A stretch of DNA of 31,487 nt from a virus: positions 1 to 31,487 of the IMG/VR virus record IMGVR_UViG_3300030430_001660. One strand, written 5' to 3'. A model generated the notes under the pieces. The model made no database searches. It was given only the letters and a program-made list of their open reading frames with translations, and was not told the DNA's origin. The position numbers and the translations under genes are program-made. The number at the start of each line of letters is the position of its first letter. The stretch's first letter is position 1. Positions 1 to 31,487 of this stretch are shown here, in pieces.

Positions 1-1
1 G

Positions 2-70
2 AACGACGACTATCATCAACCTGAATTGCCAGGTATGGATGTAGCTCAACCGGAGAAGGCAAATGGGTAG
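2..70 (+). CDS. 3' end of an unidentified gene (partial)
   Basis: An open frame enters from the left edge and ends with TAG at 68-70. The visible C-terminus is 22 residues, ending in DVAQPEKANG, polar and without a recognisable motif. The next gene starts 54 bases downstream. Function cannot be assigned from this fragment, and it could also be a chance open frame, since only 69 bases are visible. Confidence 0.4.
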   Translation, partial: NDDYHQPELPGMDVAQPEKANG

Positions 71-124
71 ATATGTACTACATTTGCCCGAGGAACTTCT
101 TCAAGTCCTTTTTGGAGAAGTGTG

Positions 125-319
125 ATGGGTATCGTGGAATATGCAGCACTAGCTGTCATCGTGTATATCGTAGCCAATGTCATCTTGAAGGTGACATTGG
201 TTGTCGGTTATTTCTATGTCTTTAAAATGTTCTTTGAAAAAGACAAGGTTGAAGAAGACCAATCATCTAAAAGTCATGTGAGGGTTAACGGTCCTGACAT
301 CGACGACCTTCCATTCTAA
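125..319 (+). CDS. Small membrane protein with an SSB-like acidic C-terminal tip
   Basis: A 64-residue protein. Residues about 5-35 form one long, possibly two short, hydrophobic segments, followed by a charged cytoplasmic-type tail (FFEKDKVEEDQSSKSH) and the C-terminus GPDIDDLPF. ATG 125 is preferred over the in-frame GTG at 122 because GGAG at 114-117 lies 7 nt upstream of it. The last residues closely resemble the conserved C-terminal tip of bacterial SSB (E. coli DFDDDIPF), the peptide that recruits RecQ, PriA, RecO, exonuclease I and other repair and replication proteins. No OB-fold is present, so it is not itself an SSB. A membrane-anchored mimic that binds SSB partners is inference. 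The gene is followed at once by an intrinsic terminator, so it ends a transcription unit. Confidence 0.75.
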   Translation: MGIVEYAALAVIVYIVANVILKVTLVVGYFYVFKMFFEKDKVEEDQSSKSHVRVNGPDIDDLPF

Positions 320-326
320 GTATATC

Positions 327-360
327 GGGGGCGTCCAGCCCCCTTCTTTGTTTTTTTTCT
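327..360 (+). terminator. Rho-independent terminator
   Basis: A perfect 6-bp G/C stem, GGGGGC (327-332) with GCCCCC (338-343), a 5-nt loop, then a T-rich tract at 344-360 with eight consecutive T's. It lies 8 nt after the stop codon of the small membrane protein and separates that unit from the repeat-rich noncoding region. Confidence 0.92.
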
Positions 361-886
361 TTTGACTACTATCATACTATCATGTGCCTACTATCATCAC
401 CGTGCCGAGCGGACGCGAGCATCGGTGCATGCACACCTGGAGAATGGTTCCATTTGTTCCACGACTCTTGCCCATGTGGAACCAGTTCATGGAACCATGC
501 CCGTTGCTTTGTTTGTGCAGGTTTGAGCGGGATAACCATGCCCGCGGTTCCAGTGTTCCACGTAGAACAAAGAGGTATGCGTAAGGCCGACCGTGAACCG
601 TGGTTGTATAATATAGTTTTACAGAACATTTTTATATGGAACCATGGAACCAAGGACGAACATACGCGGTTTTACGCTGTTTTTTGTGTTCCACGATATG
701 TGGAACCAAGTGGAACCGGTGGAACCACAACGCACGGGTCGCATTCGCGACCTTCCTCATAATTTTATACATGAATTATATTATTTATCGTCAGCATGTG
801 GACGTAGTAAAGCACATGTCGGTGTCTCCGGAACGACCACGCTGGGATGAGAAGTCCAGCACCCATTACATTTTTAGGAGGTTATT
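361..886. other. Repeat-rich noncoding region, candidate origin or control region
   Basis: No convincing gene. Overlapping short open frames exist on both strands, but none has a good ribosome site and all are built from the same repeated words. Besides the GGAACC array (separate entry), it holds a perfect 6-bp hairpin GGTCGC-ATTC-GCGACC at 737-752, an A+T-rich stretch at about 758-790, a CATGTG (795-800)/CACATG (813-818) inverted repeat, and a GCTGG/CCAGC hairpin (841-860) with GGATGAG in its loop just before the ribosome site of the gene at 887. A TATAAT word lies at 607-612 but has no good -35 partner. Iterons beside an A+T-rich stretch is the usual look of a replication origin; an operator region is the alternative. 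Confidence 0.6.
445..727. repeat. GGAACC/GGTTCC motif array with dyads
   Basis: The hexamer occurs as GGTTCC at 446 and 546 and as GGAACC at 478, 491, 638, 646, 702, 712 and 721, mostly in the context TGGAACCA. The pair at 638/646 is a perfect tandem of 8 bp, and those at 702/712/721 are spaced 10 and 9 bp, about one helical turn. GTTCCAC half-sites make perfect 7-bp dyads with GTGGAAC at 456-462/476-482 (13-nt gap) and 688-694/700-706 (5-nt gap), and an imperfect one (TGTTC/GAACA) at 554-569. Such clustering looks like multiple binding sites for one protein, such as an initiator or repressor. Confidence 0.75.
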
Positions 887-1312
887 ATGGGATTAGACGT
901 ATATGCAGGGTTTATGCACCCTAAGAAAGAGCAACCAGAAAACGTTGTTGATATCAGAGAAGATATTAACGACAGAATGGAGGCTCCATACTACTGGCGT
1001 AAGCACGCTAGATTACAACAATATATGACTGAGCTGTGGCACAAGAAGAATGGCACAGAAATGCTCGGTATTATGGGACCAGATGGGTTCAACGGTGGCG
1101 ATGTCTTAAAGCTCACTGAAGAAGACATTCTTGACTTGAAAGAAAAGGTTGAGTCAGGAACTCTGCCTTTTTGTCCGGACGGTTTCTTTTGGGGACAGCA
1201 GTTTCAAGAACAAGCTGCACTTGAGTACAAAGACCAAGACTTGAAGTTCTGCGAGAGTGCTCTTGAATGGCTTAGACAAGGTAAAGAGGTGTGGTATGAA
1301 TCATCTTGGTAA
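887..1312 (+). CDS. Conserved phage protein of unknown function (GLD-type)
   Basis: 141 residues, starting MGLDVYAGFM and preceded by the strong site AGGAGG 7 nt upstream of ATG. The opening MGLD(V/M)Y, the central YYWRKHARLQQYM and the FCPDGFFWG segment match a small protein family often seen in phage genomes and usually left hypothetical; I recall no proven function. There is no signal peptide or membrane segment. It is the first gene after the repeat region and overlaps the next gene, so it probably heads the early operon. Confidence 0.85.
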   Translation: MGLDVYAGFMHPKKEQPENVVDIREDINDRMEAPYYWRKHARLQQYMTELWHKKNGTEMLGIMGPDGFNGGDVLKLTEEDILDLKEKVESGTLPFCPDGFFWGQQFQEQAALEYKDQDLKFCESALEWLRQGKEVWYESSW

Positions 1313-1502
1313 TCTTGGTAAAAAAACGATTGACGAAGTCCGCAAAGAGGGTGATTGGCAAGAGATGGACAGTAAATCAAGTGTAGCTTGGTTTGGTGGT
1401 AGGACACACGCTCAAATAGCCGAATGGTTGCCCTCTGATGTCTTAGAAAATAATCTATTGGAAGATATAGATTTTCTTGTTATTGGTTGGAGGAAAGGCT
1501 AA
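1296..1502 (+). CDS. Small hypothetical protein
   Basis: 68 residues from ATG 1296, chosen over an in-frame upstream ATG at 1257 because AAAGAGG at about 1283-1289 fits as ribosome site and the overlap with the previous gene is then only 17 bases. The protein is soluble and mixed in charge, with a WFGGRTHAQIAEWLP segment. Function is not recognised. Its stop codon overlaps the next start (TAATG), indicating translational coupling. Confidence 0.65.
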   Translation: MNHLGNLGKKTIDEVRKEGDWQEMDSKSSVAWFGGRTHAQIAEWLPSDVLENNLLEDIDFLVIGWRKG

Positions 1503-1660
1503 TGGAGATTCTTAAAGAATACTGCACGTCAGTTCTAGTGGGTATTGGCGTGCTTTTCTTGCTATTTGGCATTGCCACTAGCATACATTACTCACTGATT
1601 CTTGTTGGTGTCGCTATCGGCATCAGCTCAATATTGTATTTACTATGGAGGTTATTATGA
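1502..1660 (+). CDS. 52-residue membrane protein
   Basis: ATG 1502 overlaps the previous stop by one base, and the frame runs 52 residues to TGA 1658-1660. After a short MEILKEYC leader, almost everything is hydrophobic: two membrane segments at about residues 11-26 and 31-48, separated by a short turn. It ends WRLL and its stop overlaps the next start (ATGA). It could be a small inner-membrane effector acting on the host, or holin-like in topology, but nothing shows lysis function and it sits far from the lysis genes. Confidence 0.65.
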   Translation: MEILKEYCTSVLVGIGVLFLLFGIATSIHYSLILVGVAIGISSILYLLWRLL

Positions 1661-1812
1661 ATACAACTAGCGTGGTGAGTGCCCTGACAACGGCACTTTG
1701 GATACTAATCGAGCTTATACAATTTGCGTATATGGCTTATCTTGCATGGAGGAACAGAGATGTTGCTAATCGGAATACTTTCAGCACTAGGTCTACTAGT
1801 CCTTGCACTTAA
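1657..1812 (+). CDS. 51-residue membrane protein
   Basis: ATG 1657 overlaps the upstream TGA and has GGAGG (1648-1651 area) as ribosome site, in the same GGAGGTTATTATG context seen at the gene starting at 887. It has one membrane segment at about residues 10-32 (ALTTALWILIELIQFAYMAY), then a polar tail rich in Ser/Thr/Asn. It overlaps the next gene by 53 bases in another frame. The function is unknown; its place in a run of small membrane proteins suggests envelope-directed early functions. Confidence 0.55.
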   Translation: MNTTSVVSALTTALWILIELIQFAYMAYLAWRNRDVANRNTFSTRSTSPCT

Positions 1813-2095
1813 AGCTGGCGGTCGTAAAACAATCGGTCACGATGTGTTTGTTGATGTACTTATCACAGTCACATTGATGATTTGTTTCTACGGCACGTTC
1901 AGCGGTATGGCGGCAGCCATGATTGGCGGTTTGTGTGCTTCACTTGTTTTGTTCTTTATGAAGAAGACAATGGTGCATGAGAAACTGACAATTGAAAAAG
2001 AAGACAAGGTTATTATGAATAACCCTGTGAAACTAACTGTACCTACAGTCAAACCAAAATGGAAGATTGTAGAACCTGATTGGAGGAATAATTAA
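1760..2095 (+). CDS. Three-segment membrane protein
   Basis: 111 residues from ATG 1760, chosen because GGAGG at 1748-1752 lies 7 nt upstream; an in-frame ATG at 1724 lacks such a site. Membrane segments lie at about residues 2-17, 29-46 and 48-67, followed by a charged C-terminal tail of about 45 residues ending VEPDWRNN. There is no match to a family I recognise. It is immediately followed (2 nt) by the MoxR-like ATPase gene, so it may belong to the same functional group, for example as a membrane target or anchor; that is inference from position only. Confidence 0.7.
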   Translation: MLLIGILSALGLLVLALKAGGRKTIGHDVFVDVLITVTLMICFYGTFSGMAAAMIGGLCASLVLFFMKKTMVHEKLTIEKEDKVIMNNPVKLTVPTVKPKWKIVEPDWRNN

Positions 2096-2097
2096 TT

Positions 2098-3117
2098 ATG
2101 AGAACGATAAATCCTGTTGGTCTTGTTACAAGACTTAACAAAGCGGTTACTAAGAACCGACCTGTGATGATTTGGGGCAGCCCTGGTATTGGTAAATCTG
2201 ATATACCAAGGCAAGTCGCAGAATCTAGAGGTATCGGACTGTTAGACTTTCGTGCTAACTTGTTCGACCCAGTTGACGTGCGTGGCGTACCATACGTTAG
2301 GCAGATAAAAGATACCGGTAAAAGATTTACATCTTGGGCTGTACCAGATGTATTTCCAATCGCAGAACGCGATGGCGAACGTGGTATTTTGTTCATTGAC
2401 GAACTACCCGCTTCACCACCTGCAACGCAGAATGCGTTCTTGCAACTGATATTGGACAGAAGAGTCGGTGACTATGAACTACCAAGTGGTTGGACTATTG
2501 TTGCTGCTGGTAACAGACTCACTGATGGTGCGTCAGTTTATCAAATGACAAGTGCACTGCGTAACAGGTTTGCTCACTTTGAACTTGAGCCAACTTTGGA
2601 CGATTGGGTGACTTGGGCTCACCAAAACGATATCAATACAGATGTCATTGGTTTTATCCAGTATCGACCACAGTTGCTCAACAGTTTTGACGCTGATGAG
2701 TACGCTTTCCCAACTCCACGTACGTGGGCTATGGTGAGCAATCATATCGACAATACAACAGACGACGAAGAAGGTTTATTCTTTGATGTCGCTTCTTTGG
2801 TTGGCGATGGTCCAGCTGGTGAGTTTGTAGCATTCAAAGAGATTGCTAACAAACTGCCTAACATTGATGAGGTTATTCAAGACCCGTCAAAATACAAGAA
2901 AGATGATAATCCAGCTTTACTCTATGCTTTTGCTAACGCTCTTGCAGCTAGAGCAGATGATGACAAGATGGAGAGCATCATGAAACTTGCTAAGAAGATA
3001 CCACTTGAGTTCCAAGTTGTGCTCGTGCGTAGTTCGATTGCCGCAGGCGGTGACGATGTACGTAAGCACAATGATGTACGTAAGTGGGTTAAAGAAAATG
3101 CTAACGTTGTATTATAG
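2098..3117 (+). CDS. MoxR-like AAA+ ATPase
   Basis: 339 residues with a complete AAA+ core: Walker A GSPGIGKS at 27-34, Walker B ILFIDE at 97-102, sensor-1 Asn in AAGN at 136-139 and arginine-finger type residues in RNRFAH at about 155-158. The order and the ELPASPPATQNAFLQL stretch after Walker B are typical of the MoxR/CobS branch. Members usually act as chaperone-like remodelling ATPases with a von Willebrand factor A (VWA) partner, and such a partner is encoded two genes downstream. Related CobS-like ATPases occur in many marine phages. The target is unknown. It lies in a tightly packed operon and the next gene begins 8 nt after its stop. Confidence 0.9.
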   Translation: MRTINPVGLVTRLNKAVTKNRPVMIWGSPGIGKSDIPRQVAESRGIGLLDFRANLFDPVDVRGVPYVRQIKDTGKRFTSWAVPDVFPIAERDGERGILFIDELPASPPATQNAFLQLILDRRVGDYELPSGWTIVAAGNRLTDGASVYQMTSALRNRFAHFELEPTLDDWVTWAHQNDINTDVIGFIQYRPQLLNSFDADEYAFPTPRTWAMVSNHIDNTTDDEEGLFFDVASLVGDGPAGEFVAFKEIANKLPNIDEVIQDPSKYKKDDNPALLYAFANALAARADDDKMESIMKLAKKIPLEFQVVLVRSSIAAGGDDVRKHNDVRKWVKENANVVL

Positions 3118-3125
3118 GAGGATAT

Positions 3126-3809
3126 ATGAAAACAGTTAGATTGTCGGAGCAGCTTAAACGAGATATTCGTAGAAAAGCTGAAGAGAAGTTCGAAAAAGTT
3201 AATCCAAAGCAGACCTATCCAGAGGATGGGGCTGTTCTTTTGACGCGTTACAACCTTCAGGACAAAATCAACAAGACTACCAAAAGTTTCAAAGAGATTT
3301 GGCCTGATATGAAGATTGGCACGCGAAGTGTTGAACGATTGCGTATCAAGTCAAGTCTTATGGTTGATAAGGATGATGTATGGGACTCTGAGAAAGAGGC
3401 TTACGTTACGAAAAAAGTAGAGGATGAGTTTGAGTACACTTTACATGTGCCCGTTACTCAATTCCCAGACTTTTTGGTTGAGTACAGAGAGTTCTCACTT
3501 GCTGTACCAAATAACGATGAAACTTTTCTAGCTTGTTATCAAGTTGAAGTACACAACGAAGACTTAGACCGTAAGAGAAGAGCGTTCACCAACAACATTC
3601 AGAATGTTTTGGATAAGTTCCATACGCTTAACCAATTGCTCAAGGCAGACCCATCTCTCAAAGATTTGGTGCCCAGCGATAGGTTACAGAAAATGTATGA
3701 GAAGGACGAGCGTGGAGAACGAGCAAAGGAACAGCAAGAACTTGCAGATACAGAGCTACAAGATTTACGTGAAGTCTTACTTGAAGATAAATTACTTGGA
3801 GATGACTAA
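3126..3809 (+). CDS. Unknown phage protein, possibly Nmad5-like
   Basis: 227 residues with the strong ribosome site GGAGG at 3117-3121. The N-terminus (VRLSEQLKRDIRRKAEEKF) is a charged helix; the middle is mixed alpha/beta; the segment FHTLNQLLKADPSLKDLVP (about residues 165-183) resembles the C-terminal part of phage proteins placed in the putative nucleotide-modification-associated group Nmad5, from memory and not searched. The last 40 residues are a highly charged helix. The protein encoded at 5222-6112 shares the same FxTLxxxL...LVP feature. It sits between the MoxR ATPase and its VWA partner, so it may be a substrate or adaptor. Confidence 0.6.
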   Translation: MKTVRLSEQLKRDIRRKAEEKFEKVNPKQTYPEDGAVLLTRYNLQDKINKTTKSFKEIWPDMKIGTRSVERLRIKSSLMVDKDDVWDSEKEAYVTKKVEDEFEYTLHVPVTQFPDFLVEYREFSLAVPNNDETFLACYQVEVHNEDLDRKRRAFTNNIQNVLDKFHTLNQLLKADPSLKDLVPSDRLQKMYEKDERGERAKEQQELADTELQDLREVLLEDKLLGDD

Positions 3810-4918
3810 TGAATCAATTGTATATTAAAGCTAGGTCAAGACTTGTTCTTGACAATCCATTCTTTGGTACGCTTTGTCTACGGCTAAAACCAGTAGAGCG
3901 AGATGATATGCCAACCGGTGCAACCGATGGCGTGCACTTGTTCTACAACCCAAAGTGGTTCGAGAAACTTTCAGAGATACAGCGTATCGGTTTCTTGGCT
4001 CACGAGGTTATGCATGTTGTGCTATTGCACATCACACGTAGACAAGAGCGTGGTCCTGAGAAATGGAACGTAGCTTGTGACTATGCAATCAATAATTATC
4101 TCATTGCAGAAAATTTTATTTTGCCAGATGGTGGTCTTATAGATGAGCAGTACAACGACATGACTGCAGAGGCCATCTACAATCTATTACCTGAACCTCC
4201 AAAAGGTTGGGCCCAAATGGCATTGGATTCTGGCAAGTGTGGTGGCGTGCTCGACCACCCAGACCAAGATGGCACCGGTGGTACAGCCGGTGCTATTGAG
4301 GCTGAACTTACTGTCGCTATTAACCAAGCGGCAGAGAGTGCCAAAGCACACGGTAAACTTTCTGCAAACATGGAGAGTCTGATAACAGATATTGTTACGC
4401 CTAAGGTTGATTGGGCGTCAGTCTTGGCTAGGTTCATGAGAGCCAATGCTAAGTCTGATTTCACATGGATTAGACCAAACAGACGCTTTATTGCATCTGG
4501 TATGTATCTACCATCTTTGTGGAATCCAGCACTTGAAGAGATTGCTATTATTGCAGACACGTCGGGTTCTATTATCGATGATGTTCTTACTCAGTTTACT
4601 ACAGAAACATCTGCTATTTTGCGTGATTTGAATCCACAAAAGATTCATTTCTTGCAATGCGATGCAGAGGTCAACGAAGTTACTGAGTACACAAGAGAGT
4701 CGTTACCACTTAAAGTAACGTACAAAGGTAGAGGCGGAACTCGTTTCAGTCCAGCCTTTGATTACATTAATGAGCATTTGCCTCATATCAGTTGTGCTGT
4801 TTATTTGACTGATATGTGTGCAGATGACTTTGGCGATACTCCACCATACGATGTATTGTGGATATCAACAGAAAAAGACCGGACTGCACCATTTGGTGAA
4901 GTCGTACATATAAACTAG
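3809..4918 (+). CDS. Metallopeptidase-like/VWA protein, MoxR partner
   Basis: 369 residues in two parts. Residues about 1-130 resemble the DUF2201-type putative metallopeptidase region, with the zinc-site motif HEVMH at 65-69 and a later CDYAINN (90-96). Residues about 243-369 are VWA-like, with the metal-ion-dependent adhesion motif DTSGS at 250-254, a Thr in GRGGTRFSP and the third Asp site in LTDMCADDFG. This fusion is typically encoded beside MoxR-type ATPases. The VWA part probably docks a client onto the ATPase; whether the HExxH motif still cleaves peptides is not known. The start codon overlaps the previous stop by one base. Confidence 0.85.
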   Translation: MNQLYIKARSRLVLDNPFFGTLCLRLKPVERDDMPTGATDGVHLFYNPKWFEKLSEIQRIGFLAHEVMHVVLLHITRRQERGPEKWNVACDYAINNYLIAENFILPDGGLIDEQYNDMTAEAIYNLLPEPPKGWAQMALDSGKCGGVLDHPDQDGTGGTAGAIEAELTVAINQAAESAKAHGKLSANMESLITDIVTPKVDWASVLARFMRANAKSDFTWIRPNRRFIASGMYLPSLWNPALEEIAIIADTSGSIIDDVLTQFTTETSAILRDLNPQKIHFLQCDAEVNEVTEYTRESLPLKVTYKGRGGTRFSPAFDYINEHLPHISCAVYLTDMCADDFGDTPPYDVLWISTEKDRTAPFGEVVHIN

Positions 4919-4929
4919 AGGAGGAAAAT

Positions 4930-5229
4930 ATGGCGGATGAGAAAGATAAATGCGTTGAATCTTGGCAACAAGATAAATGCGAGAAATGCGGAGCGGATGT
5001 AAAAACCGCAGACGTATTTGAAGAGGCGATACATGCACAGGTTCATATGTGCCAACAGGCAGGAATGCCACCTATGGATGTTATCATTACAGGGCTGGGG
5101 TATTTCATGAAGATGAATTATTTTTGTGCCCCTGATGCTAAAACAGCTGATGAGCTTATAGATGATATGAAAAAATTCTATAGAGAAAATCAAGACACAT
5201 CACATAAGGAGGTGAAGTTAAATGGCTAG
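4930..5229 (+). CDS. Small Cys/His protein, possible zinc-binding
   Basis: 99 residues with an excellent site AGAGGAGG before ATG 4930. The pattern KCEKCG (Cys17, Cys20) followed by HAQVHMC (His35, His39, Cys41) could bind one zinc ion. The C-terminal half (FMKMNYFCAPDAKTADELIDDMKKFY) looks helical. No family is recognised. The gene overlaps the start of the next by 8 bases, so the two are likely co-translated, and both follow the VWA gene within the same operon. Confidence 0.7.
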   Translation: MADEKDKCVESWQQDKCEKCGADVKTADVFEEAIHAQVHMCQQAGMPPMDVIITGLGYFMKMNYFCAPDAKTADELIDDMKKFYRENQDTSHKEVKLNG

Positions 5230-6112
5230 TGTACAAATGTCCCAAACGTTGCGGGAACAAATGCTTTCTAATTATGGAAAGCAAGTAAGAGCGGCGTACG
5301 AGAATAAATCTGGAGTAGCACAAGTTGTTTCAGATATAAAGGATACAGTATCTGGTAAGGTACCTTTGATTAATGACTTTATATCTTTGAGTTCCGAAGC
5401 GGAAGCTTTGTTAAAAGATTTTAAGTACCAAGTAATTCAAAATATTGTTGGAGATAAAAGCAATGATTTGGCAAAATCAGAGGCTTTTTGGAAACGTAGT
5501 ATGTTTGATTCGTGGGGTGGTAAGCCTAATATTTTGAGCTTGAATCCTTCACATAAAATATATGCTGTTATCAATGACCAACGACCAATTGAAGAAAATC
5601 TTGAACATATTTTTGATTGGAACCCAAAGTATGAGTATTCAGATTATTATAAAACATCTGGCCATACTCATAACCCAGCGTCTGATAATTATGTAGATGG
5701 AGATATGTACTTCGAATACGAGTTTACTGAGCCTGTTTTGTTGCCGTTTACACTTGACGGTAGTATGAGTGATTATCAAGCTAAGGCTGATTACGCACCT
5801 CATATTGATATTGGTTTGGTAATATCTGACCCAGAAATGTATAATGTTCTCAAGCAAGTACCAGAAACTGATATGAAAGTTGCCGATGCAGTAAAGAAGA
5901 TGGAAGATTGTCTAATGCAGTTTTCTACACTGAAGAAGTTTCTTGATGAGTTTTCTGGTGGTATGGCCCTCGTTCCAGAGGAATACAAACAAAGACTTGC
6001 TAAGAAAGCACAACCTAAGAAACCAGCTAAGGTCAAACCTGCAGCTGTTATACCTGATGACATCAAAGAAGAGATGGCAGAGGTTGTGTTTGAGAACTCA
6101 TTACTAAAATAG
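5222..6112 (+). CDS. Unknown phage protein, related in part to the one at 3126
   Basis: 296 residues preceded by AAGGAGGTG. It starts with a helical MSQTLREQMLSNYGKQVRAAY segment, has a long middle region rich in aromatic and acidic residues, and a segment FSTLKKFLDEFSG...LVPEEYKQRL near residues 235-262 that parallels FHTLNQLLKADPSLKDLVP in the protein at 3126-3809. A Lys/Ala/Pro-rich linker (KKAQPKKPAKVKPAA) and a short acidic tail follow. By this shared feature I suspect both belong to the same loosely defined Nmad5-like group, but this is visual similarity only. The tail may be a flexible docking peptide. Confidence 0.65.
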   Translation: MASVQMSQTLREQMLSNYGKQVRAAYENKSGVAQVVSDIKDTVSGKVPLINDFISLSSEAEALLKDFKYQVIQNIVGDKSNDLAKSEAFWKRSMFDSWGGKPNILSLNPSHKIYAVINDQRPIEENLEHIFDWNPKYEYSDYYKTSGHTHNPASDNYVDGDMYFEYEFTEPVLLPFTLDGSMSDYQAKADYAPHIDIGLVISDPEMYNVLKQVPETDMKVADAVKKMEDCLMQFSTLKKFLDEFSGGMALVPEEYKQRLAKKAQPKKPAKVKPAAVIPDDIKEEMAEVVFENSLLK

Positions 6113-6123
6113 GGGGTATTAAG

Positions 6124-6312
6124 ATGGCAACTTATATGCAAGATAAAAAATGGGAATATAACCATGAATGGTCTTGGACAGCTAACCGTGACAATTGGGT
6201 TTTCGCTGTCAATGATGAACGTCAAAAATATGGAGAGGATAAATTATCTTTAGATTTAGCTTATGTTAAGTTTGAAGAGCAGTATCCACGAAGTGAATAC
6301 GACGTTGAGTGA
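6124..6312 (+). CDS. Small hypothetical protein
   Basis: 62 residues, 11 nt after the previous stop, with a G-rich ribosome site (AGGGGGT). It is rich in Trp, Tyr and charged residues (WEYNHEWSWTANRDNWVF), with no membrane segment or known motif. It is the last gene before the structured noncoding stretch at 6313-6480, whose outer stem begins 6 nt after this stop codon, so the RNA may be cut from this gene's 3' end. Confidence 0.65.
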   Translation: MATYMQDKKWEYNHEWSWTANRDNWVFAVNDERQKYGEDKLSLDLAYVKFEEQYPRSEYDVE

Positions 6313-6480
6313 AAGTTTGACTCTCTTGAGGAAGAGCCCTCCGGTCCGGGTAGTGCACGACATGCTAGCCTCTGAGTAGCCAGCTAGTGGAGCAGGGAGA
6401 TAGAGAGTCATTTTGACATGCCAAGGAGTGGCATTAGTATAGCCCAAGATTCGGAGTCCCGGCTTGGGCTATGCGTTTTT
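6313..6480 (+). ncRNA. Candidate structured GGA-rich RNA (possible CsrA sponge)
   Basis: 168 bases without a gene. A perfect 9-bp long-range stem joins TGACTCTCT (6318-6326) to AGAGAGTCA (6402-6410). Inside lie CTAGC/GCTAG (6365-6369/6383-6387, extendable by two G-U pairs) and a weak CCC/GGG hairpin. A second hairpin, ATGCCA-AGGAG-TGGCAT (6418-6434), is followed by a strong terminator hairpin. GGA occurs five times: 6330, 6389, 6396, 6425 and 6453; the one at 6425 is in the AGGAG loop, 6453 is in the terminator loop, and 6330 can sit in a TGAGGA hexaloop (CTCT/AGAG, 6323-6336), which competes with the long stem. GGA in hairpin loops plus a terminator is the design of CsrB/RsmZ RNAs, and this phage encodes CsrA. 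No clear promoter is seen, so it may be a processed 3' end. A plain 3'-UTR with a terminator is the alternative. Confidence 0.45.
6439..6480 (+). terminator. Rho-independent terminator
   Basis: A perfect 10-bp stem, ATAGCCCAAG (6439-6448) with CTTGGGCTAT (6463-6472), a 14-nt loop carrying CGGAG, then GCG and five T's ending at 6480. It ends the early + strand transcript and faces the - strand gene at 6484-6891. On the - strand the hairpin is not followed by T's, so it is one-directional. Confidence 0.88.
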
Positions 6481-6483
6481 AAC

Positions 6484-6891
6484 TTAGGATACGTATACCC
6501 AAAGTTCAATTGTTCCAGTACCGCCACCACCAGGTGCGACTTGTACTAGAATATCAATGGTGTCATCAGCTGAATACTCATAAGGTGCAAAACCTGCGTC
6601 TGTTTTATCAACACCGCCGGTTTGTCCAATTGTAGAACCATCAACGATTCTATCTGGGTCAGCACCGTCGCCGATGTCAAGAACAAGAGCTGTACCTGAA
6701 TCAAGGTCATCAACTTTTAGTACTATGTCATGTACAGTTTCACCTGCAAAGACATCAACCATTTGGATAACATCATTTAATGCTAAAGCTGTAGTAGCTT
6801 CGAATTTTGCATATCTAACACCCATTTGCCCAGAAGGAAATGGTTTGAAAGATTGATTACCGTCTACTACGTCTGAAGTATATGTTGCCAT
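6484..6891 (-). CDS. Putative virion structural (decoration/fibre-type) protein
   Basis: 135 residues with AGGAGAAT before ATG 6891. It is a beta-rich, small-residue-rich protein (ALALNDVIQMVDVFAGETVHD, DDLDSGTALVLDIGDGAD, a GGGG stretch near the end) of a kind I associate with small structural genes near capsid genes in marine phages; the exact role (head decoration or head fibre) is not certain. It is alone on the - strand among + strand early genes, has its own consensus promoter at 6932-6967, and its transcript would run antisense into the candidate RNA because no terminator for this direction is visible. Confidence 0.7.
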   Translation of the reverse strand: MATYTSDVVDGNQSFKPFPSGQMGVRYAKFEATTALALNDVIQMVDVFAGETVHDIVLKVDDLDSGTALVLDIGDGADPDRIVDGSTIGQTGGVDKTDAGFAPYEYSADDTIDILVQVAPGGGGTGTIELWVYVS

Positions 6892-6904
6892 AATATTCTC
6901 CTAT

Positions 6905-6940
6905 TTGTATATCACACCACCATGGTGTAATATTTATAGT
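6905..6940 (+). promoter_or_regulatory. Possible + strand promoter for the replication operon
   Basis: TTGTAT (6905-6910), a 17-nt spacer and TAATAT (6928-6933), giving a start near 6940. Match to consensus is moderate. A promoter is needed here because the upstream transcript ends at 6480 and the next + gene starts at 6987. It overlaps the opposing promoter, so RNA polymerase could occupy only one at a time. Confidence 0.4.
6914..6928. promoter_or_regulatory. Inverted repeat, candidate operator
   Basis: ACACCA (6914-6919) and TGGTGT (6923-6928) form a perfect 6-bp dyad around CCA. It lies in the spacer of the possible + promoter and just downstream of the - promoter start, so a bound regulator could affect both. 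No repressor gene is recognised in the window. Confidence 0.45.
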
Positions 6941-6967
6941 CATAAAGACAAAAAGGAGTTTTGTCAA
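6932..6967 (-). promoter_or_regulatory. Sigma70-type promoter for the lone - strand gene
   Basis: On the - strand, a perfect -35 TTGACA (6967-6962), a 17-nt spacer and -10 TATGAC (6944-6939), giving a start near 6932, about 40 nt before ATG 6891. The -35 and spacer overlap the GACAAAA/TTTTGTC inverted repeat at 6947-6965, and an ACACCA/TGGTGT repeat lies just downstream. Confidence 0.65.
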
Positions 6968-6980
6968 CTAAGTTAAGGAG
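6947..6980 (+). promoter_or_regulatory. Candidate CsrA-binding leader: GGA-loop hairpin plus GGA in the ribosome site
   Basis: A perfect 7-bp hairpin GACAAAA (6947-6953) / TTTTGTC (6959-6965) presents AGGAG as a pentaloop. The ribosome site AAGGAG (6975-6980) for ATG 6987 carries a second GGA, 22 nt further on. CsrA dimers are known to repress by bridging a hairpin-loop GGA and a second GGA at the Shine-Dalgarno. The same AGGAG pentaloop occurs at 6418-6434 in the upstream candidate RNA. Binding itself is inference. Confidence 0.45.
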
Positions 6981-6986
6981 TAATTT

Positions 6987-7199
6987 ATGCCCCCCAGTCA
7001 CGTATATGTAAAGAGGAATCCTATTCATCCTTACACGTATAACGACCCAGCAGATTTACCTTATATACAATGGCGATATGTCAAAATATCTACTGCTTAC
7101 AATATGTACACCAGTAAGCAGATAGGTTGGGAACGTGCTACCACAAAAGAGTACGAAGAATGGTGTGCAAAAATGGAACAGTTCAAGGAGGAACTATGA
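6987..7199 (+). CDS. Small hypothetical protein, first gene of replication operon
   Basis: 70 residues with ribosome site AAGGAG 6 nt upstream of ATG. The N-terminal half is rich in Pro, Tyr and His (MPPSHVYVKRNPIHPYTYND) and the C-terminal half is a charged helix (ATTKEYEEWCAKMEQFKEEL). No family is recognised. Its stop overlaps the next start (ATGA). As the leading gene of the operon that encodes DNA polymerase and CsrA, its ribosome site is the candidate target for feedback control. Confidence 0.65.
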   Translation: MPPSHVYVKRNPIHPYTYNDPADLPYIQWRYVKISTAYNMYTSKQIGWERATTKEYEEWCAKMEQFKEEL

Positions 7200-7321
7200 T
7201 ATCAAATGCAACTATGATAATTGAACTACTAGATAAAGTTCACGAAGATGATTTTGAAGATTTATTAATCGAAATTATTAAACATATGAAAGAGCAAAAA
7301 GAAACAAGGAGGGAAGAATAA
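7196..7321 (+). CDS. 41-residue acidic protein
   Basis: ATG 7196 has an AAGGAGG site 5 nt upstream and overlaps the previous stop by four bases; the frame runs 41 residues to TAA 7319-7321. The content is helical and charged (ELLDKVHEDDFEDLLIEIIKHMKEQKE), with no motif. A longer in-frame ATG at 7127 exists but would overlap the previous gene deeply and has no ribosome site. The stop overlaps the next start by one base. The tight coupling supports a real gene of unknown function. Confidence 0.6.
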   Translation: MISNATMIIELLDKVHEDDFEDLLIEIIKHMKEQKETRREE

Positions 7322-7833
7322 TGACAAAACCTAATAATTGGAAAAGCAACTTTAAGCCTCTTGAAATAAAAATAGAGGACGGTATAGAACATCAGACATA
7401 CCGCGGAAATGTAATACTTAACGACGAAGCGATAGCCCAACTTAAAAAAATGAAAGAAGGGCAAAGTTTTGCTGTTCAGTCACAAACCCAAGTACTTACA
7501 GTAATTAATTGGGGTAAAAAACACAACAAAAAGTTTGTATCTAGAAAAGTATGGGAGGGCTCTCGCAAAGGACCAGATGCTCCACATCATTTCAGAGTAT
7601 GGCTTGTAGAAGGTAAACCTAATCCTTTACCTGACCAAAAACGACCTTCAGAGGTACAAACTCATAGTCTATCTGATGACGTTTTAGCTATGGCTGAACT
7701 AAGAGCAGATAACAAAAAAATTGTCGAAGATATAGACCATATTAAAAAAGTCTTAAAAGAAGAGTTAGGACGCGATATAGATGAGGGTGGCTATTATGGT
7801 ATAAACACCAATACGGATGAGGATGTAGTATGA
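7321..7833 (+). CDS. Hypothetical protein
   Basis: 170 residues starting within the previous stop, with AAGGAGGG upstream. The first 110 residues look like a compact alpha/beta domain (FAVQSQTQVLTVINWGKKHNKKF, then basic VSRKVWEGSRKG and HHFRVWLVEGK), suggestive of nucleic acid contact but not diagnostic. A linker follows, then a helical stretch (AELRADNKKIVEDIDHIKKVLKEELG) that may be a short coiled coil, and an acidic end. No family is recognised. Co-encoded with the DNA polymerase four genes downstream. Confidence 0.65.
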   Translation: MTKPNNWKSNFKPLEIKIEDGIEHQTYRGNVILNDEAIAQLKKMKEGQSFAVQSQTQVLTVINWGKKHNKKFVSRKVWEGSRKGPDAPHHFRVWLVEGKPNPLPDQKRPSEVQTHSLSDDVLAMAELRADNKKIVEDIDHIKKVLKEELGRDIDEGGYYGINTNTDEDVV

Positions 7834-8006
7834 CTGACGCAATAGAAATTATTGAAAATGCTTTAGTTTTTTATGCAGAAGAGGGTATATCTTCTGACAA
7901 AGACGCACAAAAAGATTTAGATAAAGCTTGGAGCAGAGTCAAAGAGCTTGCACGCAAAGGAGAAATCGCAGAAAAGCACTTGAAAGAGTGGGGGAGGTTA
8001 AAATGA
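7830..8006 (+). CDS. 58-residue helical protein
   Basis: ATG 7830 overlaps the previous stop (ATGA) and the frame reaches TGA 8004-8006 after 58 residues. It is strongly helical and charged (IIENALVFYAEEG, KDAQKDLDKAWSRVKELARKG). The stop overlaps the next start (ATGA). It is a small conserved-looking protein without a motif I can name. Confidence 0.6.
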   Translation: MTDAIEIIENALVFYAEEGISSDKDAQKDLDKAWSRVKELARKGEIAEKHLKEWGRLK

Positions 8007-8164
8007 GCTGTGAACATAACGAACGATTATTAGAACTTTATTTCGATGAGGCTAAGCGTAATGGACTTTCTAACATAGATGCAGAGGCGTATGCCCATAT
8101 GATGTTAGAACATGAAGGTCATCCGCCAGCCAATGTAATGCAACAATTTATGGAGAGTTTGTAA
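8003..8164 (+). CDS. 53-residue hypothetical protein
   Basis: ATG 8003 overlaps the previous stop and has GGGGGAGG a few bases upstream; an in-frame ATG at 7928 lacks support. The protein (MSCEHNERLLELYFDEAKRN) is acidic and helical with a single Cys. No function is recognised. Its stop overlaps the start of the polymerase gene by one base, so polymerase translation is probably coupled to it. Confidence 0.6.
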   Translation: MSCEHNERLLELYFDEAKRNGLSNIDAEAYAHMMLEHEGHPPANVMQQFMESL

Positions 8165-9957
8165 TGCAAAAAATATATTTAGACTTTGAAACATTTTATG
8201 ACGTAGATTACACGTTAACTAAAATGTCCACTGCACAATACGTTAATGACGAACAATTTAAGGTTTGGGGCGTGGGGATAAAGGTGGAGGATGGTGAAAC
8301 CGAGTGGTATTCAGAAGATGAAACCCCGGCCATATTACAGCAAATCGATTGGGGAAATACTGCCCTCGTTTGCCACAATACACTATTCGATGCTTATATT
8401 CTTACTCAGCATTTCGGATATAAGCCGTCGTATTATTACGACACAGCGGCAATGAGCCGTGGCTTGTATCCGAACATGTCTGCAAAACTTAAAGACTGTG
8501 TCAGCCGTGAGTTTCCTAAAGATAAATCTATGAGAAAGGGAGAAGAACTTATCACTGCTAAAGGGATAAGGGACTTAGACCCTAAATTAGACGAGACTAT
8601 CGGACAGTATTGTATCCAGGACGTGGACCTTACACACGCATTATTCAATAAATACCTTCAAAGGTTTCCCAACAAGGAACTTGATTTGATTGATTTAACC
8701 GTGCGTATGTTTGTAGAACCGAGGTTGCTTATGGACCGTGGACTTTTGAAAGACTACAAAGATGAAGTGATAAAACGTGCAAAAGAGGCCATCAAAGCTT
8801 CAGGCACAACACGAGAAGTTCTTGCGTCACAACAAAAGTTTCGTGCACATTTGGAGGCCCTCGGGATAAACATACCCACGAAAAAAAGTCCAACAACAGG
8901 TGAGCAAATACCTGCTTTTGGCAAAAACGACCCAGCTTACATTCAAATGTGCAATATGTATCCAGAACATCGTGCATTGTGGGACGCCCGTGAGGTAGTC
9001 AAGTCACGTATCGAAGAAACCAGAGCACAACGGTTTATCGATTCGTGCAACCCTGACGGCACTTTTGGTGTGCCTTTGAGTTATTTTGCTGCACATACAG
9101 GTAGGTTTGGTGGACTTGACAAACTAAACGTTCAAAATCTGCCACGTGGCTCCAAATTACGCACGGCAATCAAAGCCCCAGAAGGACAAACACTCTTCAT
9201 TGCTGATTTGTCTAACATTGAAGCACGAATGTTAGCTTGGTTATCCAAGTCAGAAGATTTACTTCGTGCATTTGCAGAAGGCCGCGATGTCTACTCGGAG
9301 TTTGCAAGTCAAGTTTATGGTAAAACTATTACTAAAGATGACGAGTTAGAAAGATATGTCGGCAAAACAGCAGTCTTGGGGCTAGGGTACGGCATGGGAC
9401 ACGAACGTTTCAAAGATACTTTACGTTCAGGTTCGCCTTCAGTTGATATTGGTGACCAAACAGCAAAAAATATTGTTAATCAATATCGTGCTATGTATCC
9501 AAGAATACCTATACTGTGGTCTAAAATGAAAGACGCTTTATTTCTTATGTTACATAACAACACTGTTAACTATGGTCCAGTTGTTATTAAAAGACGAGAA
9601 ATAGAGTTGCCAAGTGGGTTGTCACTTAAATACCCAAATCTTGCATACGACTCTGGAGAGTTTACTTATATTAAACATTTTCCTAAAAGAACTCGTACGC
9701 ATGGACCAATGATTACAGAAAACGTTGTGCAAGCATTAGCTAGAATCGTTATGACTGACCAAATGTTAGACATACAAACTTTACCTGAAGTTGACATTGT
9801 CTTACAGGTTCATGATGAAATAATTGGTATTGGGTCAAATCTAGACGCAGATGTTACAATGGAGAAGATTATTAAAATTATGACTACTCCACCTGACTGG
9901 TGTAAAGATTTACCACTAGCCGCAGAAGGACATATTAGTACTGTATATGACAAGTAA
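8164..9957 (+). CDS. polA: Family A DNA polymerase with 3'-5' exonuclease (Leu762 type)
   Basis: 597 residues. The N-terminal exonuclease has Exo I LDFET (Asp7, Glu9), Exo II HNTLFD (Asp76) and Exo III YCIQD (Tyr149, Asp153). The polymerase part has motif A IADLSNIEAR (Asp348), motif B RYVGKTAVLGLGYG (397-410) and motif C VHDE (549-552, Asp551). There is no 5' nuclease domain, as usual for phage enzymes. Aligning motif B on Lys758 of E. coli Pol I puts Leu405 at the Phe762 position. Leu at this site has been linked in virioplankton surveys to slower, higher-fidelity or temperate replication. The enzyme is the phage replicase. The gene overlaps its neighbours at both ends (1 and 11 bases), within the replication operon. 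Confidence 0.96.
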   Translation: MQKIYLDFETFYDVDYTLTKMSTAQYVNDEQFKVWGVGIKVEDGETEWYSEDETPAILQQIDWGNTALVCHNTLFDAYILTQHFGYKPSYYYDTAAMSRGLYPNMSAKLKDCVSREFPKDKSMRKGEELITAKGIRDLDPKLDETIGQYCIQDVDLTHALFNKYLQRFPNKELDLIDLTVRMFVEPRLLMDRGLLKDYKDEVIKRAKEAIKASGTTREVLASQQKFRAHLEALGINIPTKKSPTTGEQIPAFGKNDPAYIQMCNMYPEHRALWDAREVVKSRIEETRAQRFIDSCNPDGTFGVPLSYFAAHTGRFGGLDKLNVQNLPRGSKLRTAIKAPEGQTLFIADLSNIEARMLAWLSKSEDLLRAFAEGRDVYSEFASQVYGKTITKDDELERYVGKTAVLGLGYGMGHERFKDTLRSGSPSVDIGDQTAKNIVNQYRAMYPRIPILWSKMKDALFLMLHNNTVNYGPVVIKRREIELPSGLSLKYPNLAYDSGEFTYIKHFPKRTRTHGPMITENVVQALARIVMTDQMLDIQTLPEVDIVLQVHDEIIGIGSNLDADVTMEKIIKIMTTPPDWCKDLPLAAEGHISTVYDK

Positions 9958-10192
9958 AAATCTAATACTGACTAGAAAAAAAGGTCAAAAGATTGTCGTG
10001 CATGATTCCGCATCTGAGCTGGAGTTATGCACGATAACAGTTACTAATATTTCACAAAACCAATGCAAGTTAGGGTTTCAGGCTGACCCTACTATACGCA
10101 TTGACAGAGAAGAAATATACTTAAATAAGGAGAATAAAAATGCAAACTATATTTTTAAAAGCAAAAAAACCCCTAGTAAAGGAAATAACTAA
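9947..10192 (+). CDS. csrA: CsrA/RsmA-family RNA-binding regulator
   Basis: 81 residues. The start NLILTRKKGQKI and the end IRIDREEIY match the CsrA core, and the middle NQCKLGFQADP matches its NQVRIGVNAP segment. Two RNA-contact regions are kept: Leu/Arg of LILTRK (residues 6-11; the second Arg is Lys here) and the arginine equivalent to Arg44 in REEIY (Arg54). About 8-9 extra residues (near SASELELC) lie between strands 1 and 2, and a basic tail of about 20 residues follows. CsrA dimers bind GGA in hairpin loops and block or stabilise mRNAs. The gene overlaps the polymerase gene by 11 and the primase gene by 53 bases. It has only a distant ribosome site (AGAAGGA), which suggests low, coupled translation. 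It may act on phage or host mRNAs. Confidence 0.88.
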   Translation: MTSKNLILTRKKGQKIVVHDSASELELCTITVTNISQNQCKLGFQADPTIRIDREEIYLNKENKNANYIFKSKKTPSKGNN

Positions 10193-12626
10193 AGAAGGTT
10201 CAAAACCTTATCCTTTAGTTAAAAACTTTACATCAGAATCTCACGATATATCTTTAGACAAAAAAGGTCTTAATAAATTATTTCGTGTAATTACGGCAGC
10301 GGCCCAGCAAGGTGCGTGTCTACACAAGGGCCCACTTAAACGTGCCCTTAAAGATGAGCCCCGGGCTTTTATGTCCGACCGTTCTGCTCCAACAGAGTTA
10401 CTAGTCCTAGACGTAGACGGACTTCGTGCAACTCCAGGAGATGACCTTCAGGCTATGGCCGATAAAATTGTATTACAACTGCCTAGTATATTTCACAATG
10501 TGTCATATATAGCACAAGCTAGTGCATCTTTAGGCATAAAAAAAGACCAGGTATCTTTACATCTGTTCTTTCTTTTAGATATGCCAGTGCACCCAAAAAC
10601 TTTAAAAGATTATATTCGTGTTATAAATTATGAATGTAACTTTTTAGCCGAACAAATTACTTTGTCAGCTAATGGACAAAGTCTTTCGTACATACTTGAC
10701 CCGTCGGTTGCAGATAACAGCAAGTTGATATATCTTGCACCACCAAAATTTATTGGTGTGCAAGACCCTTATCCTGACGGAAGGTTTGTTAAAGTTGACC
10801 GTGGTTCGCCAACCCTGGAAATCTCCTCATCTTTAATTAGTGTTAATCCTGAGAAGGTGCACACGCTTGGTTTGCAGATTAAAGATAACCTTAGGAAAAA
10901 AAATAGTCTACCTAAGAAAACAGGCAAGGTAACCACGGTCAACGTCTCTGGTGAAACACACGAAGTTTTACAAAACCCAGATAAAATGACTATTCAAATT
11001 AGTCGTGTATCTGAGCCTTACGTAAACTGTAATGTGAACGGAGGCGACAGTGGGGGATACTTTTTCGTATTAACTAACCCACATTATATGTATAACTTTA
11101 AAGGAGAACCCATTTGGGAAATAGAAAAAGCAGACCCAGACTTTTATAAAAGCATTTTCGAAATCTTTGCAGATAAAGTAGATGAAAAGTCAAAACTTAA
11201 ACCAATAGCGTTACGTGACTTTTACACGGACACTTACTATAACGGAGTATATGATGAAACTAAAAAACAATTCAGTGATGAGTACCCTCTCACGCCTACT
11301 ACAAAAAACTCTATCAACGATTTCCTACGCTCTCATAGCAGGCCTAATCTTGATTATATTCCTGATGCCCGGGTCACTTTTGACCCTAGCAGCGGTGTCG
11401 GCATACAGCTCGAAGAAGCTCCATACTACGTAAACTTATACCGTCGTACTCCTTACATGTTGCGTGCAGAAGAGAATGTAAAAGAACTTTCCTATGGTGA
11501 AGCTATTCAAATAGAAAAAGTTGCACCAAACTTTTACAAGCTCTTAATGCACGCTCTTGGTAATGGTAAACCAGAGTTTGAACATTTTATAAACTGGTTA
11601 GCTTACATTTATCAAAACAAACGTAAAACAATGACGGCTTGGATATTTACAGGAGTACCTGGTACTGGTAAAGGTTTGTTCGTGCATAGAGTCCTGAAGC
11701 GTCTCTTCGGCGAAGCACAAGCACCAATGAGAGCTTTAGAAAATATTGAAGAACAATTCAATCTTTATATGAGAACTGCATTGTTTCTTGTAGTAGACGA
11801 GTTTCGTATGGCAGATTCAGGTTCTGTAGGTAAAATGGCTGATAAGTTAAAACACCAAATAACAGAACCAAACCTAACTATTAGGGCTATGCGTACCAAC
11901 CAGATAGAGCTGCCTTCATACACGAACTTTATATTTCTTACTAACAGAGCAGACGCTGTCAAAATAGAAGATTCAGACAGACGTTATAATGTTGCTCCAC
12001 GTCAAGAAGAAAAACTAGAAGTCGTGCATCCAGAGCTCCTGGATAATCTGTCCGTGTTAGAAAAAGAACTTTACATCGTGGCTGGTGTACTCCAGAAGTT
12101 CCAGGTAGATGCACGTATGGCTCATACTGCATTAGAAAATGACGCTAAGAAAGAAATGAAAGAAGTATCTATGTCGGTCATCGAAGAAGCAGCACATGCG
12201 ATACGTACACGAAACCTAGAATATTTTACAGATGTTTTAGACATTCCACTTACAAATACTTTTGATGCCGGTGGAATTAGCACGGCACAAAGATATGTTA
12301 AAGATTGGGTTGCTACATTAGGAGAAGAAGTTGTTATACCACTAGCACATTTTAAAGTTGTGTATGACGCACTTACAGACAGTCGTAACACACTGTCGCA
12401 AAGAGAGTTTTCCAAGCGAATGTCTAGATTAAATATAAAAACAGCAAGAAAGCGTGTTAGTAAAGACCGTACAGCTGGAATACCCCGTGGGGTTGTATTG
12501 ACATGGAAATTAGACAATAATATTCGTGAACAGCTAGTAAAGGAGCATTTCGACGAACGGGATTTAGAGCTACTAAATGGAGAAACTAACACAACCCAAT
12601 CGTCCAGACCTAATCTCAACGGTTGA
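10140..12626 (+). CDS. Primase-helicase (AEP-type primase plus SF3-like helicase)
   Basis: 828 residues with AAGGAG 7 nt before ATG 10140, inside the csrA frame. The N-terminal part has the primase-like catalytic set: LVLDVDG (Asp91, Asp93), SLH (139-141) and YILDPS (Asp187), fitting the archaeo-eukaryotic primase fold. The C-terminal part has Walker A GVPGTGKG (505-512), Walker B LFLVVDEF (548-555) and IFLTNR (598-603), as in SF3/DUF5906-type helicases. This arrangement resembles the NrS-1 phage primase-polymerase and related phage proteins. It should prime and unwind DNA for the polymerase upstream. The region between the domains (about 260-440) is not recognised. Confidence 0.88.
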   Translation: MQTIFLKAKKPLVKEITKEGSKPYPLVKNFTSESHDISLDKKGLNKLFRVITAAAQQGACLHKGPLKRALKDEPRAFMSDRSAPTELLVLDVDGLRATPGDDLQAMADKIVLQLPSIFHNVSYIAQASASLGIKKDQVSLHLFFLLDMPVHPKTLKDYIRVINYECNFLAEQITLSANGQSLSYILDPSVADNSKLIYLAPPKFIGVQDPYPDGRFVKVDRGSPTLEISSSLISVNPEKVHTLGLQIKDNLRKKNSLPKKTGKVTTVNVSGETHEVLQNPDKMTIQISRVSEPYVNCNVNGGDSGGYFFVLTNPHYMYNFKGEPIWEIEKADPDFYKSIFEIFADKVDEKSKLKPIALRDFYTDTYYNGVYDETKKQFSDEYPLTPTTKNSINDFLRSHSRPNLDYIPDARVTFDPSSGVGIQLEEAPYYVNLYRRTPYMLRAEENVKELSYGEAIQIEKVAPNFYKLLMHALGNGKPEFEHFINWLAYIYQNKRKTMTAWIFTGVPGTGKGLFVHRVLKRLFGEAQAPMRALENIEEQFNLYMRTALFLVVDEFRMADSGSVGKMADKLKHQITEPNLTIRAMRTNQIELPSYTNFIFLTNRADAVKIEDSDRRYNVAPRQEEKLEVVHPELLDNLSVLEKELYIVAGVLQKFQVDARMAHTALENDAKKEMKEVSMSVIEEAAHAIRTRNLEYFTDVLDIPLTNTFDAGGISTAQRYVKDWVATLGEEVVIPLAHFKVVYDALTDSRNTLSQREFSKRMSRLNIKTARKRVSKDRTAGIPRGVVLTWKLDNNIREQLVKEHFDERDLELLNGETNTTQSSRPNLNG

Positions 12627-13332
12627 GGTCACGGAGGACTTAGAACTGGGAGATATTCCAGCTTGGTCTTATTCAGCTTTAAAAACATTTGAAAGCTGTG
12701 CGTATCGTTCTTACATAGCTAAAGTAAAACGTATACCTGAAGACTTTGGTCCAGCCGCAGCTCGTGGCACAACAATACATGAAGAGGCAGAAAAGTACGT
12801 GAACGGACAACTTGCAGAATTACCTGAGTCATTAAATAAATTTACTAGTAAATTCAAACAACTACGTGAGTTATTTATTGATGCAAAAGTAGAACTTGAA
12901 GGTGATTGGGGTTTTACACGTTCATGGAAAACGTGCGACTGGATGGCCCCTGATGTATGGGCACGTATAAAACTAGATGCATTCGTACACGAAGATGACA
13001 CTTCAGCACGAGTTATCGATTATAAAACAGGCAAACAAATAGGTAATGAAATCGCACACAGTCAACAAGCACTTATATATGCTATTGGTAGTTTTTTTAG
13101 ATATCCATTACTACAGTTTGTCAAAACAGAAATATGGTATTTGGACCATGGTACTACATCCGAACAAACTTACACACGGGATGAAGCCATGGTCTTTATG
13201 CCAAAGTTACATGAGAGAGCCATTAACATGACTACTGCTACAGAGTTCCCACCGAACCCTAGTCAGTACAATTGTAAATGGTGCACTTATGCAAAAGGTT
13301 TAGACCCACATTGCAGTTGGGCTATAACCTGA
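12577..13332 (+). CDS. Cas4/RecB-like PD-(D/E)XK nuclease with Fe-S cluster
   Basis: 251 residues. It shows the Cas4/AddB-type layout: a first Cys at 41 (FESCAYRSY), the RGTTIHEEAE motif (His68, Glu69), catalytic Asp134, DYK (148-150), then YNCKWC and DPHC (Cys233, 236, 246), which with Cys41 can hold a 4Fe-4S cluster. Such enzymes are single-strand exonucleases used in phage recombination and end processing. There is no CRISPR context. The start overlaps the primase gene by 50 bases in another frame, without a strong ribosome site, which suggests coupling. Confidence 0.9.
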   Translation: MEKLTQPNRPDLISTVEVTEDLELGDIPAWSYSALKTFESCAYRSYIAKVKRIPEDFGPAAARGTTIHEEAEKYVNGQLAELPESLNKFTSKFKQLRELFIDAKVELEGDWGFTRSWKTCDWMAPDVWARIKLDAFVHEDDTSARVIDYKTGKQIGNEIAHSQQALIYAIGSFFRYPLLQFVKTEIWYLDHGTTSEQTYTRDEAMVFMPKLHERAINMTTATEFPPNPSQYNCKWCTYAKGLDPHCSWAIT

Positions 13333-13338
13333 TATAAT
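13311..13338 (+). promoter_or_regulatory. Sigma70-type promoter
   Basis: TTGCAG (13311-13316), a 16-nt spacer and perfect TATAAT (13333-13338), at the end of the nuclease gene and about 50 nt upstream of the helicase start at 13397. It would begin a second replication transcript. An imperfect AGTACTC/GAGCACT repeat follows in the leader, and the ribosome site is ACGGAG. Confidence 0.65.
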
Positions 13339-13396
13339 AACCATATAAAGTACTCAAACAAATAACACCGAGCACTTTAACAACGGAGAACGAAAG

Positions 13397-14737
13397 ATGA
13401 ATGATATACCTGAGCCTTATGCTCATCAAACTGAAACTACAAACTTCATTGTAGATAATCCAAAATGTATGATTACGTCTGACCCAGGCACTGGTAAAAC
13501 ACGTGCATGTCTAGATGCACATGTTATACTTGGAGGTAAGACATTAGTCTTGGCCCCACTTTCTATATTGGAAGCGGCCTGGGTTGAGGACATTAAGAAG
13601 TTTCAACCCAACATAAAGTATGGAGTAGCATATGCCAAAAACAGAGAAAAAATCTTCAAAGATGAAAGTCTCGAAATGGTCATTACTAATTTCGAAGCTG
13701 TCAACTTTTTACAAAAAAATACACAGTTCCTTGAAGAGTTCGATACACTCATTATTGATGAGTTCACCGCTTTCAAAAATAGAACTACTAAAAGGTCCAA
13801 AAATCTCAGAAAACTTATCTCATATTTTACTAATAGGATTGCCATGTCTGGTACTCCTAATAGTAATACTATTCTAGATATTTGGCACCCAGCACTCCTC
13901 ATCGATGATGGAGAGAGATTAGGTACGCGTTTCTTTGCGTATCGTAATCAAGTATGCACTCCACGATTCAATGGTTTTGCTAATGAGTGGATTGATAAAC
14001 CTGGTATAGAAGAAACAGTTGCAGATAAACTTTCTGATATATCTATTAGATTTGCACTGTCCGACTGTATAGATTTACCTGACAACGTTACACGAACCGT
14101 CAATACAAAACTTACACCAGCAGTGCAGCATATGTACGATACACTAGCTAATGATTCTGTTTTGTATACAAAATCTGGCACAGTAAACGCTATACACGCA
14201 GGTTCTCGTGTCAAAAAGCTTTTGCAGCTAGTTACGGGTGCCGTGTACGATGACGACAGTCTAGTCCAGTTCATACACCAAGAACGGTATGACATAGTTA
14301 TGACACTTATATCTCAACGAAAACACTCTCTAGTAGCATTCAACTGGCGACACGAAAAAGATGCACTAGTAGAATTAGCTAACAAAGAGGGTATATCGTA
14401 CGAAGTTATAGATGGGACTGTTCCAGCTGAACGGAGAAAAGATATCGTGCAAAGGTTCCAGGCTGGTCAGATACGTACGTTGTTTTGCCACCCACAGTCA
14501 GCATCACACGGACTTACTCTTACTAAGGCAACCACTATTATATGGTGTTCGCCCACTTATAACGCAGAACATTTTCAACAATTTAATCAGCGTATACATA
14601 GACCTGGACAAACAGAAAAGACCGAAACCATTCTTATACAAGCCAAGAAAACTTGGGAGCCTGAGGTGTATAAGAAACTAAATACTAAACTTGGGCGAAT
14701 GGAAAACTTATTACATATATTAAAGGAGATATCATGA
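13397..14737 (+). CDS. SNF2-like DNA helicase/translocase
   Basis: 446 residues, a complete superfamily 2 core: Walker A DPGTGKTR (29-36), motif Ia-type LVLAPLSILEAAW, motif II DEFT (121-124, in place of DEAH), motif III MSGTP (150-154) and motif VI QRIHRPGQ (398-405), which is typical of the SNF2 branch. Phage members are thought to help DNA replication, recombination or removal of bound proteins; the exact substrate is unknown. There is no extra nuclease domain. It is preceded by its own promoter and overlaps the next gene by four bases (ATGA). Confidence 0.9.
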   Translation: MNDIPEPYAHQTETTNFIVDNPKCMITSDPGTGKTRACLDAHVILGGKTLVLAPLSILEAAWVEDIKKFQPNIKYGVAYAKNREKIFKDESLEMVITNFEAVNFLQKNTQFLEEFDTLIIDEFTAFKNRTTKRSKNLRKLISYFTNRIAMSGTPNSNTILDIWHPALLIDDGERLGTRFFAYRNQVCTPRFNGFANEWIDKPGIEETVADKLSDISIRFALSDCIDLPDNVTRTVNTKLTPAVQHMYDTLANDSVLYTKSGTVNAIHAGSRVKKLLQLVTGAVYDDDSLVQFIHQERYDIVMTLISQRKHSLVAFNWRHEKDALVELANKEGISYEVIDGTVPAERRKDIVQRFQAGQIRTLFCHPQSASHGLTLTKATTIIWCSPTYNAEHFQQFNQRIHRPGQTEKTETILIQAKKTWEPEVYKKLNTKLGRMENLLHILKEIS

Positions 14738-15102
14738 AAAAATTAGACAGTTTATTAGCTGAATACAGCAACGTACGTAACGGCATAAAAGCCTTACAAG
14801 CACGAGAGAAAGAACTAAACACTTCTAAGCGAGAGCTAGAAGCCCAAATATCCATTAGAATGCAAGAGCAAGGGCTCGATAAAATTTCTGATGGTAACTG
14901 TACAGTCTCACTTAAAAATGAGATTGTCCCTACTGTAGAAGATTGGGACACATTGCAAGAGCATATAGCTAAAACTAATCAGTTTGAACTTATGCACAAG
15001 CGTGTTTCAGCTACTGCTTATAGGGAAGCTGTTGCAGCAGGTATGGATGTACCTGGTGTCAAAAGCACGGAGTTGACTCGTATAAATTACAGGTCAACAT
15101 AA
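14734..15102 (+). CDS. Coiled-coil phage protein of unknown function
   Basis: 122 residues. ATG 14734 overlaps the helicase stop and has AAAGGAG upstream. Residues about 3-45 form a strong coiled coil (LLAEYSNVRNGIKALQAREKE), followed by a small domain containing VPTVEDWDTLQEHI and the end VPGVKSTELTRINYRST. I recall similar small proteins with a VPGV...R ending in phage replication modules, without known function. It is probably co-expressed with the helicase and may serve as its partner. Confidence 0.75.
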   Translation: MKKLDSLLAEYSNVRNGIKALQAREKELNTSKRELEAQISIRMQEQGLDKISDGNCTVSLKNEIVPTVEDWDTLQEHIAKTNQFELMHKRVSATAYREAVAAGMDVPGVKSTELTRINYRST

Positions 15103-15135
15103 TTAACTTTATCGATGAAATAAGGAGTAATAACC

Positions 15136-15816
15136 ATGAACGATATAAGTATTGTAACGAGCAAAGTACCAGCTCATGTAAAAAATGGTACACGACTAGG
15201 TAATGAGAATGTTACATCTGAACATCTCTCAGTGCCACGCGTAAAGCAACTTCAGAAGATGTCTAATGAAGTTGATAAGCAACATCCAGATTATATGGAA
15301 GGAGCCGAAGTCGGTGATTTCATAAATACTGTGACTGGTGAAAACTATGGTCAAGAGCTGTATGTTGTTAATGTGCACTTCAAAGAAGAATATGTTCTTT
15401 GGGTGAAAAGAGATAAAGGAGGAGGTCTAGTTGGAAGCTTTGCATCTAGCTCAGACGCCGTAGATTATCTTGAAGCCGAAGGTAAGACAGTGGAAGACCA
15501 CGAAATTATCCAAACTCAGACTCATACTCTATTAAGAGTGGATGAAAAGACTGGTGACATTTCTGATATCCCATTCTTATTTGACTGTGCATCTTCTAAG
15601 CTACGTGTATCTAGAGAATGGAATACTCAGATAGCGAAGTTCGGTGGGGACCGTTTTTCCTCTTTATGGAAAATGGCATCTATTTCTACTTCAAATAGAA
15701 AAGGCCAAGCTTTTATGAATATAGAAGTTAGCCGTGTCGATTTCCTAAAGGATGAAGCATATGAAACCGTTAAAAAGTTTTATACTGTTTCTTTCGGAGA
15801 TAAACTAGCTAACTAA
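15136..15816 (+). CDS. Conserved phage protein, possible ssDNA-binding role
   Basis: 226 residues with AAGGAG before ATG 15136. Features include VPRVKQLQKMSNEV, EGAEVGDFINTVTGENYG, a beta-rich middle and the tail VKKFYTVSFGDKLAN. This pattern (PR-x-K-x-LQ..., then a GDF-NTVTGE segment) recurs in phage replication modules. I cannot name its function; a single-strand DNA-binding or recombination-mediator role is a guess from location, since no other SSB is seen in the window. There is no acidic SSB-like C-terminus here. Confidence 0.7.
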   Translation: MNDISIVTSKVPAHVKNGTRLGNENVTSEHLSVPRVKQLQKMSNEVDKQHPDYMEGAEVGDFINTVTGENYGQELYVVNVHFKEEYVLWVKRDKGGGLVGSFASSSDAVDYLEAEGKTVEDHEIIQTQTHTLLRVDEKTGDISDIPFLFDCASSKLRVSREWNTQIAKFGGDRFSSLWKMASISTSNRKGQAFMNIEVSRVDFLKDEAYETVKKFYTVSFGDKLAN

Positions 15817-15825
15817 TTAGCTTTT
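15807..15825 (+). terminator. Weak terminator-like hairpin
   Basis: AGCTAA (15807-15812), loop CTAA and TTAGCT (15817-15822) followed by only three to four T's. It overlaps the stop codon of the preceding gene (15814-15816). The stem is A/T-rich, so it would end transcription only partly. Confidence 0.35.
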
Positions 15826-15826
15826 C

Positions 15827-15870
15827 GTGCAATCGGCGTGCGACAGTATAGGTCGCATGCCCGATTGTAT
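15827..15870 (+). other. Large stable hairpin of unknown role
   Basis: CAATCGG (15830-15836) pairs with CCGATTG (15861-15867), and CGTGCGAC (15837-15844) pairs with GTCGCATG (15852-15859) with one G-U pair, leaving a single bulged C at 15860 and a 7-nt loop AGTATAG. The stem can extend outward to 15827/15870 with G-U pairs. Neither strand has a T tract after it, so it is not a standard terminator. It could be an RNase III-type processing site, a protein-binding structure or an mRNA-stabilising element. Confidence 0.7.
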
Positions 15871-15885
15871 GGTATACTCATTCTG
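15870..15885 (+). promoter_or_regulatory. Extended -10 promoter, possibly leaderless transcript
   Basis: TGG directly before TATACT (15873-15878) makes an extended -10 element (TGnTATACT). No -35 is visible at the right distance. A start 7 nt downstream falls on 15885, the GTG start codon of the nuclease gene, which has no ribosome site upstream. Confidence 0.4.
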
Positions 15886-16286
15886 TGCGAGAAAAGGATT
15901 TCATAGCAAAAGTACACAAACACCTTCCTAAGTACATCTATTCGTGGAAGATAAACGACCCTTACCACGGTGGCGTACCAGACGCTTTCTATTCTGGTAA
16001 ATATCAACATTGTTTTATTGAATATAAATACCTAGAGGTATTACCCAAGAAAGATAACTCTTTTGTAAAAATTAAATTGTCTGCTCAACAAAAGGCATGC
16101 CTGCGATTGCACGCAAAAAACAATATAAATGCGTACGTGGTAATTGCTTCTGGAGATTTAGTGTACATAACAGAGAACTTTGACTTAGAAAAAATCACTT
16201 TGAAAGAATTTACCAATGGTTCTATATCTTTTGTACAATATATAGATAACCTAACTACTTTTTGTTTAGGAGGAGCTAACTTATGA
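15885..16286 (+). CDS. VRR-NUC/PD-(D/E)XK-type nuclease
   Basis: 133 residues starting with GTG 15885. The catalytic-type set is GGVPDAF (Asp33) then FIEYKYLE (Glu46, Lys48), followed by LSAQQKACLRLHAKNNINAYVVIASGD; this matches phage VRR-NUC or Holliday-junction-resolvase-like nucleases. It probably resolves branched replication or recombination intermediates. No ribosome site is seen before GTG, so either the transcript is leaderless from the promoter at 15870-15878 or the real start differs. It ends overlapping the next small gene. Confidence 0.75.
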   Translation: MREKDFIAKVHKHLPKYIYSWKINDPYHGGVPDAFYSGKYQHCFIEYKYLEVLPKKDNSFVKIKLSAQQKACLRLHAKNNINAYVVIASGDLVYITENFDLEKITLKEFTNGSISFVQYIDNLTTFCLGGANL

Positions 16287-16363
16287 TTGATGTATTATGT
16301 TTAACATTGGGTGGGCTAGTGCTATTTGGCATGTGGCTACCTGACCCAGAGGATTTTTTATGA
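16283..16363 (+). CDS. 26-residue membrane peptide
   Basis: ATG 16283 follows the strong site AGGAGGAG and overlaps the previous stop; 26 residues, one hydrophobic segment (VLCLTLGGLVLFGMWL) then an acidic end PDPEDFL. The stop overlaps the next start (ATGA). The strong ribosome site and coupled overlaps support translation despite the small size. Confidence 0.5.
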   Translation: MIDVLCLTLGGLVLFGMWLPDPEDFL

Positions 16364-16458
16364 GACATTCAACTATGATGGCTATTGGGTACACAGGCTC
16401 TTTAGTTTGTATCTATGTTATCTTTTTACTAAGTAATAATGGTGCATGCCTGCCATGA
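16360..16458 (+). CDS. 32-residue membrane peptide
   Basis: ATG 16360 overlaps the previous stop; 32 residues with one membrane segment (MMAIGYTGSLVCIYVIFLL) and a short end NNGACLP. The stop overlaps the start of the SNase gene. There is no clear ribosome site, so translation would depend on coupling. The function is unknown. Confidence 0.4.
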   Translation: MRHSTMMAIGYTGSLVCIYVIFLLSNNGACLP

Positions 16459-16832
16459 GTAACCCAGAACCTTTTGTATACAACTGTACTTTAGACAGAG
16501 TCATAGACGGAGATACAATCGACGTTAACATAGACTTAGGTTTTGATGTATGGCTAAACAAACAAAGAGTACGACTTAGCGGTATAGATACGCCCGAATC
16601 TAGGACTAGAGATTTAGCAGAAAAAAAGTTAGGGCTTGCAGCTAAAGACAGGTTAGTAGAACTATGCGGGCCTGCTCTTAAAATAAAATCTTTAGGCAAA
16701 GGTAAGTATGGACGCATAATCGGAATACCTTACACCCAGGATGGGAAAGACATTTGTAAATTACTGATTGACGAAGGTCATGCAGTAGAATATCACGGAG
16801 GAAAGAAAACCAAAGTATGGGGCGATTATTAA
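16455..16832 (+). CDS. SNase-family (thermonuclease-like) nuclease
   Basis: 125 residues from ATG 16455, which overlaps the previous stop in the ATGA style used throughout this operon; ATG 16446 in the same frame is possible. Catalytic residues of staphylococcal nuclease are present in order: Asp20 (VIDGDT), Arg40 (QRVRL), Asp45-Thr46-x-Glu48 (GIDTPES) and Arg87 (YGRIIG). There is no signal peptide, so it should act inside the cell, for instance in host DNA breakdown or in processing phage DNA. It overlaps the next gene by 16 bases. Confidence 0.9.
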   Translation: MSNPEPFVYNCTLDRVIDGDTIDVNIDLGFDVWLNKQRVRLSGIDTPESRTRDLAEKKLGLAAKDRLVELCGPALKIKSLGKGKYGRIIGIPYTQDGKDICKLLIDEGHAVEYHGGKKTKVWGDY

Positions 16833-17095
16833 AAGAACCAGATTTAGTTAACTCACCACCACATTACAATAGCGGCAACATAGAGTGCATTGATGCTATT
16901 GAAGAAAGTATGACACCCGAAGCCTTCAAAGGTTATCTTAAAGGTAACATACAAAAATATATTTGGCGGTATGAACTAAAAAAAGGGGTGCAAGACTTAA
17001 AAAAAGCAGAATGGTATCTAAATAGACTGATAAAAACGCTTGAAAAAGACAAAACCTCGTTAGACGAACGTAGAGACCCGTTAAGCAAAAGTTAG
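16817..17095 (+). CDS. DUF3310 protein (T7 gp1.7-like)
   Basis: 92 residues. The stretch VNSPPHYNSGNIECIDAI, then GYLKGNIQKYIWRYELKKG and LKKAEWYLNRLI, is the DUF3310 signature. T7 gp1.7, a member, is a nucleotide kinase for dTMP and dGMP; whether this shorter protein has that activity is inference. It is the last gene of the + strand module, and its stop lies in the convergent hairpin at 17092-17109. Confidence 0.85.
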   Translation: MGRLLKEPDLVNSPPHYNSGNIECIDAIEESMTPEAFKGYLKGNIQKYIWRYELKKGVQDLKKAEWYLNRLIKTLEKDKTSLDERRDPLSKS

Positions 17096-17152
17096 TCTTT
17101 TTAGACTAATACCATTCGGTACCTTAACAAATTGCGTTACAGGCCATCCTGT
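17092..17152. terminator. Convergent-junction hairpins, probable bidirectional terminator
   Basis: TTAGTCT (17092-17098) and AGACTAA (17103-17109) form a perfect 7-bp stem with loop TTTT; reading - strand, it is followed by CTTTTGC. A second hairpin ACAGG (17139-17143)/CCTGT (17148-17152) lies 30 nt on and is followed after a few bases by six T's on the + strand. Together they separate the early + module from the late - module. Confidence 0.6.
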
Positions 17153-17156
17153 GAGG

Positions 17157-17402
17157 TCATTTTTTGCCAGCTTTGCGATTTCGGGGGAAAGAACGATTTT
17201 TTGACTTATTTCTTACAGATAAGTTAGATGTTTTACTATTCATAGGATTTCCGTCTTTATGATGTACATCTTTACCGTCACCTTTTTTTACTTTGCCCTT
17301 TTTTTCTAACATACGACGTGCTTTGTTTCTCATAGCACGTCTTTTTATTTGGGCCGGTGTACCTTGGTAGTTGTCGTACTCTCGTCTGTAGTTTCTAGCC
17401 AT
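17157..17402 (-). CDS. Small HNH-like protein
   Basis: 81 highly basic residues. The segment KDVHHKDGNPMNSKTSNLSV followed by NRSFPRNRKAGKK matches small phage proteins annotated as HNH endonucleases, with the HH and N residues of that motif. The N-terminal half is a Lys/Arg-rich helix. It lacks a second metal-binding cysteine knuckle, so nuclease activity is uncertain; it may only bind DNA. It is the last gene of the late operon, its start overlapping the previous stop by one base. Confidence 0.7.
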   Translation of the reverse strand: MARNYRREYDNYQGTPAQIKRRAMRNKARRMLEKKGKVKKGDGKDVHHKDGNPMNSKTSNLSVRNKSKNRSFPRNRKAGKK

Positions 17403-17761
17403 TACCCTTGAAGTGGGTTTTTATCTAAATCTTTTAAATCTTCTTTAACTTCTGAGACAGTTTCTTTTAAGTCTGATAAAGATACCTTTATACCAGCTAT
17501 GTCAGACTTTATTTCTGCTACATCTGGAACTTGTATTTTATCTATTTCTTTTTCTAAAAACTCTACAGATGTTTCTATGGATGCAAAACGTTCTTCAATT
17601 ATTTTCATTTCATCCATATTCTCATCTACTCCACCTATCTTAGCTTCAAGATTTTCTAACCTGTTTACGTACTGAGCTCCTGTATACCCAAAGCCAGCTA
17701 AGGTTGACACTATACCCACTAATGCAATTATTTGTGTAGTTTTATTCTCTAACCAATTCAT
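17402..17761 (-). CDS. Membrane-anchored coiled-coil protein
   Basis: 119 residues from the ATG at 17761, chosen because GGAGG lies 5 nt upstream; a longer frame from 17773 has no such site. One membrane segment at about residues 8-30 (TTQIIALVGIVSTLAGFGY) is followed by a long coiled coil to about residue 110, an N-in, C-out single-pass layout. This shape resembles an inner-membrane spanin component, and it lies downstream of the holin, but no outer-membrane spanin partner is evident unless one of the secreted proteins upstream plays that role. The start lies 20 bases inside the end of the previous gene. Confidence 0.7.
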   Translation of the reverse strand: MNWLENKTTQIIALVGIVSTLAGFGYTGAQYVNRLENLEAKIGGVDENMDEMKIIEERFASIETSVEFLEKEIDKIQVPDVAEIKSDIAGIKVSLSDLKETVSEVKEDLKDLDKNPLQG

Positions 17762-19838
17762 ATGCACCTCCATTTAAATTTGGCTGTAGGTCCCTTAATT
17801 TTTGCAGAGTTTCTAAATTTTGCCCTGCCATTCTATAGAACCCTTCTATATTATCCACTAAAATGTTGTTTTCATAAATAGTTTTAGGTACATACCAATT
17901 AGTTGTATCTGTTAAGGTTACGCCATAGTACACGACAAAGTTTGGGTTGTACCCCATGTACGCTACTAAAGTAGCTTCATCTCCATACTCTCCTGTTTCT
18001 TCTTGTTCAGCTGTTATGTCGGCTTGGGCATTTTGTAGGTTTTGAGCAACAATATTCTCTACTAACTGTTCGCTCTCACTAGCACTTGTGTTAGTTGGCA
18101 ATGCATCATTTATTTGAGACTGTATGCTTTGCGTGCTTTCTGAGCCTGTGGATAAGTTACTTACAACCGAAGTTACTGTTGCTGTTTCACCACCGACCGT
18201 GGAACTAGATACGGTTGCAGTGGTAGAAGTGCCCATGTTTGTGTCCATGCTTAGTATTTGATTAGTTTGACTCACTGAAGATGAAAACTGTTCAGAGATA
18301 CTAGGCGAGTTACTTATGCTACCAGTCGCACTACTTGTCGTGCTTGTGCTAGCACCAGAAGAGCTGGACGTGTACGAATTGCTAGTTGCTGAAGCAACAG
18401 TAGACTTAACAACACGTAGATTTCTATTTTTGTTAGACTTTATCTCTCTTGTTTCGTCAACTTCTTCTAATAGTTCTTCTTCTACTATTTCGTCTTCTTC
18501 TTCTGCGAGTTCTTCTAGGGCTTCTTCTATAGGTTCTTCTTCTACTATTTGTTCTTCAAACCATTCTTCTAACTCTTCTCTAGTTTCAAAACGTTCAATT
18601 ATTTCTGGTTCTGGGGGTCTTTCTTCTATTCTTACAGTTTCTTGAAATATAAATTCGTCTATTAATGGGTTTTCTAATAGCAATGGCAAAGTAGGTAAAG
18701 GTTGTAATTCAAAGGGCTCTAGTTCTTCAAAAGCTATTAGCACCTCAAAATCATCAGGCCCTTGTCGTTCTGGTAAAAATATTAACTCTTCTATAGGCTC
18801 AAAGAACTCTGGTTCTTCTCTAAATGTAAACAAAGGCTCTTCAAATAAAAATAATTCCTCTATAAAGATTGGCTCGTTAAACATTTCAAAGTCTTCTTCT
18901 ATGCCGTAATCAAACTCTTCTTCGTGCCTAAAGAAAGCTACAGAGTCTTGTTGTCTATATCCAGGACAAAAAGGCCCATATTGAGGGTCTAAATCACATT
19001 GCAAATCATCATATGCTTCCCAGTAACCGCTGCAGTTTTCTGAATACAACGCATCCAAAGAACATTGTTGTGTTTGGTATGCAGCTGCATAACCTGGACA
19101 AAGAGAGTTGTTCAAAGGGTTAGAACAATCAATACCGTTTCCAGAGCCCACTCCATACAAACTACCACCACCCTCTAATAAAGTGTTAAAAGATGAGTTA
19201 TTCCAATTTGTGTTTACACAGTCACTAGAGTTTGTAGTCCCTGTATTACATTCATCGTAGAACAAATATGTGTATGACTGGTTAGAATTTGCCCCTATTT
19301 CACCTATTAATACATCGTGATTAATTATATCTAGTTCATCGTATCTATATTCAAAGGTGTGGTTTGGCCATAATATTATTTCAAAGCTATTATCAGAGTT
19401 GCGGTTATACTCTCTCATGTCATACCAACCGAATATCATTTTAGTATTATCACCCCAAGACTTCATACGAGAGTTGTTATCTCTTATTAAGTCAGTCCAA
19501 AAGGGCAACATAGTATAGGTATAATTTTTCGTGCTTAAAGGGTCTGGAGTGTAGTCGCCACAGTAATTATTAAAGTTGATATTACCTGTGCCTAGTCCAA
19601 AGTGAAGACAACCATTAGTAGCCATACGAGCTGAATCAAATGTTTGCCCATAGAAATTAAAGTCAAAAGATAAATCTATAGCGACAGATAATTGGTCATC
19701 TCCTACCTCGTAGGCTAATTCGCCTTCGAAATTACCTGCATTTTTTTGTAGTTGGTAAAGGTCTTGATTAGCTTCGTACACGTACTGGCCGGAGGCCGAA
19801 AACGATAACACGAGCAGTAAGGCTATTAAACACCTCAT
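17742..19838 (-). CDS. Large secreted protein with NIDO-like domain and acidic stretch
   Basis: 698 residues with a clear signal peptide (MRCLIALLLVLSFSASG). Residues about 50-200 resemble a nidogen-like (NIDO) domain (FDFNFYGQTFDSARMATNG, LPFWTDLI). Three Cys-containing repeats with CxGY lie at 238-294. About residues 305-465 are extremely acidic with alternating Phe/Leu/Pro, then a Ser/Thr-rich stretch, then a Tyr-rich end (AYMGYNPNFVVYYGVTLTDTT). It should be exported to the periplasm or surface by the host Sec system. The start overlaps the previous stop by four bases. The function is unknown: host-surface alteration, lysis or virion attachment are possibilities. Confidence 0.8.
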   Translation of the reverse strand: MRCLIALLLVLSFSASGQYVYEANQDLYQLQKNAGNFEGELAYEVGDDQLSVAIDLSFDFNFYGQTFDSARMATNGCLHFGLGTGNINFNNYCGDYTPDPLSTKNYTYTMLPFWTDLIRDNNSRMKSWGDNTKMIFGWYDMREYNRNSDNSFEIILWPNHTFEYRYDELDIINHDVLIGEIGANSNQSYTYLFYDECNTGTTNSSDCVNTNWNNSSFNTLLEGGGSLYGVGSGNGIDCSNPLNNSLCPGYAAAYQTQQCSLDALYSENCSGYWEAYDDLQCDLDPQYGPFCPGYRQQDSVAFFRHEEEFDYGIEEDFEMFNEPIFIEELFLFEEPLFTFREEPEFFEPIEELIFLPERQGPDDFEVLIAFEELEPFELQPLPTLPLLLENPLIDEFIFQETVRIEERPPEPEIIERFETREELEEWFEEQIVEEEPIEEALEELAEEEDEIVEEELLEEVDETREIKSNKNRNLRVVKSTVASATSNSYTSSSSGASTSTTSSATGSISNSPSISEQFSSSVSQTNQILSMDTNMGTSTTATVSSSTVGGETATVTSVVSNLSTGSESTQSIQSQINDALPTNTSASESEQLVENIVAQNLQNAQADITAEQEETGEYGDEATLVAYMGYNPNFVVYYGVTLTDTTNWYVPKTIYENNILVDNIEGFYRMAGQNLETLQKLRDLQPNLNGGAYELVRE

Positions 19839-20959
19839 GACTGAACATTTTTAAATTCTTTCTTACACTGCTTGTCAGTTTTTGTTTTTGTAGAAAATGT
19901 TTTTACTATTAAACCTGCTATATCTTTTTTAGCTTTTTTTCTAACAGGGTTGAGCTCGTTGGTGCAATCTTGCACGTATAGCTTTTCATCTATTACATAT
20001 TTATCTTGTTTCTTTTGTTTATATTCTTGGTAATCGGGTCTTAAGCTAGGATATTTTTCCCATTCTTTTTTAGCCTCTTCGCCTATCTTACCTTCGAATG
20101 GGCATGGGGTGCCTGCCATTTCCATAGCTTGAAAAACCCTTTCGTCTTGACATAACAAACCAACAGCCGCTACCTTCATGCCCATATCGTACACATATTT
20201 GGACAGTTTCAAGCGTTCACAATTCATATCTCTAACGGACTTGCCGCCTGAAAAACCAAACACTTGGCCTTGGTAGGCTCCACTGATTCCTGTGGTACAC
20301 AAATCTTGAGAGTAGCTCATGATACTAGGGGCTATGGCCGATGCTGGTGGGGCTTTTGTATTTATATTTTGTGTGATTACTTGTTCTGATTTACTTTCGT
20401 TGTAGTTTGTATTTGTATTATTGTTCGTGTTATTCGAAGTCGAATTGCTCTCATTAATGTTCGTGTTATTGGTATTTACATTTGAATTAGACTCACTGTA
20501 ATTGTTATTGGTATTCGTATTATTTGAAGTTGTATTATTGTTGACGTTTTGATTTACATTAGATGTAGAAGTTGAAACGCTAGTGTTAACGTTATTGTTG
20601 TTATTGGTGTTAACACTTGTAGATGTCGAAGTATTATTGTTGTTGTTAGTATTCGTGTTCGTGTTAACACTTGTATTTGTGTTCGTGGTGGTACTAACGT
20701 TAGTATTAGTATTGTTATTAGTGCTAGTGTTAACATTCGTATTCGTATTAGTATTGGTGTTTGTATTGGTATTTGTATTCGTATTGGTATTAGTATTAGT
20801 ATTGTTTGTGGTGGTATTGTTAGTCGTATTTAACGCTTCACAATATTGGGTTCCTGCATCACAAGTTCCCGTAGCACCACTATCTTGTGCTTGAACATTA
20901 CTAACTAATGTGAATCCTAATAGTAGGAAAAAAACTTTACTCTTTCTTACCGCTACCAT
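19835..20959 (-). CDS. Secreted protein with long Asn/Thr repeat
   Basis: 374 residues from ATG 20959, chosen because GGAG lies 6 nt upstream and it gives a clean signal peptide (MVAVRKSKVFFLLLGFTLVSNVQA); a longer frame to 20992 lacks both. About residues 40-200 are nearly only Asn and Thr with some Ser and Val, in Asn-Thr dipeptides. The C-terminal 170 residues form a Cys- and Lys-containing domain (DMGMKVAAVGLLCQDERVF, MEMAGTPCPF) that I recall in other marine phage proteins but cannot name. It overlaps the holin gene by 23 and the next gene by 4 bases. Surface or periplasmic function is inferred from the signal peptide. Confidence 0.8.
   Translation of the reverse strand: MVAVRKSKVFFLLLGFTLVSNVQAQDSGATGTCDAGTQYCEALNTTNNTTTNNTNTNTNTNTNTNTNTNTNTNTNVNTSTNNNTNTNVSTTTNTNTSVNTNTNTNNNNNTSTSTSVNTNNNNNVNTSVSTSTSNVNQNVNNNTTSNNTNTNNNYSESNSNVNTNNTNINESNSTSNNTNNNTNTNYNESKSEQVITQNINTKAPPASAIAPSIMSYSQDLCTTGISGAYQGQVFGFSGGKSVRDMNCERLKLSKYVYDMGMKVAAVGLLCQDERVFQAMEMAGTPCPFEGKIGEEAKKEWEKYPSLRPDYQEYKQKKQDKYVIDEKLYVQDCTNELNPVRKKAKKDIAGLIVKTFSTKTKTDKQCKKEFKNVQS
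20590..20830 (-). repeat. Hexanucleotide-period Asn-Thr coding repeat
   Basis: On the + strand the sequence reads as repeated GTATTN-type units (for example GTATTAGTATTGGT), six bases per Asn-Thr dipeptide. Third codon positions vary freely (all four Thr codons, both Asn codons), so the amino acid pattern is kept while the DNA is not a fresh tandem copy. Confidence 0.8.
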
Positions 20960-21416
20960 TGGAGGCTCCAAAATAGAATGATATAACAGCACTGGCTAAG
21001 CCTCCTAGATAGCCCAGCACCAAGTTAATAAGTGCCTCACTGTTTTGTTCTGGTGGCTGTAAAGTCACCAAGAAGATATAGCCTAAAAACCCGCCTAGTG
21101 TGGCTATACCCATTATTTTTGCGGTCCAATCACCGCTAAATCTGTTTCTTGCACTCTCTTTGTCTTGTGTTTCTAACCTAAACACATCCACTTCGAGTTC
21201 TTTCATTTGAAGTTCAAATGCTTGCTCTGCTTTTTTAAGTTCAAGCATCTGTTCTGGGGTAGCTGCACTAACTGCTTTTTGCAACGATTTTGGGTCGTTA
21301 GAACAACCTAATACCTCTGCAATCATATTAGCAGCCATGCCTCCCATTGGCCCACCTAAAGCGGTGCCTAAAGTAGGAGCTACCGCACCTACTACATTTT
21401 TTAATATATCCTTCAT
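20937..21416 (-). CDS. 3TM holin (GTA_holin_3TM type)
   Basis: 159 residues. The layout matches the 3TM holin family first described with gene transfer agents: an N-terminal hydrophobic Gly/Ala-rich segment (VVGAVAPTLGTALGGPMGG), a helical linker rich in Gln and Glu, the motif SARNRFSGDWTAKIMG, then two membrane segments (about residues 103-120 and 128-148) and a basic end. It would make the membrane hole that lets the lysozyme act. That enzyme is encoded about 4.6 kb upstream in the same operon, so lysis genes are split. The start overlaps the preceding stop (ATGA). Confidence 0.85.
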   Translation of the reverse strand: MKDILKNVVGAVAPTLGTALGGPMGGMAANMIAEVLGCSNDPKSLQKAVSAATPEQMLELKKAEQAFELQMKELEVDVFRLETQDKESARNRFSGDWTAKIMGIATLGGFLGYIFLVTLQPPEQNSEALINLVLGYLGGLASAVISFYFGASNGSGKKE

Positions 21417-21598
21417 CTTCCTACTGCTTTTTGAGCTTTTTTGTGGGCAGCAGTAAAAGTACTACCCTTCATCATAAGGTTCTTCATATATTTCATATGT
21501 TTAGCCGTATGATGTTTGGAGTGCCGCTTCATGCTGGCCTCTTGTCTTTTGGTCAACCCTTTTTTCTTTACAGGTTTTCTTTTTTTCCTAGCGACCAT
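21413..21598 (-). CDS. Small basic His/Lys/Met-rich protein
   Basis: 61 residues, about 40 percent Lys, Arg or His. The end YMKNLMMKGSTFTAAHKKAQKAVG resembles a short motif (KxLMxxGxxFxxAHxxA) that I recall in small marine phage proteins placed among structural genes. The N-terminus (MVARKKRKPVKKKGLTKRQEAS) is strongly basic. DNA or nucleocapsid contact is possible but unproven. It overlaps the previous 34-residue frame by 11 bases and the holin gene by four. Confidence 0.7.
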   Translation of the reverse strand: MVARKKRKPVKKKGLTKRQEASMKRHSKHHTAKHMKYMKNLMMKGSTFTAAHKKAQKAVGR

Positions 21599-21692
21599 AT
21601 CCGTACATGGATTTCTTTTTCTTCATGGATTTTTTCTTTTTACCTTTAGCAGGTTTTTTCTTACCCATTTTTTTCATTTTATGTCCTGGCAT
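21588..21692 (-). CDS. 34-residue Lys-rich peptide
   Basis: ATG at 21692 with GGAG 6 nt upstream; 34 residues beginning MPGHKMKKMGKKKPAKGKK and ending SMYGYGR, half lysine. Similar MPGHK-type tiny proteins are common in marine phages in my memory; their role is unknown. The coding stretch is A+T and purine-rich, and its strong ribosome site supports translation. Confidence 0.65.
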   Translation of the reverse strand: MPGHKMKKMGKKKPAKGKKKKSMKKKKSMYGYGR

Positions 21693-21721
21693 TTTTATCT
21701 CCAAAGTTAATATCTATATTA

Positions 21722-22084
21722 TTACCCGTAAGGGTTGCTTACGTCAATATCATCTTCTGATGACCATGTTATTCCGTCAGTATAAGATAACAACGTGTTT
21801 AACTCTAAAGACTTAGAATTAAAATGGTTAGTTATCCATTGCTTTACCACTGTGTCTGTAACGTTGCTTATATGTACAAAATCAACATCATCGGTGTCTT
21901 TAGCAAAGTAATTAAAAGTTATATGTTGCTTAGGTACAGTTACTGTATTGCTAGAGTTAGCTGTTTCATAAGCATTTATAGTGTATTCAACTTCTGTAAC
22001 TAGAACTTCGCCATTCTCTGTTACTTGCTTAGAAGTTATAACATCTGGGGTAAAACTAGCTGTATATCTTTTTAAAACTGCCAT
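21722..22084 (-). CDS. Hypothetical late protein, probably structural
   Basis: 120 residues, beta-rich, rich in Thr, Val and Asp (MAVLKRYTASFTPDVITSKQ, YTINAYETANSSNTVTVPK), without membrane segments or known motifs. It begins 2 nt after the tail fibre gene's stop, with no clear ribosome site, suggesting coupled expression. A small tail or fibre-associated protein is the likeliest role. Confidence 0.7.
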   Translation of the reverse strand: MAVLKRYTASFTPDVITSKQVTENGEVLVTEVEYTINAYETANSSNTVTVPKQHITFNYFAKDTDDVDFVHISNVTDTVVKQWITNHFNSKSLELNTLLSYTDGITWSSEDDIDVSNPYG

Positions 22085-22086
22085 AA

Positions 22087-23979
22087 TTAACTTGCACTAA
22101 ACTTAACAAATCTAACATCAGCTGACCCTATCTGCCTAGAGTTAGCATCGCCTTGCCCATATATATAACATTTTACTGTACCACTACCTGTATACCTAAA
22201 CGCTATTGGTAAGTTAGCAGTGTCAGCACTGCTTGTAAGCCTAGACTCAGTTATATTTGTATTTAAATGTTCTATGTCAGGAGTTCTATAGACTACACCA
22301 GAACTGCTATCTAGTAACTCTGCCGTGTCACTACCACCTGATGTAACTGTAGTGTCGACCGTACCATCAGAAAATAGTAAATGTATCGTTTTGACTTGAC
22401 CATTACCTCCAACTAATCGCACGTACCCTTGATAGAACCCAGCACCACTACCTACTGTAGTTATCTCTGCATATCTTTTAGAGTTGTTATTGAAGTTCCC
22501 AATAGTGCTACCTGTAACTGTGCCACCATTAGTAGGCAACACTAAGTCTGTAACATTTATTTTTGCCGCTGTAATGCTGTTAGAGTCAATCCTATCCGCA
22601 GATAAAAAACCTGCATTTATTTTTGTAGCATTTAAGGTATTTATCTTTGCGTCTTCGATAGTTGCATCTGCTATTTTTGCATTAGTAACTTGTAGGTCGC
22701 CTATTTTACCGGTTTGTATGGTTGCGTCTGCAATTTTAGCGTTAGACACGGCTAAATCCGCAATACGTGCAGTTGATATAGCTCCGTCTTGTATACGTGC
22801 ACTATCTATAAATACTGTGCCACTGCTAACAATAAAAGGAGCAGTAGCAGAAGAACCATTGAAAATAGCAAATTTGTCTGCTTGAAACTGTACAAAAGAC
22901 TGAGCACCAGAGCCATCACTCGCATTAGACCCTATAACCATACCTGCTACAGACTGACTACCATTTGATTCTGTAGTTGCTTGTAAAACAAACATAGCAT
23001 TTAAATCACCAGTGTGACTTGCTGTAGTAGTATTCAAAGTAGTTATGGAACTGGTATTTCCATTTACTGTGCTTGTCAGGGTAGTCAAAGAAGAAGCAGT
23101 GGCATTTTGTGCGTTAGTAACTGTAACTATGTCGGACTGTGCTGTAGCTAACGCTGCTGTAAGTGTAGAGCCCGTAAAACTTGTAGAGCCTACAAGAGTT
23201 ACTAAAGTAGCATCTCTACCCGCAACCCATGCATCATTAGAAGCGTTTCTTGTGTATACTTGCCCATCATCAGTATCAAACCATATATCAAAGGCTCCTA
23301 TAGATGAGCCGTCTGCTCTGGTGCTAGGCTGACTAGAAGATTTTATTATATTAGCAGCAGCTGCTGTTGTAGTGATTAGATTATAACCAGGTAGGCCAGC
23401 TAAGGTCTCAGACAGCTGACTCATGACTGCACCTATATCTTCTAAGGTATCTGCTCTAGCCCCATTCGTGCCGTTGAAAGGGCCCCTGACTCCAGCCGTG
23501 CTTACAAATCTAACCCAATAATAGTAAGTTTGGTTGTACCCTACTACATCTGTGGTTATAAAAGAACTAGTGGTTGTCACTAACTGGGCTCCACCTACCT
23601 CATCATCTCTAGACCTATAAACTTCTGTAAAAGCGTGATTAGAATAAGTAGCAGGATTCCAGTCTATTATAACTTCTGTGAATGTTGAGGATGCAGTTAG
23701 CCCCGTAGGTGCAGGAGGGATGGATAAATCCTCTACTGTGCTGTCATTCGGTATAAAGTCTGTTGTGTCTGTAGCTGGGTCAAAATTTTTGTTTGCTCTT
23801 TTTTTAGCTACACCAGAGTCTATAAGTTCTCTTACGGTTACAGCTCGGTCTAAAGGGTCTCCTGCTTGTCCTAGTCTTACAGCTAGAGCTTCTTTAAAAG
23901 ATTGCAAAGAGCTGTATAGTTCTTTTTCTAAATTTGGGGGTAGGTTTTTTAACCCAGGAAGTTTAGTGACTTTACTCAC
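22087..23979 (-). CDS. Tail fibre/tail tip protein with FN3-like domain and repeats
   Basis: 630 residues from GTG at 23979, with GGGGAG upstream. Residues about 74-165 look like a fibronectin type III domain (PPAPTGLTASSTFTEVIIDW, then a YYYWVRFVSTAG strand). Residues about 395-480 hold short repeats such as VSNAKIADATI and VTNAKIADATI, typical of trimeric beta-helical fibre shafts and central tail fibre (J-like) C-terminal regions; the rest is Ser/Thr/Asn-rich. The end resembles a beta-sandwich (VRLVGGNGQVKTIHLLFSDG). It probably takes part in host contact. The start overlaps the stop of the previous gene by one base. Confidence 0.8.
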   Translation of the reverse strand: MSKVTKLPGLKNLPPNLEKELYSSLQSFKEALAVRLGQAGDPLDRAVTVRELIDSGVAKKRANKNFDPATDTTDFIPNDSTVEDLSIPPAPTGLTASSTFTEVIIDWNPATYSNHAFTEVYRSRDDEVGGAQLVTTTSSFITTDVVGYNQTYYYWVRFVSTAGVRGPFNGTNGARADTLEDIGAVMSQLSETLAGLPGYNLITTTAAAANIIKSSSQPSTRADGSSIGAFDIWFDTDDGQVYTRNASNDAWVAGRDATLVTLVGSTSFTGSTLTAALATAQSDIVTVTNAQNATASSLTTLTSTVNGNTSSITTLNTTTASHTGDLNAMFVLQATTESNGSQSVAGMVIGSNASDGSGAQSFVQFQADKFAIFNGSSATAPFIVSSGTVFIDSARIQDGAISTARIADLAVSNAKIADATIQTGKIGDLQVTNAKIADATIEDAKINTLNATKINAGFLSADRIDSNSITAAKINVTDLVLPTNGGTVTGSTIGNFNNNSKRYAEITTVGSGAGFYQGYVRLVGGNGQVKTIHLLFSDGTVDTTVTSGGSDTAELLDSSSGVVYRTPDIEHLNTNITESRLTSSADTANLPIAFRYTGSGTVKCYIYGQGDANSRQIGSADVRFVKFSAS

Positions 23980-25997
23980 TAAGCTCCCCTTAGCTCATCA
24001 ATAGACTGAGCTATACAGATTTCATTAACGATTGTTGCTCCTTCAACCTCTATTTCGTATGTTTTATGTAGTCCAGAGGGGAGTCTAACTATAGGTTCTG
24101 ATATGTTTGTGGAACTAAAACTAGGTGTAGTGCCAGTTACAGTAAAATTACTGCCTGAAGAAGCTATAACTGCGTTATATATAAGACTTCCGTCGCCATA
24201 CACTTTTACCCGCACTGGATAAGTTTCAGCTTCTACTTTAGCAAAACCCATACTCATAGGAGAGGTCATAGGAAATACCTTTGATTTCCAGTTATAAGTT
24301 AAGTTAGTGCTACTGTCGCCTTGGAATTTTTTGATGGCATTACTTATTATTAGATATAACTGGCTATCGTCAGGGTCTGTGAATCCCCCTCGTATCTCAG
24401 CACTAGCGTCTAAGTTTACTAGTGCAGCGGTGCTTAATGAGGTTCCGCCACCTCTTTTCTCTACTCTAGGGTCAAATATAAACCCGCCATAACCACTACC
24501 TGTGGAGAAAAAGCCTACGTACCTACCTTCCCATAAGAACCCTCTTATGGTGCTTGGGTAATAGTCTGCCTGCCATTGGCTAGGTGTTATTAAAGATTGT
24601 GTTGCTACGACTACGGTAGCCCCTTCTACTAACACTAATCCATCTGGCCCCGCATATATTACATAGTCTCCCATGTCTACCATAGAGTTTTTATTTAGAC
24701 AGGCTTCAGAGGCTTCTATTCTTATAACACCCATAGAACGTGGTTCTGCTCCTGTTATTAAGTATGGAGTTCCTTTTGTACCTACTACTAACCCATTAGC
24801 TGTTACTGCTATACCAACTATTTCTTCGTCTAAAGCTACTCTACTACTTGCAGGCCAAGCGTAAGGTAGAAAAGGCTCTGAAAAACAAACTCGCTTACCG
24901 GTAAAACCTGCCAAAATACCATTCGGTAAACTGACTAACCCTTTCATAGGGCCATCAGGATATAAGCTCGTGTCATCATCTGGAGGAGCAATGTGGAACG
25001 TGGACGGAATGACCTCTGCTAACTCTGCATTAGTAGAGGTGTCTTCATAAGTAGCTACGTTTAAATTGATTTCGGCTACAAATTGAAAGTCTGTTGTATT
25101 AGAACCTGTGTTTGACCTGTATATACGTTTTTTAGATAGGTTAGTGTTGCTTTTACCACTAGAAGTTTCTAAACCACTTAGGTTTACCTTTTGGTTATCG
25201 TCAGTGGTTACAACAGTAGAAGCTGGGGAAGGTGGTCCTTCTTCGCCGTATGCACTGACAAAAGTGTATACATAAGAGGTGGAGAAGTCTATTAGAGCGT
25301 CAGAAGGACCATTGAATGCTGCACCGTTTGTCACATTGCTAGACGTAGCTGTGCTAGAACCTGAGCCACTTGTTTCTACAGTCAAAGTTGTGGTGCTTGG
25401 GACTGTTTTTATTTTAAAAGTATTATTTATTTCATCTGCAGTTATACCACCAGTAGCAGAGAAACCAGCAAGAGTTACATAATCATCTACTGCTGCATTG
25501 TGAGCACTGTCTGTAGTTACAGTTATGGAGCTTTCCCCATTATCTACAGTAACAGTTGCATTTATAGTAGTTGCAGCTGCTACTGCTACCGTAGGTGCTG
25601 CAGTTGGTGCAGGTATGCCTAATCTATAAAAACTACTAGGATAAGGTGCAGAGCCAAGAATATCAGAACTCCTGCCCATTTTAGGAAAAGCTTCTCCAGA
25701 CCAATAAATCGTGTCATTGGTGTCTCCTGGCACCGGTCCACGCACGACATTTACATCATCTTCAAATTGTAGCCAACGCTCAGGGTCGTCCGTATATTTA
25801 AATATTGCGTTTTTAGTTGTACTAGCTAGGGTAGAAACTCCACTAGAAGGATTAGTAGTAGAGTTACCTTTGACAGGAACTAACCTGCCATTCTCAAGAT
25901 TTACATCAGTTGCCGTTTGAGCAAGAGTATCGCCTAAAAGTCTAGGAGATACTTTAGGTGCAAGGCCTCCGAAAGTAATGAGTTTGAAATAAGCCAT
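23979..25997 (-). CDS. Tail/neck structural protein (stabilisation-type)
   Basis: 672 residues beginning MAYFKLITFGGLAPKVSP, followed by LAQTATDVNLENGRLVPVKG. This opening resembles the N-terminal region of phage proteins described as head-tail or tail stabilisation proteins in podovirus-like marine phages; the assignment is by memory. It is beta-rich, has a Ser/Thr-rich insertion (about residues 135-235) that looks Ig-like or fibre-like, then EEGPPSPASTVV. There are no membrane segments. It shows only a weak ribosome site (AATGAAAAA before ATG), and a TATAAT word occurs nearby without a -35. Confidence 0.7.
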   Translation of the reverse strand: MAYFKLITFGGLAPKVSPRLLGDTLAQTATDVNLENGRLVPVKGNSTTNPSSGVSTLASTTKNAIFKYTDDPERWLQFEDDVNVVRGPVPGDTNDTIYWSGEAFPKMGRSSDILGSAPYPSSFYRLGIPAPTAAPTVAVAAATTINATVTVDNGESSITVTTDSAHNAAVDDYVTLAGFSATGGITADEINNTFKIKTVPSTTTLTVETSGSGSSTATSSNVTNGAAFNGPSDALIDFSTSYVYTFVSAYGEEGPPSPASTVVTTDDNQKVNLSGLETSSGKSNTNLSKKRIYRSNTGSNTTDFQFVAEINLNVATYEDTSTNAELAEVIPSTFHIAPPDDDTSLYPDGPMKGLVSLPNGILAGFTGKRVCFSEPFLPYAWPASSRVALDEEIVGIAVTANGLVVGTKGTPYLITGAEPRSMGVIRIEASEACLNKNSMVDMGDYVIYAGPDGLVLVEGATVVVATQSLITPSQWQADYYPSTIRGFLWEGRYVGFFSTGSGYGGFIFDPRVEKRGGGTSLSTAALVNLDASAEIRGGFTDPDDSQLYLIISNAIKKFQGDSSTNLTYNWKSKVFPMTSPMSMGFAKVEAETYPVRVKVYGDGSLIYNAVIASSGSNFTVTGTTPSFSSTNISEPIVRLPSGLHKTYEIEVEGATIVNEICIAQSIDELRGA

Positions 25998-26004
25998 TTT
26001 TTCA

Positions 26005-26457
26005 TTATACAGTATTAAGAACTGATGCTTGTAGTTCTACGCTCCTTCTTCCTACTTGTTTAAACCACCTGCTGTCTTCCATTTCAGCAGCCATTTGTTC
26101 CCAATTATGTTCTCTACAAGCGGATAACATATTGCGAAACTTAGATAATCTCGTGCCACCTAAATTAAAACACATGTTTACTAGTACGTGTTGTATGTTT
26201 TCGGGCAATGCATAGAAGTCTTTCTCATCACCAAACACGTGAACAGTTTCTTTTAAATGTTTATCAAAGTCACTGTCGTAGTACATGTCTACTACTTCTT
26301 GGGACACTTTAGTGCCTATGTCACTTTTATACTCAGGGTCTTCTGGTTGGCATAAATGCCCTATACCTAATGTTTTATACCCTAAGCTATCTTCATATAT
26401 TTCTAAAATTTCACCTTCATGACGTTTTATTTCTGCTTTACATTTTTCAATGTCCAT
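26005..26457 (-). CDS. T4-type lysozyme (GH24 endolysin)
   Basis: 150 residues with AGGAGG before ATG. The catalytic triad is exactly spaced as in T4 lysozyme (Glu11, Asp20, Thr26): here Glu14 (KRHEGE), Asp23 (YEDS) and Thr29 (YKTLGIGH). The C-terminal part FNLGGTRLSKFRNML and SRWFKQVGRRSVELQ also fits the family. It cleaves the glycan strands of peptidoglycan at the end of infection. There is no signal peptide, so it needs a holin. A membrane-anchored XhlA-like protein is encoded just upstream in the same operon, and the 3TM holin further downstream. Confidence 0.95.
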   Translation of the reverse strand: MDIEKCKAEIKRHEGEILEIYEDSLGYKTLGIGHLCQPEDPEYKSDIGTKVSQEVVDMYYDSDFDKHLKETVHVFGDEKDFYALPENIQHVLVNMCFNLGGTRLSKFRNMLSACREHNWEQMAAEMEDSRWFKQVGRRSVELQASVLNTV

Positions 26458-26469
26458 ACCTACCTCCTG

Positions 26470-26667
26470 TTAAGAAAATATTCTATCTACGCCTGCAGCT
26501 ACTATAATAAGGACGTAAAGACCAAATATATATCGCGTAAACTTTGTGTCCATAGCATCAAATTTGACTGCCCCTCTATCTAACCTTTTTTCTATATTTT
26601 GATATCTTATAGAACACTCTCGTTCGTGTGAGGATATTTTGTCTATGGCTTCTTTGGCTGAGGGCAT
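26470..26667 (-). CDS. Small coiled-coil protein with C-terminal membrane anchor (XhlA-like)
   Basis: 65 residues. Residues 1-42 are a charged helix (ISSHERECSIRYQNIEKRLD) and 45-60 a membrane segment (YIFGLYVLIIVAAGV), ending in DRIFS. The order helix plus C-terminal anchor matches XhlA-type haemolysin/holin-associated proteins. Being 12 nt before the lysozyme gene supports a lysis role, as a holin partner or alternative holin. Confidence 0.7.
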   Translation of the reverse strand: MPSAKEAIDKISSHERECSIRYQNIEKRLDRGAVKFDAMDTKFTRYIFGLYVLIIVAAGVDRIFS

Positions 26668-26669
26668 GT

Positions 26670-26909
26670 TTATTGAACTTTTTCTATTTTAGGTTGAACT
26701 TTAATTTTGTCTTCCTTAATAATATTCCTAATGTTTTCTGTTATCTGATTCTGTCCAGCTTGCACTATCGCAAGTTCTCCAGCTAATTCATTAGCTTTTT
26801 GCTGAGCTCTTATTAATATACTAAAAGCTTCTACTGCTCGTTGTGTTAAATCTGCAAGTAAATACACTTTACCGTCAAAATTTATTTCTTTTACTGCGTT
26901 ATTATCCAT
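26670..26909 (-). CDS. Coiled-coil phage protein (DUF6447-like)
   Basis: 79 residues with AAGGAG before ATG. The opening VKEINFDGKVYLLADLTQRA followed by a helical region rich in Gln, Glu and Ala resembles small tail-region proteins in marine phages with a short beta hairpin and a coiled coil. Its role is unknown; it may be a fibre chaperone. It starts 9 nt after the previous gene and ends 2 nt before the XhlA-like gene. Confidence 0.7.
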   Translation of the reverse strand: MDNNAVKEINFDGKVYLLADLTQRAVEAFSILIRAQQKANELAGELAIVQAGQNQITENIRNIIKEDKIKVQPKIEKVQ

Positions 26910-26918
26910 AAATACTCC

Positions 26919-27479
26919 TTATATAATTGGAAATTCTCCTAATGGTCTTGTGACCGGATTATCAGTATTATAAACATATAATGCCGCTAACGCATCTACA
27001 TCGGTCGCTGCATCAATTAAGCCACACATCTCATTAGCTTTAGCCCTTACTGCAATCCTGTGGTTTTTTATGTTGTCTGGCATAGCTGTCCCACCATCTA
27101 AGGCACGAAGTGCATACCAATCAGTTTGTACTAGAATATTTTTAGCTTGTGCATTTATTGCTTCTTTATGTTGAGTTTTTACATCATCTAAAGGTTTAGC
27201 TACAGTACCCGTGTATGATTTAGTTACGACTTTTTTGTGTGTAACACCATCTATAGTAACGGTAGCTTTGTAAGCATAGATAGGGTCAGAGTTAGTATAG
27301 TACTTAGGGTCTTTATAATTTCTGCTATCGTGAACAACAGGATATATATTTACAGCTTTTAATTCGTCTTCAGTCCAAGAAGTAAAAATATTCTTTGGGT
27401 AGGTAACTTCGCCTATGACTACAGGTTTAGGGGACGGATATAGTTCCGTAACATTATTTGATTCTACTTTTGCCCACAT
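26919..27479 (-). CDS. Tail-fibre-associated conserved phage protein
   Basis: 186 residues. The N-terminal part (MWAKVESNNVTELYPSPKPV, YPKNIFTSWTEDELKAVNIY) matches a frequent small domain found near tail fibre genes of marine phages; the C-terminal half is helical (HKEAINAQAKNIL, HRIAVRAKANEM) and like DUF4376-type phage proteins. Such proteins may assist fibre assembly or sit at the fibre tip, but no function is proven to my knowledge. It begins 4 nt after the stop of the fibre gene. Confidence 0.7.
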   Translation of the reverse strand: MWAKVESNNVTELYPSPKPVVIGEVTYPKNIFTSWTEDELKAVNIYPVVHDSRNYKDPKYYTNSDPIYAYKATVTIDGVTHKKVVTKSYTGTVAKPLDDVKTQHKEAINAQAKNILVQTDWYALRALDGGTAMPDNIKNHRIAVRAKANEMCGLIDAATDVDALAALYVYNTDNPVTRPLGEFPII

Positions 27480-27483
27480 AATT

Positions 27484-28623
27484 TTACCTCGCTAATGTTG
27501 GTATTCCTTTTGATGTTACAAAAGGGTTTTCTGCCCAAGCACAAAAACCATACAGAGTTCCATTGGTATTTCTTGCTGGGCCATTGTCTCTTAGTTTAAA
27601 GCCATTACTTACAAAATCAAATCTAGTATTGGTATCTGCAAAATGTCTTTGGTTATCATTAACTCCCATAATATAAGAAGTATCATCATTAATTGGATTT
27701 CTGCCGTTATCATAACAAAAAGTGCCTTCTTCTCTATCCATAGCTCTTATCATTACAAGTGCAGGTTTGAAGCCGCAGTACACGAAAGCACCATTGTCGT
27801 CGCCATTACCCTTAAAGGAGCCAAACTTACTAAAACCTTGTACCTCTTTCCAACAGATAGCCATATAGTTTTGACTAGAATGGTTTACATTCTCAAACGA
27901 ACTATTACCTTCTTTAACTGAAAAAACTGTTGATGTACCCTCGCCACTTGCATGAGCAGTTATAATTCCATTAGTATTATTTGCTTCGACTCTTTGCGAT
28001 TCATTCAAACCATTGTTGATGTTATATCCGTCACTATTAGCTTCCCACCACCAAACTCTTTGTGTATTACCATTGTTAGCTGTTACTTGTATTGGGTACA
28101 TCCAACAGGCTTTTGGTCTTGCTCCAAGCCCATGACCAATAGTTCCATCTGCTGATGTGCCAGTCCAATTAACAAAACTAAACCCCGAAGTTGGGTGAAC
28201 TCTTACAGTAGAGCTAATACTGCCGTCAGTATTGCTGACATTAGAGGCCGCTGTTTCTGCCCAAGCCCAAACAATATATTCATCTCCGTCCTGGTTGTGA
28301 TAATAGCTACCTTGGTTTGTTGTTGCATGAGTAAACCCATTTGTATCGAATGACTCTAAATTTTCTTTAGTACCACCACTAAATGATGAGCCTTTTGCAT
28401 CACCACTTGTAGATAACCAATGCACTCCAGCTCCCAAATATTCACACTCCATAATATTTGTTGCATGGCCATCACTTTCTAGTCTCATTTGATAAAATAG
28501 TCCTGGCTTGAGATTGACACTTCCATCAAAGGTTCTTGCAAGTGTTGAACCAGTAGTACCCGTACCTGTATATTTAAAAGTTAGAAAAGCTGATTCACTG
28601 TTGTCTATTGTTGTATATGCCAT
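27484..28623 (-). CDS. Tail fibre protein (DUF7483-like)
   Basis: 379 residues with GGAG 8 nt before ATG 28623. Repeated aromatic blocks (GFSFVNWTGTSADGTIGHGL, GARPKACWMYP, FKPALVMIRAMDREEG, FVSNGFKLRDNGPARN) are typical of fibre proteins in marine phages in which a GHGLG...P pattern marks a beta-rich receptor-binding domain. It probably forms or binds the receptor-binding tip together with the LamG-like protein encoded just upstream. The start overlaps the previous stop by one base. Confidence 0.8.
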   Translation of the reverse strand: MAYTTIDNSESAFLTFKYTGTGTTGSTLARTFDGSVNLKPGLFYQMRLESDGHATNIMECEYLGAGVHWLSTSGDAKGSSFSGGTKENLESFDTNGFTHATTNQGSYYHNQDGDEYIVWAWAETAASNVSNTDGSISSTVRVHPTSGFSFVNWTGTSADGTIGHGLGARPKACWMYPIQVTANNGNTQRVWWWEANSDGYNINNGLNESQRVEANNTNGIITAHASGEGTSTVFSVKEGNSSFENVNHSSQNYMAICWKEVQGFSKFGSFKGNGDDNGAFVYCGFKPALVMIRAMDREEGTFCYDNGRNPINDDTSYIMGVNDNQRHFADTNTRFDFVSNGFKLRDNGPARNTNGTLYGFCAWAENPFVTSKGIPTLAR

Positions 28624-30005
28624 TATCCGTGCTCCGCTAAGTTTTTAGTGCAAAGTGCTCTACCTGATTTAGTTGCAAATTCAAACGCTCCTATGCCTCC
28701 AGCGTCTGCGTTTGCCGAATCCATACCTATTTCTTGTATGGCACCTTGTCCAAAGTTTGCTATCATCTCACCGCTTGTACCAAATATAGCACCGTACGGA
28801 AATAAGTATTCAGTAGTGGGTAAATTCTCAGTTGTTTTCACTAAAGTATCATTTACATAAAATTTTAATTTTACATTACTAGTAGACATATCAAGTAGCA
28901 TACCAAATATTGTGTTCGCATGGCTATTTTGACTAAAACTAGGTATTAGGTTACTAGCAAACTCAGCAATCCCACTATTTCGTATATCGGTATGTGAGTT
29001 ACCGGCTGATATTTGAGATTCTTTTACCATGCCCACCAATATCTCCATAGTTGAAGAATTAAAAACCCCTGTATTTTCTACCTCCCAATACCATATAGCG
29101 TCAGAGTATTCTTTGCTTACTCCTATACTAGCGTAACATTGGTTATACCCGCCATTACCACCCTGTCGTAAAAGGTTGCCTGCAGTAAAACCCGTAGCAC
29201 TAGGGCTAGAGTTCATATAACCTGTAAGGTAGTTCCAAGTACAAAAATTGTTTGTACAAGTATCCAAAAAAACATCACTAGAATCTATGTTGTTTTCTGT
29301 AAAATCTGTACCGCCACTAGCATCATTGCCTAAATTAGAAGAGTCTTCAAAATCTAAATAGAACTTATTTGTACCAGAAGGTTTATCAGAAGGGTCTATA
29401 GGTTTCCAAATATTGCTGTCGCTGTCAAATTCTCCAAACTCCGTAGGAGCAGACGCAGTTCCATCTTGATAAACTATTTCACACATGTAGCCATCAAAAT
29501 GACCTGTTGAATCTACATGGGATGAGCCAATGGTTTGTTTTTGGAAGTTAAGTCCTAATATATCATTTTGACTTGGGTTAGTCCTTGTACTAAAAGAAGT
29601 TTCTTCAACCCCATTTATATACATTCTAATTCTATTATCTGCTGTCCCTGATGTAGTATCAAAAGCAACTACTAAGTGCATCCAAGCATTTGGGTCCCTA
29701 AACCTTCTGTTTGTTTGTAAAAAAGTACTGCTACCCCCCATTATTCTTAAGGTATCATCAGCTTGAAGCCTAGCAAAAATCCTACCATTATCATTATCAG
29801 TATTGCCAAACTCCCAAAGAAACCCAAGTTGGCCTAGCCTACCTCTTTTAAACCATATGCTAATTGTTGCGGTAGTCCTACTACCAGCTGAAGATACATC
29901 TCTAGTCAAAAACTCGGACCTAGTGCCATCAAACATAACAGATTGTGATACTTCGTACCCAGTAGCCCCTGGTGGTATAGCTCCCGGATGCTGTAGTAGG
30001 CTCAT
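28623..30005 (-). CDS. LamG/concanavalin-like tail fibre protein
   Basis: 460 residues. Residues about 20-190 have a LamG/concanavalin-type jelly roll pattern (SVMFDGTRSEFLTRD, TATISIWFKRGRLG, WMHLVVAFDTTSG, IRMYINGVEE), and residues about 290-445 a second sheet-rich, SPRY-like part (AIWYWEVENTGVF, VKLKFYVNDTLVKTTENL). Such folds bind glycans, so it is a likely adhesin for the host surface. The coding sequences of this and the next gene form one unit with one-base overlaps, consistent with a split, modular receptor-binding complex. Confidence 0.82.
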   Translation of the reverse strand: MSLLQHPGAIPPGATGYEVSQSVMFDGTRSEFLTRDVSSAGSRTTATISIWFKRGRLGQLGFLWEFGNTDNDNGRIFARLQADDTLRIMGGSSTFLQTNRRFRDPNAWMHLVVAFDTTSGTADNRIRMYINGVEETSFSTRTNPSQNDILGLNFQKQTIGSSHVDSTGHFDGYMCEIVYQDGTASAPTEFGEFDSDSNIWKPIDPSDKPSGTNKFYLDFEDSSNLGNDASGGTDFTENNIDSSDVFLDTCTNNFCTWNYLTGYMNSSPSATGFTAGNLLRQGGNGGYNQCYASIGVSKEYSDAIWYWEVENTGVFNSSTMEILVGMVKESQISAGNSHTDIRNSGIAEFASNLIPSFSQNSHANTIFGMLLDMSTSNVKLKFYVNDTLVKTTENLPTTEYLFPYGAIFGTSGEMIANFGQGAIQEIGMDSANADAGGIGAFEFATKSGRALCTKNLAEHG

Positions 30006-31487
30006 TAGGTGTATGCAGCAGAGTTAGTTAGATATACATTCGTGCCATCAGAGAAGTAAGATATTAAGTACGTGCCCGCAGTAGATACAGTTGCAAGTAA
30101 ATTTGCGTCTACTTTTGAATTTGTGTGTGCCGATACAGTATGGCCACCTGAGTTTACCAACAGTATGTTTCCTGATTGTGAGATTATGTTTGTAAAGGTA
30201 AGAGTAAAGTTGCCTGATGGGGTGCACTTAAAATTGTTTCCCGCAGTCATATCAAAAGAACCGTCATTATCTGTAATCATAGTCCCTACTGCATTACCCG
30301 AAACCGTCACCGTAGCCGTTGCGGTTGTAGTTCCTATTGCAAAACCCGCACTTGTAAATCTTGCTTTTTCTACACCGTTTGAACCAAGGGTCAATGCACG
30401 GTCGCCATGGTCGTAAACTAGAAATCCGTCATACCTTGCCGCACCACTGTCACTATCAGCAAAATAAATTGCACCGTTAGTAGTTCCCGCAAGTGTTAAT
30501 AATGATTTTGCTTCGGAAACATCGCCAATTTGTACTGCTGTATTTTCACTTGCAACAGTATTAACAGCACTTGTACCGATACCAACATTATGATTGAAGA
30601 AAGCCGCACCCGCATCTGACATATCAAGGGTAAGGGCAGTTATTGTTGAACCATCATCAATACCTTTAAATTTAAAGTCTTCATTACCTGTATTAAGAGA
30701 GAAATCTATACTGCTTGATTCGTGCTTGATTTCCATTACAGTAGTTCCACCTTCTGCAATCTTAATATCATCGCCATCTGCATCAAGAATAATATCTCCA
30801 GAGGCGTCTAGTGTTATATCGCCTGAACTATTTGAAATGGTTGAGCCATCAATACCTATATTATCTACCGTAAGAGCTGTTAGAGTACCTAAACTTGTAA
30901 CATTTGTTTGTGCTGCTGTTGAAAGCGTACCAGCAAGTTCACCACTAGAACCATAAATAACAGCTTTACTATTAACTACTGTGTTTGCCGTTGAGCCATC
31001 TAAAAGATTTATCTCTGCGGTTGTTGAAGTTACACCGTCAAGAATATTTAATTCAGCTGTAGTTGAAGTTACACCATCAAGAATATTTAATTCATTTGCA
31101 GTAGATGTTACGCCGTCAAGAATATTTAACTCGGCTGTTGTAGAGGTAACACCATCTAATATATTTATCTCTGCGGCAGTTGAAGTAATTGCTGTGCTAC
31201 CTATGACTATACTGTCAAAAGTCCCTGAAGTTCCGGTAACGGCTGCGGTAAAGGCACTAAACGACTTGATATCGCTTAGCATTGCGGCGTTGTTTCGAAG
31301 TTCTACATCTACTCCGTTAGCAAAGGTTCTAGCACTTGTGCCGTCTTGAGCACGAACTACGGTCCAAGTTTCACTGGACACATTAGTTATTTTAACTATT
31401 TCTTTGTTACTGCCGTCATCAATCGTAGCGTAGAAGTATTCACTTCCACTCAAACTTGGGAAGGAGCTACTACTAGTTACCGTTATA
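30005..31487 (-). CDS. Tail fibre shaft protein with 13-residue repeats (partial)
   Basis: The frame stays open to the right edge, so the true start lies outside; an apparent TTG start at 31453 is not needed because 11 more codons precede it. About 494 residues are visible. Near the visible N-terminus are YATIDDGSNKEIVKITNV and a 13-residue repeat (ELNILDGVTSTTA) present about five times, then long Ser/Thr/Gly/Asp-rich beta-helix-like sequence with GDI-LD repeats and a tail like GNFTLTFTNIISQSGNILL. It is probably a trimeric fibre shaft. Its stop overlaps the LamG gene start by one base. Confidence 0.82.
   Translation of the reverse strand, partial: ITVTSSSSFPSLSGSEYFYATIDDGSNKEIVKITNVSSETWTVVRAQDGTSARTFANGVDVELRNNAAMLSDIKSFSAFTAAVTGTSGTFDSIVIGSTAITSTAAEINILDGVTSTTAELNILDGVTSTANELNILDGVTSTTAELNILDGVTSTTAEINLLDGSTANTVVNSKAVIYGSSGELAGTLSTAAQTNVTSLGTLTALTVDNIGIDGSTISNSSGDITLDASGDIILDADGDDIKIAEGGTTVMEIKHESSSIDFSLNTGNEDFKFKGIDDGSTITALTLDMSDAGAAFFNHNVGIGTSAVNTVASENTAVQIGDVSEAKSLLTLAGTTNGAIYFADSDSGAARYDGFLVYDHGDRALTLGSNGVEKARFTSAGFAIGTTTATATVTVSGNAVGTMITDNDGSFDMTAGNNFKCTPSGNFTLTFTNIISQSGNILLVNSGGHTVSAHTNSKVDANLLATVSTAGTYLISYFSDGTNVYLTNSAAYT
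30998..31192 (-). repeat. 39-bp repeat coding ELNILDGVTSTTA
   Basis: Five consecutive 39-bp units, each 13 codons, of the form (E)(L/I)N(I/L)LDG(V/S)T(S)TTA. Copies differ at several bases, mostly in synonymous positions. Such units mark a regular fibre shaft and are common sites of length change by recombination between copies. Confidence 0.85.

Follow-up and report, generated by a model that had tools for sequence, protein, structure and literature searches.

The gene B locus and its neighborhood

We analyzed a 31,487-nucleotide stretch of DNA from a marine phage (positions 1 to 31,487 of the IMG/VR virus record IMGVR_UViG_3300030430_001660; here named the window). The 698-residue open reading frame (ORF) that a preliminary description had placed at 17742 to 19838 is present and lies on the minus strand, while the plus strand contains many stops across the same interval. 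The encoded protein (here named B) starts with the predicted signal peptide MRCLIALLLVLSFSASG, followed by Q, as judged from visual inspection and a crude test. Its mature part harbors ten cysteines, namely, 77, 93, 197, and 207 and the pairs 238/247, 259/269, and 281/291, which form three repeats of about 22 residues each. Residues 297 to 470 consist of Asp plus Glu to 37% and contain the motifs FNEP, FEEP, REEP, FFEP, and EEEP, and Ser plus Thr make up 48% of residues 471 to 590. The three Cys repeats, the acidic Phe-Glu-Glu-Pro stretch, and the Ser/Thr linker of the preliminary description are all seen in the sequence. The following features were assigned to B:

17742 to 19838, minus strand: gene B, 698 amino acids (aa), predicted exported protein with a NIDO-like head (ORF, relatives, alignment, and model)
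19785 to 19838, minus strand: predicted signal peptide, residues 1 to 18 (sequence; kept in relatives)
19134 to 19718, minus strand: NIDO-like beta-sandwich head, residues 41 to 235 (AF2, hhalign, and profile match to 8gl6_D)
18951 to 19133, minus strand: three Cys repeats with two Cys each, residues 236 to 296 (sequence and alignment)
18429 to 18950, minus strand: acidic EEP/FEEP-rich stretch, residues 297 to 470, mostly of low pLDDT (composition and AF2)
18069 to 18428, minus strand: Ser/Thr-rich linker, residues 471 to 590 (composition)
17745 to 18068, minus strand: conserved C-terminal module, residues 591 to 698 (a helix, then WY..K.IY....DN..FY)

Gene B overlaps by 4 nucleotides (nt) with gene A and by 32 nt with gene C. 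Besides a predicted signal peptide, the A protein has extended repeats of Asn and Thr and a domain with four cysteines; conserved cysteines are found in A and B alike. The neighboring features are as follows:

19835 to 20992, minus strand: gene A, predicted exported, Asn/Thr-rich; the likely start is a Met 11 codons in (20959)
20018 to 20353, minus strand: conserved four-Cys domain of A, residues 214 to 325, with a helical core modeled at pLDDT >90
17402 to 17773, minus strand: gene C, with a single N-terminal membrane segment and a coiled coil, ending in ...NPLQG
20937 to 21416, minus strand: holin-like protein (phrog_1544) directly upstream of A, with two C-terminal membrane-like segments
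26005 to 26457, minus strand: lysozyme-type endolysin candidate in the gene run shared with B (Pfam/PHROGs-level matches)
17157 to 17402, minus strand: small HNH endonuclease gene (HNH_3, E = 1.4e-5), which ends the gene run just past C

The preliminary description had noted two successive proteins with signal peptides after a holin. Both A and B are indeed predicted to be exported, but the arrangement comprises three linked genes rather than two; the upstream protein is holin-like by its two membrane-like segments, but phrog_1544 has no assigned function. In phage Mosig, the gene immediately preceding A matches GTA_holin_3TM slightly above the cut-off. The minus-strand run with B also includes tail tip, internal virion, and lysozyme genes, and this position among tail and lysis genes suggests that the cassette is late. 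Promoter-like sites occurred at chance level and terminator-like sites below it. Elsewhere in the window (2098 to 4918, plus strand), a MoxR-like AAA ATPase gene, a gene for a 227-aa protein, and a putative metallopeptidase/VWA-type gene, named by reading the sequence, follow each other, which is unusual for a phage.

The A-B-C cassette in IMG/VR and in named phage records

Judged by sequence and gene order, B belongs to a cassette of three genes, A-B-C, in which it takes the middle place and which is common to very different aquatic phages. The cassette was defined by an A domain, an exported B, and a C with an NPL end, all on one strand, as found in the window. The NPL end, by which C was recognized, occurs within the last 14 residues of 14 of 2502 neighboring proteins. 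Two A queries against IMG/VR confirmed at least 578 of 600 and at least 572 of 600 candidate stretches among the matches listed, and three others confirmed 121 of 130, 335 of 341, and 127 of 131; at most 80 loci were retained per query, and A was found by script in 471 of 482 loci. Completeness was counted only where a locus extended at least 3.2 kb downstream, shorter loci being set aside, and the counts include near-identical contigs, with a few contigs standing in two sets. Among the matches listed for each A query, the cassette was complete in 50/50 loci (of 74; query led by the A of the window), 64/64 (of 80; Mosig A), 60/66 (of 80; A of locus L160), 44/53 (of 80; HTVC115 A), and, as defined, in just 9/52 (of 80; CRP-810 A, the most distant set). 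Furthermore, it was complete in 63 of 65 loci (of 71 chosen by B) and in five of the six isolates then counted. Based on longest ORFs, the gap between A and B was at most 20 nt in 173 of 225 non-redundant cassettes, and that between B and C was at most 20 nt in 189. At one locus (L034:6915-10235), a single 1106-aa ORF spans A and B, reflecting either a genuine fusion or an artifact of assembly, and at another (L043:3306-5530), the interval from A to C holds B as two separate ORFs of 307 and 379 aa.

Among 50,697 phage records, A was present in 11, and three other A queries yielded 11, 11, and 10 records. Eight of the A-carrying records have a named host, six of them SAR11 and two Roseobacter-group bacteria. 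The complete cassette was found in seven of the 11 records, i.e., in six SAR11 phages, including one member of the Kyanoviridae, and an uncultured member of the Autographiviridae: A is followed by B and then C in HTVC202P, HTVC023P, HTVC115P, HTVC033P, Mosig, Baldr, and MedDCM-OCT-S28-C10. The respective B proteins comprise 432 to 611 aa, with a head of a different kind and an acidic stretch. A small ORF separates A from B in Baldr, and the gene after B in HTVC115P is C-like without NPL, the NPL-ended C being the fourth gene after B. About 2.3 kb past this C, a gene annotated as toxin-activating lysine-acyltransferase lies in the same record (L086, 10249 onward). In CRP-810, CRP-207, and ct7L0027, the place of B is taken by another protein of roughly 190 to 260 aa (unannotated in ct7L0027), and C ends in NPL, NPL, and NPM, respectively. 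In ctXG6705, A is unannotated and is followed by a Cys-rich protein that has a stretch rich in Pro, Lys, and Glu (L486:4239-5345, annotated "transport protein tonB"); C was not seen in this record. B is annotated "putative carbohydrate binding domain containing protein" in HTVC033P and MedDCM-OCT-S28-C10. CBM_4_9 was rejected as an assignment for pelagiphage-type B heads, with matches below the cut-off in two B proteins and none in HTVC033P.

Relatives of B itself were encoded in 96 of 104 IMG/VR stretches matching the search pattern, and the best 80 of these 96 were retained. In an alignment of 66 members, D47, D48, N75, G76, C93, W114, and D116 are invariant, and Y21, C77, C197, C207, C247, C259, C269, C281, and C291 are nearly so; eight or nine cysteines and parts of the C terminus are kept throughout. 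The signal peptide is likewise conserved among relatives; its non-conservation had been named beforehand as one of the findings that would refute the preliminary interpretation. A regular expression for the B tail matched 76 of 76 window-clade, 50 of 52 L160-type, and three of five isolate proteins versus 10 of 798 controls, and none of the 51 Mosig-type, 33 HTVC115-type, and eight CRP-810-type B proteins; the tails outside the expression are linked by eye only, via HTVC023P and HTVC202P. Searches with B alone gave no match among Pfam and PDB sequences and none by tblastn in the 50,697 phage records, where the head yielded four chance-level rows at E values up to 10. Two weak PHROGs matches, phrog_36383 (E = 0.0026, on the acidic stretch) and phrog_13168 (E = 0.083), were attributed to composition, and a weak Pfam match to CPW_WPC in nine of the 66 members (best E = 0.0033) was taken as a chance resemblance of the Cys repeats.

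Remote kinship of the B head to NIDO domains

An AF2 model of B showed residues 40 to 235 as a beta-sandwich with a pLDDT of about 90 and the Cys repeats as helices. For the whole protein, the mean pLDDT was 61.9 and the pTM 0.40, with linker and tail mostly of low confidence. The NIDO-like domain of the preliminary description holds by remote homology, but none of the 66 B members reached the cut-off for Pfam NIDO (PF06119) at E = 0.01. A PF06119 search of the window record also gave no match but carries no information, as its 14 control genomes gave none either. The kinship was detected via a large Chloroflexi protein (L162), the one relative of B confirmed in the genome collection (one of 26 candidate stretches), which scores PF06119 at E = 3e-17. 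An hhalign comparison of the B head with four NIDO domains of this protein gave a probability of 98.8% (P = 1.2e-16, 137 columns), compared to 0.1 to 1.5% for three column-shuffled control profiles.

Furthermore, the B profile (positions 6 to 162) matched PDB chain 8gl6_D, labeled RemA, at E = 3e-11. We took this chain as the gliding-adhesin homolog of PMC10994853, whose reference list contains a title describing RemA as a surface lectin; according to passages of that paper, the trapped substrate is well resolved in its C-terminal domain only. The profile matches to the Chloroflexi NIDO domains and to 8gl6_D indicate that the kinship of the B head to NIDO domains is remote but real, and that the head is an extracellular adhesion-type domain by descent. 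Foldseek with the whole model against the PDB gave a best E value of 0.39, and the best VIA-align match (Z = 5.1, rmsd 4.0, 134 aligned residues) is too weak to name a function; the VIA-align matches were mostly sandwiches from sugar-active enzymes. In BFVD, B had three matches at E ≤ 0.001, the best being an uncharacterized protein of an uncultured phage. For the A model, VIA-align could align 13 chains (best Z = 2.8), and the BFVD matches under 0.001 were uncharacterized or unnamed proteins.

Predicted export and exchange of heads

In the 225 cassettes, a crude signal-peptide test was positive for 211 A and 214 B proteins but for only 62 of 798 neighboring proteins of at least 180 aa; the 11 failing B proteins mostly look signal-peptide-like by eye. 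It is very likely that the cassette exists and that A and B are exported. The net charge fraction of the most acidic 60-residue segment had a median of 0.38 for B and 0.12 for neighbors, with 0.47 for the B of the window, and 155 of the 225 B proteins reached the neighbors' 95th percentile of acidity.

The B heads are exchanged over a more constant base formed by A and the B tail, as indicated by pairs with similar A and B C termini but unmatched heads. Of the 5545 pairs whose A domains share at least 70% identity, 331 had no head match at E = 1 or better, and 317 of these 331, involving 132 loci, retained a related B C terminus. At E < 1e-3, heads were related in 4822 and C termini in 5489 of the 5545 pairs. 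For example, loci L170 and L171 have A domains with 97% identity and B tails with 76% identity, but different heads. Single-linkage clustering of heads placed 216 in one cluster, since low-complexity sequence joins heads, and pair counts were used instead.

Lysis genes and spanins near the cassette

We examined 178 non-redundant loci in which at least eight of ten neighbors were visible. By raw count, a lysis-type gene (endolysin, spanin, or holin-like) was located within five genes in 88 of the 178 and within two genes in 53; the labels rest on few clusters and miss weaker relatives, and the phrog_1544 cluster is holin-like only. Within five genes, a spanin was found in 42 loci and an endolysin in 60, and no recognized lysis gene was near the cassette in 90. 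By set, a lysis-type gene was near in 47/65 window-clade, 22/36 Mosig, 9/27 HTVC115, 8/40 L160, 1/7 CRP-810, and 1/3 isolate loci.

The cassette is thus often in a lysis neighborhood, yet it does not seem to replace the spanin there: at one locus (L008), A-B-C is followed by an Rz-like spanin (phrog_739, E = 8e-12) and an endolysin, and this coexistence, together with that in the 42 loci, argues that the cassette is not simply the spanin. C matched spanin PHROGs weakly (E = 0.018 and 0.022), and its assignment as an i-spanin was dropped because Rz genes coexist with the cassette. Positive charges favor opposite orientations of C in different sets. A crude scan detected no lipobox in A or B and no plausible o-spanin gene in the window, which is a fragment; the lone lipobox match (13948 to 14295, minus strand) was discarded as antisense inside the plus-strand gene 13397 to 14737. 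Upstream of the cassette at locus L160 are two similar gene pairs (3000 to 3607 and 5268 to 5977), in each of which a small lipoprotein-like gene comes after one for a membrane protein; the first member matched a spanin PHROG only at E = 0.0013.

Possible functions of the cassette

A protein with a type I signal peptide but without lipobox or barrel is directed to the periplasm by default, which makes action of A and B at the outer surface the less easy reading. We tentatively favor, at somewhat less than an even chance for the statement as a whole, that A-B-C bridges the periplasm from a membrane tether, carries an exchangeable adhesin head, and acts around lysis. A and B would reach the periplasm via their Sec signal peptides and form disulfides there, which fits the conserved cysteines. 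The B tail and A would dock on C, the membrane tether by its predicted segment, whose charges favor differing orientations. The extended linkers would give the adhesin-type head, NIDO-like in the window and carbohydrate-binding-like in pelagiphages, access to a wall or outer-membrane ligand that is specific to the host. The complex may thereby bridge or perturb the envelope at about the moment when the cell lyses, alongside holin and endolysin and any spanins that are present. The periplasmic default, the conserved cysteines, and C as a membrane tether favor this bridge. Further support comes from the signal-peptide-like starts, the recurrence and close packing of the three genes in phages of different families, the kinship and exchange of the heads, and the lysis-type genes nearby. 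Against it count the coexisting spanins, the 90 of 178 loci with no recognized lysis gene near (such a gene being near in just 8/40 L160 and 1/3 isolate loci), the differing charge patterns of C, the low AF2 confidence of linker and tail, and the 9/52 complete cassettes of the CRP-810 set.

Head swapping fits exclusion or receptor binding equally well as lysis. If the role is instead superinfection exclusion or masking of receptors, binding of the exported complex to the phage's own receptor or to an entry factor would keep the infected cell and its debris from taking up competitors or progeny, with heads differing as receptors differ. This is an unlikely explanation but a serious contender: it would account for the adhesin-type head, the predicted export, and the heads swapped over constant A, B tail, and C, and it stands close behind the bridge since such swapping is expected from a receptor arms race. 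The late-gene position and frequent lysis neighbors speak against it, as does the crude scan, which shows A and B without a lipobox or other route past the outer membrane. Moreover, the known exclusion proteins are mostly small and single. It is improbable that A and B build up in the periplasm and are freed at lysis to coat virions or debris and aid sticking to particles or cells; the adhesin and carbohydrate-binding-like heads, the latter annotated as carbohydrate binding in two of the named records, would suit a released coat, which however does not account for C, a membrane protein present in almost every cassette of the nearer sets.

Still less probable is a spanin-like system with C as the inner-membrane and A/B as the outer-membrane part. 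The membrane segment and coiled coil of C and the apparent lack of an o-spanin gene in the window fragment are consistent with it, but spanins coexist with the cassette elsewhere, A and B lack a lipobox, and the spanin matches of C are weak (E of about 0.02). Least probable of all, the N-terminal hydrophobic stretch of B might not be a working signal peptide, and B would then be a virion structural protein. B does share its gene run with tail genes, but most A and B proteins of the 225 cassettes have signal-peptide-like starts and the cysteines are conserved; the spread of the cassette over Kyanoviridae, Autographiviridae, and other SAR11 phages further disfavors a tail part.

Beyond the periplasmic bridge itself, we propose with similar caution that A-B-C is an undescribed trans-envelope apparatus of aquatic phages (T4-like, T7-like, and others of abundant oceanic bacteria) that is tethered to the membrane, spans the periplasm, and presents a swappable adhesin head to a host-specific ligand. 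Lysis accessory and exclusion are known kinds of phage function, but the module itself was not found described: titles and abstract starts in the open PMC literature held no description of the cassette, nor did passages of PMC11288001, PMC10504331, PMC10149686, PMC6811365, and PMC10994853, and PMC3861242 gave no term match. If the proposal is true, many aquatic phages, including those of SAR11 and Roseobacter bacteria, share a conserved exported module whose fixed order and swapped heads offer a handle on phage action at the envelope of these hosts. It also raises the question of whether the head decides lysis or exclusion in a host-specific manner.

Comparison with known systems

Several known systems share features with the cassette. 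Like TonB-like periplasm-spanning linkers, pelagiphage B proteins are extended and Glu/Pro-rich, then Lys-rich, and one B-position protein is annotated "tonB"; however, a Pfam scan of B proteins other than the "tonB" one revealed no TonB domain. Rz/Rz1 spanins are likewise envelope-directed and often neighboring, and C resembles them in its membrane segment and coiled coil, but the sequences of A and B do not mark them as lipoproteins, and the cassette coexists with spanins. The NIDO domain (PF06119) is related to the B head by the 137-column profile-profile match to the Chloroflexi domains, although the 66 B members lack a direct PF06119 match. The B profile also matches the N-terminal region of the gliding adhesin RemA/RemZ of Flavobacterium johnsoniae (E = 3e-11), which differs in being bacterial and exported by a type 9 system. 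In pelagiphage HTVC023P, gp45-gp46-gp48 (hypothetical proteins) differ from the cassette of the window in that the B head is not NIDO and a 51-aa gene separates B from C, but they share the gene order, signal peptides, acidic linker, A domain, and NPL end of C.
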